The translations under genes and the position numbers were made by a program. Below the pieces are notes generated by a model. That model had not been told where the DNA came from, did not search any database, and saw nothing but the letters and a program-made list of their open reading frames with translations. A DNA stretch of 64,000 nucleotides from the NCBI RefSeq assembly GCF_016865445.1, contig NZ_AP024412.1, forward strand, positions 372,001 to 436,000, written 5' to 3'. Positions 1 to 64,000 of this stretch are shown piece by piece (position 1 is the stretch's first letter; the number at the start of each line of letters is the position of its first letter). This DNA is from Mariniplasma anaerobium (GTDB taxonomy: Bacteria > Bacillota_I > Bacilli_A > Acholeplasmatales > Acholeplasmataceae).

Positions 1-56
1 AGGTAGTGTGTAAAACACAATACTAAAATGAAAAAAATGTTTTTTTTCGCTTTATC

Positions 57-85
57 TTGTCTTTTTAAAATTATTGTGATACTAT
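57..85 (+). promoter_or_regulatory. Promoter of the aromatic operon
   Basis: TTGTCT (57-62) and TACTAT (80-85) are 17 bp apart, and TG at 77-78 makes an extended -10. Transcription would start near 92, just ahead of the ribosome site of the leader peptide (100-105). Nothing coding is seen in bases 1-56. Confidence 0.5.
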
Positions 86-113
86 ATCAACAAATAGATG
101 AGGTGTTTAGTCT

Positions 114-155
114 ATGTTAAAAATAAAAAAGGTTGTCTATTATTATTCATATTGA
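114..155 (+). CDS. Tyr-rich leader peptide of the aro operon
   Basis: A 13-codon reading frame, MLKIKKVVYYYSY, has its own ribosome site GAGGTG (100-105), 8 bases before the ATG. Four of its last five codons are tyrosine (138-146 and 150-152) and the stop is UGA at 153-155. It lies between a promoter and a set of alternative hairpins in front of DAHP synthase, the first gene of an operon that includes tyrA. This is the layout of an amino-acid attenuator in which a ribosome stalled on Tyr codons changes the leader fold. Expression and regulation are inferred; the peptide and the Tyr run are seen directly. Confidence 0.6.
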   Translation: MLKIKKVVYYYSY

Positions 156-161
156 TATAAG

Positions 162-262
162 GGTTGTCTATAACAAGGCATTCCTTTTTGTGGATTTTAA
201 AGGAACAGCCAAATCATGATTTAAAAATCATCCTTGGGGTTCCTTAGGGATTTTTTATTTTT
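162..262 (+). promoter_or_regulatory. Candidate attenuator hairpins upstream of aroF
   Basis: Three hairpins can form after the leader peptide. TTCCTTT (181-187) pairs with AAAGGAA (199-205). AAGGAAC (200-206) pairs with GTTCCTT (239-245) around an inner ATGATT/AATCAT hairpin (216-221/226-231). AAAAATC plus CCT (223-229, 232-234) pairs with AGG plus GATTTTT (246-255) and runs into a T-rich tract to 262. The first two share the segment 200-205 and so exclude each other. No T-box specifier or TGGNACC motif is present. Confidence 0.45.
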
Positions 263-295
263 TAAGGACTAAAAACAAGAAAGGGACAAAAAACT

Positions 296-1315
296 ATGAT
301 TATTAAAATGAAAAAAGAGGCTACAAAAAAGCAATATAAAAAATTAGAGGAATTCTTAGAAAGTAAAAATTTAGAGATCAGAGATGTTAGTTCTAAACTG
401 ATTCATATTTTTGGGATCATAGGAGATACGTCATCCTTTGAACCTGAAGATCTATATGCTTTCGAAGGTGTTGATGAGGTAACAAGGGTCTCGACGCCAT
501 TTAAAAAAGCATCGAGAAGTTTTAAAAAAGAAAATACAGTTATTAAGTTTAAAAACGGAATTGAGATAGGAAGTCATCAGTTTGTGATGATGTCTGGTCC
601 TTGTTCTGTAGAATCAGAAGAGCAGATGAGAACAATCGCAAAAACAGTAAAAGAATCTGGTGCACACATCTTAAGAGGTGGTGCATATAAACCAAGAACT
701 TCACCTTATGCATTTCAGGGATTAAAAGAAGAAGGATTAAAGATCTTAAGAAAAGTTGGCGATGAGTTTGACTTATTGGTTGTTACTGAAATACCAAGTG
801 CTGATCTACTTCCTTTATTTGAAAAATATGTAGATATCATTCAAGTTGGTGCAAGAAACATGCAAAACTTTGAATTGATGAAGGCTTTAGGTAAGTCAAC
901 AAAACCAATTTTATTAAAAAGAGGCTTATCTGCAACCATTGAAGAATGGTTAATGAGTGCTGAATATATTATGAATGGTGGAAATGAACAAATTATCATG
1001 TGTGAAAGAGGGATTAGAACTTTTGAAAAATACACAAGAAACACACTTGATATATCTGCAGTACTTTCTATAAAAGAGTTGTCACATTTACCAGTTATTA
1101 TTGATCCTTCACATGCAGCAGGTCGCTGGTCTATGATTGAAAAATTATCTCTAGCAAGTTTAGCTGTTGGAGCTGATGGTTTAATAGTTGAAGTTCATAA
1201 TAATCCTGAACATGCTTTAAGTGATGGCGCTCAATCTTTAAAACCTAAAAAATATTTACATATGGTAGATAAATTAAAAGAATTATCAACACTTTTAGGG
1301 AAAGATTTTAGATGA
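296..1315 (+). CDS. aroF: 3-deoxy-7-phosphoheptulonate (DAHP) synthase
   Basis: It joins phosphoenolpyruvate and erythrose 4-phosphate in the cytoplasm, the entry step of the shikimate pathway. Residues about 1-75 look like the ferredoxin-like regulatory domain of Thermotoga-type enzymes, which in that family allows feedback inhibition by Tyr or Phe. The rest is a TIM barrel with GPCSVES (101-107), RGGAYKPRTSPY, GARNMQN, LLKRG and PSHAAGR. The start at 296 is 9 bases after AAGGGA (281-286); a second in-frame ATG 12 bases later is worse placed. It is the first gene of a seven-gene operon and overlaps tyrA by ATGA. The leader in front suggests Tyr-dependent attenuation on top of enzyme feedback. 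Confidence 0.93.
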   Translation: MIIKMKKEATKKQYKKLEEFLESKNLEIRDVSSKLIHIFGIIGDTSSFEPEDLYAFEGVDEVTRVSTPFKKASRSFKKENTVIKFKNGIEIGSHQFVMMSGPCSVESEEQMRTIAKTVKESGAHILRGGAYKPRTSPYAFQGLKEEGLKILRKVGDEFDLLVVTEIPSADLLPLFEKYVDIIQVGARNMQNFELMKALGKSTKPILLKRGLSATIEEWLMSAEYIMNGGNEQIIMCERGIRTFEKYTRNTLDISAVLSIKELSHLPVIIDPSHAAGRWSMIEKLSLASLAVGADGLIVEVHNNPEHALSDGAQSLKPKKYLHMVDKLKELSTLLGKDFR

Positions 1316-2142
1316 AAATATTTATCGTTGGACTGGGTTTAATTGGCGCATCATATGCACAAGGATTAAAAAAAGCAGGACATGAAATTTATGCATCAAA
1401 TCGAACTGAAGCAGTCGTTGAACAAGCTATAAAAGAAAAGATAGTAGAAAAAGATAATGATATGTCGTATTTATCAAAAGTAGATCTAATTATTTTAGGA
1501 TTGTATCCTAAACACAACATAGAATTCTTATCAAAACACAAACATCTATTGAAAAAAGGACAAATCATCACAGATGTTAGTGGAACAAAAGCCTGGATGA
1601 CTAAAGAAATAGAAGCCCTTATTCCAGATGGTGTAAGCTATACATCACATCATCCAATGGCTGGTAAAGAATCATCAGGATACGCTTCTAAAGATTATAA
1701 AATCTTTAAGGATGCTAATTTTATCATTGTTAAAGGTCAAAAATCAGGACCTAAAGATGAAAAAATCTTAAAAAATATCGCAAGTGACTTGAAATTTGGT
1801 AAAATAACCATAACAGATGCACAAACACATGACGAACTTATAGCATTTACTTCACAGTTAACACATGTGATTGCGGTAAGTTTAGTTCATAGTGATCATT
1901 TAAAAGAAACACCTCAAGCGACAGGTGATTCATATCGTGATCTAACACGTATTGCTAAAATCAATGAAGTTATGTGGACCGAATTGTTTTTAGAAAATAA
2001 AGAAGCATTATTAAAAAAGATTAATGATTTTGAAAAAGAACTAGATCAATTAAAAAAACATATAGAAACAAATGATAAAGAATCTATTCAAGAGTATTTA
2101 AAAAGTGCTAAAGAAAAGAGGAAAGTATTTGATGAAACTTAA
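1312..2142 (+). CDS. tyrA: Prephenate dehydrogenase
   Basis: It oxidises and decarboxylates prephenate to 4-hydroxyphenylpyruvate, the committed step to tyrosine, using NAD(P). The N terminus carries the Rossmann motif GLGLIG (7-12), and HHPMAGKESSG (113 onward) is the substrate-side motif of this family. The protein is 276 residues and has no C-terminal ACT domain, so allosteric control by tyrosine through that domain is not expected; control may lie in the aroF N-terminal domain and the leader. The start overlaps the aroF stop as ATGA, which implies translational coupling. No prephenate dehydratase (pheA) is in the window. Confidence 0.92.
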   Translation: MKIFIVGLGLIGASYAQGLKKAGHEIYASNRTEAVVEQAIKEKIVEKDNDMSYLSKVDLIILGLYPKHNIEFLSKHKHLLKKGQIITDVSGTKAWMTKEIEALIPDGVSYTSHHPMAGKESSGYASKDYKIFKDANFIIVKGQKSGPKDEKILKNIASDLKFGKITITDAQTHDELIAFTSQLTHVIAVSLVHSDHLKETPQATGDSYRDLTRIAKINEVMWTELFLENKEALLKKINDFEKELDQLKKHIETNDKESIQEYLKSAKEKRKVFDET

Positions 2143-3139
2143 AATGTCTGATTATGAAATCATAGTAGAAAAAAATTCAATAAGAGGTCTATCAAAACAC
2201 ATCAAGTCTTTTTATACATATGATGATCTTTTCATTGTCACTGATGAAAATGTTGATGAATTATATCATGATTTTATTAAAAGCGTTTTAAACGAATTTC
2301 ATTTACACATCGTTGTAATTAAAGCTGGTGAACAATCAAAAACTATTGCAACATACTTAGACGTAATTAGTCAATTAATGGATAAAGGTATTAAAAGAAA
2401 TCATTTAATACTTGCACTTGGTGGAGGTGTTGTTGGAGATCTAACAGGATTTGTAGCAGCTACACTATATAGAGGACTTCCATATATCCAAATACCTACA
2501 ACCTTATTATCTCAAGTCGATAGTTCCATAGGATCTAAGGTAGGTATTGATCTTCCAAAAGGAAAGAATTTAGTAGGAGCTTTTTATCATCCGAAGTTAG
2601 TAATCATTGATCCAGTATTTCTAGATACATTGAGTAAAAGAGAGTATAATCAAGGTGTAGCTGAAATGATTAAAGCAGGATTAATTGCTAACAAAGAACT
2701 GTTTAACTTTTTTAAAGATACAAAAAGAGTTACAACAAAAGAAATCTTAATGGCTATAGAAGTTAAAAGAACTGTGGTCTTAAAAGATCCATTTGATCAG
2801 AAAGAAAGAATGCTTCTAAATTTCGGTCATACATTTGGACACGCGATTGAAAAGAAATTTAAATATCAAACATATAAACATGGGGAAGCCATTAGTTATG
2901 GTATGTTGATAGCACTTGAAATTGGCATTAAAAAGGGATTAACACCAAAACATCTTTATGAATCTATAAGACACACTTTAGAGATGAATGGATTGATTAA
3001 AAAGCCTTATTTTAAAATTGAAGATTTAAAAGAAGACATAAAAACAGATAAGAAATTTACTGCTGAAGCATTTCATTTCATCTGTTTATCAGATATTGGT
3101 CAAGGCGTTGTAACACAAATTAAGGTAGGTGAATTATAA
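2132..3139 (+). CDS. aroB: 3-dehydroquinate synthase
   Basis: It converts DAHP to 3-dehydroquinate with NAD and a divalent metal. Seen in the sequence are the family block GGGVVGDLTGFVAATLYRG with IPTTLLSQVDSSIGSK after it, and the metal-ligand region LNFGHTFGHAIE. The start at 2132 is chosen because GAGGAAAG (2118-2125) precedes it by 6 bases; a GTG at 2105 would lengthen the protein but has no comparable site. This start lies inside tyrA, giving an 11-base overlap. The product is 335 residues, near the usual length of about 350-360. Confidence 0.92.
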   Translation: MKLKMSDYEIIVEKNSIRGLSKHIKSFYTYDDLFIVTDENVDELYHDFIKSVLNEFHLHIVVIKAGEQSKTIATYLDVISQLMDKGIKRNHLILALGGGVVGDLTGFVAATLYRGLPYIQIPTTLLSQVDSSIGSKVGIDLPKGKNLVGAFYHPKLVIIDPVFLDTLSKREYNQGVAEMIKAGLIANKELFNFFKDTKRVTTKEILMAIEVKRTVVLKDPFDQKERMLLNFGHTFGHAIEKKFKYQTYKHGEAISYGMLIALEIGIKKGLTPKHLYESIRHTLEMNGLIKKPYFKIEDLKEDIKTDKKFTAEAFHFICLSDIGQGVVTQIKVGEL

Positions 3140-4417
3140 ATGAAAGTCACAATAAAACCATCAAAATTAAATGGAACTGTTAAAGTTGTTAGTTCTAAAT
3201 CGCTATCACATAGATATGTCATAGCAGCTGGTCTTGCTAAAGGTACTTCAGTTGTATCTAATGTTTTAGATTCTAATGATTTATCAGCAACCAAAAAAGC
3301 ATTGGAAGGATTGAATGTTACTTTTGAAGATGAAAAAGTTATTTCATCGGGATATAAATTAATCAGCGATACAGTTGATTGTATTGAATCTGGATCAACA
3401 TTAAGATTTATGATTCCTATTTATATGCTACAAAAAGAAAAAGTTATTTTCAAAGGATCCGGTGGATTGATTGATCGTCCATTAAATGTGTATGAAAATA
3501 TTTTTACAGATAAAGGACTAGGATTTCACCATCTTGAAAAAGATCATTATCTTCCATTAGAAATTGAAGGTAAATTAGAAGGTGGACATTATAAAGTAAG
3601 AGGAGATATAAGCAGTCAGTTTGTATCTGGTCTTTTATTTGCACTTCCTTTAGCTAAAAAAGATTCTATTATTGAAATTACTACACCACTTTCATCTAAA
3701 GGATATGTAGATATGACTTTAGATACTTTAACTAAATTTGGTATTCAATATGAATATGTTGATAATCGTATCTTTATCCCAGGTAAACAAAAATATGAAC
3801 CTAGAGTTTTAGATGTCGAAGGTGACTTTTCACAAGGTGCTTTTTGGATGGTTGCAGGAACGATTAATCAACATAAACTTCCATTATTTTTAAGAAATTT
3901 AGATCCTTTAAGTAAACAAGGGGATCGTAAGATTGCAGATATTATCTCAAAAATGGGTGGATATATATATTTCCAAAAAGATTTAAAACAATTTGTTGTT
4001 TATCCAAGACAAACAAAAGGTGGTTTAATTATCGATATTGATCCAATTCCAGATCTGGGTCCTATTCTTATGGTCTTAGCAGCACTTAGTGAAGGTGAAA
4101 CTCACTTTATTAATTGCCATAGATTAAAGATAAAAGAATCAGATCGCCTAAATGCTATGTATGAAGTTTTAACTAAATTCGGAGTTGAAATGAAAATTAC
4201 TGATGATGAAGCTTGGATTACAGGTCAAACTTCTTTAAAAGGCAATCTAGAATTTAGTTCTTATAATGATCATAGAATTGCTATGGCAATTGCCATTGCT
4301 AGTTTAAGAGCTGATGGAGATGTTACAATCACTGATAGTCAAGCTGTAGAAAAGAGCTATCCAAATTTCTTTGAAGTATTTAAAGAACTTGGAGGACTTG
4401 TTGATGAAATTGATTGA
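3140..4417 (+). CDS. aroA: 3-phosphoshikimate 1-carboxyvinyltransferase (EPSP synthase)
   Basis: It transfers enolpyruvate from PEP to shikimate 3-phosphate. Recognisable blocks are KSLSHRYVIAAGLAKG near the N terminus, ESGSTLRF, RGDISSQFVSGLLFALP, LGPILMVLAA, INCHRLKIKESDR and NDHRIAMA, in the family order. The length of 425 residues is normal. The ATG follows the aroB stop with no gap and has AAGGTAGGTG upstream. In the N-terminal block the usual pattern is K-S-x-S-H/N-R, which is kept. The 3' end overlaps the chorismate mutase start by 14 bases, so the operon continues without a break. Confidence 0.93.
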   Translation: MKVTIKPSKLNGTVKVVSSKSLSHRYVIAAGLAKGTSVVSNVLDSNDLSATKKALEGLNVTFEDEKVISSGYKLISDTVDCIESGSTLRFMIPIYMLQKEKVIFKGSGGLIDRPLNVYENIFTDKGLGFHHLEKDHYLPLEIEGKLEGGHYKVRGDISSQFVSGLLFALPLAKKDSIIEITTPLSSKGYVDMTLDTLTKFGIQYEYVDNRIFIPGKQKYEPRVLDVEGDFSQGAFWMVAGTINQHKLPLFLRNLDPLSKQGDRKIADIISKMGGYIYFQKDLKQFVVYPRQTKGGLIIDIDPIPDLGPILMVLAALSEGETHFINCHRLKIKESDRLNAMYEVLTKFGVEMKITDDEAWITGQTSLKGNLEFSSYNDHRIAMAIAIASLRADGDVTITDSQAVEKSYPNFFEVFKELGGLVDEID

Positions 4418-4661
4418 ACTTAGAACACAAATTAGTAAAATTGATGAAGACATGATGAATCTGTTTTTAAAACGCATGGAAGTATCAAGACTTATTGGCT
4501 TATATAAAAAAGAACACCATTTACCTGTTTTTGATGAGAGAAGAGAAATAGAGCTTATTGAAAAACAAAAAGCCTTATTAAATAATAAGGAAATGTGGCC
4601 GTTTTATAAATCTTTCTTAAAAGAAGTTATGCAAGTTTCTAAGGAGTATCAAAAGAAATGA
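4404..4661 (+). CDS. Monofunctional chorismate mutase, AroQ fold
   Basis: It rearranges chorismate to prephenate, the substrate of the TyrA encoded two genes upstream. The 85-residue all-helical protein has the AroQ pattern: LRTQISKIDEDMMNLFLKRM (first helix), then KKEHHLPVFDERREIELIE with the conserved K, D and R residues. The start at 4404 follows GGAGG (4391-4395) by 8 bases; a TTG further upstream has no such site. It overlaps aroA by 14 bases and overlaps aroE by ATGA. No fused dehydratase or dehydrogenase domain is present, so this is a free-standing mutase. Confidence 0.88.
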   Translation: MKLIELRTQISKIDEDMMNLFLKRMEVSRLIGLYKKEHHLPVFDERREIELIEKQKALLNNKEMWPFYKSFLKEVMQVSKEYQKK

Positions 4662-5434
4662 AGAGATTTGGGCTGATTGGTCATCAAATAAGTTATTCTA
4701 AATCTCCAAATATTCATAGCTTTATGAGTAAACAATTAAACATTGAATTTACCTATGACCTTTTAGATATTAGTCAATCCAATTTAGACATGTTAATTAA
4801 ACAACTCAAAAATGGACTTTATGATGGATATAATGTTACTAAACCATATAAAGAAGTTATCATGAATTATATGGATGAACTAACAGATGAAGCAAGACGT
4901 ATAGGTGCTGTTAATACTGTTTATGTAAAGCACAATAAAATTGTAGGAGATAATACAGATTATCAAGGTTTTAAAGGATTAATCAAAAAAAATAAAATTA
5001 AAGTTAAAGACAAACGCATATATATTTTGGGTACAGGAGGTGCAGCCAAAGCTGCATATCATGTATTAAAAGATCTAGAAGCGATACCTAAATTTGTCAC
5101 AAGAGATGCACTAAAGGTAAATCAAGAGACAATTATGTATAAAGATATAGATCTTAAAGATGTAGATATTTATGTTCAAGCAACACCTGTTGGAACATAT
5201 CCTTATCACAAACAAAGTATTATTGATAAAACTCTAGTTAAAAACAAATATGTCATTGATTTAGTATATCGACCTGTTCAAACAAAGATTTTAACCTATG
5301 CAAAAAATGGAGTTAATGGAGTTGATATGTTAATGATTCAAGCACTAGAGAGTTTATCTATTTGGCTAGATCAAGAAATTAAATTAACACCGACGCTTTA
5401 CAAAAAATTGAAGGATGTGATCATCAATGAATAG
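4658..5434 (+). CDS. aroE: Shikimate dehydrogenase
   Basis: It reduces 3-dehydroshikimate to shikimate with NADPH. The substrate-binding half shows SKSPNIHSFM near the N terminus and YDGYNVTKPYKE, whose lysine is the usual catalytic residue. It is followed by GAVNTVY and DNTDYQGF with the catalytic Asp. The nucleotide-binding half has GTGGAAKAAYHVL. At 258 residues it is slightly shorter than common AroE (about 270-280). It starts within the chorismate mutase stop (ATGA) and overlaps aroC by 8 bases. Confidence 0.92.
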   Translation: MKRFGLIGHQISYSKSPNIHSFMSKQLNIEFTYDLLDISQSNLDMLIKQLKNGLYDGYNVTKPYKEVIMNYMDELTDEARRIGAVNTVYVKHNKIVGDNTDYQGFKGLIKKNKIKVKDKRIYILGTGGAAKAAYHVLKDLEAIPKFVTRDALKVNQETIMYKDIDLKDVDIYVQATPVGTYPYHKQSIIDKTLVKNKYVIDLVYRPVQTKILTYAKNGVNGVDMLMIQALESLSIWLDQEIKLTPTLYKKLKDVIINE

Positions 5435-6413
5435 TTATGGACATTTATTTAAAATCACCTTATATGGTGAATCTCATCAAGATGCAATAGGAGCTGTACT
5501 TGATGGACTTCCTGCAGGTACCAAAATTGATGAAGAGCTTATTAAATCAGATTTAGAAAAAAGAAAACCTAAACAAATTGGAACTACAACAAGAAAAGAA
5601 GATGACAAAGTTAGAATCACTAGTGGCGTCTTTAACGGATATGCTACGGGTTCTCCAATTCATATTATGATTGAAAATAGAAATGTAATTTCTAAAGATT
5701 ATCAACATCTAAAAACACATCCTAGACCAGGACATGCTGATTTTGTTAGTCAAGTTAAATATAAAGGATTTCAAGATTATAGAGGTGGCGGCAGATTTTC
5801 AGGAAGATTAACAGCAGCATTGGTTGCTGCTGGTAGTATTGCTAAAATGGCTATCCCTTTTAAAATCAAACATGAACTCGTTCAAGTGGGTTCTTTAAAA
5901 GACATGAGTCGATTAGATGAGTATTTACTTGAAGTCATTGAAAAAGGTGAGTCTGTTGGGGGTATTATTAAGATTACCGTATCTGACATGATTGTAGGTA
6001 TGGGTGAACCGTTTTTTAATAAACTTGATTCAGAATTAGCACAATTACTGTTCTCTGTTCCTGCTGTTAAAGGTGTAGAATTCGGATTGGGATTCAGTGG
6101 AGTTGAATATTTTGGTTCTCAATTTAACGATGTTCTTTTAGATAATAAAGGTATAACAAAGACTAATCACGCAGGTGGTATGACAGGTGGTATATCAAAT
6201 GGTAATGATTTAACTATCAATGTTTTTGTTAAACCAACATCAAGTATCAAGAAAAAACAAGATACCTTAAACTTAGAAACAAATAAAGTTGAACCACTAG
6301 AGATTAATGGTAGACATGATGCAGCAATTGTAAGAAGAGTTGGTATTGTTTTAGAAAACATGGTAGCAATAGGTCTTCTGAATCAATATTTAATGTATAA
6401 AACGTATCAATAA
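5427..6413 (+). CDS. aroC: Chorismate synthase
   Basis: It removes phosphate from EPSP to give chorismate and needs reduced FMN as cofactor. Motifs seen are YGESH near the N terminus, RPGHAD, DYRGGGRFSGR and GGMTGGISNG, all in order. The length of 328 residues is short for the family (about 350-390), without an obvious internal gap in these motifs. The first signature reads GESHQDAIG instead of the usual GESHG. It is the last gene of the operon; a strong terminator follows within 8 bases. The enzymes for dehydroquinate dehydration and shikimate phosphorylation are not in this cluster. Confidence 0.92.
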   Translation: MNSYGHLFKITLYGESHQDAIGAVLDGLPAGTKIDEELIKSDLEKRKPKQIGTTTRKEDDKVRITSGVFNGYATGSPIHIMIENRNVISKDYQHLKTHPRPGHADFVSQVKYKGFQDYRGGGRFSGRLTAALVAAGSIAKMAIPFKIKHELVQVGSLKDMSRLDEYLLEVIEKGESVGGIIKITVSDMIVGMGEPFFNKLDSELAQLLFSVPAVKGVEFGLGFSGVEYFGSQFNDVLLDNKGITKTNHAGGMTGGISNGNDLTINVFVKPTSSIKKKQDTLNLETNKVEPLEINGRHDAAIVRRVGIVLENMVAIGLLNQYLMYKTYQ

Positions 6414-6420
6414 ATAATAA

Positions 6421-6442
6421 AAAAAGGATTCGTCCTTTTTTT
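6421..6442 (+). terminator. Terminator of the aro operon
   Basis: AAAAAGGA (6421-6428), a TTCG loop and TCCTTTTT (6433-6440) make a perfect 8-bp stem followed by more T. Confidence 0.9.
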
Positions 6443-6464
6443 TATATTTAAGTTATGATACACT

Positions 6465-6494
6465 ATATATGAACATATGAGCAGTTGTTCATAT
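6465..6494 (+). promoter_or_regulatory. CadC/SmtB-type operator
   Basis: ATATGAGCAGTTGTTCATAT (6475-6494) is a near-palindrome of the ArsR/SmtB-family type, and another half-site ATATATGAAC lies directly upstream (6465-6474). A possible -10, TATGAT, is at 6454-6459. The operator lies between this and the cadC ribosome site, where bound repressor would block transcription. Confidence 0.75.
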
Positions 6495-6506
6495 ATAGGA
6501 GGAACT

Positions 6507-6878
6507 ATGATATCATATAAATGTGAAACATTATGTATTCATCAAGACAAAGTCAAAGAAGTACAAGAAAATTTAATACAATCTAATGATATTGAAAAAG
6601 TGTCAAAACTATTTAAAGCAATCTCAGATCCTACTCGAATTAAAATATTATATGCGCTTCAATTCAATGAATTATGCGTTTGTGATATTTCAGTTATTTT
6701 AAATATGAGTCAAAGTTCTATTTCTCATCAATTAAAAACATTAAAAGATGTAGATTTAGTTAGAACAAGAAAAAATGGTAAAACAAGATTTTATCGTTTA
6801 GCTGATGAGCATATACATAAATTATTCGCACAGGTTATTGACCATGTGAATGAGGACAATCATGAAAAAGACATATGA
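6507..6878 (+). CDS. cadC: Metal-responsive ArsR/SmtB-family repressor, CadC-like
   Basis: A winged-helix repressor that releases its operator on binding Cd/Pb/Zn. It has the CadC metal motif ELCVCD in helix alpha-3, an N-terminal CETLC pair that completes the alpha-3N site, and Asp/His residues near the C terminus (DEHIHKL, DHVNEDNH) that fit the alpha-5 zinc site. The core ISDPTRIKILYAL and SQSSISHQLKTLK are the family's helices. The start at 6507 is 4 bases after AGGAGG (6497-6502); an ATG at 6477 lies inside the operator and is rejected. It overlaps cadA by 17 bases, so repressor and pump are co-translated. Confidence 0.88.
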   Translation: MISYKCETLCIHQDKVKEVQENLIQSNDIEKVSKLFKAISDPTRIKILYALQFNELCVCDISVILNMSQSSISHQLKTLKDVDLVRTRKNGKTRFYRLADEHIHKLFAQVIDHVNEDNHEKDI

Positions 6879-8949
6879 GATAAGAGATATTGATTGTGCA
6901 AATTGCGCTCTAAAAATAGAAAATGAGATTAAGAAAGTAGATGGATTAAAAGATGTAAAGATTGATTTTATGCGACAAAAGGTATTTTTTGATGATCCAG
7001 ATAACAAGATGAATGCAGATGAACTACAAAAAATTGCAAGAAAAGTCGAATCAAGCGTATCCATATTTAATTCAAATATAGAAAAGCCTATTTCTAAAAA
7101 AAGTATGTCATTAAATCAAATGTCTTTTATCACTGGTGTTGTCTTACTTTTAGTAATGTTTTTATTACAAGCTATCATTGGATTAAATGATACTTATAAA
7201 ATAATCATCTATATCACCGCTTATATACTTATCGGCGGAAAAGTCATCCTTAAAGCTTTAAAAAATATTAAAAAAGGTAGAGTTTTTGATGAGAATTTTT
7301 TAATGATGATTGCAACGATAGGTGCACTCATCATTGGTGAGTTTATTGAAGGTATCGCAGTAATGTTGTTTTATCAAATAGGTGAATATTTCCAAGAACT
7401 TTCAGTCAATAGATCAAGAAAACACATTGAATCTCTTATGGATTTAAAGCCAGTGATTGCACATATAAAAAAAGATGATCAATTTATAGATATAAAACCT
7501 GAAGACTTAATACCAAAAGATCATATTATGGTTAAAACAGGAGAAAAAATACCTGTTGATGGTATTATCATTGAAGGCGAAACTTATATTGATGAAAGTA
7601 GTTTAACAGGTGAATCATTACCAATGTATAAGTCAAATGGTCATGAAGTTATGTCTTCAACTATTAATTTAAACGGAACTATTATTGTCGAAGTCAAAAA
7701 AACATATAAAGATTCTAGAGTTTATCAAATTATTGAATTTGTAGAACAAAACACAACTAAAAAAGCTAAAGCAGAACAATTTATAACAAAGTTTGCTAAA
7801 TACTACACGCCTATTGTAGTACTTATCGCAGTTTTATTAGCTTTTGTAGTTCCTATATTTGCATATCAGATCAATCAAACAACATACTCAACTGAATTAA
7901 CTATATTTGTAAAACGAGCACTAATATTTTTAGTTATCAGTTGTCCATGTGCGCTTGTGCTATCTGTGCCATTAGCATTTTATGCAGGGATAGGAGCATC
8001 ATCTAAAAAAGGTATCTTGGTAAAAAGCGGAAGTGATTTAGAAACTCTTCATAAAGTAGAACATTTTATATTTGATAAGACAGGAACACTTACTAAAGGC
8101 GAGTTTGTAGTGACACAAGTTTTTGCAGAGGATAAAGATTTTATTTTAAAATTAGCAAGTCATGCAGAGTCTAGATCAAATCATCCAATTGCACTATCAA
8201 TTTTAAGAGCATATAAGAAAGATATCATATCAGAAGATATTAAAGACTACCATGAAGTTTTTGGACAAGGCATTAAAGTAGTATATCAACAAAAACCATT
8301 ACTTGTAGGAAATGATAGACTATTAATTAATAACAAAATACAATTTGAAATTCCTGATATAAAATATAGTGTGATTCATGTAGCTTACGATCAAAAATAT
8401 ATAGGCTATATTGTTTTAGAAGATGAATTAAAAATGAGTAGTAAAGAAACCATAGCTTTATTAACTAAAATGGGAAAACAAGTTACGATGATTACTGGTG
8501 ATCAAAGTGCTATCGCAGATGATATAGGCAAAAAATTAGGTATAACTGATATATATAGTAAACAACTTCCTCAAGATAAAAAAGATATTGTTGAGTCATT
8601 ATCAAAACAGCATAAAACAGCATTTATTGGAGATGGTATCAATGACGCAATGGTTTTACTATCAGCAGATATTGGAATCTCTATGGGATCTTTAGGTAGC
8701 GACGTCGCTATAGAAGCTTCAGATGCTGTTATCATGCATGATCAGCCGATTAAATTAATTGAAGTGTTAAAGATTTCTATATTTACAAATAGAATCGTGA
8801 TACAAAATATAGCATTAGCTTTAATAACAAAATTTGTAGTTCTAAGTTTAGGTGCTCTTGGTTATGCTAATATGTGGTTAGCAATATTTGCAGATGTTGG
8901 CATTTCATTGATTGCTGTGTTAAATGCTATGCGAATTCTAAGAAAATAA
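6862..8949 (+). CDS. cadA: Heavy-metal P1B-type ATPase (Cd/Zn/Pb efflux)
   Basis: It pumps soft divalent metals out across the membrane using ATP. The N terminus is one HMA domain with DIDCANC (the CxxC metal ligands). Then come membrane helices, the actuator TGES loop, the intramembrane SCPCAL motif, DKTGTLTKG with the phosphorylated Asp, the SRSNHP motif, and GDGINDA. CPC with this context points to the Zn/Cd/Pb subgroup and not to copper. Start at 6862 follows GAGGAC by a few bases; an ATG at 6850 is in frame but less well placed. The 695-residue length is normal. Expression should follow CadC. Confidence 0.92.
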   Translation: MKKTYEIRDIDCANCALKIENEIKKVDGLKDVKIDFMRQKVFFDDPDNKMNADELQKIARKVESSVSIFNSNIEKPISKKSMSLNQMSFITGVVLLLVMFLLQAIIGLNDTYKIIIYITAYILIGGKVILKALKNIKKGRVFDENFLMMIATIGALIIGEFIEGIAVMLFYQIGEYFQELSVNRSRKHIESLMDLKPVIAHIKKDDQFIDIKPEDLIPKDHIMVKTGEKIPVDGIIIEGETYIDESSLTGESLPMYKSNGHEVMSSTINLNGTIIVEVKKTYKDSRVYQIIEFVEQNTTKKAKAEQFITKFAKYYTPIVVLIAVLLAFVVPIFAYQINQTTYSTELTIFVKRALIFLVISCPCALVLSVPLAFYAGIGASSKKGILVKSGSDLETLHKVEHFIFDKTGTLTKGEFVVTQVFAEDKDFILKLASHAESRSNHPIALSILRAYKKDIISEDIKDYHEVFGQGIKVVYQQKPLLVGNDRLLINNKIQFEIPDIKYSVIHVAYDQKYIGYIVLEDELKMSSKETIALLTKMGKQVTMITGDQSAIADDIGKKLGITDIYSKQLPQDKKDIVESLSKQHKTAFIGDGINDAMVLLSADIGISMGSLGSDVAIEASDAVIMHDQPIKLIEVLKISIFTNRIVIQNIALALITKFVVLSLGALGYANMWLAIFADVGISLIAVLNAMRILRK

Positions 8950-8953
8950 GAAG

Positions 8954-8990
8954 AGTTAAACACATGTGTCTAACTTTTCTTTTCTTTTTT
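8954..8990 (+). terminator. Terminator after cadA
   Basis: AGTTA-a-ACACA/TGTGT-c-TAACT (8954-8975) forms a hairpin with one mismatch, followed by a T/C-rich tract ending in TTTTTT. Confidence 0.7.
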
Positions 8991-8993
8991 TAG

Positions 8994-9010
8994 TATAATA
9001 GATTTAGGTG
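8994..9010 (+). promoter_or_regulatory. -10 box and ribosome site of recG with almost no leader
   Basis: TATAAT (8994-8999) is followed 5 bases later by TAGGTG (9005-9010), the likely ribosome site of recG. No good -35 is seen 17 bp upstream. If the -10 is used, the mRNA would begin within or next to its ribosome site. Confidence 0.4.
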
Positions 9011-9015
9011 ATAAA

Positions 9016-10983
9016 TTGGAAACTAAACTAGATCAAGTCAATGGAGTTGGTCCAAAGCTTTTATACATTTTAAGAAATAAGCATATATGGTCTACCTATG
9101 ACCTTGTTTTAAATTATCCCAAAACCTATGAAGATTTTTCAATTGATCAAATTAATCAATTAAAACATAAAGATAAAATAACGATTTCAGCAAAAATAAT
9201 TTCACCTGTTAAATCTAATCCATATGCACGTATTCATATATCAAGTTTTCATATAGATTTTTTAGGTGAAAAAATAGAAGTGATTGCATTTAATAAACCA
9301 TTTTTAACAAAAAGCTTTGTATTAGGAGATCAAGTCGTTATTAAAGGGACATATCAATTATACAAACACCAAATCATTGCCCAATCAGTTATCAAAAAAG
9401 AAAAAAATATCGAGATTAAACCAATTTATAAAATAGATGGTATTCATGATAAAACAGTTATGAATATTGTTGAAACTATATTTAAAGAAAAATTAGTTCA
9501 AATCTATGAAATCATACCTGAACAATTCTTAGAAAAATATCATCTTGTACCAAGACTTAAAGCTTATGAAATGCTGCATCTTCCAAAAAGCTTTGAAGAT
9601 ATCAAGCAAGCTAAGAGAAGATTTAAATATGAAGAAGCATTTTATCTTCAATTAAAACTTATTGCTAATCAGAAAGAAAGACAATCACTTAGAGCTCCTA
9701 AATCATATGATATTAATCATATTAAAGCCTTTATTAGTGAACTTCCATATGAACTAACAAGTGACCAGAAACAAGCCGTAAACGATATATATCGCGATTA
9801 TAAAAAACCATATGCGCATTATAGACTTATATTAGGTGATGTTGGTTCAGGAAAAACATTAGTTGCGCTACTTGCTACACTTCCTGTATTACAAAATAGA
9901 GAACAGGTATCTCTAATGGCTCCAACAGAACTACTAGCAAATCAACATTTCCAATATTTTAGTAAATATATTAAAGATTATAAGATTGTGTTATTAACAA
10001 GTAAGACAAAACATAAAGATAAAGTGAAAGAAGATATTAAAAACCATGTCTACGACATTGTCATTGGAACACATGCACTCATAGAATCTGATGTAGTATT
10101 TGATCATTTAGGTTTATCAATCATTGATGAACAACATAAATTTGGTGTTTCAACAAGAGAAGAATTGATTGATAAACAAAAAGGTCATGATGTTTTATAC
10201 TTAACTGCAACACCAATACCTAGAACTTTAGCTATGGCTGCATTTGGTGAATCAAATATATCTATGATTAAAGAAAAGCCAAAAGAAAGAAAGAAAATTG
10301 ATACACATTATCTTCTAAAAAAAGATATATCTAAATTATATGCTGCTATCGATCAAAAAATAAAGAACAAAGAACATGTCTATGTCGTTGTTCCAGCAAT
10401 AACAAGTGACAAAGTCGATGATAATATACAAACTGTAAAAACTGAATTAGAGATGAATTTTGCATGTCCTATTTTTATTCTTCATGGACAACTATCAAAT
10501 GAGGAACAAACTTCTCAAATGGAACAGTTCATGTTTACACCAGGCTCTATTTTATTATCAACTACGATGATTGAAGTTGGGCTTGACATACCGACTGCAA
10601 CATTAATCGCAATCTATTCAGCTGAGCATTTTGGACTCTCACAGCTTCATCAATTAAGAGGTAGAGTTGGGCGATCACATCTACATTCTTCATGTTTTGT
10701 CATATCGACAAAAGAAGATATTGAAAGACTAGAGATGTTAACTCAAACAAACGACGGATTTAAGTTATCAGAATATGATTTGATACAAAGAGGTCCTGGT
10801 GATTTCTTAGGTAGAGAACAAAGTGGATATCTTGATTTTAAATTTTTAGATTTGCTATCTGATCACCAAATTTTAATAGAAGCTTTTAAAAATGTGAGTC
10901 AGTTGATGGAAGAACCTGATTTTAAAACAAATTCAAAATACAAATATTTGAATAGATACATCAAAAACACATTAAAAATATGA
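9016..10983 (+). CDS. recG: ATP-dependent DNA helicase RecG
   Basis: It reverses stalled replication forks and processes recombination intermediates. Residues about 1-200 form the wedge/OB region with the HhH-like VNGVGPKLLYIL at the start. The helicase core follows: GDVGSGKT (Walker A), MAPTELLANQH, the DEQH box in IIDEQHKFGV, TATPIPRT, and QLRGRVGR (motif VI). The length of 655 residues is near the usual 680. The start is TTG at 9016, the only start with a ribosome site (TAGGTG, 9005-9010); no ATG lies nearby. It is followed at 31 bases by plsX, which has its own -10 box. Confidence 0.92.
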   Translation: METKLDQVNGVGPKLLYILRNKHIWSTYDLVLNYPKTYEDFSIDQINQLKHKDKITISAKIISPVKSNPYARIHISSFHIDFLGEKIEVIAFNKPFLTKSFVLGDQVVIKGTYQLYKHQIIAQSVIKKEKNIEIKPIYKIDGIHDKTVMNIVETIFKEKLVQIYEIIPEQFLEKYHLVPRLKAYEMLHLPKSFEDIKQAKRRFKYEEAFYLQLKLIANQKERQSLRAPKSYDINHIKAFISELPYELTSDQKQAVNDIYRDYKKPYAHYRLILGDVGSGKTLVALLATLPVLQNREQVSLMAPTELLANQHFQYFSKYIKDYKIVLLTSKTKHKDKVKEDIKNHVYDIVIGTHALIESDVVFDHLGLSIIDEQHKFGVSTREELIDKQKGHDVLYLTATPIPRTLAMAAFGESNISMIKEKPKERKKIDTHYLLKKDISKLYAAIDQKIKNKEHVYVVVPAITSDKVDDNIQTVKTELEMNFACPIFILHGQLSNEEQTSQMEQFMFTPGSILLSTTMIEVGLDIPTATLIAIYSAEHFGLSQLHQLRGRVGRSHLHSSCFVISTKEDIERLEMLTQTNDGFKLSEYDLIQRGPGDFLGREQSGYLDFKFLDLLSDHQILIEAFKNVSQLMEEPDFKTNSKYKYLNRYIKNTLKI

Positions 10984-11007
10984 TATAATAAAACATACGA
11001 AAGAAGG
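10984..11007 (+). promoter_or_regulatory. -10 box and ribosome site of plsX
   Basis: TATAAT at 10984-10989 overlaps the end of recG; AAGAAGG at 11001-11007 lies 7 bases before the plsX ATG. No clear -35 is seen. Confidence 0.4.
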
Positions 11008-11014
11008 TATACTA

Positions 11015-12022
11015 ATGATCAAAATTGCCGTAGATGGAATGGGTGGAGATTTCGCACCAGAACCAATTGTAAAAGGAACTTTAGCAGCCCTTGAAAAATT
11101 TGATAACATTGAAATCACAATTTTTGGTGATCAAGAAAAAATGGGACCATTTTTAAAGAAACATGATCGATTAACAGTTGTTCATACACCTGATTATCTT
11201 GAAATGGGTGAAAAAGATCCTATTAAACAATATAGAACAAATAAAGAACTGTCAATGTTTAAGGCACTAAAGGCTTTAAAAGACAAAGAAGTTGATGCAG
11301 TTGTTAGTGCTGGACCTACACAAGCATTAGTAGTTGGAGGTCATTTTATCGTTAGAAGAATGCCTTTAATGAAAAGAGTAGCAATCGCACCAATCATCCC
11401 TTCTTATGATAAAAGAGGACGTATTTTATTAGATTCAGGAGCTAATGTTGATTTAAGACCTGAACATTTACGTGATTTTGCTGTTTATGCATCAGTTGTT
11501 GCAAAAACAGTACTTAAACGTGAAAATCCAACAGTTGCATTACTGAACATTGGAACTGAAGAAGGAAAAGGTAGAGAATTAGATGTTGAAACCTTTAAAT
11601 TATTAAAAGCAGATCCTGAAATTAATTTTTATGGAAATTTAGAACCTAAAGAAATATTTACAACAGAAGCTGATGTCCTACTTTCAGACGGATTTACTGC
11701 CAATATGGTAATGAAAGCCATGGAAGGCACTGCAAAAGGTTTAGGTATGGTATTAAAAAGAGAAATCAAATCATCATTTATAAGTAAAATTGGTGCATTG
11801 TTAATGAAAAAGTCATTAAAAAACTTTAAAAGATCTCTAGATGCTTCTGAAATAGGTGGCGCGCTTTTAATGGGATTAGATGGTGTTGTGATTAAAGCGC
11901 ATGGATCATCAAATGATTTTGCGTTTTTCAATGGTATTAGACAAGCAAAAGAAATGGTTGAAGCTGATGTGATCAATAAAGTATCTGAGGCTTTAGAGAA
12001 AAAGGAAGTCGAAGAAAAATGA
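11015..12022 (+). CDS. plsX: Phosphate acyltransferase PlsX
   Basis: It converts acyl-ACP to acyl-phosphate, the first committed step of phospholipid synthesis by the PlsX/PlsY route, at the inner face of the membrane. The N-terminal IAVDGMGGDFAPEPIVKG is the family signature, and the rest, including LLDSGANVDLRPEHL and DGFTANMVMKAMEGTA, follows the family. The 335 residues are full length. It overlaps rnc by ATGA. In Bacillus the fab genes and acpP lie between plsX and rnc; here they are absent, so the two are directly coupled. Confidence 0.93.
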   Translation: MIKIAVDGMGGDFAPEPIVKGTLAALEKFDNIEITIFGDQEKMGPFLKKHDRLTVVHTPDYLEMGEKDPIKQYRTNKELSMFKALKALKDKEVDAVVSAGPTQALVVGGHFIVRRMPLMKRVAIAPIIPSYDKRGRILLDSGANVDLRPEHLRDFAVYASVVAKTVLKRENPTVALLNIGTEEGKGRELDVETFKLLKADPEINFYGNLEPKEIFTTEADVLLSDGFTANMVMKAMEGTAKGLGMVLKREIKSSFISKIGALLMKKSLKNFKRSLDASEIGGALLMGLDGVVIKAHGSSNDFAFFNGIRQAKEMVEADVINKVSEALEKKEVEEK

Positions 12023-12693
12023 GGGATTTACTTAAAAAGTTAAATCTTTTATATAAGGATGAATCACTTTATGAAACTGCGCTTTCACATGCATCTTATG
12101 CATATGAAAATCAAGTAGAAAATAATGAAAAACTTGAGTTTCTTGGAGATGCAGTTATTGAACTGTTAACAAGCGATTATCTTTATCAAAAAGATTTAGC
12201 AGATGAAGGAGAACTTACAAAAAGGCGTGCTCAAGCTGTGCGTGAAGAAGCTCTCGTGATATTTGCAGAAAAAATTAATTTAAAAGAATACTTAAGATTA
12301 GGAAAAGGCGAGAAAATCAAAGGACCAAATAATTCTATGATTGCAGATGCTTTTGAAGCCTTATTTGGAGCAACTTATCTAGATTTAGGATTTTCTGCGA
12401 CAAAAAGATTATTTAATAAAATCATGGTTCCACACTTAAATCTTGTGTGGGGAATTAAAGACTATAAATCAGCTTTACAAGAATATATTCAATCTGGAGA
12501 TAAAAGAAATATTAGTTATCAAGTCATTAAAGAGTCTGGACCATCACATGAAAAGACATTTGAATCTATCGTGAAATTAGACAATCATATCATTTTAGGT
12601 GTTGGAAGAGGCAAATCAAAAAAAGAAGCTGAACAAAAAGCAGCTCATGATGCATTAAAGAAGGGGAATTATGATTTTAAAGAGATTATTTGA
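12019..12693 (+). CDS. rnc: Ribonuclease III
   Basis: It cleaves double-stranded RNA in rRNA and mRNA processing. The catalytic block NEKLEFLGDAVIELL carries the conserved Glu and Asp, and DAFEALFGATYLDLG is the second metal-binding helix. A double-stranded RNA-binding domain follows from about residue 150 and ends with GKSKKEAEQKAAHDAL. The 224-residue length is normal. The start overlaps plsX by ATGA, and the 3' end overlaps the DnaD-domain gene by 23 bases. Confidence 0.94.
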   Translation: MRDLLKKLNLLYKDESLYETALSHASYAYENQVENNEKLEFLGDAVIELLTSDYLYQKDLADEGELTKRRAQAVREEALVIFAEKINLKEYLRLGKGEKIKGPNNSMIADAFEALFGATYLDLGFSATKRLFNKIMVPHLNLVWGIKDYKSALQEYIQSGDKRNISYQVIKESGPSHEKTFESIVKLDNHIILGVGRGKSKKEAEQKAAHDALKKGNYDFKEII

Positions 12694-13285
12694 GGAATAT
12701 GGATTTTCAGTTGAACGTATTTTACTAAAAGAACATAAACGTCTTTCTTTAACTATGCAAGAAATTACAGTATTAATTGCATTGTTTTCTATTTATAAAA
12801 AAAGAAAAACATTTTCAACACTAGCTATTTCTAGACGTGTTGAATATAATTCAAATGAAATAGGACAAATCGTAGGATCCTTATTAGATAAAGGATTTTT
12901 AACTATTTGTTTAGAACAATTAGAAAATAAAGAAAGAGAAATATTCGACTTGACTCCAACTTTTGAGAAAATTGAAGTAATGTATGAAGAAGAAGAACAT
13001 GAAAAAAATAAACAACAAGTTGAAAATGAAGTCATGCAAACAATCTTAAAATTTGAACAAGGATTGGGTAGACCTTTAAAATCATATGAGTTAGAAAATA
13101 TTAGAAAATGGTTTGAAGAAAAACTCTACACTTATGATCAAATCTTAAAAGCCATTGATCAATCAGATGAAAAAGTAAGTATAAAATATGTTGAACGTAT
13201 TTTAACTCAACAACCACTTAAAAAAATAGAGATTGATCAAGATGTAGAACAAGCGCTTGATGAAATATTTAAGAGTATCAAATGA
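12671..13285 (+). CDS. DnaD-domain replication initiation protein
   Basis: A 204-residue protein with an N-terminal winged-helix region (about 1-90) and a C-terminal DnaD-like helical domain (about 110-180). The latter has the FEQGLGRPLKSYELENIRKW stretch and YDQILKAID typical of DnaD/DnaB-type primosomal proteins of Firmicutes. It probably helps load the replicative helicase. The start at 12671 follows AAGAAGGGG and lies inside rnc; the 3' end overlaps nth by ATGA. The order dnaD-nth is also common in Bacillus, which supports the call. The glutamate-rich linker near residue 100 is unremarkable. Confidence 0.85.
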   Translation: MILKRLFEEYGFSVERILLKEHKRLSLTMQEITVLIALFSIYKKRKTFSTLAISRRVEYNSNEIGQIVGSLLDKGFLTICLEQLENKEREIFDLTPTFEKIEVMYEEEEHEKNKQQVENEVMQTILKFEQGLGRPLKSYELENIRKWFEEKLYTYDQILKAIDQSDEKVSIKYVERILTQQPLKKIEIDQDVEQALDEIFKSIK

Positions 13286-13935
13286 AACATGCGGCTTATA
13301 TTTTAGAAACAATGGATCAAATGTTTCCAGATGCAACTGTTGAACTTTTTCATCATAATCATTTTGAATTACTTGTTGCAGTTGTTTTAAGTGCACAAAC
13401 AACAGACGTTGCTGTTAATAAAGTAACACCTCATTTATTTGAAAGCTATCCTACACCTATTACTTTAATGAATGGTGATGTTAAGGATATAGAAAAACAT
13501 ATAAAGACGATTGGCTTATATAGAAATAAAGCAAAAAACATTAAAGCATTATCAAAAGCACTTATTGAAAATTTTGATGGTCAGGTGCCTAGTAATCGAA
13601 CTGATTTAGAATCTCTACCAGGTGTGGGCAGAAAAACTGCAAATGTAGTCTTATCCAATGCATTTAATATACCAGCTCTTGCAGTAGACACACATGTGCA
13701 AAGAGTATCCATAAGATTAGGCTTTGCTAAAGAAAATGATTCAGTATTAGTAGTTGAGCAAAAACTCATGAAAAAAATCCCAAAAGACAAATGGCAACAA
13801 GCTCATCACCAATTTATATTCTTTGGTAGATATCATTGTTTATCAAGACATCCAAAGTGCAAAACTTGTCCTTTATATGATATATGTAAATACCGTGATA
13901 AAGCCAAATACAGACATGAAAGCAAGTCAAGCTGA
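13282..13935 (+). CDS. nth: Endonuclease III (DNA glycosylase/AP lyase)
   Basis: It removes oxidised pyrimidines and nicks the abasic site in base-excision repair. The helix-hairpin-helix LPGVGRKTANVVL and the following VDTHVQR carry the catalytic Asp, with the catalytic Lys expected in the GRKTA region. At the C terminus four cysteines in the pattern C-x6-C-x2-C-x5-C (CLSRHPKCKTCPLYDIC) form the 4Fe-4S site. At 217 residues the protein is full length. Its stop codon lies in the 3' arm of the terminator that ends this operon. Confidence 0.94.
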   Translation: MKHAAYILETMDQMFPDATVELFHHNHFELLVAVVLSAQTTDVAVNKVTPHLFESYPTPITLMNGDVKDIEKHIKTIGLYRNKAKNIKALSKALIENFDGQVPSNRTDLESLPGVGRKTANVVLSNAFNIPALAVDTHVQRVSIRLGFAKENDSVLVVEQKLMKKIPKDKWQQAHHQFIFFGRYHCLSRHPKCKTCPLYDICKYRDKAKYRHESKSS

Positions 13936-13946
13936 CTTGTTTTTTT
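13923..13946 (+). terminator. Terminator overlapping the nth stop codon
   Basis: CAAGTCA (13923-13929), an AGC loop and TGACTTG (13933-13939), then seven T. The TGA of the 3' arm is the nth stop. Confidence 0.85.
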
Positions 13947-14015
13947 ATAGATTTTTTCGAGTTTGAAATAGGGTTTTTATTACTATGAAAATACAATTTA
14001 TCAAGGGGGATTAAA

Positions 14016-15242
14016 ATGATTATCAACATGATAGAATTAATGCATTTAATTAAGAAAAGACAAGCAGATAAAATCTATATTGGACAACCATTTGGATCAG
14101 CAATCAAATACAAAAGAAAAGAATTAGGTTTAACTTTGGAAGAAGCAAGCGAAGACATTTGTAGCATCTCATATTTATCAAAAGTTGAAAATAGTGCGAT
14201 ATCAGCTAGTGAAGAATTTGTAGAAAAATTTAAAGATAGATTCGAACTTGAAGATGCGTTTGATTATGATTTAGAATCGTATAGAAAACATTTAGATCAA
14301 GTTATTGATGGATTAATTCACGATAGAGAAATAGATGAATCATGTGTTACATATTACGAAAATAGAGTTGATTATCAATCGATTATTATAACATTTGCTT
14401 ATTATATGTTAAGAAAAGATTTTACGACTGGATATAAATATTATCAACAAGTTTTATCTATGATTTCATCTATGCCACAAGAATCATTTATTATATCAAT
14501 GCTGTTAACAAATTATATTTTTTATCATTATATGAATTATATAGATGGCATGAGAATAACAGCTCTTTTAGAAAGTCAAAAACCTTATTCAAGTCACATT
14601 GAACTTCTAATAAATAAATGGAAGTTAATGTATGCGTTTAAACTTAGAAATCATCATATAATATGTAGAGTATATAAAAAATATGAAAATGAATTAATAA
14701 AAAAACATTTATTTGATCAGCTAAGAAGTATAAACTTTCAAAAATTAGTCTATGATGCGAAATGTTGTACACCTGAAGATATAAAAGAAAACGTAAGTCG
14801 GATATCAAATATGCATGCTCATGAAAAAGCATTTATTTTATCAACATGTCATTATCATAAAGGAAATTATGATCAAGCTTTGAAACTTGCTACTAAATAT
14901 CATCAATTATCTTATGAATGGGGAGTTCTTCATTTACTAATTTTAGATAAGATGGAAGAAGTAAAATTAATTAAAATCGCACTCAAACAAGAAACAGATA
15001 TAAAAACTCCTTTATTTGAGATTATTAAAAGACATTTGTCATTTAAGTATTTAAAAAGTCAACATGAAATCGTTAATTATATAAAAAATGATATCTTAAC
15101 CAGAAAAACGTATACTGATGATCATGATGTATTAACCTATTTAATGAAGGATTGTGAAAAGATATTATCAGGCTTTCAATATTATAAAGATGCTGTATAT
15201 ATTTATAGATTCTTTAATATACAGTTAAATCAAAAATTATAA
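14016..15242 (+). CDS. HTH-TPR cytoplasmic regulator (Rgg/RNPP-like architecture)
   Basis: A 408-residue soluble protein. Residues about 25-75 form a Cro/C1-type helix-turn-helix (GSAIKYKRKELGLTLEEAS, then SYLSKVENS). The rest is all-helical and fits TPR-like repeats, including HYHKGNYDQALKLATKYHQLSYEWG near residue 285. This is the architecture of Rgg/PlcR-type peptide-sensing regulators, but no pheromone gene is seen next to it, and TPR regulators of other types look alike. The start follows AAGGGGG (14004-14010) by 5 bases. It is closed off by a terminator, and the ABC exporter genes begin 110 bases later with their own promoter, so they are a plausible but unproven target. Confidence 0.65.
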   Translation: MIINMIELMHLIKKRQADKIYIGQPFGSAIKYKRKELGLTLEEASEDICSISYLSKVENSAISASEEFVEKFKDRFELEDAFDYDLESYRKHLDQVIDGLIHDREIDESCVTYYENRVDYQSIIITFAYYMLRKDFTTGYKYYQQVLSMISSMPQESFIISMLLTNYIFYHYMNYIDGMRITALLESQKPYSSHIELLINKWKLMYAFKLRNHHIICRVYKKYENELIKKHLFDQLRSINFQKLVYDAKCCTPEDIKENVSRISNMHAHEKAFILSTCHYHKGNYDQALKLATKYHQLSYEWGVLHLLILDKMEEVKLIKIALKQETDIKTPLFEIIKRHLSFKYLKSQHEIVNYIKNDILTRKTYTDDHDVLTYLMKDCEKILSGFQYYKDAVYIYRFFNIQLNQKL

Positions 15243-15250
15243 TAAAAAAT

Positions 15251-15272
15251 AAAAACCTTTTAAGGTTTTTTT
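15251..15272 (+). terminator. Terminator after the HTH-TPR gene
   Basis: AAAAACCTT (15251-15259), TT loop, AAGGTTTTT (15262-15270), then TT. A perfect 9-bp stem. Confidence 0.85.
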
Positions 15273-15299
15273 ATTTATAGAGTTTAATTGACTTAAATA

Positions 15300-15328
15300 T
15301 TGACTAAAACACCATATTCATATATACT
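15300..15328 (+). promoter_or_regulatory. Promoter of the first ABC exporter pair
   Basis: TTGACT (15300-15305), 17-bp spacer, TATACT (15323-15328). A second TTGACT lies 12 bp upstream at 15288-15293. Leader is short, with GGAGGTG (15342-15348) before the ATG at 15354. Confidence 0.7.
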
Positions 15329-15353
15329 AAATAAGAATTATGGAGGTGCCTTA

Positions 15354-17198
15354 ATGCGCACAATAAGGTTGTTTAAGTTATCTAAAGGCTTTTTGATATT
15401 ATTCATCATGGCAGTTATCTTAACAACAATACATCAATATACATATTCTAATGTCCCTTTGTTCACACAATATCTAATAAAGACTTTATTGGCACAACCC
15501 GGGATAGCAGATAATACTATTAGCGTAGGAACAGTTAACCTACCTTCTTTTTTGTTAACTTTTTTTCAAAAAGATAACGAAGTTTTAAACATTATATTAA
15601 GAATTGCAATTGCACTACTTTTACTACAAGTTTTTAGATTCTCATTACGATTTTTTGAAATGTGGATTAAAGGTGCATTGCTTGAGAAAATGGCTGAAAA
15701 ATTAAGAATTAAACTATATGGTCATATTCAAGATTTAGATTATGAGTTTCATAATAATGCAGATACCGGAGATTTAATTCAAAGATGTACGACAGATGTA
15801 GAAACAACTACTACATTTTTAACAACTAGAATGCTGGATCTTATTTATTTGTTTGTGACACTCTTTTTTGGAGCATATCAACTCTATTTCATAAACCCAA
15901 CAATGGTATGGGTTTCATTTTCTCTAATCCCTTTAGTCGCGACATCATCTATCATTTATTTTATTAAGATTGATAAAATCTTTCAAAATATAGAAGAAAC
16001 TGAATCTTCAATGATGACAGTTGTTCAAGAAAACTTATCAGGTTCAAAAGTTGTAAGAGCATTTGCTAATGAAGCTTTTGAAGTTGAAAAAATGGAAACT
16101 AAAAATAGAGAATATGCTAATGCTCTAAGAAAAGCAAACTCTATCGTAGCTGTATATTGGGGATCAATGGATTTTGTAAGTATCACTCAATATTTAGTGA
16201 TTATCGCAATTGGCGTCTTTGCTGTCCAAAATCAAACTATGGATGCTGCGGGTGTTGTTGCATCACTAGCACTTGTGGGTATGCTTATATGGCCTGTTAG
16301 AGGTTTAGGTAGAATTATTAATGACTATGGTAAAGCATTAGTTGCATCAGATAGAATATATCATATATTAGAACAACCAAGCGAGTATGATAATGATGGG
16401 ACTGAAGAACCAAAAATTAAAGGAAATATTGAATTTAGAAATGTTTCATTTAAATTTCCTGATACACAAGAAAGTTTATTAAAAAATGTCAATTTTGATA
16501 TAAAAGCTGGCCAAACAGTTGCTATTATTGGTAGAACTGGTAGTGGAAAATCTACAATTATCAATATGCTCATGAGACTTCACGAGTATCAAGGTGGAGA
16601 TATATTAATTGATTCTATACCTTTAAACACGATTAGTAAAAAATATATTAGAAGTCAAATTGGTGTTGTTTTACAAGATCCATTCTTATATTCTAAAACA
16701 GTATACGAGAATATCGCAATCGCACATAAAGATGCAGTTAAAGATAGAGTTATTAAAGCTGCAGAAATAGCTGCTTTAGAAAATGATATTAGAACCTTTA
16801 AAAACGGTTATGAAACAGTTGTTGGTGAAAAAGGAACAACACTATCAGGCGGTCAAAAACAAAGAGTTGCAATTGCCCGTGTTTTAGTTAATGATAAGCC
16901 AATTTTAATTTTTGATGACGCGTTAAGTGCAGTAGATACACAAACAGATCTTATGATTAGACAAGCACTATTAGCTAAAAATTATCAACAAACCACAATT
17001 ATTATTACACATCGTATTACGACTGCTAAAGAAGCAGATCAAATTATTGTTTTAGAAAAAGGATCTATAGAAGCTATTGGAACTCATGAAGAATTAAGTA
17101 CACAAGAAGGATTATACAAGAAATTATGGGATATTCAAGGAAGACTAGAAAATGCCTTTAAAGAAACGCTGAAAGAAGGTGATTCTGATGCGTCATGA
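15354..17198 (+). CDS. ABC exporter half-transporter, degenerate-site subunit
   Basis: A 614-residue fused membrane-ATPase protein: six membrane helices in about residues 1-320, then a nucleotide-binding domain. Motifs are GRTGSGKS (Walker A), a Q-loop in VVLQDPFLY, the canonical signature LSGGQ, and Walker B ILIFDDALSAVD, where the catalytic Glu is replaced by Asp; the switch His is in ITHR. This combination marks the 'degenerate' partner of heterodimeric multidrug or lipid exporters such as BmrC or LmrC. Start at 15354 follows GGAGGTG. It overlaps the next gene by 11 bases, as expected for obligate partners. The substrate cannot be told. Confidence 0.85.
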   Translation: MRTIRLFKLSKGFLILFIMAVILTTIHQYTYSNVPLFTQYLIKTLLAQPGIADNTISVGTVNLPSFLLTFFQKDNEVLNIILRIAIALLLLQVFRFSLRFFEMWIKGALLEKMAEKLRIKLYGHIQDLDYEFHNNADTGDLIQRCTTDVETTTTFLTTRMLDLIYLFVTLFFGAYQLYFINPTMVWVSFSLIPLVATSSIIYFIKIDKIFQNIEETESSMMTVVQENLSGSKVVRAFANEAFEVEKMETKNREYANALRKANSIVAVYWGSMDFVSITQYLVIIAIGVFAVQNQTMDAAGVVASLALVGMLIWPVRGLGRIINDYGKALVASDRIYHILEQPSEYDNDGTEEPKIKGNIEFRNVSFKFPDTQESLLKNVNFDIKAGQTVAIIGRTGSGKSTIINMLMRLHEYQGGDILIDSIPLNTISKKYIRSQIGVVLQDPFLYSKTVYENIAIAHKDAVKDRVIKAAEIAALENDIRTFKNGYETVVGEKGTTLSGGQKQRVAIARVLVNDKPILIFDDALSAVDTQTDLMIRQALLAKNYQQTTIIITHRITTAKEADQIIVLEKGSIEAIGTHEELSTQEGLYKKLWDIQGRLENAFKETLKEGDSDAS

Positions 17199-19020
17199 AG
17201 ATGATATAGATGTTGAATATAAAGTACAATTAGCTACATGGAAAAAGATTATTGGAGTTGTCTTTTCATCTAAAAAAAGAATTATATTACTTATTGTCTT
17301 TTCAAGTATACTTGCATTTTTAGATGCAATGATTCCTTTAATCAATAGATATGCAATTGATGTATTCTTTATTGGTGGCAATTATGAAACATGGCCATAT
17401 TTTGTAGCTCTAAATATTTTGGTAGCTTTAGGATTTGGTATATCTGTTTGGGAGTTTATATATCAAGCAGGTATTATTGAAGCTGAAACAAGTTATGAAT
17501 TAAGAAGACAAGCCTTTAAAAATCTACAAAAATTATCATTTAGCTATTTTGATAAAACGCCTCAGGGTTGGGTTATGGCTAGAATGACTTCAGATGCAAG
17601 ACGATTATCCTTAATTATTTCTTGGGGATTAGTTGATTTTGTATGGGCTGGCTTATCGATGATATTTATTTTAATTATTTTATATATCACATTTTTCAAA
17701 TTGGCACTTATTGTTACAATTATTATTCCAGTAATGTTTGTGATTGCATATTTCTTTAGAAAACTCATTTTAAAACAACATCGAAAAGCAAGAAAATACA
17801 ATTCTCAATTAACTGCGCAATATAACGAAGGCTTCTTAGGAGCAAAAACAACAAAATCTTTAAGTATTGAAGACCAAAATTATGATGAGTTTGCCCATGT
17901 TGCCCATCAATTAAAAACTGCAAGTATTAAAGCAGTCATTTCATCTGCAATATTTTCATCAATTATATTGGTGTTAGCTTATGTAGCTGTAGGAACAACT
18001 ATGTTTCAAGGATCTATTTATGTGCTAGAAATAATTATCACTGTTGGTACTTTGCAAATGTTTATTGCATATACAATTAATTTCTTTGAACCTATTATGC
18101 AAATCTCAAGAATTCTATCAGATTTCCAAAACGCACAAGCATCAGCTGAAAGAATCGTTGGGCTCATTGAGACTGAATCAGATTTAGTCGATAGAAAAGA
18201 TGTAGAAGATATTTATGGCACATTATTTGTGGACAAAAAAGAAAACTGGGAAGATTTAAAAGGTGATGTTGAATTTAAAGATATCACATTTTACTATTTA
18301 GAAAATGAAATGATTTTAGAAAACTTCAACTTAAAAGTTAAAGCAGGTCAAAGTGTTGCTCTTGTAGGTCATACTGGATCTGGTAAAACAACATTAATTA
18401 ATTTATTATCAAGATTTTATGAACCAAAATCTGGACAGATTCTCATTGATCAAAAAGATTATAGAGATCGCTCCATCCATTGGTTACATAAGAGATTAGG
18501 TTATGTGCTTCAAAGTCCGCATTTATTTAGTACAACTATTTTAGAAAATATTAGATATGGACGATTAGATGCAACAGATGAAGAAGTTAAGTATGCAGCA
18601 AAAATGGTTGGCGTTGATGATTTTGTTCAACATATCGATAAAGGTTATGATTCTTTTGTTGGGGAAAGTGGCAATTTGCTATCTGTTGGACAAAAACAGC
18701 TTATATCATTTGCAAGAGCAGTATTAGCTGATCCTAGAATTTTAATTTTAGATGAAGCAACCTCATCCATAGACTCTGAATCTGAATTAGTAATTCAAAA
18801 AGCAACTCAAAAATTATTAAAAGGTAGAACTAGTTTTATTGTCGCACATAGATTATCAACCATTGTTAATAGTGATTTAATTGTCATGCTAGAGATGGGT
18901 AAGATTATAGAACAAGGCACACATGATGAGCTAATCGCAAAACGAGGGAAATATTTCGATCTATATAAAAACCAATTTTTCAAAGAAAACGAAAGTAAAT
19001 TTAATATAGATGACATTTAA
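17188..19020 (+). CDS. ABC exporter half-transporter, catalytic-site subunit
   Basis: A 610-residue partner with the same fold: six membrane helices, then GHTGSGKT, signature LSVGQ (the second G of LSGGQ replaced by V), and Walker B ILILDEATSSID with the catalytic Glu intact, followed by AHRLST. Its signature pairs with the partner's degenerate Walker site, and its own Walker site pairs with the partner's canonical LSGGQ, which leaves one active ATP site per heterodimer. Start at 17188 is 6 bases after AAGAAGGTG; a GTG at 17179 is inside that site. A terminator follows. It resembles BmrD/LmrD-type subunits. Confidence 0.85.
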   Translation: MRHEDDIDVEYKVQLATWKKIIGVVFSSKKRIILLIVFSSILAFLDAMIPLINRYAIDVFFIGGNYETWPYFVALNILVALGFGISVWEFIYQAGIIEAETSYELRRQAFKNLQKLSFSYFDKTPQGWVMARMTSDARRLSLIISWGLVDFVWAGLSMIFILIILYITFFKLALIVTIIIPVMFVIAYFFRKLILKQHRKARKYNSQLTAQYNEGFLGAKTTKSLSIEDQNYDEFAHVAHQLKTASIKAVISSAIFSSIILVLAYVAVGTTMFQGSIYVLEIIITVGTLQMFIAYTINFFEPIMQISRILSDFQNAQASAERIVGLIETESDLVDRKDVEDIYGTLFVDKKENWEDLKGDVEFKDITFYYLENEMILENFNLKVKAGQSVALVGHTGSGKTTLINLLSRFYEPKSGQILIDQKDYRDRSIHWLHKRLGYVLQSPHLFSTTILENIRYGRLDATDEEVKYAAKMVGVDDFVQHIDKGYDSFVGESGNLLSVGQKQLISFARAVLADPRILILDEATSSIDSESELVIQKATQKLLKGRTSFIVAHRLSTIVNSDLIVMLEMGKIIEQGTHDELIAKRGKYFDLYKNQFFKENESKFNIDDI

Positions 19021-19028
19021 TTTAAAAT

Positions 19029-19066
19029 GCCTCAACTTTTGTTATTAAAAAGTGAGGCGTTTTTTT
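19029..19066 (+). terminator. Terminator after the ABC pair
   Basis: GCCTCA-ACTTTT (19029-19040) pairs with AAAAGTGAGGC ending at 19058, with one bulged A, followed by seven T. Confidence 0.88.
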
Positions 19067-19128
19067 GTGCATTTTATAAAGCTTGTATTTTAATCAATGT
19101 TATAATGATAATAAAGAGGTGAGTATAT

Positions 19129-20004
19129 ATGGACTTAAAAAGAATTATCATTTATACAATTTTATTTGCAGTTACAATCTTATTTGCTACACAAGGGTTT
19201 ACTGAATTTCAAAGTGGCAGTTTACTTTTACCCTTTCTAGTAGTATTAGGATATTTTACAATTTTCTTCATTGTTGCACAAATCATTAAAGACAACTCTA
19301 TCGTTGATATGGGTTGGGGACTTGGGTTTGTATTTGGAGCTTGGGCAACATTATTTACAACTTCTAATCCAACTATATTATCATATGTTGTTGTGGCATT
19401 TATTACCCTATGGGGAACAAGATTATCTTATCGCTTAATTAAGAGAAACTGGGGTAAACCAGAAGACTTTAGATATGCTCAATGGCGTAAAGAATGGGGA
19501 GATAAGGTTGTTATCATTGCATTCTTCAGAGTTTTTATGATTCAAGGAATCATTAATTTCGTTGTTGGATCAGCAAGTTTTTATGTGATTAAGTTTAATG
19601 AATTTGATTTTACGAAGAACACACAATATGTTGTACTTGCAGGGTTACTGATTGCACTTACAGGCTTATTCTTTGAAGTTGTTGGAGATGAACAATTAAG
19701 AAGACATATTAAAGCAGGTACTAGAAAATTAATGGATAAAGGATTATGGGGTATTACACGTCATCCTAATTATTTTGGTGAAATTCTTATTTGGGTAGGA
19801 CTATATTTAACAGGTGCAACGCTTATCAATTCTAGTGTTAGTATTTGGTTTTATTTAATCTTGATCATATCACCATTATTGATGAGTACCGTTTTAATTA
19901 AAGTCTCAACACCTTTATTAGAAAAACATATGTCTAAGTATGATGGTTGGGAAGCATATACTAAAAAAACTCCAATCATATTCCCTTGGGGAAAAACTGA
20001 ATAA
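19129..20004 (+). CDS. DUF1295 / steroid 5-alpha-reductase-like membrane protein
   Basis: A 291-residue integral membrane protein with about six or seven hydrophobic helices. Near the C terminus, TRHPNYFGEILIWVG is the motif shared by DUF1295, isoprenylcysteine methyltransferase-like and steroid-reductase-like families. Earlier GWGLGFVFGAWAT and WGTRLSYRLIKRNWGKPEDFRY also follow DUF1295. The family's substrate is unknown in bacteria; a role on lipids or isoprenoids is only inferred from the fold. The ATG at 19129 follows AGAGGTGAG, and TATAAT lies at 19101-19106 without a good -35. Confidence 0.75.
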   Translation: MDLKRIIIYTILFAVTILFATQGFTEFQSGSLLLPFLVVLGYFTIFFIVAQIIKDNSIVDMGWGLGFVFGAWATLFTTSNPTILSYVVVAFITLWGTRLSYRLIKRNWGKPEDFRYAQWRKEWGDKVVIIAFFRVFMIQGIINFVVGSASFYVIKFNEFDFTKNTQYVVLAGLLIALTGLFFEVVGDEQLRRHIKAGTRKLMDKGLWGITRHPNYFGEILIWVGLYLTGATLINSSVSIWFYLILIISPLLMSTVLIKVSTPLLEKHMSKYDGWEAYTKKTPIIFPWGKTE

Positions 20005-20025
20005 TTAATAAATATAAAAAAAAGT

Positions 20026-20079
20026 AAAAAGACATCTAAACTCCTATGATGAAATAGAGGTGATAAGATGTCTTTTTTT
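20026..20079 (+). terminator. Terminator-like hairpin holding the next gene's ribosome site and start codon
   Basis: AAAAAGACATCT (20026-20037) pairs perfectly with AGATGTCTTTTT (20066-20077), followed by TT. The 28-base loop holds GAGGTG (20056-20061), and the 3' arm holds the ATG (20068) of the Ig-repeat gene. It can end transcription of the gene before and hide the start of the gene after. Confidence 0.75.
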
Positions 20080-22131
20080 GATATATTTTTTAACTTTACG
20101 ATATTATTATTAAATGTCAGTTGGTTTAATACAGAAGTAGATCTACCACTTGATAGTAATATATATGATTATTTAGAAACTGTAGAAGCTAGAATTTATG
20201 ATGATGGTATGTTGATAGATGATGCAAGAGTATCTTATCAGTTTAATGGTGTAAACCATAGTTTTGTATCCACAATCAAAACCAGTTATGTTAAAACCTA
20301 CACACTCTATGTTGAAGCTTATTTTGAGGATTATGATCTTAAAGATATTACTATATTAGAAATCAATGTATGTGATTTTGATGCACCTGAAATCACTTAT
20401 ATTCCTACTTATACTATTAATTATTTAGATGATTTACCAGATTTCACTAAAAATGTAGAATATATAGATAATTATGATCAAAATGATCAATTAACTTTAA
20501 GCATCGATACATCAGCAATCAATGAAACAAGTATTGGTGCATATGAAATTATATATCGGATATCAGATAGTTCACATAACGAAAGTATGTATACAAAATT
20601 ATTTAATATCGTTGATAAGACCGCACCAACAATAGAATTAATAAAAGAAATCACTCTAGATGTAAACCAAGCTTTTATCGTAGAAGATTTTTTAAAAGTT
20701 GAAGATAATTATGATGCAAATATAAGATTAAAAATCTTGGATGAACAGGTGGATTACGATCAACTAGGGGTATACGAGATGACAGTGATTGCTACTGATT
20801 TATCAAGAAATTCAAGTAATGAAATATTTTTAGTAAATATTGTTGATCAAAGTCCACCAGATCTCATCTTAAAAACGAATCCTGCACCAATTTCTGTTTT
20901 TTCTACAATCACTGAAGAATTGTTGAAATCCTATATACTTTCTATTGCTGATAATTATGATTTAATATCTGTTGATGATGTGATCATGACTCATGATATT
21001 GATCAAACGAGATTAGGAGATTATCATATTTATTATACATGTAGTGATCAATCACATAATACAGTATCTCAAACTTTAGAAATAGAAGTCATAGATGATA
21101 TTAAACCGGTTGTTGAAGTCATCACACCTTTAGTTTTTGATGTATTTGATCAAGACCCTATGATGAGTGATTATTTTCTTATCACAGATAACTATAATGA
21201 TTTTGATGATTTAGATATTAAATACACTTATTCATTTGATATAGATGAAATTGGTAGATATCAAATAAGAGTAGAAGTTACTGATAAGAGTAAAAATAAA
21301 ACGATATATCTAACTGATGCTAGCGTTATCGATCAAATACCTCCAGTTATCACGCAAGTCAGTGAAATTATTATTACTAATTTTGAAGAATTAGATCTAT
21401 CGATCTATTTTAATGCTATTGATGAATATGATGGTGAACTTACACAAATCACAATAGATGATTATCAAGTTGATTATCAAAAACTAGGGGCATACGATAT
21501 CATCGTTAGTGCTAGTGATTTATCCAACAACACATCGTTTTTTTTCACAAAGGTACATATTATTGATATAAAAAGCCCTAACTTAACTCTATCAACTCAA
21601 AAAATCTATTTAGATTTAGATAGTTCTATGAATGATGAAGTTTCATATATTATAGATATTTATGATGATTATGATGATTTGAGTGTTGGTGATGTATTCA
21701 TAGAATCAACTATAAAAACAGATACAATAGGTCAATATGAATTAATTTATACGATTATAGATAGCTCGCTAAATGAATTTTCTCAAAAAATTGATGTGTA
21801 TGTTGATGATTATACGCCTCCAAACATATCAGGGTTTCCACTTTATATATCGATGTATGACACTATTGATTTATTAGAAGGTCTTACTATAGATGATAAC
21901 ATAGGTATATATGACATATATTATGAACCTACTGTATTAGATACGTCATATCCAGGGTCTTATGAAATATGGTATACAGTCCTAGATCAAAGAGGTAATA
22001 AAACTAGTTTTTCAAGAATGATTTATATACAAGAAATTGATCAGAGTTACCAAATAAATGACTTTATACCGATCATTATAACGATGATTTCATCAATGTC
22101 AGTAATATATTATCTATATAAGAAAATGTAG
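20068..22131 (+). CDS. Membrane-anchored surface protein with Ig-like repeats
   Basis: A 687-residue protein with a short N-terminal hydrophobic stretch (about 3-18, likely signal or anchor) and a C-terminal membrane helix (DFIPIIITMISSMSVIYYLYK) ending four residues from a basic tail. Between them about seven beta-rich units of roughly 80-90 residues each end in the pattern LG-x-Y-x-I-x5-D-x-S-x-N, as in LGVYEMTVIATDLSRN, a hallmark of bacterial Ig-like/HYR-type domains. It is strongly acidic. The topology predicts an extracellular rod tethered by its C terminus, perhaps an adhesin; no binding partner can be named. Start at 20068 is needed to keep the hydrophobic N terminus and is preceded by GAGGTG. 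Confidence 0.7.
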   Translation: MSFFDIFFNFTILLLNVSWFNTEVDLPLDSNIYDYLETVEARIYDDGMLIDDARVSYQFNGVNHSFVSTIKTSYVKTYTLYVEAYFEDYDLKDITILEINVCDFDAPEITYIPTYTINYLDDLPDFTKNVEYIDNYDQNDQLTLSIDTSAINETSIGAYEIIYRISDSSHNESMYTKLFNIVDKTAPTIELIKEITLDVNQAFIVEDFLKVEDNYDANIRLKILDEQVDYDQLGVYEMTVIATDLSRNSSNEIFLVNIVDQSPPDLILKTNPAPISVFSTITEELLKSYILSIADNYDLISVDDVIMTHDIDQTRLGDYHIYYTCSDQSHNTVSQTLEIEVIDDIKPVVEVITPLVFDVFDQDPMMSDYFLITDNYNDFDDLDIKYTYSFDIDEIGRYQIRVEVTDKSKNKTIYLTDASVIDQIPPVITQVSEIIITNFEELDLSIYFNAIDEYDGELTQITIDDYQVDYQKLGAYDIIVSASDLSNNTSFFFTKVHIIDIKSPNLTLSTQKIYLDLDSSMNDEVSYIIDIYDDYDDLSVGDVFIESTIKTDTIGQYELIYTIIDSSLNEFSQKIDVYVDDYTPPNISGFPLYISMYDTIDLLEGLTIDDNIGIYDIYYEPTVLDTSYPGSYEIWYTVLDQRGNKTSFSRMIYIQEIDQSYQINDFIPIIITMISSMSVIYYLYKKM

Positions 22132-22141
22132 TCTATATCTT

Positions 22142-22170
22142 TTGACTTAAACTTTTAATTGATTTATAAT
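22142..22170 (+). promoter_or_regulatory. Flavodoxin promoter
   Basis: TTGACT (22142-22147), 17-bp spacer, TATAAT (22165-22170). Transcription would start near 22177; AAAGGAG precedes the ATG at 22216. Confidence 0.85.
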
Positions 22171-22215
22171 ATGAGCGTAACACAAGCAATTAAAAATATA
22201 AAGGAGATTTTACAT

Positions 22216-22644
22216 ATGGCCGACGTATTATTAGTATATTGGAGTGGAACAGGTAACACAGAAATTATGGCGGAAAAGATCAAGGAAGGTCTAGAATCTA
22301 CAGGAGCAAGTGTTGTTTATAGAAGTGTTGATGCAGTTGAAGCAAGTGAAGTTTCTGGATTTGATAAAATAGTATTTGGATGTCCATCTATGGGCGTAGA
22401 ATCATTAGAAGAAGATGAGTTTGAACCATTCTTTGAAGAAGTAAAAAGTGAATTAACAGGTAAAAAAGTTGCGATATTTGGTTCATATGGATGGGGCGAT
22501 GGCGAGTGGATGGATGCATGGGAAGAAAGTGTGAAAGAAACAGGCGCAAATCTTTATGAATCAGGATTCAAAATCAATTCAACACCAAGTTCTGAAGAAG
22601 AAGATGAATGTTTCGAATTTGGAGTAGCTTTTGGAAAATATTAA
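22216..22644 (+). CDS. Flavodoxin
   Basis: A small FMN electron carrier of 142 residues. VYWSGTGNTEIMAEKI near the N terminus is the phosphate-binding loop, and GCPSMGVESLEEDEFEPF and FGSYGWGDGEWMD are the two loops that hold the isoalloxazine ring. It is acidic, as flavodoxins are. The start at 22216 follows AAAGGAG; an earlier in-frame start at 22159 overlaps the promoter and is rejected. It has its own promoter and terminator. It could supply electrons for the reduced FMN that chorismate synthase needs, but this link is only inferred. Confidence 0.92.
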   Translation: MADVLLVYWSGTGNTEIMAEKIKEGLESTGASVVYRSVDAVEASEVSGFDKIVFGCPSMGVESLEEDEFEPFFEEVKSELTGKKVAIFGSYGWGDGEWMDAWEESVKETGANLYESGFKINSTPSSEEEDECFEFGVAFGKY

Positions 22645-22658
22645 AAATTATATAAAAT

Positions 22659-22686
22659 AAAATGCTAAGTTTAGCATTTTTTTTAT
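22659..22686 (+). terminator. Terminator after flavodoxin
   Basis: AAAATGCTAA (22659-22668), GT loop, TTAGCATTTT (22671-22680), then six more T. Perfect 10-bp stem. Confidence 0.92.
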
Positions 22687-22716
22687 AAGTTAGAAAAAAT
22701 TATGATTAAAAGCATG

Positions 22717-22732
22717 TATAATATGAGTAGGT
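22717..22732 (+). promoter_or_regulatory. -10 box and ribosome site of dnaE with almost no leader
   Basis: TATAAT (22717-22722) with TG just before it (22715-22716) is followed 4 bases later by the ribosome site AGTAGGTG, ending at 22732. The predicted mRNA start falls in this site, as for recG. Confidence 0.4.
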
Positions 22733-22739
22733 GATTCTT

Positions 22740-25709
22740 ATGTATGGAACATTATATTTACAAAGTTCATATTCTATGCTAAAAAACACAATTCCTCTAC
22801 CTGTATTAATTGAAAATGCAAAAAAAGGAAATTATGATTTTATAGCACTATCAGATGAGCAACTTCACGGTATGCTCCATCTTTTTAAACATGCAGAAAA
22901 ACACCATATAAAACCTATTTTAGGTCTTAAGGTAAGTGTTAACTATACTTTGGGTCAAACAGGATTTTTAGTTTTTGTAAAAAACAATGTAGGATATCAA
23001 AATATATTAAAAATCAGTTTACTTAAAAGTAAAAATGAGTTAACCTATGAGGCTTTAGTTAAGTATCAAGAAGGGTTAATATTCGTAACATCGGGTCAAG
23101 ATACAATCATCAATCAATTGATTTTAAATAAACAAAGTGATCAAGCATTGAGTATCATGATTGAATTTAAACAAAAATTTGAAAGTTTTTATTTAGGATT
23201 ATCTTTAGATACATTTGATATGGAAGTTATAGTCGCACCTAAACTTAAAGAATTAGCAAAACAAGTTAATTTAAAATATCTGCCAATTCATGAAACATCT
23301 TATCTCATAGAAGATGATAAGGTTGCATATGAAGCATTAAGAAAAATAGATGATGACTCTCATCAAATGCCAGAAGATGCACATTATCAATTTATGGATA
23401 AAGACACATTAATCAAGCATTTTTCGGATTACAAGGAAGTTTTTACAAATCTTGATGAGATGGTCAATTTAGTTAACTTCAAATGGGTTGCACCTGTATT
23501 TGATATGCCAAAATATGAAATCAAAGGCACATCTTCAAAAGCTTATTTAAAATCTTTAGCAATTAAAGGATTAAAAAAGCGATTAGAAGGCACTCAAAAA
23601 ACACATCATATCTATCAAGAAAGATTGTTATATGAATTAAGTGTTATTCATGATATGGGATTTGATCATTATTTTTTAATTGTTTTTGATTTTGTGAGAT
23701 ATGCAAAAACTCATGATATTTTAGTAGGTCCTGGTAGAGGATCAGCTGCAGGATCTTTAGTGTCATATTGTTTAGGGATCACAGATGTTGATCCAATAGA
23801 ATATGATCTTCTTTTTGAACGTTTTTTAAATCCTGAGAGAATTACAATGCCAGATATTGATCTAGATTTTCCTGATAATAAAAGAGATGAAGTTATCTCA
23901 TATGTTAAAGAAAAATATGGGAAAGATCATATGATATCAATCATCACATTTGGAACATTTGCTGTTCGCTCATCGATTAGAGATATTGCAAGAGTTATGA
24001 AAATTGATATTCAAAGAGTTAATGCGATTATCAAAAGAGTTTTAAATGATCAAGTAGATACTAAGGATCAAGAAACAGTACGATTATTAGAAGTTGCAAA
24101 AAAAATAGAAGGCTTACCTAGACATACAGGCACACATGCTGCAGGTATGATTTTAGCTGAGCAAGATCTAAGTCAATACATTCCTCTATTAGAAAATCAA
24201 GATGGATTTTATCAATCACAATTTGAAGCAAGTGATTTAGAATCTTTAGGGTTACTTAAGATAGATTTTTTAGGTATTAGAAACTTACAAATTATTCATG
24301 ATGTTATAGAATTAATTAAACTTGAAAACCCTAAATTTCAATTAAATCAAATACCTTTAGATGATACTAAAACCTATGATTTATTAAGCCAGGCAAGAAG
24401 TGAAGGTGTCTTTCAATTAGAATCAAATGGTATGAAAAATGTACTAAGAAAATTAAAGCCAAATACATTCGAAGATATCATCGCATTACTAGCTTTATTT
24501 AGACCAGGACCAATGGATCATATAGATGAATATATTGAAAGAAGAAATGGTAAACCTTATGAAATAATTCATCCTCAATTAACAGATATTTTAAAGCCTA
24601 CTTATGGCATTATTATATATCAAGAACAAATCATGAGAATCGCAAATGAATTTGCTGGATATACGCTTGCTCAAGCGGATTTACTGAGAAGAGGTATATC
24701 TAAGAAAAACTTAGAAATACTAGAAAAAGAGAGACTAAGATTTATTGAAAAATGTGCAGCGAAAAACTACTCAAAAGACATCGCTGAAACGATCTATGAT
24801 TTGATTGTTAAATTTGCTAATTATGGATTCAATAGAAGCCATAGCGTTGCATACAGTTTAGTCGCATATCAAATGGCATATTTAAAAGCAAACCATTTTC
24901 AAAAATTCATGACAGTTCTATTATCAAATAGTATGGGAAATGTTAAAACAACCTATGAATATATCACTGATTTAAGAAGACATCATATTGATGTTCTTCC
25001 ACCGGATATTAATAAATCTACGGATACATTTATATTAAAAGATAATCAAATTATTCTTCCTTTATTGTCAATTAAAAGTATTGGAAAAGCTCAAGTTCAA
25101 AAGATTATAGATGCTCGAGCAGACACACCATTTAAAGATTTTCACGATTTTAAAATGCGATTAAAAAATGTGATAAATGATAAAAACATAGAGATGCTAA
25201 TTCATAGTGGAGCATTAGATAGTTTTAAATTAAATCATCATACAATGATTGAAAATAAAGATGCAAGTCATGCAGGATATGAGTTGTATATTACTGATTT
25301 CAAATTACAAGAGCATGAAGAGTATGGTTTTAGAGATCTAGCTCTAAATGAAAAAGAAGCAATAGGATTTAATCTAGTTTATCATCCTTTGCAAATGTAT
25401 CAAGCATATATTAAAGAGCATAAGCTACAAACAATAGAAGATTTAAATACCCAAAAACAAATTCGTTTTCTTGGATTTATTACGCATAAAAAAATAATTA
25501 AAACTAAACAAGGCAAACCAATGGTTTTTATTACTATAGATGATGGACAACATCAAATAGAAGCAACCCTGTTTACACAAACTTATTTAGATTATGAATC
25601 ATTACTTGATGAACAAATTAAGATGTTTGATATTAAAGAAAATGTATTCAAAGAGAAAAAAACATATGTTGTTGATAAAATATTCACCATAGAAAAAGTA
25701 AGTGGATAA
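22740..25709 (+). CDS. dnaE: DNA polymerase III alpha subunit, DnaE type
   Basis: A 989-residue C-family DNA polymerase. Order of parts: PHP domain (about 1-200), polymerase core with GPGRGSAAGSL and the catalytic MPDIDLDF (Asp 372 and Asp 374), RHTGTHAAG, NRSHSVAYS, helix-hairpin-helix region, and a C-terminal OB fold (about 895-980). It is shorter than Bacillus DnaE (about 1115). In the PHP domain the usual HxH metal motif is replaced (YLQSSYSML), so proofreading by this domain is unlikely. Start at 22740 follows TAGGTG; a GTG at 22731 lies in that site. Whether a PolC exists elsewhere cannot be seen here. Confidence 0.92.
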   Translation: MYGTLYLQSSYSMLKNTIPLPVLIENAKKGNYDFIALSDEQLHGMLHLFKHAEKHHIKPILGLKVSVNYTLGQTGFLVFVKNNVGYQNILKISLLKSKNELTYEALVKYQEGLIFVTSGQDTIINQLILNKQSDQALSIMIEFKQKFESFYLGLSLDTFDMEVIVAPKLKELAKQVNLKYLPIHETSYLIEDDKVAYEALRKIDDDSHQMPEDAHYQFMDKDTLIKHFSDYKEVFTNLDEMVNLVNFKWVAPVFDMPKYEIKGTSSKAYLKSLAIKGLKKRLEGTQKTHHIYQERLLYELSVIHDMGFDHYFLIVFDFVRYAKTHDILVGPGRGSAAGSLVSYCLGITDVDPIEYDLLFERFLNPERITMPDIDLDFPDNKRDEVISYVKEKYGKDHMISIITFGTFAVRSSIRDIARVMKIDIQRVNAIIKRVLNDQVDTKDQETVRLLEVAKKIEGLPRHTGTHAAGMILAEQDLSQYIPLLENQDGFYQSQFEASDLESLGLLKIDFLGIRNLQIIHDVIELIKLENPKFQLNQIPLDDTKTYDLLSQARSEGVFQLESNGMKNVLRKLKPNTFEDIIALLALFRPGPMDHIDEYIERRNGKPYEIIHPQLTDILKPTYGIIIYQEQIMRIANEFAGYTLAQADLLRRGISKKNLEILEKERLRFIEKCAAKNYSKDIAETIYDLIVKFANYGFNRSHSVAYSLVAYQMAYLKANHFQKFMTVLLSNSMGNVKTTYEYITDLRRHHIDVLPPDINKSTDTFILKDNQIILPLLSIKSIGKAQVQKIIDARADTPFKDFHDFKMRLKNVINDKNIEMLIHSGALDSFKLNHHTMIENKDASHAGYELYITDFKLQEHEEYGFRDLALNEKEAIGFNLVYHPLQMYQAYIKEHKLQTIEDLNTQKQIRFLGFITHKKIIKTKQGKPMVFITIDDGQHQIEATLFTQTYLDYESLLDEQIKMFDIKENVFKEKKTYVVDKIFTIEKVSG

Positions 25710-25778
25710 GATTTGACTCTTGAACAAAAGATGAAAAACAAATGTTAGACTTAAATTTAAACTATATTTAGAAGGTAT

Positions 25779-26666
25779 ATGATGACAAAACAAAGTAGAA
25801 AAAAAATATTATCAGCAATTTATATCGGATTAATAGCCAACATTTTTTTAACTCTTATTAAAATAGGGTTTGGATTATGGGGTAATGCACAATCACTCGT
25901 ATCAGATGGGATCAACTCATTTTCTGATATTTTTATGAGTTTAATGATATTTTTTGTTTTAAAAGTTGCAACAAAAAAACCTGATCACAATCATCCATAT
26001 GGGCATCAAAAATTTGAAGGACTTGCATATTTTACCATTGGCATCATCTTCTCATTTACAGCTATTTTTATAGGGTATAGAGCCGTAGCGTCAATCATAG
26101 AATATAGTATTAACCAAAGTGCTGTGCTTAAACCAGACATCATCACGTTATATATCTCAATTTTAAGTTTAGGTGTTAAGATTGGACTAACCATCTTTTA
26201 TTTTAAATTAAATAAGCTTTATAAAAATCCAACAATAAAAGCCGAATATAAAAATCATTTTTTCGATATTTGGTCTACATCCTTAACAGTCATTGTGCTT
26301 GTTTTAGCACAATATAATTTAATCATTTTTGATTACATTGGATCTTTAATCATTAGTTTCTTTATATTACGATTGTCAATCTCTATTTTAAAAGAAGCAG
26401 CAACATTTCTTGTTGATCAAGCACCTGATAATAGCGAACTCAAACATATTAGAGATTATATTTCTAGTGTAGATGGAGTTGTGACAATCGATGATTTGAA
26501 AGCAAGAATGCACATGACAGAATTATATGTTGATGTTGAAATAGGCGTAAAAGAAAACTTGTCTTTAAAAGAAGCACATGAAATAGCAGAATATGTACAT
26601 GAGCATGTTGAGCATAAATTTGAAGAAGTCATTCATTGCATGGTTCATGTAAACCCTCATAAATAG
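25779..26666 (+). CDS. Cation diffusion facilitator (FieF/MamM-like)
   Basis: A 295-residue proton-driven exporter of divalent metals (Zn, Fe or Mn; the metal cannot be told). Six membrane helices span about residues 10-210. Helix 2 has SDGINSFSD, with the family's Asp pair, and HPYGHQKFE gives the conserved cytoplasmic His/Glu cluster. A C-terminal soluble domain with His residues (EVIHCMVHVNPHK) senses metal. Tandem ATGs at 25779 and 25782 follow GAAGGTAT; either may be used. About 70 bases separate it from dnaE with no terminator, so read-through is possible. Confidence 0.88.
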   Translation: MMTKQSRKKILSAIYIGLIANIFLTLIKIGFGLWGNAQSLVSDGINSFSDIFMSLMIFFVLKVATKKPDHNHPYGHQKFEGLAYFTIGIIFSFTAIFIGYRAVASIIEYSINQSAVLKPDIITLYISILSLGVKIGLTIFYFKLNKLYKNPTIKAEYKNHFFDIWSTSLTVIVLVLAQYNLIIFDYIGSLIISFFILRLSISILKEAATFLVDQAPDNSELKHIRDYISSVDGVVTIDDLKARMHMTELYVDVEIGVKENLSLKEAHEIAEYVHEHVEHKFEEVIHCMVHVNPHK

Positions 26667-26687
26667 GCCAAAAGCCTATTTTTTTTT
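26662..26687 (+). terminator. Terminator overlapping the CDF stop codon
   Basis: AATAGGC (26662-26668), CAAAA loop, GCCTATT (26674-26680), then seven more T. The TAG stop lies in the 5' arm. Confidence 0.9.
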
Positions 26688-26791
26688 CATGTATATTATA
26701 TAATATACATATTCATGGTGACTTTATTGTGTTATCATCGAATTTTTGCTAAAATAGGTATAAACATAATGAGCGGAAAGGCGGAGAACAT

Positions 26792-29700
26792 ATGCCATCA
26801 TTTCTAACGATTCAATGGGCCATAGTCGGATTCTTTGTTTTAATACATTTTTTAATTGGATTTTTAAGAGGAACAAGAAAATCAACCTATTTTTCTATTG
26901 TTAGTTTAATCATGACAGTTGTTACTATTTGGATTGTTTCGAAACTATCACTCAATCTGTTATTTTCATATGGAATGAGTTTTGATTCATTAATAAATCT
27001 TATAAATGGTCTAACTGGCGGAGCTATACCTGTTAATGTGATAACCTATTTAGTGGATCCACAAATTCTTGGTGTTGTTACTGCGATTATAGATTTAGTT
27101 ATTAGAATTATTGCGTTCATTATTTTGTATCCTATTATAAAATTTTCATTAACGTTTACTATTTTCAAACCTATTTGGAAACGTATTATACTTCCTATAC
27201 TTTTGAAGAAACAAAATGATAGAGCAAAATTAGAATATGAAGAAACAAATCAATCAAATAAAAAATTCTCACCAAAAAAACGACTTAACAAAAATATATT
27301 TGGTCGTCTTGGAGGAGGATTAGTTGGATCTTTAAGAGGTTTGGTAGTTGCATTTGTATTTTTAGTACCACTTTTAGTTATTGCGGGATTTGCATCTGAA
27401 ATTAATAATAGTGTAAATGTAGCAATACAAAGTCAAGAAACACAATTATCAACTGGTACTCAAGTAGCAAGTATTATACCAAGTGAAATTCAAGATATAT
27501 TAGATAATATAGAAGAAATGAATAATGGCGGGTTATCTGCAATTGTTAAAGATATAAAAGTTCAAGAGAAATCATTGGATCGTTATATCTTTGATACTGT
27601 TTTTACAACTCAAATTGTTATTGAAGATATTAAAACCCCAATCAATTTTGGAAACGAATTAGAACATATCGTTGGCATAGCAAATATATTAGTTCAAAAT
27701 GGATATTTAGACAATTATGATATAAATAATTTATCATCAACAGATATAGATAACGCAGAACTAATTTTTAATCATATTGGACAAAGTGAACTTATTGGTT
27801 ATATGATTCCAGCTGCAGTTAGATATGGTGTTGAAAATTTAGCACCTGATTTTCTTGAGGGTGTTATTTTAAGTGATCGTGCTGCATCACAAGATGCATT
27901 GGATGCATTTTATGACATATCATGGGATGAAGAATTTTCCAGAATATTTGGTATTGCAGATGCTGCATTAACATTTGCATCTGTTGGCCAGTGGCAAACA
28001 TATCTAGATCAACCAGAGCTTCTTGCTGAGTTAACTCCTGAAGAAGGTGTATTATTTGCAAATATTTTAAGAGCATTTGGAGATTTAGAAGTTTTAACTT
28101 TAGTAAATGTAGCATTAGATTATGCAACAACATTAGAAGAAGTACAACAACAAATCACATGGATGGAACCAAGTGAAGTTGAAGGATACTTACAAGATAA
28201 ATTCGCATTTGTTTTAGATGATCCTACTTTTTTCAGTGGTAGTGATGGTGAAATTTATCGAATTGCTCAAATTTTAGAAACAATATTTTCTGATGAATTT
28301 GGAGATTCTAATTTATCAACTTTAGTTAATTCATTTGATGATCCTGAAGCATTAATTCAAAATCAAAATCCTGAATGGATTGGAGCAATCATAAGTGATT
28401 TAGTTGAAGTGCAATTATTTATAGAATCTATTCCAATCGGTGTAGATTATGCATTTTACACACAATTAAAAGATTCAATGGATGACACACTTTCAGATCA
28501 AATTATTTCTGAGTTAGAACTTATAGAATGGGATGCTGAAATTAACAATGTTGGAGATATTTATAAAGAAGCACTTAAATTAGGAGTTAGTGCTGTTTTT
28601 GGTGATGATGTGGATTATTATCAACTAATCGATAGTATTGCTGTTGATCATATGGATTCTTTAAGATCAATTGTTGAATATATATTTGAAGGTAGTGAAG
28701 TTGTAAATGTAGCCATTGAATTAGCTAGCCCAATATTGGTAGATAAATATGTTACCAATCCTGAAGTACAAGAAATTGTTATGGATATTTTAAGTAGTGA
28801 TCCTGCTACTGGTGTGGTTGATTTTAATTTTGGACAAGAATTGAACAATGTTTTATCAATACTTGAATCAGTAACAAAATTTGCGACAACCAGTGAAATA
28901 GCTGCGATTTCAACTTTAGAAACAAATGATTTGTTAGAACTTGTTTCACAATTAGGAACATTAACTGAACTTGAATATTCAGATCTAAGAACTGCAATAT
29001 ATGATCTACAAATCTTATCAAGAGCTGGAGAATCAGGATTATCATATATAGCATCAATTACTGATATAGCTAATTTATATGTTCCAGATACAGTAGAATT
29101 AAATAATGATATTGCTGTTGTCATGGATATTGCATATGAAGTTGCTAGTTATCTTAATGATAATAGTGCCCTATATCCTGATTATCAAGATATAGATTTT
29201 ACAGATTTATTTGCAGATGATGATTTTAGAGCACTTTTCTTATCAACAGATGCAGAAAAGAATTCAAATTTAATTTTCTTAAATATAGCACATAACTTAA
29301 AACTATTCAGTGAAACTGGAAGCACAAGTGAATATCTAAGTGTTCCTGATTCATTAATCAATGCAGATATAGATTCAGAATTATGGGAAGATGAAATCAA
29401 CGCTTTTTTAGGAGCTGTTTTTGATTTAACATCTACATTAGGACAATCTCCTGATCTTGAATTATCACTTAAAGGCATATTAGATGCTAAAAATGATCCA
29501 ACGAGTTTAGCAATTGAAGTGTTTACTCAGTTTAGTGATTTAGCAGTAGCCGATGATGCATTTGGTAGTTTAGATAGTTCTATGATTCTAAGAAATTCGA
29601 TTGTTAAAACTATTGATTCACTTGGATTAACTTTAGAAGATAGCCTTTATGGATATCAATTACAAGTACCTGACCATTTAGTTGTAGATGGCCTGTTAGT

Positions 29701-32700
29701 AGAAGGCACTTTAACTAATCTTATATATTCAATTGCAGTTTTAGTTGAAGATATTAATCAAACACAAAATTTAGGTAGTATTCGTGATGTTCTTGATTAT
29801 GCTGCAAACACAGGTTACTTAAACGCTATATTAGGTGTAAGTGATGAAAGTATAGAAACTTTAATTGGTGCTGATTTAATACATGGTATTGTATCTGATG
29901 CACTTCTTAATACAGATTTCCAATCATCTATAGTAGATTTATTAAATAGTGCACAGGCTATAGTAGTTTTTGAATCTGATATTTTAGCAATTGATCCATT
30001 ATTAATGGATGGTTCACTTATTAAAGCTAGTGAAATATCAAATATTTTATTAGCGTTAAGATATTTAGGTATAACAGATACTGCAAGTTTTAGCACAATT
30101 GGTATTCCGACATTTACTAATCTCATTGGAAGTAATATTGATGTTGTAACCGGTGAAGATGATTTTGATAGAGTATTTAAAGCAAATTATATTTATACAT
30201 TATTAGATAGAATTTTAAAACTTGATTCACTTGGTGACTTTGTAGGTACAACTCTAGGTGATGGTTTAGGCATTTCAGTTGTATCATTTGATACGACGCC
30301 ATCAGCTGCAATGCTTGCAGATGATAGTGTCATATACGAACCGATTGAAGAAGGCAAAATTCCTAAAGATGAATTTAGAGCAATGATTACTTCATTATCA
30401 CTATTAGGTGACCTTAGCACAATTGGATTAAATACATTTACAGACATGATTGATCCTAGTTTAGCTAGTGATGATTTTACGACATTTATTGAATCGGATT
30501 TCATATACACTATTATTGCAAGATTATTTGAAGATCCTGCATTTGGTGATTATGTTGGTGATATGTTATCAGGCGCATTTGGAGATGATCCAATCACTCT
30601 TGATATGGCTACACCAGAAGATGCACTTGGCGTAACAGGTGTTGAAGAAGATTTAATGACAAGATATGAACTAAGACAACTTATGGTTTCATTTGATATG
30701 CTTGGTTTAGATGGTTCTGCAGATATTTCAGTTCAAACAATCATGGATATGCTTGATGCAAATATTGATCCTGTATCTGGCGATGATGATTTTGCAAGAT
30801 TTATTGAAAGTAAATTTATTCAAGATAAAGTTTCACAACTTTTATTAAGTGAACAAGTGATAGAGTTAATTGCTAATTCAAGATTTGTTTATGCTGATTT
30901 TGTAATGCCAAATAATAGTTTAGTAACTGTTGGCACAAGAGATAGAATGATTAAACAAGAAATATATGATCTGTTCTATGGATTAAAACTTGTTGGCTTA
31001 AGTAACTTTGATAATGTTGACATTAACTTAGACGACATAACAAGTTTAACTGAACCAGAACAAGATCAATTACTAGCATCTAGTTACCTATATGTAACGC
31101 TAGATCTCATGTTAAAATCAGAAGCAAGTTTAATAGTTCCATCTGATGCATTAGAAGCAGCTGGTAATTATGATGGCATGATTAAAAAGACAGAAATTAA
31201 AGATTTACTTTCTGCATTTAGTATTTTAGGTGAAAGTGATCCAGCAAGTATTAATGTAGATAATGTCACCATTGCAGATTTAGAAGATATGTTAGACTTA
31301 GAATCAAATATTATTGATCAATTGGTCAGTGATGCTATAGAAGATAATTTAACAACTATTCCTATAACTGCTTATAATCTTCTAGGCACAAGAATTAGTA
31401 GAGATGAATTATATAAAATGATTGAAACCTTATTAGTCTTAGCAGGTGGAGATGATCAACAAACATTAAGCACATTAATGCCAATTGATACAGATACAAT
31501 TACAACAGATATGTTACAAGACATTCATGATGTTGATTCAAGAATTGTAGATAGAATAACCTCAGAAGCAATCATAGACAGTGGAATTTCAATTCATTCA
31601 CTTGCTTATGATCCTTTGAGTGAGGATGATGGACTTGGACAAAAATTAGATATTCAACGTAGCGAATTAGCAGATCTTATCGAAGCTTTAGATATACTTG
31701 ATATTGATATTAATAACGCTAGTGCTATAGATCAATCTAAATATACTCCAACAAATGTTGGACTATTACTTGATTTAGAATCACTTATCGTTTATCGTTT
31801 AATTTCTGAAGGTATCATTGATCAAGGTCTACAAACTGATGAATCACTTGCTCAAGACGTTATTGATGACAATTATGATCCATTAGCTATTGGTAGTGAT
31901 ATTAAAGTTGATGAAATGGAAGCATTAGTAGAAGCGATGATCGTGTTAGGAATTAGTAACTTAACTGATCCGATTGATGTCTCTTCAGTAAGTGTATTAC
32001 AACTAGAAGAAACACATTGGTTAGGTCTAGGTATTGATCCAAGTGGTGATGTTTATGAATCAAGAATTATTCATAGACTTATAAGTGATGCTGTAGATGA
32101 TAATGTAGCTGTTCCAGATGCTGCTTATATGACTGTTGATTTACTTGATATGAATAAAGACGAAGTAAGTGCTTTAATTGAAGCACTTAAGGTCATGGGT
32201 ATTGCAACACTTGCAGATCCTATCAATGTTAATGCTTTGACAATAGTAGAATTAAAAGATATTAATTATTTAGGATTTGGAACTGATCCAGTAGACGAAC
32301 AATATGATTCACTTACAATCCATAGATTGATTAGTGATGCAATCGTTGATCAATTATATGCAGGTGATCCTCTACTTGCTCCTGATGGTGTGTTTATGAC
32401 TGTAGCAAACGAAGATTTATTATCTACAGAAGTTGACGCATTGATTGAATCATTAACTGAAATGGGATTATTAACTTTAGGTGATCCAATCGTTGTTGAT
32501 GATTTAACACCAGCACAATTAACAGAAATACATTATCTTGGTTTAGGAACTGATCCAGTTCTTGATACTTATGAATCATTAATTATACATAGACTCATAA
32601 GTGATGCGGTAGTAGATGCACTTTATACAGGTGATCCATTATTGGCTCCTGATGGTGTCTTTATGACTATTTCAAACGAAGATTTATTACCAGATGAAGT

Positions 32701-35700
32701 TAGCGCACTTATCCAATCATTAACAGAGATGGGATTAAATAAGCTAAGTGATCCAATTCTCGTTGATGACTTAACGCCAACTCAACTAGAAGAAATACAT
32801 TATCTAGGTTTAGGAACTGATCCTGATGGTGACGCTTATGAATCATTAATTATCCACAGACTTATTAGTGATGCAGTAGTAGACGCACTTTATACAGGTG
32901 ATCCTCTACTTGCTCCTGATGGAGTATTCATGACTATTTCAAATGAAGATTTATTACCAGATGAAGTTAGCGCACTTATCCAATCATTAACAGAGATGGG
33001 ATTAAATAAGCTAAGTGATCCAATTCTCGTTGATGATTTAACACCTGCACAATTAACAGAAATACATTATTTAGGATTAGGAACTGATCCAGTTCTTGAT
33101 ACTTATGAATCATTGATTATTCATAGACTCATAAGTGATGCGGTAGTAGATGCACTTTATACAGGTGATCCATTATTGGCTCCTGATGGTGTCTTTATGA
33201 CTATTTCAAACGAAGATTTATTACCAGATGAAGTTAGCGCACTTATCCAATCATTAACAGAGATGGGATTAAATAAGCTAAGTGATCCAATTCTCGTTGA
33301 TGACTTAACGCCAACTCAACTAGAAGAAATACATTATCTAGGTTTAGGAACTGATCCTGATGGTGACGCTTATGAATCATTAATTATCCACAGACTTATT
33401 AGTGATGCAGTAGTAGACGCACTTTATACAGGTGATCCTCTACTTGCTCCTGATGGTGTGTTCATGACAGTTGCAAATGAAGATTTATTAGCAGTTGAAA
33501 TCAGTGCACTTATCCAATCATTAACAGAAATGGGATTAGCTAAACTAAGCGATCCAATTCTTGTAGATGACTTAACTATTGATCAACTACAAGAAATACA
33601 TTATCTAGGACTTGGAATCAATCCAGGAACTGATGTTTATGAATCTTTAATTATTCATAGACTTATTAGTGATGCAGTAGTAGATGCTCTTTACACAGGT
33701 GATCCTCTACTTGCTCCTGATGGTGTGTTCATGACAGTCGCAAATGAAGATTTATTAGCAGTTGAAATTAGTGCACTTATCGTATCATTAACTGAAATGG
33801 GATTAACTAAATTAAGTGATCCAATCCTTGTAGATGACTTAACTATTGATCAACTACAAGAAATCCATTATTTAGGTTTAGGTACTGATCCTGATGGTGA
33901 CGCTTATGAATCACTAATTATCCACAGACTTATTAGTGATGCAGTAGTAGACGCACTTTATACAGGTGATCCATTACTTGCTCCTGATGGTGTGTTCATG
34001 ACAGTTGCAAATGAAGATTTATTAGCAGTTGAAATCAGTGCACTTATCCAATCATTAACTGAAATGGGATTAACTAAATTAAGTGATCCAATTCTTGTTG
34101 ATGACTTAACTATTGATCAACTACAAGAAATCCATTATTTAGGTTTAGGTACTGATCCTGATGGTGACGCTTATGAATCACTAATTATCCACAGACTTAT
34201 TAGTGATGCAGTAGTTGATACACTTTATACAGGTGATCCATTACTTGCTCCAACAGGCGTCTTTATGACTCCAGCAAATGAAGATTTATTAGCAGTTGAA
34301 ATTAGTGCACTTATCCAATCATTAACTGAAATGGGATTAACTAAATTAAGTGATCCAATTCTTGTTGATGACTTAACTATTGATCAATTAAGAAATATTC
34401 ATTATTTAGGTTTAGGAACTGACCCTGTATTAGATGTTTATGAGTCATTAATTATACATAGACTTATTAGTGATTCAGTCATTGGAACTGTAACCGTACC
34501 AGATGACGCTTATATGACACTGGCACAAGAAGATGTTAAGGCTATGGAAATATCTGCATTAATCGAAGCATTAGAAGAAATGGGATTAACTAAACTAAGT
34601 GATCCAATCGATGTAGATAACTTAGCAATAGCACAATTACAAGAAATACATTACTTAGGTTTAGGAACTGATCCAGGAACTGATACTTATGAATCCTTAA
34701 TCATTCATAGATTGATTAGTGATGCAGTTGTTAATTCATTATATGCAAACGATCCTCTAAATGCACCAAGTGGTGTCTTTATGACAGTTGCAAATGAAGA
34801 TTTATTAGCAGATGAAATCTCTGCATTAATTGAAGCATTAGGTGTAATGGGATTAACTAAACTAAGTGATCCAATCGATGTTGATAATTTACTATTATCA
34901 CAATTAACAAATATTCATTATCTAGGATTAGGAACTGACCCAGTTGATGAAAGATATGAATCATTAATTATACATAGACTTATCAGTGATTCAGTGATTG
35001 CAACAGTAACTGTTCCTGATGACGCTTATATGACATTAGCTCAAGAAGATGTAAAAGCAGTTGAAATATCAGCACTTATTGAAGCATTAGATACTATGGG
35101 ATTAACTAAACTAAGTGATCCAATCGATGTCAATGGCTTATCAGTAGCAACATTAAAAGAAATTCATTATCTAGGATTAGGAACTGATCCAGGAACAGAT
35201 GTTTATGAGTCATTAATTATCCATAGATTAGTAAGTGATGCAGTCGTAGATTCTCTATATGCTGGTAATCCAGCAAGTGCTCCAGATGGTGTCTTTATGA
35301 CAGTTGCAAATGAAGATTTATTAGCAGATGAAATATCAGCATTAATCGCATCAATGGAAGAAATGGGTATTGTAAGTTTAGGCGCATCATTATCATTTAG
35401 TAATCCATCAAAAGATCAATTACAAGAACTACATTATTTAGGTCTAGCAGTTGATCCAGTAACTGACTTATATCAATCATTAATTGTTCACAGATTGATT
35501 TCTGATTCTGTAGATAGTTCACTTGATGTACCAGATGACGCATATATGACAGTAGCACAAGAAGATATTAAAGTTGATGAAATATCAGCACTTATAGAAG
35601 CAATGACAGTTATGGGTATTAGTAATTTAACTGCAGGATTCTCATTTAGTAATCCAACTACAACACAAATTCAAGAATTAAATTACTTAGGTCTTGGAGT

Positions 35701-36157
35701 TGATCCTGTATTAGATATCTATGATTCATATATTGTTCACAGATTATTATCAGATGCAGTTAGCACAGCTATTACAGTGCCAGCTGGTTCATACATAGCG
35801 GGTAGACCTGAAGATATTAAAGCAGCTGAAATAAATCACTTGATTGAAACTATGGATATATTGGAAGTTACAGATGTTAGTAGTTTTGCAGGTATTACAA
35901 CAGCAGATATTTCTAATCTCAATGGTGGAGCTGGATTATCAGCACAAAATATCGAAGATATAACTGAGACTTCAACAAGTGGACCAAACTTGATTGTATA
36001 TTACTTTATGAGTAATCTAGTAGATCCAGGAAACAACTTATATCCTGATTTAGATCCACTAAGTGTAGAAGCATCAGATGATCCTTATGTAATGTCTGGC
36101 ATTACTAGAGTAAGACTTGAAAGAGCCTCATTAGCAACAGCATTAGCAGCATTATAA
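26792..36157 (+). CDS. Giant CvpA-like membrane protein with tandem repeats (3121 residues)
   Basis: One uninterrupted frame. Residues 1-205 resemble CvpA (colicin V production) membrane proteins: helices at about 8-25, 34-57, 93-120 and 182-201, with FLIGFLRGTRKS after helix 1 and GRLGGGLVGSLRGLVVAF before helix 4. The positive loops (RGTRKS; KKQNDRAK to RLNK) place the termini outside. The remaining 2900 residues are acidic, helical and predicted extracellular, with no C-terminal anchor. Residues about 1730-3016 hold 15 units of 83 or 89 residues with cores HYLGLGTDP, YESLIIHRLISDAV and EISALIEALEEMG. More divergent units occur before them. Start follows GCGGAG. Function is unknown; a surface structural or adhesive role is inferred. 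Confidence 0.8.
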   Translation: MPSFLTIQWAIVGFFVLIHFLIGFLRGTRKSTYFSIVSLIMTVVTIWIVSKLSLNLLFSYGMSFDSLINLINGLTGGAIPVNVITYLVDPQILGVVTAIIDLVIRIIAFIILYPIIKFSLTFTIFKPIWKRIILPILLKKQNDRAKLEYEETNQSNKKFSPKKRLNKNIFGRLGGGLVGSLRGLVVAFVFLVPLLVIAGFASEINNSVNVAIQSQETQLSTGTQVASIIPSEIQDILDNIEEMNNGGLSAIVKDIKVQEKSLDRYIFDTVFTTQIVIEDIKTPINFGNELEHIVGIANILVQNGYLDNYDINNLSSTDIDNAELIFNHIGQSELIGYMIPAAVRYGVENLAPDFLEGVILSDRAASQDALDAFYDISWDEEFSRIFGIADAALTFASVGQWQTYLDQPELLAELTPEEGVLFANILRAFGDLEVLTLVNVALDYATTLEEVQQQITWMEPSEVEGYLQDKFAFVLDDPTFFSGSDGEIYRIAQILETIFSDEFGDSNLSTLVNSFDDPEALIQNQNPEWIGAIISDLVEVQLFIESIPIGVDYAFYTQLKDSMDDTLSDQIISELELIEWDAEINNVGDIYKEALKLGVSAVFGDDVDYYQLIDSIAVDHMDSLRSIVEYIFEGSEVVNVAIELASPILVDKYVTNPEVQEIVMDILSSDPATGVVDFNFGQELNNVLSILESVTKFATTSEIAAISTLETNDLLELVSQLGTLTELEYSDLRTAIYDLQILSRAGESGLSYIASITDIANLYVPDTVELNNDIAVVMDIAYEVASYLNDNSALYPDYQDIDFTDLFADDDFRALFLSTDAEKNSNLIFLNIAHNLKLFSETGSTSEYLSVPDSLINADIDSELWEDEINAFLGAVFDLTSTLGQSPDLELSLKGILDAKNDPTSLAIEVFTQFSDLAVADDAFGSLDSSMILRNSIVKTIDSLGLTLEDSLYGYQLQVPDHLVVDGLLVEGTLTNLIYSIAVLVEDINQTQNLGSIRDVLDYAANTGYLNAILGVSDESIETLIGADLIHGIVSDALLNTDFQSSIVDLLNSAQAIVVFESDILAIDPLLMDGSLIKASEISNILLALRYLGITDTASFSTIGIPTFTNLIGSNIDVVTGEDDFDRVFKANYIYTLLDRILKLDSLGDFVGTTLGDGLGISVVSFDTTPSAAMLADDSVIYEPIEEGKIPKDEFRAMITSLSLLGDLSTIGLNTFTDMIDPSLASDDFTTFIESDFIYTIIARLFEDPAFGDYVGDMLSGAFGDDPITLDMATPEDALGVTGVEEDLMTRYELRQLMVSFDMLGLDGSADISVQTIMDMLDANIDPVSGDDDFARFIESKFIQDKVSQLLLSEQVIELIANSRFVYADFVMPNNSLVTVGTRDRMIKQEIYDLFYGLKLVGLSNFDNVDINLDDITSLTEPEQDQLLASSYLYVTLDLMLKSEASLIVPSDALEAAGNYDGMIKKTEIKDLLSAFSILGESDPASINVDNVTIADLEDMLDLESNIIDQLVSDAIEDNLTTIPITAYNLLGTRISRDELYKMIETLLVLAGGDDQQTLSTLMPIDTDTITTDMLQDIHDVDSRIVDRITSEAIIDSGISIHSLAYDPLSEDDGLGQKLDIQRSELADLIEALDILDIDINNASAIDQSKYTPTNVGLLLDLESLIVYRLISEGIIDQGLQTDESLAQDVIDDNYDPLAIGSDIKVDEMEALVEAMIVLGISNLTDPIDVSSVSVLQLEETHWLGLGIDPSGDVYESRIIHRLISDAVDDNVAVPDAAYMTVDLLDMNKDEVSALIEALKVMGIATLADPINVNALTIVELKDINYLGFGTDPVDEQYDSLTIHRLISDAIVDQLYAGDPLLAPDGVFMTVANEDLLSTEVDALIESLTEMGLLTLGDPIVVDDLTPAQLTEIHYLGLGTDPVLDTYESLIIHRLISDAVVDALYTGDPLLAPDGVFMTISNEDLLPDEVSALIQSLTEMGLNKLSDPILVDDLTPTQLEEIHYLGLGTDPDGDAYESLIIHRLISDAVVDALYTGDPLLAPDGVFMTISNEDLLPDEVSALIQSLTEMGLNKLSDPILVDDLTPAQLTEIHYLGLGTDPVLDTYESLIIHRLISDAVVDALYTGDPLLAPDGVFMTISNEDLLPDEVSALIQSLTEMGLNKLSDPILVDDLTPTQLEEIHYLGLGTDPDGDAYESLIIHRLISDAVVDALYTGDPLLAPDGVFMTVANEDLLAVEISALIQSLTEMGLAKLSDPILVDDLTIDQLQEIHYLGLGINPGTDVYESLIIHRLISDAVVDALYTGDPLLAPDGVFMTVANEDLLAVEISALIVSLTEMGLTKLSDPILVDDLTIDQLQEIHYLGLGTDPDGDAYESLIIHRLISDAVVDALYTGDPLLAPDGVFMTVANEDLLAVEISALIQSLTEMGLTKLSDPILVDDLTIDQLQEIHYLGLGTDPDGDAYESLIIHRLISDAVVDTLYTGDPLLAPTGVFMTPANEDLLAVEISALIQSLTEMGLTKLSDPILVDDLTIDQLRNIHYLGLGTDPVLDVYESLIIHRLISDSVIGTVTVPDDAYMTLAQEDVKAMEISALIEALEEMGLTKLSDPIDVDNLAIAQLQEIHYLGLGTDPGTDTYESLIIHRLISDAVVNSLYANDPLNAPSGVFMTVANEDLLADEISALIEALGVMGLTKLSDPIDVDNLLLSQLTNIHYLGLGTDPVDERYESLIIHRLISDSVIATVTVPDDAYMTLAQEDVKAVEISALIEALDTMGLTKLSDPIDVNGLSVATLKEIHYLGLGTDPGTDVYESLIIHRLVSDAVVDSLYAGNPASAPDGVFMTVANEDLLADEISALIASMEEMGIVSLGASLSFSNPSKDQLQELHYLGLAVDPVTDLYQSLIVHRLISDSVDSSLDVPDDAYMTVAQEDIKVDEISALIEAMTVMGISNLTAGFSFSNPTTTQIQELNYLGLGVDPVLDIYDSYIVHRLLSDAVSTAITVPAGSYIAGRPEDIKAAEINHLIETMDILEVTDVSSFAGITTADISNLNGGAGLSAQNIEDITETSTSGPNLIVYYFMSNLVDPGNNLYPDLDPLSVEASDDPYVMSGITRVRLERASLATALAAL
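31980..35840 (+). repeat. Tandem coding repeats, 249/267 bp
   Basis: The HYLGLG-type core recurs at 32015, 32264, 32531, 32798, 33065, 33332, 33599, 33866, 34133, 34400, 34649, 34916, 35165, 35432 and 35681. Spacings are 249 or 267 bp, all multiples of three. Eight 267-bp steps sit together in the middle; 249 and 267 alternate at the 3' side. Confidence 0.9.
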
Positions 36158-36177
36158 GATTCAATAATTAAATAAAT

Positions 36178-36214
36178 AAAAATCCCAGCTACAGTGTAGT
36201 TGGGATTTTTTCTT
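36178..36214. terminator. Two-way terminator between the giant gene and the M20 gene
   Basis: A 15-bp stem (36178-36192/36196-36210, one G-U pair, AGT loop) has A-rich 5' and T-rich 3' ends, so it can serve both converging genes. Confidence 0.9.
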
Positions 36215-36226
36215 AGTAATCTTAAA

Positions 36227-37660
36227 TTATAATTTTTCAATTAAATTAATATAAAAGTTTGTACCATTAATAACATTTTCTCTAGTAATCTTTTCATCTT
36301 CACCATGAATTAGCTTTAAATCATCTTTACTAACATCCATAGGAGAAAACTTATAGACTCTTTCACATATCTCATGATAATGTCTAGAATCAGAAGTAGC
36401 AACCATTAAGTAAGGTGTTACAACAACATCAGGCCATGTCTTTTTAATTGATTGTCTAACAAGTCCATATGCATCATCTAATATAGAAGTAGTCGTTGCT
36501 TCTGAAACATTAATAACTTCAATCTTAATATCATCATTATGAATAACTCGTCTAATCTTTTTTAAAACTGTTTGACTATCTTCATGTGGTCTTAATCTAT
36601 AATTTATTCCAACAGAAGCTTGATTAGGTAATACATTTAATGCATCGCTTGCACTTGATGTAGTAAAAGCTTGAGTTGTTTTAAACATAGATAATAATTC
36701 ACCACCAGATAGTTTAGCAATCAATTTAACAATTGGTGTGAAAATCCATAGATTTGCGAAAATCATCTTAATAGGAAAACTCTTAGAATAAGGAGCTAAT
36801 GTATTAAATAATACTTTGACAGGTTCAGTTAATTTCAATTTGAAAGTTTTTGATTTATTTAACTTAACAACTGCTTTAGATAATGTAGTTAAAGCTGTAT
36901 TTTTGGGTGGAGTTGAAGCATGACCACCTTTAGAATATGCAGTTAACTTAACATTCATAAATCCTTTTTCAGCAATACCGATAACTGCAGCTTTTTTATC
37001 GACACCAGGGAACATATTAGAAACAATTGCTCCACCTTCGTCTAAAACCATATAAGGTTGGATACCTTCTTTTTTAAAGTGTTCAACCATCAAATGTTGA
37101 GTTTCTCCATTGATTTCTTCATCACCAGAAAAAGAGACATATAAATCACGATTAAAGACTTTTCCATTTTTTAAACTAAACTCTAAGCCTTCCATGACTG
37201 CATTTAAACTGCTCTTTGTATCAAGCGTTCCTCTACCATAAATATAGGTATCATCGATTTTACCACTAAATGGCTCAAATGTCCAATTTCCCTCAACAGG
37301 AACTATATCAAAATGAGCCATTAGAACTGTTGGATCATCTGATTTTTCACCTTTGATATGATATAAAACTCCAGTTCCAATTTCTTTATAAGTAGCATGT
37401 TCATATATTAAAGGATAGCGTTCTTTTAAATGAGCTTTAAAATCAAGAAACGCTTTTTTATTTATCTTTTTTGAATCTGGATAAGATATCGTAGGAATCT
37501 TTATTTTTTGTGATAATGACTCTAAAACTCTAGACTCATCAATCTCATATTTCTTTTTCATTTCTGGATATAATATAGGCTTGAATTGAATAGTTTTAAC
37601 CAATATAATAATAATTAATATAACAAAAATACCAATTAAAACATATAGATAATCATCCAT
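36227..37660 (-). CDS. Membrane-anchored M20-family metallopeptidase
   Basis: A 477-residue zinc-dependent peptidase or deacylase of the M20 family, closest in layout to carboxypeptidase-like/PM20D1-type members. Metal ligands and catalytic residues are in MAHFDIVPV, GRGTLDTKS, SGDEE and LDEGG; a dimerisation domain (about 225-370) interrupts the catalytic domain. One membrane helix (about 4-22) with Asp before and Lys after it suggests the catalytic part is cytoplasmic. It is the last gene of a three-gene operon; its ATG overlaps the stop of the preceding membrane protein gene by one base. Proximity suggests it cleaves a substrate brought in by these membrane proteins, which is inference. 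Confidence 0.82.
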   Translation of the reverse strand: MDDYLYVLIGIFVILIIIILVKTIQFKPILYPEMKKKYEIDESRVLESLSQKIKIPTISYPDSKKINKKAFLDFKAHLKERYPLIYEHATYKEIGTGVLYHIKGEKSDDPTVLMAHFDIVPVEGNWTFEPFSGKIDDTYIYGRGTLDTKSSLNAVMEGLEFSLKNGKVFNRDLYVSFSGDEEINGETQHLMVEHFKKEGIQPYMVLDEGGAIVSNMFPGVDKKAAVIGIAEKGFMNVKLTAYSKGGHASTPPKNTALTTLSKAVVKLNKSKTFKLKLTEPVKVLFNTLAPYSKSFPIKMIFANLWIFTPIVKLIAKLSGGELLSMFKTTQAFTTSSASDALNVLPNQASVGINYRLRPHEDSQTVLKKIRRVIHNDDIKIEVINVSEATTTSILDDAYGLVRQSIKKTWPDVVVTPYLMVATSDSRHYHEICERVYKFSPMDVSKDDLKLIHGEDEKITRENVINGTNFYINLIEKL

Positions 37661-38319
37661 TACTCAATCATTCCTTTCTTATAAAGAATTCTTGAAACAA
37701 CTAATGAAATAATGACACCAACAGGTACCATAATACCAACTAAACCACCACTTCCAGGGACGAATAAGAAGAAGAGAATCATAAAGATAAGTGGAAAAAT
37801 TGCAACTTTAAATCTTTTAGAAATATAAACAATTCCGATTGCTCCAAATAATGCTGGAATCACATTATCAAAAGCAGGCTTTAAGACATCTGATTCTAAA
37901 ATAGGAGCCAATGGAATAATTAAAACAATACCAATAATGATGATTAAAGTAGTTGCGATTGAAGAAGATGCGACAGCAATCGTAGCTAATACGTCACCTT
38001 CATCGGTTCCCTTTTCAACATTTAATGCATCTTGTGCATTAAGTGCAGCAGGAACTTTTAAACTTGTTAAATTACCAGTCACAAAAGCTAGGTAACTACT
38101 ACCAGAACCGAGCATTGGTGTAAAGGTAAACACTTCAATTGTAGTAACGGGCCAAAAGATTACTGCAGTTGCAATAAATCCTGGTAAAAAATTACTAAAG
38201 CTTGGCCAAATACCTGTAAAAATACTTATTGACAAGGGAAGAGATACAAATAATAATAAAGCACCTAACATCCAAATACGTCCTTCAAAATGTATTTGAT
38301 CTTGATATGTTCTTTTCAT
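37660..38319 (-). CDS. Integral membrane protein, partner of the DUF5058-like protein
   Basis: A 219-residue protein with about five or six hydrophobic helices and a polar central loop (LNAQDALNVEKGTDEGD). I do not recognise a characterised family. It starts directly after the stop of the upstream membrane gene, with GGGGGT as ribosome site, and touches the M20 gene downstream. The constant pairing of two small polytopic proteins suggests a two-subunit transporter or channel, with the M20 enzyme acting on the cargo; the sequence shows no ATPase or coupling subunit. Confidence 0.6.
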   Translation of the reverse strand: MKRTYQDQIHFEGRIWMLGALLLFVSLPLSISIFTGIWPSFSNFLPGFIATAVIFWPVTTIEVFTFTPMLGSGSSYLAFVTGNLTSLKVPAALNAQDALNVEKGTDEGDVLATIAVASSSIATTLIIIIGIVLIIPLAPILESDVLKPAFDNVIPALFGAIGIVYISKRFKVAIFPLIFMILFFLFVPGSGGLVGIMVPVGVIISLVVSRILYKKGMIE

Positions 38320-39060
38320 TTATCTTACCCCCAATAAAGCATAAAGTAATGCAAGTGCCATCGATGACATCATCGATAAAGGCAATGCATAATTCTTAAG
38401 CCATTCTTGTTTATATTTTTTAATGATAAAACCAAATATAATAATTAATCCAGCACTAGATAATAAAACCAAAATAGCTAGTATTGAAATATACGTTTCA
38501 TTAGTAACTTCATTAGTTATAGGTGCTACAACATATCCTACAAAAGCTGATATCATACCCAAAAATAAAGCATCCATCATAATGTTTTTCCAAGTAGAAT
38601 CTTTTTCTTTGATCTGATCAAATTTTTTACTAATCTTTTTTAAAAATAAAGGAACAATCAAAAGTGGTGGTATACAACCTAGAGTCATAACCCATAGAGC
38701 AGTTACAATCATATCAGGAGTAATTGATGCACTTCCGATGTTTAAACCAAAAACACCTTTGATAACATTAGTTGCTGCAGGAAGTTCATAAGTTAGCGCA
38801 CCTAATGTGCCTAATCTTAAACCTGCGACCATCGGACCAAATACTTTAGTCAGAATAACAAGTCCAAATAATATAGCCATAGATGGAGCAATTGAAAAGA
38901 TCATAGAAGAAGTGATTGTTTTTCTAATTTGCTCTTTCGTAAATTCAAGTTCAATTGCTCTTTTTCGTGCTTTGAGCAAGAAAACTGTACTTTGTGTTAA
39001 TACATAAAGAAAAATAATTCCTACAATGAGATAAACCCACCAAACATTTAAAAAATCCAT
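38320..39060 (-). CDS. Integral membrane protein, DUF5058-like
   Basis: A 246-residue polytopic protein with about six or seven helices. It resembles, from memory of the family, DUF5058 membrane proteins of Firmicutes; this is tentative. A conserved-looking glycine-rich stretch, GPMVAGLRLGTLGALTYELPAATNVIKG, lies near residue 75-100. It is the first gene of the minus-strand operon. On the minus strand GAGGGAT precedes the ATG, and TATAAT (39102 down to 39097) is a probable -10, with no strong -35. Confidence 0.6.
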   Translation of the reverse strand: MDFLNVWWVYLIVGIIFLYVLTQSTVFLLKARKRAIELEFTKEQIRKTITSSMIFSIAPSMAILFGLVILTKVFGPMVAGLRLGTLGALTYELPAATNVIKGVFGLNIGSASITPDMIVTALWVMTLGCIPPLLIVPLFLKKISKKFDQIKEKDSTWKNIMMDALFLGMISAFVGYVVAPITNEVTNETYISILAILVLLSSAGLIIIFGFIIKKYKQEWLKNYALPLSMMSSMALALLYALLGVR

Positions 39061-39141
39061 TTCGTATCCCTCGATTCATTTTGCTTAATTTAGTATATTA
39101 TACCTTAATTTTTATATTTCATAAATAACATTTTTCAAACT

Positions 39142-39172
39142 AAAAAAAGAGTATCCGATTTGGATACTCTTT
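39142..39172 (-). terminator. Terminator after PPi-PFK
   Basis: GAGTATCC/GGATACTC with flanking AAA/TTT (39146-39156/39162-39172, GATTT loop). On the minus strand it lies just past the stop at 39179 and is followed by a T run (39148-39142). Confidence 0.88.
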
Positions 39173-39178
39173 ACAAAC

Positions 39179-40423
39179 TTATTTTTTTTGAACTCTTATT
39201 TTCTTTAATTTTGCAAATCTAGGAAGACCATCAACTAATTTAGCTTTTGATTCACCTTGAATTAGTGGTAATGCATAATCAATAAATTCTTGTGTAAATC
39301 CTTGACCTCTTGGTTTAATCCATTCTAATGGAAGTTTTTGTTCTTCGTTAGCAGCTTTCTTTAAAGAGATTAATTTATATTTAATCTTATAAGGATTTGA
39401 TGAGACTCTTTCAAAACCAACCATTTTATCAGTTGTTCCTCTTACAGCTGCTTTAACAGCTTTTTGACCAGCTTTAAATGCTTCTTCAACATCAACTTTT
39501 GAAGCTAAGTGAGCTGCAGAGCGTTGTAATAAACTAAATTCAATTGCTCTAACTTTAACATTGATTCTATTTGATACTTCAGTAGCTAATACAGCTGCAG
39601 TTCCACCTAATTGTGCATGACCAAATGCATCAGTCTTTAATTCTTGTAGAGTTTCAGCAATATATTGACCTTTAGCATTTTTAATGCCTTCAGATACTGC
39701 AACTAAAACTTTACCTTTTTCTTTTAAAATTCTTTTGACATCTTCAAAGAATTCTTCTAAATCAAATGCAACTTCAGGTACATAGATTAAGTCAGGACCT
39801 TGTCCTTTATAAGAAGCTAGTGCAGATGCAGCAGTTAACCAACCAGCATTTCTACCCATAACTTCAACGATTGTAATTTGAGGAATTGCATAGACTGTAG
39901 CATCTAGATATAACTCCATAAATGAAGTAGCTACATATTTTGCAGCACTTGCAAATCCTGGAGAATGGTCTGTAATGTTTAAGTCATTATCGATTGTCTT
40001 AGGAACACCCATTACATTACAATCATAACCGGATTTTTTAAAGAATTTTGAAATCTTATTACATGTATCCATTGAATCATTTCCACCATTGTAGAAAAAA
40101 TAACGTATATTGTATTTTTTGAATACTTCAAGTAGACGTTTATAATCTGTATCATCTTTTTTTGGATCAGCTAATTTGTAGCGAACGCTACCAATTGCAG
40201 ATGATGGTGTATTTTTTAATAGTTTAAGTTCTTCAACATCTTCTTGTCTAATATCATAAAACTCTTCGTGTAATACACCTTTAATACCATGAACTGCTCC
40301 ATATACATCAGTAATATTTTCTTGTTTTAAAGCTTCTAAGAAAACACCAGCAGCACTAGAATTAATAACACTTGTTGGACCGCCTGATTGGCCAAGAAGT
40401 GCAGCACCTTTTAAATTTTTCAT
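39179..40423 (-). CDS. pfp: Pyrophosphate-dependent 6-phosphofructokinase
   Basis: It phosphorylates fructose 6-phosphate with PPi, reversibly. Two residues that set the phosphoryl donor are seen: GGNDS, where Asp stands where ATP enzymes have Gly, and VPKTIDND, where Lys stands in place of Gly. Other blocks are GQSGGPTSVIN at the N terminus, VEVMGRNAGWLT and LGGTAAVLA. The length of 414 residues fits the non-allosteric PPi group. It is transcribed away from pfkA, from a shared 186-base intergenic region. PPi-PFK activity is an established trait of acholeplasmas. Confidence 0.9.
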   Translation of the reverse strand: MKNLKGAALLGQSGGPTSVINSSAAGVFLEALKQENITDVYGAVHGIKGVLHEEFYDIRQEDVEELKLLKNTPSSAIGSVRYKLADPKKDDTDYKRLLEVFKKYNIRYFFYNGGNDSMDTCNKISKFFKKSGYDCNVMGVPKTIDNDLNITDHSPGFASAAKYVATSFMELYLDATVYAIPQITIVEVMGRNAGWLTAASALASYKGQGPDLIYVPEVAFDLEEFFEDVKRILKEKGKVLVAVSEGIKNAKGQYIAETLQELKTDAFGHAQLGGTAAVLATEVSNRINVKVRAIEFSLLQRSAAHLASKVDVEEAFKAGQKAVKAAVRGTTDKMVGFERVSSNPYKIKYKLISLKKAANEEQKLPLEWIKPRGQGFTQEFIDYALPLIQGESKAKLVDGLPRFAKLKKIRVQKK

Positions 40424-40539
40424 ATTTTCATCACCGTTTCTTATATTTTTTTTACTTCAACATGTCTATTTTAACATAGATAAATATCTTTTTGTTAAAA
40501 AATCGTTTTCATAAATCGTAAAAAACTAAGTTACATCCG

Positions 40540-40568
40540 TTTAAAAGATATAACATATATGTTATAAT
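40540..40568 (+). promoter_or_regulatory. pfkA promoter with an 18-bp perfect palindrome
   Basis: TTTAAA (40540-40545), 17-bp spacer, TATAAT (40563-40568). TATAACATATATGTTATA (40549-40566) is perfectly self-complementary and fills the spacer and most of the -10, a typical place for a repressor. Confidence 0.6.
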
Positions 40569-40609
40569 AAATATTGGTTAGGATTTGTTACTCGAAGGAG
40601 ATATTAAAT

Positions 40610-41560
40610 ATGAAAATCGCAGTTTTGACTTCCGGCGGTGATGCTCCAGGCATGAATGCTGCAATAAGAGCAGTTGTTCGTTCTGGGACCATGTATGGTC
40701 ATGAAGTTTATGGAGTAAAAGATGGATATAAAGGATTAGTTGAAGATGAGATGATTTTACTTACACATCAATCTGTGTCAGGCATGTTATCTAAAGGCGG
40801 TACTTTTTTAGGTACATCAAGACTTCCTGAATTCAAAGAAATAGAAGTAAGACAAAAAGCTATTGATAATTTAAAAGCTAGAGATATAGAAGCACTTATT
40901 ACAATCGGTGGAGATGGCACATATAGAGGTGCAATGGAATTAGCTAAAATGGGATTAAAAGTTATTGGTTTGCCAGGCACAATTGATAATGATATTCCAG
41001 GAACTGATTTCACGATTGGTTTTAGTACTGCAGTTCAAACGATTGTAGATGCAATCGATAAACTAAGAGATACATCATCATCACATCAAAGAGTAAGTAT
41101 TATTGAAGTGATGGGTAGACATAGTGGTGATTTAGCTGTTTATGCAGGAATTTGTGGGGGTGCTGAGTTTATCATCACACCAGAAAATCCAATGGATAAA
41201 GCAGATATGGTTGCAAAGATTAAAAAATATAAAGGCGAAGGCAGAAGACATGCGATTATCGTTATTACTGAAAAGATATTAGATGTACATGCACTTGCTG
41301 AAGAAATTACAGAAGCAACAGGATTTAGTTCACGTGCAACAGTTTTAGGATATATTCAAAGAGGTGGTCAACCTTGTCCAGAAGATCGTATTTTAGGATC
41401 ACGTATGGGAACTTATGCTGTTGAACTTTTAAATGATGATATTTATGGAGTTTGTGTAGGAATTAGAGATTCAAGAATGGTACACTTACCATTCGCAAAT
41501 ATTATAGGCCAAAAGAGACCAAAAAATGAATTATATTCATTAGTTAAAAAAATCTCTTAA
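40610..41560 (+). CDS. pfkA: ATP-dependent 6-phosphofructokinase
   Basis: It phosphorylates fructose 6-phosphate with ATP. Donor-specific positions are of the ATP type: GGDGTYRG with Gly, and LPGTIDND with Gly. Also seen are LTSGGDAPGMNAAIRA at the N terminus, VEVMGRHSGDLA and LGYIQRGGQP. The 316-residue length is that of Bacillus-type PfkA. The start at 40610 follows GAAGGAGAT; an earlier in-frame start at 40574 has no site. It lies 52 bases before ppdK without a terminator, so the two may share a transcript. Confidence 0.94.
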   Translation: MKIAVLTSGGDAPGMNAAIRAVVRSGTMYGHEVYGVKDGYKGLVEDEMILLTHQSVSGMLSKGGTFLGTSRLPEFKEIEVRQKAIDNLKARDIEALITIGGDGTYRGAMELAKMGLKVIGLPGTIDNDIPGTDFTIGFSTAVQTIVDAIDKLRDTSSSHQRVSIIEVMGRHSGDLAVYAGICGGAEFIITPENPMDKADMVAKIKKYKGEGRRHAIIVITEKILDVHALAEEITEATGFSSRATVLGYIQRGGQPCPEDRILGSRMGTYAVELLNDDIYGVCVGIRDSRMVHLPFANIIGQKRPKNELYSLVKKIS

Positions 41561-41612
41561 TGAAATTGTGTTTAATAAAAAAAATATATAAAAGATAGAA
41601 AGGAAATTATAA

Positions 41613-44237
41613 ATGACAAAATTTGTTTACTTATTTAAAGAAGGAAATCAAACAATGAAAAACCTTCTTGGTGGTAAAGGTGCCAATTTAGCTGAAATGA
41701 GCAAAATCGGTATGCCAGTTCCACAAGGTTTTACAGTAACAACCGAAGCATGTAATGATTATTATGCTAGAGGTAAGAAGATTGCACCTGAGATTATAGA
41801 GCAAATCGAAAAAGCTCTTGCAGCAACTGAAAAGTTAGAAGGAAAGAAATTCGGAGATGCTAACGATCCATTCTTAGTATCTGTTCGTTCAGGAGCTAGA
41901 GCATCAATGCCAGGTATGATGGATACAATTTTAAACTTAGGTTTAAATGATGAATCTGTTAAGGGATTAGCTAAGCTTACAGGTAACACACGTTTTGCAT
42001 ATGATTCTTATAGACGTTTTATCCAAATGTTTTCTGACGTTGTTATGGAAATAGACAAGGAAAAATACGAAGAATTATTAGCAGAAATGAAAGAAAGAAA
42101 AGGCGCAGAATTTGATACAGATTTAGGAGATCAAGATCTTGTAGATTTAGTTGGAGAATTTAAAGCTTTATATTTAAAATTAAAAGGGGAAGAATTTCCT
42201 CAAGATCCTAAAGAACAATTAATTGAAGCAATTACTGCTGTATTTAGATCATGGGATAACCCAAGAGCAAATACATATCGTAGATTAAACCACATTCCTT
42301 ACGAATGGGGAACTGCTGTAAATGTTCAAGCAATGGTTTTTGGTAACATGGGAGACACTTCTGGTACAGGCGTTGCCTTTACAAGAAATCCATCTGATGG
42401 TACTAAAGTATTATATGGTGAATATTTATTTAATGCACAAGGTGAAGATGTTGTTGCGGGTATCCGTACTCCAAAACCTATTAGTGAATTACAAAAAGAT
42501 AATGAAGGCATCTACAATCAATTCGTTGAAATTTCTAATAAATTAGAAGCTCATTATCGTGATATGCAAGATTTAGAATTTACCATTCAAAAAGGTAAAT
42601 TATATATCCTTCAAACAAGAAATGGTAAAAGAACTGCACAAGCAGCTTTAAAAATTGCGATTGACCTTGTTAAAGAAGGCGTATTAACTGAAAAAGAAGC
42701 TTTATTAAAAGTAGAACCAAGTCAATTGGATTCTCTACTTCATCCACAATTTAATCCTGCATCATTAGGAAAAGCTAAATTGATTGCTACTGGATTAAAT
42801 GCATCTCCAGGTGCAGCTACAGGACGTGTTGCATTTTCTGCAGATCGCGCTAAAGAGTTAAAGGAAATGGATGGTCTTCCTGTTATTTTAGTAAGACAAG
42901 AAACATCTCCTGAAGATATCGAAGGTATGATCGTTGCATCAGGTATTCTAACATCTCGTGGAGGAATGACTTCACATGCTGCAGTTGTTGCTCGTGGTAT
43001 GGGTAGATGTTGTGTTGCAGGTGCAGGTTCAGTTCGTGTATCTGAAGCTAAGAAAATATTTGAAGTAAATGGCGAAACTTATAAAGAAGGCGACTGGATT
43101 TCTCTAGACGGCTCAACTGGTAAGATTTATGGTGAAAAAGTAGAAACTATGGATGCAACTGTATCTGGTGACTTCGAAACACTTATGTCATGGGCTGATA
43201 AATTTGCTAGTTTAGAAGTTCGTACTAATGCTGATAATCCAAGAGATGCTAAAGTAGCATTCGATTTTGGAGCTAAAGGTATTGGTCTATGTAGAACAGA
43301 ACATATGTTCTTTGAAGCAGATAGAATTTCTTCAGTAAGAGAAATGATCGTTGCTAAAAACGAAGAAGAACGTAAAGCAGCATTAGCTAAATTATTACCA
43401 ATGCAAAGAGAAGACTTTATTGGTCTATATAAAGAAATGCAAGGATTCCCAGTAACTATTCGTTACTTAGATCCACCACTTCATGAATTCCTTCCAACTG
43501 AAGCAGATGATATTAAAGCATTAGCTAAAGATATGGGAATTACAGAAAAAGAATTAAATGCAACTATTAACGACTTACACGAAACTAACCCTATGTTAGG
43601 TCACCGTGGCGTTCGTTTAAGTGTTACATATCCTGAAATTGCTGAAATGCAAACACGTGCAGTGATTGAAGCAGCAATTGAAGTTAATAAATCTGGTATG
43701 TCAGTTAAACCAGAAATCATGATTCCACTTGTAGGAGAACTTAAAGAACTTAAATATATTAAAGATGTAGTTGTAAAAACTGCAAATCAAATTATTAAAG
43801 ATGCTAAAGTTGATCTTAAATATTCAGTAGGTACTATGATTGAAGTTCCAAGAGCTGCATTATTAGCAGATGAAATTGCTCAAGAAGCAGAATTCTTCAG
43901 CTTTGGTACAAATGACTTAACACAAATGACATTTGGATTTAGCCGCGATGATGCTGGTAAATTCTTAAAAGATTATTATGACAAGAAAATCTTTGTTAAC
44001 GACCCATTTGCTCACGTAGATCAAAAAGGTGTTGGTAAACTTATGAAGATGGCATCTGAACTAGGTAAACAAACTAGACCTGATATTAAATTAGGTATCT
44101 GTGGTGAACACGGTGGAGATCCACTTTCAATCGAATTCTGTCATGCAATTGGCTTAACTTACGTTTCATGTTCTCCATTTAGAGTTCCAATCGCAAGATT
44201 AGCTGCAGCACATGCAAACATTAAAAATCCTAGATAA
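41613..44237 (+). CDS. ppdK: Pyruvate, phosphate dikinase
   Basis: It interconverts PEP, AMP and PPi with pyruvate, ATP and phosphate. The N-terminal ATP-grasp part starts with GGKGANLAEM; the swivelling domain carries the phosphorylated His 455 in GGMTSHAAVVARGMGRCCVAG; the C-terminal barrel has LCRTEHMFF and FSFGTNDLTQMTFG. The length of 874 residues is full. It lies directly after pfkA and near the PPi-dependent PFK, so PPi made or used here can be balanced with that enzyme. Start follows AAAGGAAA. Confidence 0.95.
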   Translation: MTKFVYLFKEGNQTMKNLLGGKGANLAEMSKIGMPVPQGFTVTTEACNDYYARGKKIAPEIIEQIEKALAATEKLEGKKFGDANDPFLVSVRSGARASMPGMMDTILNLGLNDESVKGLAKLTGNTRFAYDSYRRFIQMFSDVVMEIDKEKYEELLAEMKERKGAEFDTDLGDQDLVDLVGEFKALYLKLKGEEFPQDPKEQLIEAITAVFRSWDNPRANTYRRLNHIPYEWGTAVNVQAMVFGNMGDTSGTGVAFTRNPSDGTKVLYGEYLFNAQGEDVVAGIRTPKPISELQKDNEGIYNQFVEISNKLEAHYRDMQDLEFTIQKGKLYILQTRNGKRTAQAALKIAIDLVKEGVLTEKEALLKVEPSQLDSLLHPQFNPASLGKAKLIATGLNASPGAATGRVAFSADRAKELKEMDGLPVILVRQETSPEDIEGMIVASGILTSRGGMTSHAAVVARGMGRCCVAGAGSVRVSEAKKIFEVNGETYKEGDWISLDGSTGKIYGEKVETMDATVSGDFETLMSWADKFASLEVRTNADNPRDAKVAFDFGAKGIGLCRTEHMFFEADRISSVREMIVAKNEEERKAALAKLLPMQREDFIGLYKEMQGFPVTIRYLDPPLHEFLPTEADDIKALAKDMGITEKELNATINDLHETNPMLGHRGVRLSVTYPEIAEMQTRAVIEAAIEVNKSGMSVKPEIMIPLVGELKELKYIKDVVVKTANQIIKDAKVDLKYSVGTMIEVPRAALLADEIAQEAEFFSFGTNDLTQMTFGFSRDDAGKFLKDYYDKKIFVNDPFAHVDQKGVGKLMKMASELGKQTRPDIKLGICGEHGGDPLSIEFCHAIGLTYVSCSPFRVPIARLAAAHANIKNPR

Positions 44238-44263
44238 ATATTGATTTTAAATAAGAATTATAT

Positions 44264-44301
44264 AAAAAGTTGCTTTCCTTTATAGGAAGCAACTTTTTCT
44301 T
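44264..44301 (+). terminator. Terminator after ppdK
   Basis: AAAAAGTTGCTT-t-CCT pairs with AGGAAGCAACTTTTT (ends 44298), one bulged T. The 148 bases from here to the next gene hold a promoter and otherwise nothing recognisable. Confidence 0.88.
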
Positions 44302-44392
44302 TTGGAACACAGGTCATCAGTATTGAAGAAGAGCGTGCAGAGTAGTGCTAGAGTTGGACGAATATAAGAGAAACTATCTATTAAAAAACGAA

Positions 44393-44421
44393 TTGACAAA
44401 ATAATAAATAGGTGCTAATAT
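44393..44421 (+). promoter_or_regulatory. Promoter of the bPH2 gene pair
   Basis: TTGACA (44393-44398), 17-bp spacer, TAATAT (44416-44421) with TG at 44413-44414 (extended -10). Confidence 0.7.
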
Positions 44422-44449
44422 TATACACAAATGACTAGGGGGATTTTAT

Positions 44450-44947
44450 ATGTTAAATAAATTAGATAAAAAAGTAAACACATATGTTTTAGTAGTTAGA
44501 ACCATAGGGTCTTTAATCGTATATATAGGTTTTATTTTTGTTATTTTTTATCCTAAAGAAAATTTTGGGCCAGATATTGTAAAGCCAATACTCATTGGAT
44601 TTCTTTCAATAAGTACTATACTACTTTTAATATTTAATTTTGTTTTACCTTTCTTTATCTATTCATTATGTGGATACCAAGTTCAAGAAGAGTATGTTCT
44701 TATTCAAAAAGGAGTACTTTTTAGAAATACAGATTATATTCCACTAAAACGTATACAACATATAGAAAGACTGCAAGGTCCTATTCAAACATTGTTTAAA
44801 CAGTCTACTATAATCATACATACAGCCGGATCACATGATATTATCATTGGATTACCACAAGATATAGCGAACGATGTTATTCATCAAATTAGAGAAAAAC
44901 TACAAGAATATTTAGATTCAGGAGAGGCAAAAACAGATGAATCCTAA
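44450..44947 (+). CDS. YdbS-like membrane protein with a bacterial PH domain (bPH2)
   Basis: A 165-residue protein with two membrane helices (about 13-35 and 45-72) followed by one bPH2 domain. The domain has the family pattern YVLIQKGVLFRNTDYIPLKRIQHIE and then QTLFKQSTIIIHTAG. It overlaps the next gene by 11 bases. The pair matches Bacillus ydbS-ydbT, linked there to the envelope-stress response and resistance to some antimicrobial compounds; a like role is inferred. Start follows AGGGGGA (44437 region). Confidence 0.78.
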   Translation: MLNKLDKKVNTYVLVVRTIGSLIVYIGFIFVIFYPKENFGPDIVKPILIGFLSISTILLLIFNFVLPFFIYSLCGYQVQEEYVLIQKGVLFRNTDYIPLKRIQHIERLQGPIQTLFKQSTIIIHTAGSHDIIIGLPQDIANDVIHQIREKLQEYLDSGEAKTDES

Positions 44948-46418
44948 ATATCATATAGCTAGAAGAAAGTATATAATAGATATTTTAAAAGCATTTGGTT
45001 TATCGTTTTTCATTGCAATTACAGCGCTTTCTGTATTATTCGAAGATGAAAACCAGACAGTTAATGAATTAACAACTAAAGAGTCTCTTATTATTTTGGG
45101 TATATTTTTATTAACTTTTATCATTCAATTAGTTTTATATTGGATGATTTTAAATAGACATTTGTTTTCAGACCAAGATGAATCATTCTTGATAGAAAAA
45201 GGATTAATATATAGAAAGAAAATAGATATCCCTTATGAAAATATCCATTCTATTTCTATTAAACGTAGTTTTCTAAATATTATTTTAGGTGTATCAAGAT
45301 TGCAACTAGATACTGGAAGCACAGCAGCTATCATGCCCGAAGCATCTATTACAGTTGATAAGAAGTACGCGCCTGCTGTTAAAGAGTTTATAGAAAAAAG
45401 AAAAACTCAAGAAGGTTTAACGTTGCCTTCTCCGATTGATTATAATAAAGTAATGGACATAGAAGAAGATGTATACTATCAAGCTAAATGGTATGAACTC
45501 ATATATATGGGTCTTTTAAAGCCAGGATTTTTAGTGTTTTCATTAGTATCAATATTTATTTCATTTGGATTTTTCCCACTCCTTGATCAAATTGATACAG
45601 AGTCTAGTGATTCATTTGCTTTGTTAGTCGTAATTATTGTTGCTTTAATTATGATAATTACTGGTGCAATTTTCTTAATGTTATTTAATCTTATTAAATA
45701 CTATAAATACCAATTAATTATTGAAGAAAAAACTATTACTTACAAATATGGGTTATTGAATAAAGTAGAGTTTAAAATACATAAAAATCGTATCAATGCA
45801 TATCATATCACACAATCTCTTTTGTATAGAGTTTTTCATTTCTATGAATTAACAGTCTCTGTTATTGGTATTGGTGGTCAAACAAATGATGAAGGTAAAG
45901 CTAAAATTGAGAGTAAATCATTACTCCCTATTACAAGACTCCAATTATTAAGTAGTGCTTTAGAAGATATTGGGCTCATACAAGAAACTAGTATGCCATA
46001 TAAACCCAATAAGTATAAATATCTAAATTTCATCATACTTCCAATGAGTATCTTAACTATCTTTACAGCTATACCGTATATTTTATTTGGTATTGATTTG
46101 AAAAACTTTGTTTTTCCAATTTTAGTCAATGCGTTATTTTATATTGTTTGTTTTGTTGGGTTATACTTGAGGTTAAAACACCATGAAATATATATGACTA
46201 AGAATATACTTAGTTTTCAAAGAGGTGCTTTTACAATTAAGAAATCTTATATTCAAAAAGTAAAAATACAAAAAATAACATATAGGAAAAATCCAGTTTT
46301 ACAAATAGAAAAAATAGGAGATATTATTGTCCGTTATAAAGATTTATTAGGTATAGTACGGATGAGAAGTTATGAGCCTGAAATCTTTGATTTATTAGTA
46401 AAATCAATTAAACAGTAA
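44937..46418 (+). CDS. YdbT-like membrane protein with three bPH2 domains
   Basis: A 493-residue protein with about six membrane helices in three pairs, each followed by a bPH2 domain: FLIEKGLIYRKKIDIPYENIHSI (about 82-104), ITYKYGLLNKVEFKIHKNRINA (about 265-286) and LSFQRGAFTIKKSYIQKVKI (about 425-444). This is three copies of the unit seen once in the preceding gene. It overlaps that gene by 11 bases and follows AGGAG. The YdbS/YdbT pair is expected to form a complex in the membrane. No export signal other than the helices is seen. Confidence 0.78.
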   Translation: MNPKYHIARRKYIIDILKAFGLSFFIAITALSVLFEDENQTVNELTTKESLIILGIFLLTFIIQLVLYWMILNRHLFSDQDESFLIEKGLIYRKKIDIPYENIHSISIKRSFLNIILGVSRLQLDTGSTAAIMPEASITVDKKYAPAVKEFIEKRKTQEGLTLPSPIDYNKVMDIEEDVYYQAKWYELIYMGLLKPGFLVFSLVSIFISFGFFPLLDQIDTESSDSFALLVVIIVALIMIITGAIFLMLFNLIKYYKYQLIIEEKTITYKYGLLNKVEFKIHKNRINAYHITQSLLYRVFHFYELTVSVIGIGGQTNDEGKAKIESKSLLPITRLQLLSSALEDIGLIQETSMPYKPNKYKYLNFIILPMSILTIFTAIPYILFGIDLKNFVFPILVNALFYIVCFVGLYLRLKHHEIYMTKNILSFQRGAFTIKKSYIQKVKIQKITYRKNPVLQIEKIGDIIVRYKDLLGIVRMRSYEPEIFDLLVKSIKQ

Positions 46419-46495
46419 GAAAAATACCAATTAAAGAAAATTAATTTTGAGTAAGGGCATAAATTTTTTATCAAACTATAATTACAAAATAAATG

Positions 46496-46531
46496 AATGG
46501 TTGTTTCCTTTGGAAGCAACCATTTTTTTAT
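46496..46531 (+). terminator. Terminator after the bPH2 pair
   Basis: AATGGTTGTTTCC (46496-46508), TTT loop, GGAAGCAACCATT (46512-46524), then T-rich. One G-U pair in 13 bp. Confidence 0.88.
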
Positions 46532-46610
46532 TTATTATAAAAAACAGGCTAGATTATAAGCAACTAAAAAATAGAGATAACGGCTAATTAGAAACGTAAT
46601 TAGAATGTTA

Positions 46611-46649
46611 ATCAATATAATTGATATGCACTTCTTTTTTTGTTATAGT
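46611..46649 (+). promoter_or_regulatory. FTR1 promoter with a palindrome on the -35
   Basis: TTGATA (46621-46626), 17-bp spacer, TATAGT (46644-46649) with TG at 46641-46642. ATCAAT-ATA-ATTGAT (46611-46625) is a perfect 6-3-6 palindrome covering the -35. Upstream, TAATTAGAA is repeated at 46585 and 46597. Confidence 0.65.
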
Positions 46650-46680
46650 TAAATGAACATTGATAAAAAGGAGAAAAAAT

Positions 46681-47523
46681 ATGTTTTCTATAGAGATTTT
46701 ACCAGGATTCATAATGGGTATAAGAGAAGGCTTAGAAGCATTTCTGATAATTTCTATTATGTTAGAATATTTAAATAAAACTAAAAGACAAAAAGATAAG
46801 AAGTTTGTTTTTCAAGGACTTGCTTATGGAATTATAATTTCTATTGTATTTGGGGTACTGTTATTTGGGATATCTAACTTAATAGGAGAAGGCAATACTA
46901 ACATTGTTAAACTTTGGGAATTTGGAGCTTCTTTCTTTGCTTTAATGTTAATTACTACATTTGTTATTTATATGTTAAAAAATAGAAGTAGTATAGTAAA
47001 TGAAATAAATGATAAGATGAGTATTAGCCTATCAAAAAAAGCAATCATTCTATTAGCTACAGTCATGGTTGCTAGAGAAGGTGCTGAAATTGTTTTATTC
47101 ACTATGGCTTCTGTAGAAAAAACTTCATATGCTATAGGTGCATTAAGTGGTATAGCAATGTCTTCAATATTGGTGTATTTATTTTATAAATCATTAATAA
47201 AAGTAAATCTAAAGACAATATTCAACATTACAATGATTTATCTTATATTGCAAGCTGGATTTATGTTAGGTTATAGTTTTCACGAATTATTTTCTTATTT
47301 CAAAGCTGAATCAATCATAGAATCTGGACATTGGATATATACTAAAGCATATGATTTATCAGCAACATTCTTAAATCATAAGAATCAACCTGTAGGTATT
47401 GCGTTATATGCTACAATTGGTTGGTATAGTCATCCAGAAATTTTTCAATTTTTTATACAATATGCATATAGTTTCTCATTATTATTCCTATATATAAGAT
47501 CGGCAAAAAAGAAAAATATATAA
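46681..47523 (+). CDS. FTR1/EfeU-type iron permease
   Basis: A 280-residue protein with about seven membrane helices. It has the two REGxE motifs that bind iron in this family: REGLEAFLI near residue 15 and REGAEIVLF near residue 137. No EfeO or EfeB partner is next to it, so it stands alone. The start at 46681 follows AAAAGGAG by 8 bases; an in-frame start at 46660 is upstream of that site and is rejected. The promoter holds a palindrome, so metal-dependent repression is plausible. Confidence 0.85.
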   Translation: MFSIEILPGFIMGIREGLEAFLIISIMLEYLNKTKRQKDKKFVFQGLAYGIIISIVFGVLLFGISNLIGEGNTNIVKLWEFGASFFALMLITTFVIYMLKNRSSIVNEINDKMSISLSKKAIILLATVMVAREGAEIVLFTMASVEKTSYAIGALSGIAMSSILVYLFYKSLIKVNLKTIFNITMIYLILQAGFMLGYSFHELFSYFKAESIIESGHWIYTKAYDLSATFLNHKNQPVGIALYATIGWYSHPEIFQFFIQYAYSFSLLFLYIRSAKKKNI

Positions 47524-47568
47524 AAATCTTCTACTTATTTAATCATTGATATTTTATAAATTTTAAAT

Positions 47569-47605
47569 AAAGTCCTTATTTTAAAAAAAGTAAGGACTTT
47601 TTTTA
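47569..47605 (+). terminator. Terminator after the FTR1 gene
   Basis: AAAGTCCTTA (47569-47578) and TAAGGACTTT (47591-47600), 12-base loop, then more T. Confidence 0.85.
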
Positions 47606-47675
47606 AAAAACGTTCGCAATTTTGGTCAATATAAAGTAAAATAATAATGGTTGAAAATTTTTAGGAGGACATTTA

Positions 47676-49379
47676 ATGATATATGCTAGCATAAATTACG
47701 GAGATAGTTTGATGTTTGTTTTCGGTGGATTAGCACTCTTTATATTTGGTATAAACTTAATGAGTGAATCACTTAAATCCGCAGCGGGAAATAAATTAAA
47801 AGCAATCATAGAAAAAACAACGAACACACCACTAAAAGGTATATTTGTAGGTATCATCCTAACTATACTTATCCAATCATCATCTGGTACAACAGCGTTA
47901 ATGATTGGATTATTAAGAGCAGGCTTAATGACATTACCGCAAAGTGTTGGTATCATTATGGGTGCAAACATAGGAACAACTGTAACAGCATTTATTATTG
48001 GGTTACCTATTGCTGATTATGGACTAGCGTTTTTATTTGTTGGTGTCATCATGAGTTTTATGAAAAACAGAAAAGTACATCATTTCGGTGGTGTTTTAAT
48101 TGGACTTGGTATGCTATTTGTTGGGCTGAACACAATGAGCGATGGATTAAAGCCATTAGCACAAACCCAACAAGCTGAAAATATGTTTAATATATTTTCA
48201 GACAATTGGCTTTTAGGTACGCTTTTTGGTACATTCTTTACAGCCGTTGTTCAATCTTCATCTGCTGCAATAGGTATTTTAGAAAAACTTTATGCATTAA
48301 ATGCAGAAGGTATTACATCAGTTTCACTTAATGGCGCAATTCCTATTTTATTAGGCGCTAATATTGGAACAACAATTACAGCATTTCTTGCTTCAATTGG
48401 TGGTAATATTGAATCAAAGAGAGCATCTTTTATTCATATCTTATTTAATGTGATTTCAGCTGTAGTATTCTTAGTGATTTTAATTCCTTACGAAAGATTT
48501 ATGGCATGGTTTGAATTAAGATTTTTAAAACCATATTCAATGCTAACGATAGCATTTGCACATTTAATTCAAAATACAATTATGACAGTAGGTTTATTCT
48601 TCTTTATTAATAAGATGATTTGGCTAAGTAAGAAAGTCATTAAAGATCAATCTATACAAGTCATTCCTGATGATATGTTTGATGAAAAATTAATTGAAGA
48701 ATCTCCAGTTTTAGCATTAGAATTTGTTCGAAAAGGTATTTTATATATGGGCTCAATTGTTAAAGAATATTTATCTTTAACATATGCATATAGCTTAAAG
48801 GAAAATAAAGATTCTGTAAATGAAGCATTTACTTTTGAAATGATGCTAGACACATACGATCAAAAACTGCATGACTACCTTATTAAGATTTCACAGGCAG
48901 GACTTGATAAAAATAACTCTAAAAAACTTTCAAGAGACTTAGATACAATTAAAGACTTTGAAAGAATCGGAGATCATTTAACTAATATCGTTGAATTCTT
49001 TATTGCAAGATATAAAGACTCACAAGAATTAACTGAAGATGCTCAAAAAGAAATGATAGAAATATTTAATGTTTTAGTTTCAATGCTTGATGATGCACTT
49101 GATAGTTTTTCAACAGGTGATATTGAAGTTGCTAAACGTGTTGTTAAAAATGAAGATGTTGTTGATGAATTAGAAGAAGTCTTTAGATATAGATATATGG
49201 AAAGATTAAAGAGTGGTCAAATCAAATTCAATGGTGCTGAAACGTATGTTGATATATTATCTAATTTAGAAAGAATTGCAGATCATCTAATGAATATAGC
49301 TAGTGCAGTTATTGAACCTATGTATGTACCTCAATCTATATTAGTTCCAAAGCCACATGAGATAGATAAAGATATTTAA
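47676..49379 (+). CDS. Na/phosphate cotransporter family protein with PhoU domain
   Basis: A 567-residue protein. Residues about 10-310 hold two inverted transport repeats, each with a QSSS motif: IQSSSGTTALMIG and VQSSSAAIGIL, the signature of NptA/PNaS transporters. GANIGTT occurs twice, once in each repeat. The C-terminal 220 residues are a PhoU-like helical domain with KDFERIGDHLTNI and ERIADHLMNI. It is expected to move phosphate with sodium. Start follows TAGGAGGAC by 5 bases. A 20-base gap separates it from uvrB, so read-through is possible although the functions differ. Confidence 0.88.
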   Translation: MIYASINYGDSLMFVFGGLALFIFGINLMSESLKSAAGNKLKAIIEKTTNTPLKGIFVGIILTILIQSSSGTTALMIGLLRAGLMTLPQSVGIIMGANIGTTVTAFIIGLPIADYGLAFLFVGVIMSFMKNRKVHHFGGVLIGLGMLFVGLNTMSDGLKPLAQTQQAENMFNIFSDNWLLGTLFGTFFTAVVQSSSAAIGILEKLYALNAEGITSVSLNGAIPILLGANIGTTITAFLASIGGNIESKRASFIHILFNVISAVVFLVILIPYERFMAWFELRFLKPYSMLTIAFAHLIQNTIMTVGLFFFINKMIWLSKKVIKDQSIQVIPDDMFDEKLIEESPVLALEFVRKGILYMGSIVKEYLSLTYAYSLKENKDSVNEAFTFEMMLDTYDQKLHDYLIKISQAGLDKNNSKKLSRDLDTIKDFERIGDHLTNIVEFFIARYKDSQELTEDAQKEMIEIFNVLVSMLDDALDSFSTGDIEVAKRVVKNEDVVDELEEVFRYRYMERLKSGQIKFNGAETYVDILSNLERIADHLMNIASAVIEPMYVPQSILVPKPHEIDKDI

Positions 49380-49399
49380 AACAGGGAAGAAGTGATCCA

Positions 49400-51355
49400 A
49401 TGTTTGATTTAAAGGCTCCCTTTAAACCAAAAGGAGATCAAATTAGTGCGATCGAGACATTAAAAAATAATATCGATCAAAACATTAAAGAACAAGTCTT
49501 ACTAGGAGCTACAGGAACTGGTAAAACTTTTACAATGGCAAATATTATACAAAAACTACAAAAAAAGACTTTGATACTCGCACCTAATAAAACCTTAGCA
49601 GGTCAATTATATGGCGAGTTAAAAGCCTTTTTTCCTCATAACAAAGTAGAATACTTTATTTCATATTATGATTACTATCAACCAGAAGCTTATGTTGTTT
49701 CTACAGATACATATATTGAAAAAGATTCATCAATTAATGATGAAATCGATGAAATGAGACATAGCGCAACTGCATCACTTTTAAATCATGATGATGTGAT
49801 TGTTGTGGCATCTGTTTCATGTATTTATGGTATAGGTGATCCTGAAACATATAAGAATTCTATGATTTTTCTTAGAGTTGGAGAAAGTTTTGGTAGGGAT
49901 CATTTTATTAATAAACTTGTAGAATTAACTTATCAAAGAAATGATATTGATTTTCATAGGGGCACATTTAGAGTTAGGGGAGATTCTATCGAAATTATTC
50001 CTGTCTATGAAAGAGCTCAAGGTATAAGAGTTTCATTTTTTGGAGATGAAATTGAAGATATTAAACACTTTGACGTCTTAACAGGTCAAGCATTAGAAAA
50101 TCTTGAATACACATCGATTTTTCCTGCGACGCATTTTATGACCAATAAAGATAGTTTAGATGAATCTATTAGACGAATAAAAAATGAGCTTGCTGAACAA
50201 ATTGCTTATTTTAAAGATAATAATATGTTGTTAGAAGCTCAACGCATTGAACAACGTACACGATATGATATGGAAATGCTTGAAGAAATAGGAATGTGTA
50301 GTGGTGTAGAAAACTATTCAAGACACATGACATTAAGAGAAGCTGGAGAAACACCAGCAACATTAATCGATTTTTTTGGTGATGACTTTTTAATGATTAT
50401 TGATGAATCACATGTAACTATACCTCAAGTAGGTGGGATGTATGCAGGAGATCGATCAAGAAAAGAAACACTTATAAACTTCGGGTTTAGATTGCCTTCA
50501 GCTTTAGATAATAGACCTTTACAGTTTGCGGAATTCGAAAAAAAATTAGATAAAGTTATTTATTTATCTGCAACACCAGGTAAATATGAACTTGGAAGAG
50601 ATATTCCTATTATTCAACAAATTATTAGACCAACATATTTGCTTGATCCAGATGTAGAAATAAGAAAAACAGCTGGACAAATGGATGATCTATTTTTTGA
50701 AATTAAAAAAAGAGTTGCGAATAACGAGCGTGTTTTAGTAACTACACTCACGATTCGCATGAGCGAAGATTTATCTGCATACTTTAAACAATTAGGATTA
50801 AAAGTTACATATCTTCATAGTAAAATAAAGTCTCTAGATCGCATAAAAATACTAAGAGAATTAAGAATGGGTAAATATGATTGCTTAATTGGGATTAATT
50901 TACTTAGAGAAGGTCTAGATTTACCTGAAGTATCGCTTGTAGCCATACTAGACGCCAATAAACAAGGCTTTTTAAGAAGCGAGCGGTCATTAATCCAAAC
51001 TATAGGTAGAGCAGCTAGAAACTTAAATGGGCATGTTATTATGTATGCTGATTCAATTTCACATGCAATGCAATTTGCGATTGATGAAACAAACAGAAGA
51101 AGAGCAATACAACTTGCATTTAATACTAAATATAATGTAGATCCTGTAAGTATCATCAAAGCTATTAGAGATAATATTTCTATGAAAGAAGATGTGCTTG
51201 AAGAAGAAAAAGATTATACGAAGATGAACAAAAAAGAAAAAGAAAAAACAATTAAGGATCTTCGTAAACAAATGCATGATGCAGCTAATAATCTTGATTT
51301 TGAAAAAGCTGCAGAATATAGAGATATTATATTTGAATTAGAAGTGGATAAATAA
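49400..51355 (+). CDS. uvrB: UvrABC system protein B
   Basis: The damage-verifying helicase of nucleotide excision repair. It shows LLGATGTGKTFT (Walker A), the beta-hairpin region YYDYYQPEAYVVSTDTYIEKD, FLMIIDESHVT (Walker B), YLSATPG, and QTIGRAARN. The UVR domain at the C terminus (DLRKQMHDAANNLDFEKAAEYRD) binds UvrC. At 651 residues it is full length. uvrA is not adjacent. The gene starts after GGGAAGAAGTGA, and an SGNH hydrolase gene follows after one base. Confidence 0.95.
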   Translation: MFDLKAPFKPKGDQISAIETLKNNIDQNIKEQVLLGATGTGKTFTMANIIQKLQKKTLILAPNKTLAGQLYGELKAFFPHNKVEYFISYYDYYQPEAYVVSTDTYIEKDSSINDEIDEMRHSATASLLNHDDVIVVASVSCIYGIGDPETYKNSMIFLRVGESFGRDHFINKLVELTYQRNDIDFHRGTFRVRGDSIEIIPVYERAQGIRVSFFGDEIEDIKHFDVLTGQALENLEYTSIFPATHFMTNKDSLDESIRRIKNELAEQIAYFKDNNMLLEAQRIEQRTRYDMEMLEEIGMCSGVENYSRHMTLREAGETPATLIDFFGDDFLMIIDESHVTIPQVGGMYAGDRSRKETLINFGFRLPSALDNRPLQFAEFEKKLDKVIYLSATPGKYELGRDIPIIQQIIRPTYLLDPDVEIRKTAGQMDDLFFEIKKRVANNERVLVTTLTIRMSEDLSAYFKQLGLKVTYLHSKIKSLDRIKILRELRMGKYDCLIGINLLREGLDLPEVSLVAILDANKQGFLRSERSLIQTIGRAARNLNGHVIMYADSISHAMQFAIDETNRRRAIQLAFNTKYNVDPVSIIKAIRDNISMKEDVLEEEKDYTKMNKKEKEKTIKDLRKQMHDAANNLDFEKAAEYRDIIFELEVDK

Positions 51356-51356
51356 G

Positions 51357-51986
51357 ATGAGAAAAGACTTTGATCAATTAAAAAAACTCATTGATTTAGA
51401 TTATAAGCGACATGTTAAAAAATTTGACAATTTTGTAGCAAATAAACCTATTGTATTTTTAGGTGATTCTATGATGGCATATTTTCCAATCAAAGCATTT
51501 CAATTAGAAGATCAGATATATAATTTAGGTATTCCCGGAGATACAACACTAGGTGTTTTAAAAAGAATAGACCAAGTTGTACAACTTAAACCAAAAATAG
51601 TTGTTTTGCAAGTGGGTATTAATGATTTTGTTCTTACAAAGCTAAGCAAAGAGGAAACATTTGAAAATATATTAACCATAAGACATTACATATTAGAAAA
51701 TTGTCCTAATAGTAAAGTTTATATCACATCATTGACACCAATCAATCAAAAGAATTTTAAAGATCAATTATATCTTTTAAATAGAAAGCCTAATGATGCA
51801 ATTATATTAAACGATATGTTGAAAAAAGTAGTTGATGAACATGTATATGTTGATATCTATGACGATCTTGTTGATCAATTTGGTGATTTATCACTAGATT
51901 TAACTAAAGATGGCATTCATTTAAACCAAAAGGGATATGAAATCTATTTAAATAAATTAAAAGATATCATAGAGTTGTTATCCTAA
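51357..51986 (+). CDS. SGNH/GDSL-family hydrolase
   Basis: A 209-residue esterase-like protein with the four family blocks in order: FLGDSMM (Ser nucleophile), NLGIPGDTT (Gly), LQVGINDF (Asn) and DGIHLNQKGYEIY (Asp/His). There is no signal peptide, so it acts inside the cell. It begins one base after uvrB and shares its transcript, which is not obviously a functional link. The substrate could be an acyl or acetyl ester on a lipid or sugar, and cannot be told from sequence. Confidence 0.82.
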   Translation: MRKDFDQLKKLIDLDYKRHVKKFDNFVANKPIVFLGDSMMAYFPIKAFQLEDQIYNLGIPGDTTLGVLKRIDQVVQLKPKIVVLQVGINDFVLTKLSKEETFENILTIRHYILENCPNSKVYITSLTPINQKNFKDQLYLLNRKPNDAIILNDMLKKVVDEHVYVDIYDDLVDQFGDLSLDLTKDGIHLNQKGYEIYLNKLKDIIELLS

Positions 51987-51995
51987 AGCATATTT

Positions 51996-52034
51996 AAAGT
52001 ATATACAAGAATTTTTTGTATATACTTTTTTATT
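51996..52034 (+). terminator. Terminator after the SGNH gene
   Basis: AAAGTATATACAA (51996-52008), 7-base loop, TTGTATATACTTT (52016-52028), then T-rich. Perfect 13-bp stem. Confidence 0.85.
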
Positions 52035-52099
52035 TTTAACATTTCATTTTTAAGGACATATCACATGATTTATGTTAATATAATCATGGAGTTGATAAC

Positions 52100-53362
52100 A
52101 TGAACGCAAAAAATCATTACGAAAAAGCATTGTCTCATTATTTATTAAATACACCTAAAAAAAGTATAGAGTTGGCATTTGTTCATTTTGAACAAGCAGC
52201 AGACCAAGGTTATGCAGATGCTTACTATTTTTTAGGTAGATTCTATGGTCTAGGTGATGGTGTCTCACTAGATTTTGCTAAAGCTATAGAGCTTTATCAA
52301 AAAGGTGTCTCACTAGGTAGTCATAAATGTGGCTATGCATTAGGTATGTTATATTATACGGGCATTGGCGTAGACAAAGATGAAGATCTTGCAAAAGATT
52401 ACTTCAAAAAAAATTATACAGTTTTATTAATGGAAGCTGAGCACAATGATCCAGTAAGTATGCATATTTTAGGAACATACTATTATTATGGATTTAGTGT
52501 GCAAAGATATATCTTTAAAGCAATCGAATGGTTCTTAAAATCAAGTGAAATAGGATATAGTGATTCACAATATATGCTAGGCATGATTTATGAAACAATT
52601 GGTGAAGATGAAAATCAGATAGAAAATGCAATCAAATATTATAAGTTAGCTGCAAAACAATCTCATCCATATGCACAATACGCACTAGGGGTTATTGCGT
52701 TAGAAGAAGAAAATTGGCATGAAGCAGAAAAACATTTAGAAAGTGCAGCTTATCAACAATATGCACTTGCTGCATATACATTAGGAAAATACTATCATGA
52801 GCATGATCCAAAACATCCTCTAAAAGCTTTTGAATGGTTTTTATTAGCTGCCAAGCAAGCACATGTAGAAGCTTGTTACTATGTAGGGCTTTACTATCAA
52901 AATGGTAAAGGAGTTAAACAAGATATTACACAAGCAGTTATATGGTATGAAAAAGCAGCACTACAAAAGGATAGAGACGCTTTATATCATCTAGCGATGA
53001 TATTAATCAGACAACCAGAAAAAGATTATGAGACTGTTGCTAAGCTTTTAGAACAAGCAGCAGAAAAAGATCATCCAAATGCACAATACAATTTAGCAGT
53101 TATGTATCAAAAAGGTGATGGAGTAGTTCAAAACAGTCAAAAATCATTATTTTGGTATGAGAAAGCAGCAGGCCATAAACTACCTATCGCACAATATAAC
53201 TTAGGTATGATTTATTTTGAAGGAAAACTTGTAGAAAAAGATGAATTAAAAGCAAAAGAATTATGGCAACAAGCAGCAGATCAAGGATTAGAAGTTGCTG
53301 TTAAGTTGATGTATTCCATCAATAATTATGAAAAACTTCAAAAAAGTGATTGGCAAGCATAA
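52100..53362 (+). CDS. Sel1-repeat protein
   Basis: A 420-residue soluble helical-repeat protein with about ten Sel1-like (TPR-related) units, for example ALGMLYYTGIGVDKDEDLAK, YYVGLYYQNGKGVKQDITQAV and YNLAVMYQKGDGVVQNSQKS. There is no signal peptide or membrane helix, so it is cytoplasmic and probably a protein-binding scaffold; partners are unknown. TATAAT at 52079-52084 lies just before the ribosome site GGAG (52088-52091). A terminator shared with pepT follows. Confidence 0.85.
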   Translation: MNAKNHYEKALSHYLLNTPKKSIELAFVHFEQAADQGYADAYYFLGRFYGLGDGVSLDFAKAIELYQKGVSLGSHKCGYALGMLYYTGIGVDKDEDLAKDYFKKNYTVLLMEAEHNDPVSMHILGTYYYYGFSVQRYIFKAIEWFLKSSEIGYSDSQYMLGMIYETIGEDENQIENAIKYYKLAAKQSHPYAQYALGVIALEEENWHEAEKHLESAAYQQYALAAYTLGKYYHEHDPKHPLKAFEWFLLAAKQAHVEACYYVGLYYQNGKGVKQDITQAVIWYEKAALQKDRDALYHLAMILIRQPEKDYETVAKLLEQAAEKDHPNAQYNLAVMYQKGDGVVQNSQKSLFWYEKAAGHKLPIAQYNLGMIYFEGKLVEKDELKAKELWQQAADQGLEVAVKLMYSINNYEKLQKSDWQA

Positions 53363-53380
53363 CATTTAAATAAATAATAA

Positions 53381-53432
53381 AAAAAGGACTCATCTATAAA
53401 GATTAATTATCTTTGTTTAGATAGCCCTTTTT
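53381..53432. terminator. Two-way terminator between the Sel1 gene and pepT
   Basis: AAAAAGGACTCATCTA (53381-53396) pairs with TAGATAGCCCTTTTT (53418-53432) with two mismatches, with an inner AAAGAT/ATCTTT hairpin. It has A-rich and T-rich ends, so it works for both converging genes. Confidence 0.75.
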
Positions 53433-53438
53433 ATTTTA

Positions 53439-54650
53439 TTATTTTGCGTTTATTCGTATGATTTCTTTATAAATTTCAACAGCTTTTTCCATTTGGTTAA
53501 TAGATGCGAACTCTAATCTACCATGGAAATGATAACCACCAGTTCCAAGATTAGGACAAATTAAACCATCATAGGTTAATCTAGCTCCATCTGTTCCGCC
53601 TCTGATAGGTTCTATTTTTGGCGCAACACCTTGGTTGATTGTAGCTTGTTTAGCAAGTTCAATCACATACATATGATCTTTAATAATGTCATACATATTA
53701 TAATAACTATCTTTAATATCTACATCTACAACTTTATAACCATATTTATCATTTAAATACTTAGCAATCTTTAAGAATTCATCTTTTTGTTGTTTGAATA
53801 AATCTTTATCATGATTTCTTACGATGTATTGCACATGTGCGTGTTCTACTTGTCCTTTAATTTGTGTTAAATGATTAAAACCTTCATAGTTTTCAGTATA
53901 TGCAGGATTTAAAAACACTGGAAGTAGTTGATGAAATTCCATAGCTAGATGAACTGCGTGGATTAATTTATTTTTAGCTGATCCCGGATGGATAGATTTA
54001 CCAATGAAATCTAGTGTGACAGTTGCTGCATTAAAGTTTTCATATTCAATGCCTCCAACTTCGCTACCATCTGCAGTATATGCAAAATCAGCTTTGAAAT
54101 AATCATGATCAAAACGGTTTGCGCCATTACCGATTTCTTCATCTGGAGTAAAACAAATATAAATATCCCCATGTTTTTCTTCTTTGTGAGAAGTATAATA
54201 TTTTGCAAGTTCCATAATTTCAGCAACGCCGCATTTATCATCAGCACCTAGTAAAGTGTTTCCATCAGTGACAATGATATCTTGCCCGATAACTTTACTC
54301 AAACTAGGATATTGATTAGGATGCATAGAAATAGTATCATTTAACTTAATTGTAGTGCCATCATAATTTTTAATAATTCTTGGAGTTACATCCTTGCCTG
54401 GTGCATCAGGAGAAGTATCTACGTGAGCAATAAAGCCTATAGCTTTTTTACCTTCCGTATTTTTTTCTATTTTCGCATAAACATATCCATCTTTATCCAA
54501 AAATGCATCAAGTCCCATTGCTTTTAATTCCTCAACAAGTAATCTAGATAAGTCTTTTTGTTTTTCAGTTGAAGGAAATGATTCAGATTCATGATCTGAT
54601 TGTGTATCAATTGCTACATATCTTAAAAATCTGTCTATTAGTGTATTCAT
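53439..54650 (-). CDS. pepT: Peptidase T (tripeptide aminopeptidase)
   Basis: A 403-residue zinc M20B peptidase that releases the N-terminal residue of tripeptides in the cytoplasm. Metal and catalytic motifs are IAHVDTSPDAPG, LLGADDKCGVAEIM, FTPDEEIGNG and GGTDGARLT. The length is normal. The ribosome site AGGAAAC precedes the ATG on the minus strand. The proposed left end of the IS110 element is only 28 bases upstream of the start codon, so the original promoter has probably been cut off from the gene. Confidence 0.93.
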   Translation of the reverse strand: MNTLIDRFLRYVAIDTQSDHESESFPSTEKQKDLSRLLVEELKAMGLDAFLDKDGYVYAKIEKNTEGKKAIGFIAHVDTSPDAPGKDVTPRIIKNYDGTTIKLNDTISMHPNQYPSLSKVIGQDIIVTDGNTLLGADDKCGVAEIMELAKYYTSHKEEKHGDIYICFTPDEEIGNGANRFDHDYFKADFAYTADGSEVGGIEYENFNAATVTLDFIGKSIHPGSAKNKLIHAVHLAMEFHQLLPVFLNPAYTENYEGFNHLTQIKGQVEHAHVQYIVRNHDKDLFKQQKDEFLKIAKYLNDKYGYKVVDVDIKDSYYNMYDIIKDHMYVIELAKQATINQGVAPKIEPIRGGTDGARLTYDGLICPNLGTGGYHFHGRLEFASINQMEKAVEIYKEIIRINAK

Positions 54651-54750
54651 ATAAGTTTCCTAATATATATATGTAGTCCTAAATATATATTAGATTCTCC
54701 TTCTTTATAGTTTTTTGACGCGGACTACTTTATAATTGAATTAGATCATA

Positions 54751-54878
54751 TCACAGACTAGTTTACTTCTTCCTTACAGCGCTTTTGCGACTGGTTTAGA
54801 AAGGATATAGCTGTGACTTTAATTAAATATGGTAATGAGTTGGATACAGCGCTTTATGCGACTGGTTATTTCTTATTA
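54751..54878 (+). ncRNA. Candidate IS110 bridge RNA with two similar stem-loops
   Basis: Two copies of one apical hairpin, CAGCGC-loop-GCG-A-CTG, occur 70 bases apart (54777-54793 and 54847-54864; loops TTTT and TTTAT). The first is closed by TCACAG/CTGTGA (54751-54756/54811-54816) and CTA/TAG, leaving a large internal loop. The second is closed by TAATGAG/CTTATTA (54833-54839/54872-54878), leaving a 7 + 7 internal loop. IS110 bridge RNAs have such a target loop followed by a donor loop in the left non-coding end. The fold is read by eye, not computed. Confidence 0.55.
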
Positions 54879-54939
54879 GGTTACATCGATTAAAGTTTAC
54901 AGTCTTTGCACGTGATGATCAAAGAAAGGATTGATTTTT

Positions 54940-56115
54940 ATGATTTACATAGGCATTGATGTCGCCTCAAACAAACATGACATCGTTATAACCAATAACC
55001 TCGGTGTCCTTTTTAAGAAACCTTTTAAAATTATAAATGATTTAGAAGGATATAAAAAACTCCTCAGTGAGATTAAGTTAGCTAAAGAGTTCTTTTGTGA
55101 TCAAATAGTTCGTATAGGGCTTGAATCAACTGGGCATTATAGCAGAAACATCCTGCATTACCTCATCCGTGGCGGATATGATGTAATGTTCATTAATCCA
55201 TTATTAACCAATATGGACCGTAAAGCATCTTCAGTTCGTAAAACGAAAACTGATTCTATTGATGCGAAGGCTATTTGTATGTTTCTTATTAGAAATCAAA
55301 ATGATTTCAAACCCTATACACTTTCATCATATCACATTGATGAACTCAAAACACTAGTCAGATTAAGAAAATCCTTGAAAAAACAAATCAATAAGGATGT
55401 CAATCAACTACACGCATATATTGACCAAGCTTTTCCTGAATATAATAAAATTTTTAATAAACTTGTCAGTAAAACTTCATTAGCTGTTCTTGCACGTTAT
55501 GCTTCTTTATCAGAATTAAAAAGGGTTAGACTAAATACGTTAATCGAATTAATTAAAACGGCGTCTAAGGGTCACCTTGGACTCATACAAGCTAAAGATC
55601 TTAAATCCTTGCCTCTGACCTCAATTGGTATGGATAGTCAAGCTTTATCCTTTTCAATCAAAGGTTCTATTGTGCGTATTAATTTACTAAACGATCAAGT
55701 CAGTTTAATTGAAGAAGAAATAAAACTTAATGTAGATATGACGAAGACGACCTTACTTTCTATTCCAGGAATCAGTTATACGACAGGTGGTATTATTTTA
55801 GCTGAAATCGGTGATATCAGCTTATTTAAATCCGCTGATGCATTACTTGCTTTTGCTGGTCTTGACCCTTCTGTTTATCAATCTGGTAAATTTGAAGGTA
55901 ACTATAGGATTTCAAAACGTGGTTCTTCAATCTTTAGATGGGCTATGTTTCAATCTGCTCAAGCAATTGTTAAATTTGATCCTACCTTTAAAGCATACTA
56001 CCTAAAAAAGAAAGCTCAAGGTAAGAAGCATCGTAATATCATTGGTCATGTCACTAAAAAACTGATGCGTGTTATATACTCTATTTTAAAAAATAATTCT
56101 ACCTATATTAAATAG
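54940..56115 (+). CDS. IS110-family transposase (DEDD recombinase)
   Basis: A 391-residue recombinase. The N-terminal RuvC-like DEDD domain shows Asp 7 (IGIDVASNKHD), Glu 62 (LESTGHY), and Asp 105/Asp 108 (KTDSIDAK). A helical stretch follows, then the Tnp_20 domain with LLSIPGISYTTGGIILAEIG and YRISKRGSS, where Ser 325 is the expected nucleophile. All catalytic residues are present and the frame is intact, so the element may be active. The start at 54940 follows AAAGGA by 9 bases; a TTG 9 bases upstream is too close to that site. Confidence 0.92.
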   Translation: MIYIGIDVASNKHDIVITNNLGVLFKKPFKIINDLEGYKKLLSEIKLAKEFFCDQIVRIGLESTGHYSRNILHYLIRGGYDVMFINPLLTNMDRKASSVRKTKTDSIDAKAICMFLIRNQNDFKPYTLSSYHIDELKTLVRLRKSLKKQINKDVNQLHAYIDQAFPEYNKIFNKLVSKTSLAVLARYASLSELKRVRLNTLIELIKTASKGHLGLIQAKDLKSLPLTSIGMDSQALSFSIKGSIVRINLLNDQVSLIEEEIKLNVDMTKTTLLSIPGISYTTGGIILAEIGDISLFKSADALLAFAGLDPSVYQSGKFEGNYRISKRGSSIFRWAMFQSAQAIVKFDPTFKAYYLKKKAQGKKHRNIIGHVTKKLMRVIYSILKNNSTYIK

Positions 56116-56289
56116 GTTCATTAGCCATATTTAGTTTCCAAAGAACTTGGTGTTTCATAGACATCCTTTTTTAGTTTGCCTTTATATCAAAACCATTATT
56201 TTTATTTTATACTTGACTTATTTAGAATAGTTGGCTTTCTATATATATAACTATTATAACGCAAAAAATTAAAAAAATTAAGTATGAAA

Positions 56290-56331
56290 TTAATAAAATC
56301 AATATAAAAATTAATTTTATTAACTTTTTTT
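56290..56331 (+). terminator. AT-only hairpin upstream of the SHOCT-like cluster
   Basis: TTAATAAAAT (56290-56299) and ATTTTATTAA (56314-56323) are perfect inverted arms followed by CTTTTTTT. It could stop read-through from the IS. The rest of 56237-56342 shows no gene. Confidence 0.4.
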
Positions 56332-56342
56332 AAATAAAACAC

Positions 56343-56371
56343 TTGACAAATGATATAAAGTTTAATATAAT
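56343..56371 (+). promoter_or_regulatory. Consensus promoter of the SHOCT-like/DUF2089/ABC cluster
   Basis: TTGACA (56343-56348), 17-bp spacer, TATAAT (56366-56371): a full match to the vegetative consensus. TTAATAT (56362-56368) is repeated inverted as ATATTAA (56389-56395), which may be an operator. Confidence 0.9.
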
Positions 56372-56411
56372 CAATGTGTAAGTTAAAAATATTAATTAAG
56401 GCGGTAAGAAT

Positions 56412-56765
56412 ATGACAAAATATGAAGTTCTTAATCAACTATCATCAAATGAGATTGATTATCAAAAAGCATATGAGATGTTATATCCAAAAATTAAAAA
56501 AAGAAAAGCAAGGAAAGCAAGATTTGTTAAATTAAAAATAAACATCCCAGATAGCAAAGGGGCAAGTGCATTTGTTAACACATTATTCTTGTTTCCAATT
56601 CCGATATCGTTCATTATGTTTTTCTTAAGAAAGAGACTCAATGAACATATTGATGAAAATATACCTATGTCGATAAAAGATTTTGTTGAAATGGGAGCTG
56701 TAAAAGGTGCATTTATAGAAGTAATAGCTAAAGATAATACTCATATATTAATAAAAACAATTTAA
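56412..56765 (+). CDS. Small protein with N-terminal SHOCT-like module and one membrane-like helix
   Basis: A 117-residue protein of unknown function. Residues 4-26 (YEVLNQLSSNEIDYQKAYEM and on) fit the short helical pair seen in SHOCT-like and YvlB N-terminal regions; a very basic stretch follows (KIKKRKARKARFVKLK), and residues about 56-72 are hydrophobic (NTLFLFPIPISFIMFFL). The end, with VIAKDNTHILIKTI, looks like the beta-rich tail of the related gene at 57367. Start follows AAGGCGG. First gene after a consensus promoter. Confidence 0.6.
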   Translation: MTKYEVLNQLSSNEIDYQKAYEMLYPKIKKRKARKARFVKLKINIPDSKGASAFVNTLFLFPIPISFIMFFLRKRLNEHIDENIPMSIKDFVEMGAVKGAFIEVIAKDNTHILIKTI

Positions 56766-56778
56766 AAGGAGAAAAAGT

Positions 56779-57198
56779 ATGAACCAAAGAAATAAAATGA
56801 ATCCAGTAATCTCAGTTTGTCCAGTTTGTAAACATGATTTAAAGGTTACAAAATTATCGTGTGATCACTGTGATACAGTGATAGAAGGAAGTTTCACATT
56901 ATCAAAGTTTAATTATCTTGAAACAGAAAAATTATACTTTATTGAAGTTTTTGTAAAAAACAGAGGGAATATAAAAGCTATTGAAAAAGAATTAAACATT
57001 AGTTATCCAACTGTTAAGAAAATGCTTGATGATGTTATTGTTGGACTTGGTTATACATTAGATAATGATCAAGATGAAAATCTATCAAGTAAAGAAGCTA
57101 ATGAATCAAGAGAATCAAAAACAAGCATTTTACAAAAAATATCAAATAAAGAAATTTCTGTATTAGAGGCGGTTGAACTGTTGAAAAAAGGAAAGTAA
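56779..57198 (+). CDS. DUF2089 zinc-ribbon/HTH regulator
   Basis: A 139-residue protein: a zinc ribbon with CPVC and CDHC (about 14-36), then a helix-turn-helix (NIKAIEKELNISYPTVKKML, about 62-82) as in DUF2089, and a C-terminal SHOCT-like helical pair ILQKISNKEISVLEAVELL. It is likely a DNA-binding regulator of its own operon. It lies 13 bases after the first gene and shares the helical module with both its neighbours, which suggests that the module mediates contact among them. Start follows AAAAGGAG. Confidence 0.8.
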   Translation: MNQRNKMNPVISVCPVCKHDLKVTKLSCDHCDTVIEGSFTLSKFNYLETEKLYFIEVFVKNRGNIKAIEKELNISYPTVKKMLDDVIVGLGYTLDNDQDENLSSKEANESRESKTSILQKISNKEISVLEAVELLKKGK

Positions 57199-57208
57199 GG
57201 TGAGTTTG

Positions 57209-57334
57209 ATGAATCATTTATTCAATAAATCGAATGGATTAAATCATAAACAAAAACACATGTGTACATGCCTAACAACAGTGAATTATGTAAGATATTC
57301 AATCCAAGATATGAATAATCTTATGATGGATTAA
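57209..57334 (+). CDS. Small ORF of 41 codons
   Basis: ATG at 57209 follows AAGGTGAG (57197-57204) at a good distance and reads to TAA at 57332-57334. The product begins MNHLFNKSNGLNHKQKHMCT and ends NNLMMD; it is polar with two Cys (CTC) and no membrane helix. It fills the gap between the DUF2089 gene and the next SHOCT-like gene in the same direction. I recognise no family. The good ribosome site supports translation; composition is AT-rich like its surroundings, so chance is possible. Confidence 0.5.
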   Translation: MNHLFNKSNGLNHKQKHMCTCLTTVNYVRYSIQDMNNLMMD

Positions 57335-57366
57335 TTAAAATAAAAAAAACTATAGAGGTGAATAAT

Positions 57367-57756
57367 ATGTCAAAAGATCAAGTTAAAGAAGAAAGAATGA
57401 AAATATTAGAATTATTGTCAAAGGGAGTAATAACAGCAGATGAAGCAGAAAATCTTCTAGCAGCTCTAGGTCATAACGATCCAGAAGCAGGAGGAGAAAT
57501 TGTTTTTGCTAATAAAAAGAAAGCTCCATTTAAGATGTTGAAGGTTTTAGTAGATTCAAACGATGGAGATAAAGTTAGAATTCAAATTCCTGTAGAATTT
57601 TCTAAACTATTAAAGACTAACAAATTCAAATCAAATATAGGAGATGTAGATATTGATATAGATGCAATCCTAGAAATGATCAGCCAAGGTGTTGATGGAG
57701 AATTAGTTAATATAGAATCTAGTGACGGCGATATCGTAAAGATTATCGTTGAATAA
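57367..57756 (+). CDS. SHOCT-like/YvlB-N domain protein
   Basis: A 129-residue soluble protein. Residues about 8-34 (RMKILELLSKGVITADEAEN, then LLAALG) are the helical pair found at the N terminus of YvlB-like and SHOCT-like proteins. After a short linker with KKKAPFKMLK, the rest (VLVDSNDGDKVRIQIPVEF and on) is acidic and beta-rich. The start at 57367 follows AGAGGTG (57354-57360) by 6 bases; a GTG within that site is rejected. It resembles the first gene of the cluster. Role unknown, probably regulatory. Confidence 0.7.
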   Translation: MSKDQVKEERMKILELLSKGVITADEAENLLAALGHNDPEAGGEIVFANKKKAPFKMLKVLVDSNDGDKVRIQIPVEFSKLLKTNKFKSNIGDVDIDIDAILEMISQGVDGELVNIESSDGDIVKIIVE

Positions 57757-57772
57757 TGAATAAAAATAACAC

Positions 57773-57817
57773 TTTCCACGTAGTTGTATATAAAACTGCG
57801 TGGAAATGTTATATAAT
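57773..57817 (+). promoter_or_regulatory. 13-bp inverted repeat and -10 box before the second ABC pair
   Basis: TTTCCACGTAGTT (57773-57785) pairs with AACTGCGTGGAAA (57794-57806), 8-base loop, one G-U. No T run follows, so it is not a standard terminator. TATAAT at 57812-57817 comes 5 bases after it; the -35 position would fall inside the repeat. Confidence 0.55.
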
Positions 57818-57849
57818 ATGGATATCATCTATGAATTAAGGAGCACAAT

Positions 57850-59622
57850 ATGTTATTTGGAAAGCATTTTAGAAAATATTATTTAAAATACGCCCTATTT
57901 TTTTTAGTGGGTGTTTTTGTGTTAATAGCGGTCGACTGGCTACAGTTAGAAATCCCACAAATTATTGGTAGAATTATTGATACATTATATCAAGATCAAG
58001 TAGATGAACAAATGATTTTAGATGGCATAAGAAGAATTGCAACTTTAGCAGTAATGATTGCATTTGGTAGATTCTTATGGAGATATACAATATTTGGGGC
58101 GTCAAGAAGAATTGAATATCAACTTCAAAATGTTATGTTTAGACATGGGACTAAATTATCTCAAAGTTTTTATGCTAATGAAAAAGTTGGGGGATTAATG
58201 AGTTATTTCATTAATGACTTACAAGCAATTCGTATGGCATTTGGACCAGGCTTATTGATGTTAGTAGATGGATTTTTCTTAGGGGGCTTTGCGATTTATC
58301 GTATGGCAAACTTAAATGGAAAATTGACTATTATAGCTGCAATCCCTATGTTATTATTGACTGTTGTTATGGTTTTTATTAGAAAGAGTATGAGTGCTAA
58401 GTTTAAACTTAGACAAAAATCTTTTGAAGAATTAAGTGATTATACTCAAGAAAACTTTTCTGGAATTACAGTTATTAAAGCATTTGTTAGAGAAGCAAAA
58501 GAGTATTTACTATTTAAACAAAGAAACGATAACTTATATAATAAGCAAATGGGATTTGTTAAATATATGGTATTTGTAAATATCATGATTTCATTGGCAT
58601 TAAATGTAGTTATTTTAACTATTATTGTTTATGGTAGTTTACTTGTTATTTATAGAGAATCAACCGGATTAACTCCAGGACAATTAACAGAATATATAAG
58701 TTACTTCTTTACGTTAATTTGGCCTACTATGGCGCTTTCAAGGTTCATTCAAATTCAATCACAAGCTAAAGCAAGTGCTGAAAGAATCGAATCTTTCTTG
58801 GATCATGAGGTTGAAATTAAAGATAGTGATGATGTTGAACATGTTGAAAATTTAAAAGGTAATATTGAAGTCAGAAATTTAACTTTTCAATATCCTGATG
58901 GAGATCAGCCAGTATTAAAAGATGTTTCATTTCAAATTGAAGCAGGTCAAATGGTTGGAATTCTAGGAAGAACTGGTTCAGGGAAAAGTTCATTAGTAGA
59001 TTTATTTTTACGTATTTATAACTTAGATAAAAATCAGATTTTTATTGATGGTCATGATATTATGAAACTTCCAATTCATACCGTAAGAGAAACTATTGGA
59101 TATGTACCACAAGATAATTTCTTATTTTCTGAGTCTATTACTTCTAATATAGGATTTGCATATCAAGAAATTAGTGGCGAAAAGATTGAAGAAGCTGCAA
59201 GATTATCAGATGTTTATGATAACATTATGGAGTTTAAAGAAAAATTTCAAACAGTTTTAGGAGAACGTGGTGTTACAGTTTCTGGTGGACAAAAACAAAG
59301 AATCAGCATCGCTAGAGCATTAGCTAAAAATCCTGAAGTGTTAGTATTAGATGATTCAGTATCTGCAGTTGACACAAAAACTGAAGATGCAATTATTAGT
59401 AATCTACATCGTGTTAGAAAAGGTAGAACAACAATATTTATTGCTCACCGTATTTCAACAGTTAAAAAGATGGATAAAATTATATTATTAGATGACGGTA
59501 GAGTTGCTGCCGTTGGATCACATAAAGAATTACTTAAGACATGTAAACTATATCAAGATATGGTTAAACGTCAACAATTAGAAAATTTAGTTCAAGGAGG
59601 TAGTTCTAATGAAGGACTTTAA
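57850..59622 (+). CDS. ABC exporter half-transporter, degenerate-site subunit (second pair)
   Basis: A 590-residue fused membrane-ATPase subunit. Six helices span about residues 12-310; the ATPase has GRTGSGKSS, VPQDNF at the Q-loop, signature VSGGQ, and Walker B VLVLDDSVSAVD with Asp in place of the catalytic Glu, then AHRIST. This repeats the layout of the gene at 15354. Start follows AAGGAGCAC. It overlaps the next gene by 14 bases. It lies behind the DUF2089/SHOCT-like genes, which suggests that those genes control it. Substrate unknown. Confidence 0.86.
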   Translation: MLFGKHFRKYYLKYALFFLVGVFVLIAVDWLQLEIPQIIGRIIDTLYQDQVDEQMILDGIRRIATLAVMIAFGRFLWRYTIFGASRRIEYQLQNVMFRHGTKLSQSFYANEKVGGLMSYFINDLQAIRMAFGPGLLMLVDGFFLGGFAIYRMANLNGKLTIIAAIPMLLLTVVMVFIRKSMSAKFKLRQKSFEELSDYTQENFSGITVIKAFVREAKEYLLFKQRNDNLYNKQMGFVKYMVFVNIMISLALNVVILTIIVYGSLLVIYRESTGLTPGQLTEYISYFFTLIWPTMALSRFIQIQSQAKASAERIESFLDHEVEIKDSDDVEHVENLKGNIEVRNLTFQYPDGDQPVLKDVSFQIEAGQMVGILGRTGSGKSSLVDLFLRIYNLDKNQIFIDGHDIMKLPIHTVRETIGYVPQDNFLFSESITSNIGFAYQEISGEKIEEAARLSDVYDNIMEFKEKFQTVLGERGVTVSGGQKQRISIARALAKNPEVLVLDDSVSAVDTKTEDAIISNLHRVRKGRTTIFIAHRISTVKKMDKIILLDDGRVAAVGSHKELLKTCKLYQDMVKRQQLENLVQGGSSNEGL

Positions 59623-61399
59623 GGACAACACTCGCGAACGAAGTGACAAAGAGGTTTTACGAAGATTAGTTAGATATATGTTGCCATATAAAAAACAATT
59701 TTTCTGGATTGTCGTCATGATGTTTATTGGGATTGCTATTCAGTTATTGCCTCCATTTTTAATTGGTTTTACTGTAGATACAGTCTCAAGTGATGTATTG
59801 ACTCAAACGCAAAAATTGTATCGAATTCTTATAATGGGTGGATCATTTATAGTTGCATTAATTGTAGGAAATACAATAAACTATTTCCAATCCATCTTAC
59901 TACAAAAAGTTGGACAACAAACAGTTGTAACACTTAGAAATGATGTATTTAATCACATTGAAAACTTAGCGATTAGTCAAATCAATGAAGTTCCTGTTGG
60001 TAAATTAGTAACAAGAGTTGTTAATGATACAAACACAATTAGTGAAATGTATACCAGTGTTGCAGTAAATTTAGTTAAAAACATTATTTACATATTCGCA
60101 ATTTTAGTAGTTATCTTAGTTATTAGTATTAAAATGACTTTATATGTATTAATTGTTATACCATTTGTTATCATAGCCTCCATTCTATTTAGAAAGTTCT
60201 CAAGAGCATCTTATAGAAGAGTACGTGCAAATGTTGCAGAAGTTAATGCATTTTTATCAGAAAACTTATCTGGTATGAAAATCACTCAAATATTTAATCA
60301 AGAAGAAAAGAAGAAAAATGAGTTTTTTGAAAAAACAACAAATCTAAAAAAGAGTTATTTAAGAGAAATATTAGTTTTTGGTATATATAGACCAACTATA
60401 TACCTATCAGCAATGATAGGATCTATACTTGTTTTATTTATAGGCTATCAAGAAGTTATGGCAGGAGTTATTACTGCAGGTATATTATTTTCTTTTTATA
60501 ATTATGTAGGTGACTTTTTCCAACCTATCCAACAGTTGGCTGAAGACTTTAACATTTTACAAAATTCATTTGCTAGTGCAGAAAAAATATTTGATGTACT
60601 AGATACTAAACCTATTATTGCAGATGAAGATGATGCAATTGAACTCGAATCATTTAGTGGTAGAATTGAATTTAAAGATGTTTGGTTTAAGTATATAGAA
60701 GATGAATGGGTGTTAAAAGGTGTTAGTTTTGATGTAAATCCAGGAGATACTGTGGCCTTTGTTGGAGCAACCGGTTCTGGTAAGACAACTATATTAAGTT
60801 TAATTGTAAGAAATTATGACATCCAAAAAGGTCAAATACTAATTGATGGTGTTGATATTAAACGTATTAAACGATCATCTCTTAGAAAACATATTGGCCA
60901 AATGTTACAAGATGTGTTCTTATTTAGTGGAACGATTAAAGATAATATCACTTTAAAAGATGATGAAATCACAAAAGAAGAAGTTATATCATCAAGTGAG
61001 TATGTTGGAGCAAATACATTTATTGATAAATTGCCAGATAGTTATGATCATGTAGTACTGGAGAGAGGAAACAACTTCTCTAGTGGTCAAAGACAGTTAA
61101 TATCATTTGCAAGAGCTCTTGTATATAATCCTAGTTTAATGATTTTAGATGAAGCTACTGCAAACATAGATAGTGAAACAGAAGAATTAATTCAAGAGTC
61201 ACTTCAAAAATTGATGAACATTTCAACAATGCTTATCGTAGCACATAGATTATCAACTATACAACATAGTGATAAAATCATCGTTATGCAAAAAGGTGAA
61301 ATTAAAGAATTTGGTAGTCACCAAGATTTACTTCAATTAAAAGGATTGTATTACAATCTTTATAGATTGCAATATGATGAAGAGTTACAAATAAAATAA
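59609..61399 (+). CDS. ABC exporter half-transporter, catalytic-site subunit (second pair)
   Basis: A 596-residue partner: six membrane helices, then GATGSGKTT, the degenerate signature FSSGQ, and Walker B LMILDEATANID with the catalytic Glu, then AHRLST. With the preceding subunit it should form a heterodimer with one active ATP site, like LmrCD or BmrCD. Start follows AAGGAGGTAG inside the preceding gene. A terminator ends the unit. The N-terminal cytoplasmic tail is charged (DNTRERSDKEVLRR). Confidence 0.86.
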   Translation: MKDFKDNTRERSDKEVLRRLVRYMLPYKKQFFWIVVMMFIGIAIQLLPPFLIGFTVDTVSSDVLTQTQKLYRILIMGGSFIVALIVGNTINYFQSILLQKVGQQTVVTLRNDVFNHIENLAISQINEVPVGKLVTRVVNDTNTISEMYTSVAVNLVKNIIYIFAILVVILVISIKMTLYVLIVIPFVIIASILFRKFSRASYRRVRANVAEVNAFLSENLSGMKITQIFNQEEKKKNEFFEKTTNLKKSYLREILVFGIYRPTIYLSAMIGSILVLFIGYQEVMAGVITAGILFSFYNYVGDFFQPIQQLAEDFNILQNSFASAEKIFDVLDTKPIIADEDDAIELESFSGRIEFKDVWFKYIEDEWVLKGVSFDVNPGDTVAFVGATGSGKTTILSLIVRNYDIQKGQILIDGVDIKRIKRSSLRKHIGQMLQDVFLFSGTIKDNITLKDDEITKEEVISSSEYVGANTFIDKLPDSYDHVVLERGNNFSSGQRQLISFARALVYNPSLMILDEATANIDSETEELIQESLQKLMNISTMLIVAHRLSTIQHSDKIIVMQKGEIKEFGSHQDLLQLKGLYYNLYRLQYDEELQIK

Positions 61400-61407
61400 A
61401 CGTTTAT

Positions 61408-61436
61408 GGAGAAGCTTTAGCTTCTCCTTTTTTTTT
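61408..61436 (+). terminator. Terminator after the second ABC pair
   Basis: GGAGAAGC (61408-61415), TTTA loop, GCTTCTCC (61420-61427), then nine T. Confidence 0.93.
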
Positions 61437-61474
61437 ATTCGATAAAGATGCCATAAATTTTTTACTATTTCATC

Positions 61475-61529
61475 TTGTAAAATCAATATTTATATGCTAT
61501 ACTTAATATGAAATTAAGGTAAGCCTTAA
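61475..61529 (+). promoter_or_regulatory. Promoter and DtxR-like box of the ZIP-DtxR operon
   Basis: TTGTAA (61475-61480), 17-bp spacer, TATACT (61498-61503) with TG at 61495-61496. TTAAGG-TAAG-CCTTAA (61514-61529) is a palindrome around the start of transcription. It matches the known DtxR/IdeR box TTAGGTTAGSCTAACCTAA at about 12 of 19 positions when aligned. Confidence 0.75.
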
Positions 61530-61557
61530 AATATAAAACGAAAGATAGGTGGTTTTC

Positions 61558-62382
61558 ATGTTAGAGTGGTTTATGGCGTTGAGTTTTCCATTGCAAGCCT
61601 TACTGGCAACTTTGTTTACATGGGGAGTTACTGCACTAGGTGCAGCGTTAGTTTATTTTTTCAAAACAATTAATAGAAATGTATTTAATTTAATGTTAGG
61701 ATTTGCTTCAGGTGTTATGATTGCAGCAAGTTTTTGGTCATTATTAGCACCAGCCATTGAAATGGCAAATGAACAAGGTGCAATTTCATGGCTTGTTGTT
61801 GCTATTGGTTTTGGAGCCGGTGGAGTATTCTTATACATAGCAGATAAAACAGTACCCCATATGCATTTTGGTATGAATCATGATAAAGAAGGACTTCCAA
61901 CAAAATTAAAAAGAAATATTTTACTTGTATTTTCTATTACCCTTCATAATATTCCAGAAGGATTAGCAGTTGGGGTTGCATTTGGTGCAATTCAATATAC
62001 AACTGGTGATCCAGTTGCAGCAACACTTTCAGCAATCGGATTAGCTTTAGGAATTGGTATACAAAACTTTCCAGAAGGTGCAGCAGTATCTATTCCGCTG
62101 CGACAAGAAGGAGTTTCAATGCACAAGTCATTTTTATTAGGACAAGCATCTGGATTAGTAGAACCAATTGCCGGTGTTGCAGGAGCGCTTTTGGTTATAT
62201 CTATTAGCCAAATTCTACCTTACGCACTAGCATTTGCTGCAGGAGCTATGATTTATGTTGTAGTTGAAGAGTTAATACCAGAAGCACAACAAAAACAAAC
62301 ACCTGAAGGTGCACATTTTGCAACCTTTGGCGTTATGGTTGGATTTATTTTGATGATGATGCTAGATGTAGCATTAAGTTAG
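61558..62382 (+). CDS. ZIP-family metal transporter (GufA/ZupT-like)
   Basis: A 274-residue membrane protein with eight predicted helices. Helix 4 has HNIPEGLAVGVAFG and helix 5 NFPEGAAVSIPL, the two metal-binding motifs of the ZIP family; a His-rich loop (PHMHFGMNHD) lies between helices 3 and 4. It would import zinc, iron or manganese. Start at 61558 follows GATAGGTGG; an earlier start at 61549 lies inside that site. It is 16 bases from the DtxR-family gene and shares its operator, so import and sensing are linked. Confidence 0.87.
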   Translation: MLEWFMALSFPLQALLATLFTWGVTALGAALVYFFKTINRNVFNLMLGFASGVMIAASFWSLLAPAIEMANEQGAISWLVVAIGFGAGGVFLYIADKTVPHMHFGMNHDKEGLPTKLKRNILLVFSITLHNIPEGLAVGVAFGAIQYTTGDPVAATLSAIGLALGIGIQNFPEGAAVSIPLRQEGVSMHKSFLLGQASGLVEPIAGVAGALLVISISQILPYALAFAAGAMIYVVVEELIPEAQQKQTPEGAHFATFGVMVGFILMMMLDVALS

Positions 62383-62398
62383 AAAAGAGTGTGAAATC

Positions 62399-63064
62399 AT
62401 GCTAAATAGAGCAGAAGAAGATTATATTAAAACTATATATGAATTAACAATTCAAAATGAAGATATTTTAGTTAAGACTAATGTGATTTCTGAACATTTT
62501 GGATATACAGATCAATCAGTTAATGAAATGATTAAAAAACTAGCTAATAAAAAGTTAGTTTCTTTTCTACCATATAAAGGTGTGAAATTAACACCAAAAG
62601 GTAGAAATGAAGCTATTAGAATGGTTAGAGTTCATAGAATTTGGGAAGTTTTTTTAACAGAAAAATTAGGTTTTTCATGGGAAGATGTCCATGAAGATGC
62701 AGAAAAACTTGAGCATGCTACAAGCAAAGATTTGCTTGAACGTTTATATGCTTTTTTAGGAAAACCAGACTATTGTCAACATGGTAATCCTATTCCTGAT
62801 GAAAATGGACTTGTTAAATTAGTTTCTCACTTCAGTTTGGATCAATGTAGTGTTGGAGATTGTTTTAAAATGACAAGAGTACTAGATTTTAAAGCGTTGT
62901 TAACATATCTAAACCAAGAAAATATTAGTCTAAACGATGAATTTGAAGTCATTGAAAAAGATGAGTTTAATAGCATTATAAAGATTAAACATCAACATGA
63001 AGAAATAACAATATCCTTAAAGACTGCAAAGATGCTTTTTGGAAGCGTTGTAAATAAGTCATAA
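62399..63064 (+). CDS. DtxR/MntR-family metal-dependent repressor
   Basis: A 221-residue regulator. Residues about 1-70 are the winged helix (AEEDYIKTIYEL, then TDQSVNEMIKKLANKKL). The dimer and metal domain has VHRIWEVFL, VHEDAEKLEH and PDYCQHGNPIP with the usual Glu, His and Cys ligands. The C-terminal part (about 145-220) is a FeoA/SH3-like domain, so it is a full-length DtxR type and not a short MntR. The metal may be Fe, Mn or Zn. The palindrome upstream of its operon is the obvious target; the FTR1 gene may be another. Confidence 0.87.
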   Translation: MLNRAEEDYIKTIYELTIQNEDILVKTNVISEHFGYTDQSVNEMIKKLANKKLVSFLPYKGVKLTPKGRNEAIRMVRVHRIWEVFLTEKLGFSWEDVHEDAEKLEHATSKDLLERLYAFLGKPDYCQHGNPIPDENGLVKLVSHFSLDQCSVGDCFKMTRVLDFKALLTYLNQENISLNDEFEVIEKDEFNSIIKIKHQHEEITISLKTAKMLFGSVVNKS

Positions 63065-63100
63065 TGAATAAAAATAAACTAGAAAGGAGCTAATCATTAT

Positions 63101-64000
63101 ATGTTAAAAGAAATATTAAAACTAAAAAGAAAAGATATGATACAAAAGCTTGATGAAATTCATGGCTTTGATATGGCACAATCATTTCTTGAACTTAAAC
63201 CTGAAGAAAAAATAAAACTCTATACTGTTATAAATAATGAAAAGCTTGCTGATCTAGTTTCTTATTTAGAACCTGATGAAGCAGCATTGATCTTGCAAGA
63301 TTTTGATATTATTAAACAAAAGCAAGTCATTGAAGAAATGGAACCTGATGATGCAGCAGATATCATTTCAGAATTAGAAGAAGATAATCAAGAGCAACTT
63401 TTAAATGCATTAGAAGATTCAAGTGAAATATTATCACTTATAGAATATGATGAAGATGAGACTGGTTCAGCAATGACCACGCTCCTTTTGACTTTAAATC
63501 CTCTAATGGATGTTAAACAGGCAACAAAAAAAGTAATCAAAGAAGCTCCTGAAGTAGAAACTATCTCTACACTATTTGTAGTTGATGAAGCAAACCACTT
63601 TTTAGGCATTGTTGGCTTAAAAAAATTATTAAAAGCGAAACTGCCTTTAACAGTTAAAGATATTATGATAGATCAACCATCTGTTTATGATACAGATCCT
63701 ATCACTGAAACAATTTCTAAAATTAGAAATTATGCTATTTATGAAATTCCTGTTGTTAATCATGATCAAGAACTTTTAGGTATGGTTACTTTAGATGATG
63801 CACTTGATATTTATGAAGACGAAGCACAAGAAGACTTTGAAAAACTATCTGCATTACCTGAAACTATAGAACAAAATGCTTTTAAAACTGCAATGCATAG
63901 AATACCTTGGTTATTGATGTTATTAATTATCTCAATTCCTATTTCATTAGTAACTTCTTTATTTGGAGAAGTGTTAACAGCAGTAGCTATTTTAATTATA
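63101..64000 (+). CDS. mgtE: Magnesium transporter MgtE (3' end outside the window)
   Basis: The reading frame is open from the ATG at 63101 to the window end (300 codons). It begins with the MgtE N-terminal helical domain (about 15-135, with LEPDEAALILQ and MEPDDAADIISELEED). Two CBS domains follow (about 140-255), then a connecting helix, and the first membrane helix begins near 270 (PWLLMLLIISIPISLVTSLF). This is a magnesium-gated channel in which the N and CBS domains sense cytosolic Mg. AAAGGAG lies before the start, 36 bases after the DtxR-family gene without a terminator, so it may be in the same operon. Confidence 0.9.
   Translation, partial: MLKEILKLKRKDMIQKLDEIHGFDMAQSFLELKPEEKIKLYTVINNEKLADLVSYLEPDEAALILQDFDIIKQKQVIEEMEPDDAADIISELEEDNQEQLLNALEDSSEILSLIEYDEDETGSAMTTLLLTLNPLMDVKQATKKVIKEAPEVETISTLFVVDEANHFLGIVGLKKLLKAKLPLTVKDIMIDQPSVYDTDPITETISKIRNYAIYEIPVVNHDQELLGMVTLDDALDIYEDEAQEDFEKLSALPETIEQNAFKTAMHRIPWLLMLLIISIPISLVTSLFGEVLTAVAILII

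What the first reader, a model, noticed from the sequence alone, without database searches (positions are those of the whole stretch)
54679..56236. IS110 element with readable bridge-RNA guides and a reconstructable target
At the right end, AGTTGG-CT-TTCTA matches guide segments of both loops about one CT: AGTTGG is in the second (donor) loop at 54838-54843, and the first (target) loop has TAGAAAG (54797-54803), complementary to CTTTCTA. At the left end CT is followed by AAATA, complementary to TATTT of the donor loop (54867-54871); TAGTCC before it pairs with TAGTTT (54759-54764) allowing wobble. The meeting of donor and target matches at the same CT is what bridge-RNA recombination predicts.
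Basis: partly seen in the sequence, partly recalled or inferred. Interest (0 to 1): 0.82.

Follow-up and report, generated by a model that had tools for sequence, protein, structure and literature searches.

The report
RNA-guided transposon aimed at gene starts
This is a small mobile DNA element whose own guide RNA steers it into the ribosome-binding site of genes, and its left end often seems to carry a replacement ribosome-binding site, which would explain how it can jump into such places without silencing the gene.

Summary
The element is a real IS110-family insertion sequence with a two-loop bridge RNA, but the finding is only partly right. The right end, donor guide AGTTGG and right target guide TAGAAAG are correct. 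The left end is wrong by 19 bp. Other copies, and an empty site in a congener (CATATAAGTTTC-CT-TTCTATA), put the element at 54660-56236. The true left target guide is about ACTTCTTCCT (54765-54774) and the right donor guide TATTAG (54874-54879). Bridge-RNA pairing is supported by structural covariation and by guide/site covariation across homologs (none of 20,000 permutations as high).

The main point was missed: the target is the Shine-Dalgarno (SD) sequence of pepT. Of 56 insertion sites of related IS110 elements, 46 have an ATG of an open reading frame 2-14 nt from the left end (chance 5.6%), on the opposite strand. The guides encode SD, or SD plus CAT. In most lineages the left end, read towards the host gene, also carries a strong SD and a covarying hairpin; all 12 elements lacking this SD leave the host's own SD in place, and none of 56 has neither. 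I propose that the element's end restores the site it splits; that last step is inferred.

The parts
54660..56236 (+). IS110-family element, counted here with the CT at both ends (one CT stands in the empty site)
   Evidence: copies compared; empty sites in congeners
54660..54661 (+). left core CT (LT-CT-RD junction)
   Evidence: empty site in G003
56235..56236 (+). right core CT (LD-CT-RT junction)
   Evidence: empty site
54660..54693 (.). left-end hairpin, arms 54660-54670 and 54683-54693 (11 bp, perfect)
   Evidence: sequence; homologous hairpins covary
54696..54704 (-). SD-like AGAAGGAGA on the bottom strand, reading towards pepT
   Evidence: -9.7 kcal/mol with anti-SD
56213..56218 (+). 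-35 box TTGACT in the right end; the circle junction puts it 17 nt from TAATAT
54661..54666 (+). -10-like TAATAT of the circle-junction promoter
54748..54900 (+). bridge RNA core: target-binding hairpin then donor-binding hairpin
   Evidence: RNAalifold and pair counts on 19 homologs
54765..54774 (+). left target guide (ACTTCTTCCT, ends with core equivalent)
54797..54803 (+). right target guide TAGAAAG, complementary to CTTTCTA
   Evidence: sequence
54838..54843 (+). left donor guide AGTTGG
   Evidence: sequence
54874..54879 (+). right donor guide TATTAG, complementary to left end CTAATA
54931..56115 (+). IS110 transposase/recombinase ORF (TTG start; the in-frame ATG at 54940 is the likely start)
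54648..54661 (-). target: ATG and SD of pepT (bottom strand AGGAAACTTATATG)
53439..54650 (-). target gene, peptidase T-like, 403 aa, intact (named from its sequence; no profile search run)

Best explanation
The element is an IS110-group bridge-RNA transposon. Its excised circle would join right and left ends, making a promoter for the upstream non-coding RNA. The target loop of that RNA is programmed to a translation initiation site: the left guide reads ..TTCTTCCT and the right guide is complementary to CTTTCTA, together the reverse complement of the Shine-Dalgarno motif AGAAAGGA. The recombinase therefore inserts it in fixed orientation into the SD of genes, here pepT. Shown: element ends, empty site, structure covariation, guide-target and guide-donor covariation, target class. 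Inferred: RNA expression, activity, and the idea that the left-end SD plus hairpin lets the downstream gene keep being translated.
For: Transposase domains and sequence match to the IS621 recombinase 8wt6, with DEDD and serine motifs aligned. Two copies differing by 1 SNP. Empty sites for the window copy and for three other IS110 insertions of this genome, each exactly at the predicted core. Bridge-RNA helices: 97.9% of cells paired, 46 cells changed on both sides, covariation 0.392 vs shuffled 0.177, and below 0.1 in every slid control. Guide permutation tests for all four guides. Natural guide changes followed by target changes: sibling elements L034/L035 (RTG CGAGGAG vs TGTGGAT; RT TCTC vs CCACA), and L074 (AATTGAG/CTCAATT). 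Junction promoter at exactly 17 nt spacing in all six lineages checked. Start codon with ORF within 20 nt in 52 of 56 sites (null 13.5%); ATG at 2-14 nt in 46 of 56 (null 5.6%).
Against: No RNA data. Some guides fit imperfectly (window copy LTG 3/9 by exact match; L036 RTG 1/5). G028 RT fits 3/5. The permutation treats related copies as independent. L038 is not near an ATG (TTG only); L030, L032, L046 and L079 were not scored as near an ORF start.
Confidence: 0.9

Rival explanations
1. The clustering at gene starts is survivorship: insertions occur widely but only those just upstream of start codons persist.
For: Insertions inside genes are often lost; gene-dense small genomes.
Against: The insertions face the same way, sit at a nearly fixed distance (mostly 5-12 nt) from the start codon, and the guides themselves encode SD and CAT. 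Survivorship would not make RTG and RT co-vary.
Confidence: 0.06
2. The left-end pyrimidine tract and hairpin are not a replacement SD but part of the circle-junction promoter, a fold-back inhibitor of outside transcription, or a structure bound by the recombinase.
For: The -10 box lies in the first arm of the hairpin; a few elements keep the hairpin without the SD (L005, L057, L063).
Against: The tract is an anti-SD match placed right beside the hairpin (41 of 52 strongest matches in a 12-nt window of 97 positions). It is missing only where the host SD is retained (37/12/7/0 table, Fisher 9e-8).
Confidence: 0.4
3. One reading: left end at 54679 with LTG TAGTTT and RDG TATTT.
For: Short complementary matches exist at those coordinates.
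Against: The 19 bp to the left are shared by all copies and absent from the empty site.
Confidence: 0.01

Closest known systems
IS621 / IS110-group bridge RNA elements (Durrant 2024, PMC11208160; structure PMC11208158)
   Same: DEDD + serine recombinase, upstream ncRNA with target and donor loops, CT core, junction sigma70 promoter, no duplication beyond the core
   Different: IS621 targets REP elements; this clade targets Shine-Dalgarno/start-codon sequences; left end carries a covarying hairpin plus SD-like tract
IS1111/IS110 seekRNA elements (Siddiquee 2024, PMC11187229)
   Same: short RNA with matches to both target strands, order as in the IS110 type
   Different: the target types named there that I read (attC, REP, an IS3 transposase motif) are not translation start sites; ncRNA downstream in the IS1111 group
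IS900 / IS901 / IS902 of mycobacteria (from memory: target CATGN4-6CNCCTT, between RBS and start codon; fetched here only for the hed gene, PMC8141618)
   Same: insertion between SD and start codon in one orientation
   Different: I know no bridge-RNA explanation or replacement SD described for it; not compared by sequence here

Membership tests
IS110 family | DEDD RuvC-like N domain and Transposase_20 C domain | tested here: met
   PF01548 4e-34, PF02371 1e-25; catalytic motifs aligned to IS621
IS110 family | no terminal inverted repeats at both ends; no target duplication beyond core | tested here: met
   empty sites; the inverted repeat found lies within the left end only
IS110-group bridge RNA system | structured ncRNA with two loops upstream of the recombinase | tested here: met
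IS110-group bridge RNA system | LTG/RTG complementary to target, LDG/RDG to donor ends | tested here: met
IS110-group bridge RNA system | junction of RE and LE makes a sigma70 promoter | tested here: met
   TTGACT-17-TAATAT here, TTGATT-17-TATAAT in homologs; sequence only
IS110-group bridge RNA system | RNA expressed, bound by recombinase and needed for recombination | not testable with these tools
   no RNA or protein data
IS1111 group | ncRNA downstream of tnp, subterminal inverted repeats at both ends | tested here: not met
   ncRNA is upstream; repeat confined to left end
IS900-type RBS/start-codon targeting | insertion between SD and ATG with CATGN4-6CNCCTT consensus | tested here: inconclusive
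   same target class; consensus recalled from memory, IS900 itself not compared

The most novel reading that the evidence does not exclude
A broad lineage of IS110 elements has bridge RNAs programmed to translation initiation regions (SD, spacer and ATG), and its left ends evolved a replacement SD brought near the host ATG by a covarying RNA hairpin. RNA-guided insertion then leaves the target gene translatable. The replacement SD is dispensable only where the guide leaves the host SD on the gene side.
Probability: 0.5. Interest if true: 0.78.

Novelty: new variant of a known kind. Interest (0 to 1): 0.62.

Why it matters
It ties the old observation that some IS110 elements sit between ribosome-binding site and start codon to a guide RNA, and gives a natural answer to why an RNA-guided transposon would choose a motif found at thousands of genes. 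If the left end really restores translation, the element carries its own repair for the damage it does. That is directly testable, and useful for placing cargo upstream of genes with bridge recombinases.

Tried and rejected
Rfam: no family reaches its threshold in the region, so the bridge RNA is not in Rfam by that test. Scans for sigma70 promoters and intrinsic terminators in the integrated form gave fewer hits than shuffles, so no integrated promoter for the RNA and no terminator at the left-end hairpin is claimed. Phylogenetically independent pairs for the SD trade-off: 4-5 pairs, all differing pairs in the predicted direction, too few for significance; the tree held 39 of the 56 elements because my ORF filter missed the rest. 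One genome-contig scan returned only five loci, so most homologs come from the genome search. Literature searches for IS110 with Shine-Dalgarno, start codon or ribosome-binding site found no paper joining bridge RNA to translation starts in the held library; Green 1989 on IS900 was not looked up. Several scripts used hand-picked end positions; typed flanks were checked against the sequences and typed donor strings likewise.

Full report
WHAT IS THERE. The ORF at 54931-56115 (+) is an IS110 transposase: PF01548 (4e-34) and PF02371 (1e-25). By sequence it matches the solved IS621 and ISCro4 recombinases, with the GID, LESTG, KTDSIDA and YQSG motifs aligned to IS621. The genome, an Acholeplasmatales-like chromosome of 1.9 Mb (inferred from named relatives), holds a second full copy differing by one base. 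A relative, G007, has three copies and G028 one, at 72-74% DNA identity.

ENDS. Four congeners keep the pepT upstream region without the element. In the closest, G003, the site reads CATATAAGTTTCCT|TTCTATA, exactly the window flanks joined at one CT. The second copy and two other IS110 insertions of this genome (L083, L084) also have empty orthologous sites at the predicted core. The element is therefore 54660-56236 with the core CT at each end, and nothing else is duplicated.

BRIDGE RNA. An alignment of 19 homologous upstream regions gives a target hairpin and a donor hairpin. Counting pairs gives 97.9% paired cells, 11 of 18 pairs with changes on both sides, and a covariation score of 0.392 against 0.177 in shuffles and below 0.1 in every slid control. 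With the corrected ends the four guides read: LTG ACTTCTTCCT (54765-54774), RTG TAGAAAG (54797-54803), LDG AGTTGG (54838-54843), RDG TATTAG (54874-54879, complementary to the left end CTAATA). Across homologs the guides follow their sites: RTG-RT 3.68 of 5 vs 2.19 permuted, LTG-LT 5.87 of 9 vs 4.34, LDG-LD 5.35 of 6 vs 3.05, RDG-RD 4.75 of 5 vs 3.71, none of 20,000 permutations as high in any test. The near-identical elements L034 and L035 differ in RTG (CGAGGAG, TGTGGAT) and their right targets differ to match (TCTC, CCACA). In all six lineages checked, right end plus left end makes a -35/-10 pair spaced 17 nt, as reported for IS621 (PMC11208160). Expression is not shown.

TARGET. The target, read on the other strand, is AGAAAGGAAACTTATATG: Shine-Dalgarno sequence, spacer and start codon of pepT. 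This is not a single case. Of 56 insertion sites from this and related lineages, 52 have a start codon opening an ORF within 20 nt of the left end (13.5% expected from random window positions), and 46 have an ATG at 2-14 nt (5.6% expected). The gene lies on the strand opposite to the transposase, reading away. In the window's own clade the guides encode the SD (LTG ..CTTCCT or ..CACCT, RTG AGAAAG or GGAG). In the more distant lineages the left guide also contains CAT, the start codon, and the right guide GGAGG. The published bridge and seekRNA papers that I read mention no ribosome-binding target. From memory, IS900 and relatives were described decades ago as inserting between RBS and start codon, so the target class is not new; I did not fetch those papers.

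LEFT END. Read towards the host gene, most left ends carry a strong SD-like tract (AGAAAGGAG type), then a hairpin, then the core, then the host ATG. The hairpin covaries between families: 88% of cells paired, 25 cells changed on both sides vs 6.5 in shuffles, score 0.297 vs 0.087. Where the left-end region has a clear SD match, the strongest one lies in the 12 nt next to the hairpin in 41 of 52 elements, from 97 positions scanned. Elements whose insertion takes the host SD away from the gene have this tract; elements lacking it are those whose insertion leaves AGGAG or AGGTG with the gene. The counts over 56 distinct left ends are 37 with IS SD only, 12 with host SD only, 7 with both, 0 with neither (Fisher 9e-8; Spearman -0.53). 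The thresholds were chosen by me, and related families are not independent: on the transposase tree only 4-5 independent contrasts exist, all differing ones in the predicted direction, which is too few to be significant. The window element has the tract (bottom strand, 54696-54704), a perfect 11-bp hairpin (54660-54693) and a weak retained AGGAA.

MECHANISM. Most likely: the excised circle expresses the bridge RNA, the recombinase pairs it with a donor and an SD target, and the element enters the translation start of a gene. I infer, at about even odds, that the left end then supplies an SD that the hairpin holds near the start codon, so the gene stays translatable. The hairpin may instead, or also, serve the junction promoter, whose -10 lies in its first arm.

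STATUS. The element is an ordinary IS110 member in protein and RNA. The programmed targeting of translation starts, traced to its guides, and the replacement-SD layout make the clade a new variant of a known kind.

Noticed in passing
window 54744-54749 with 54915-54920: A second helix closing the whole RNA (GATCAT/ATGATC) is in the minimum-energy fold and has counterparts in homologs (e.g. L034 AAGCACTG/CAGTGCTT); it shares bases with the outer stem of the target loop, so the two may be alternatives.
   Followed up: partly
window 56343-56371: Perfect 12/12 sigma70 promoter (TTGACA-17-TATAAT) just right of the element, before the ORF at 56412.
   Followed up: no
L083, L084 (G000:C1:1117018-1118151 -, 1644683-1645819 +): Two further IS110 lineages in the same genome, also in translation start sites with empty orthologous sites in a congener.
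   Followed up: yes
L091, L092, L083, L045-L050: In the CATGTAA lineage the left end itself contributes an ATG (ACATG on the bottom strand) just upstream of the host ATG.
   Followed up: no
L038 1173: A homolog whose left flank has no ATG nearby (TTG only) and whose left guide ends in CAAT instead of CACCT or CTCCT.
   Followed up: no
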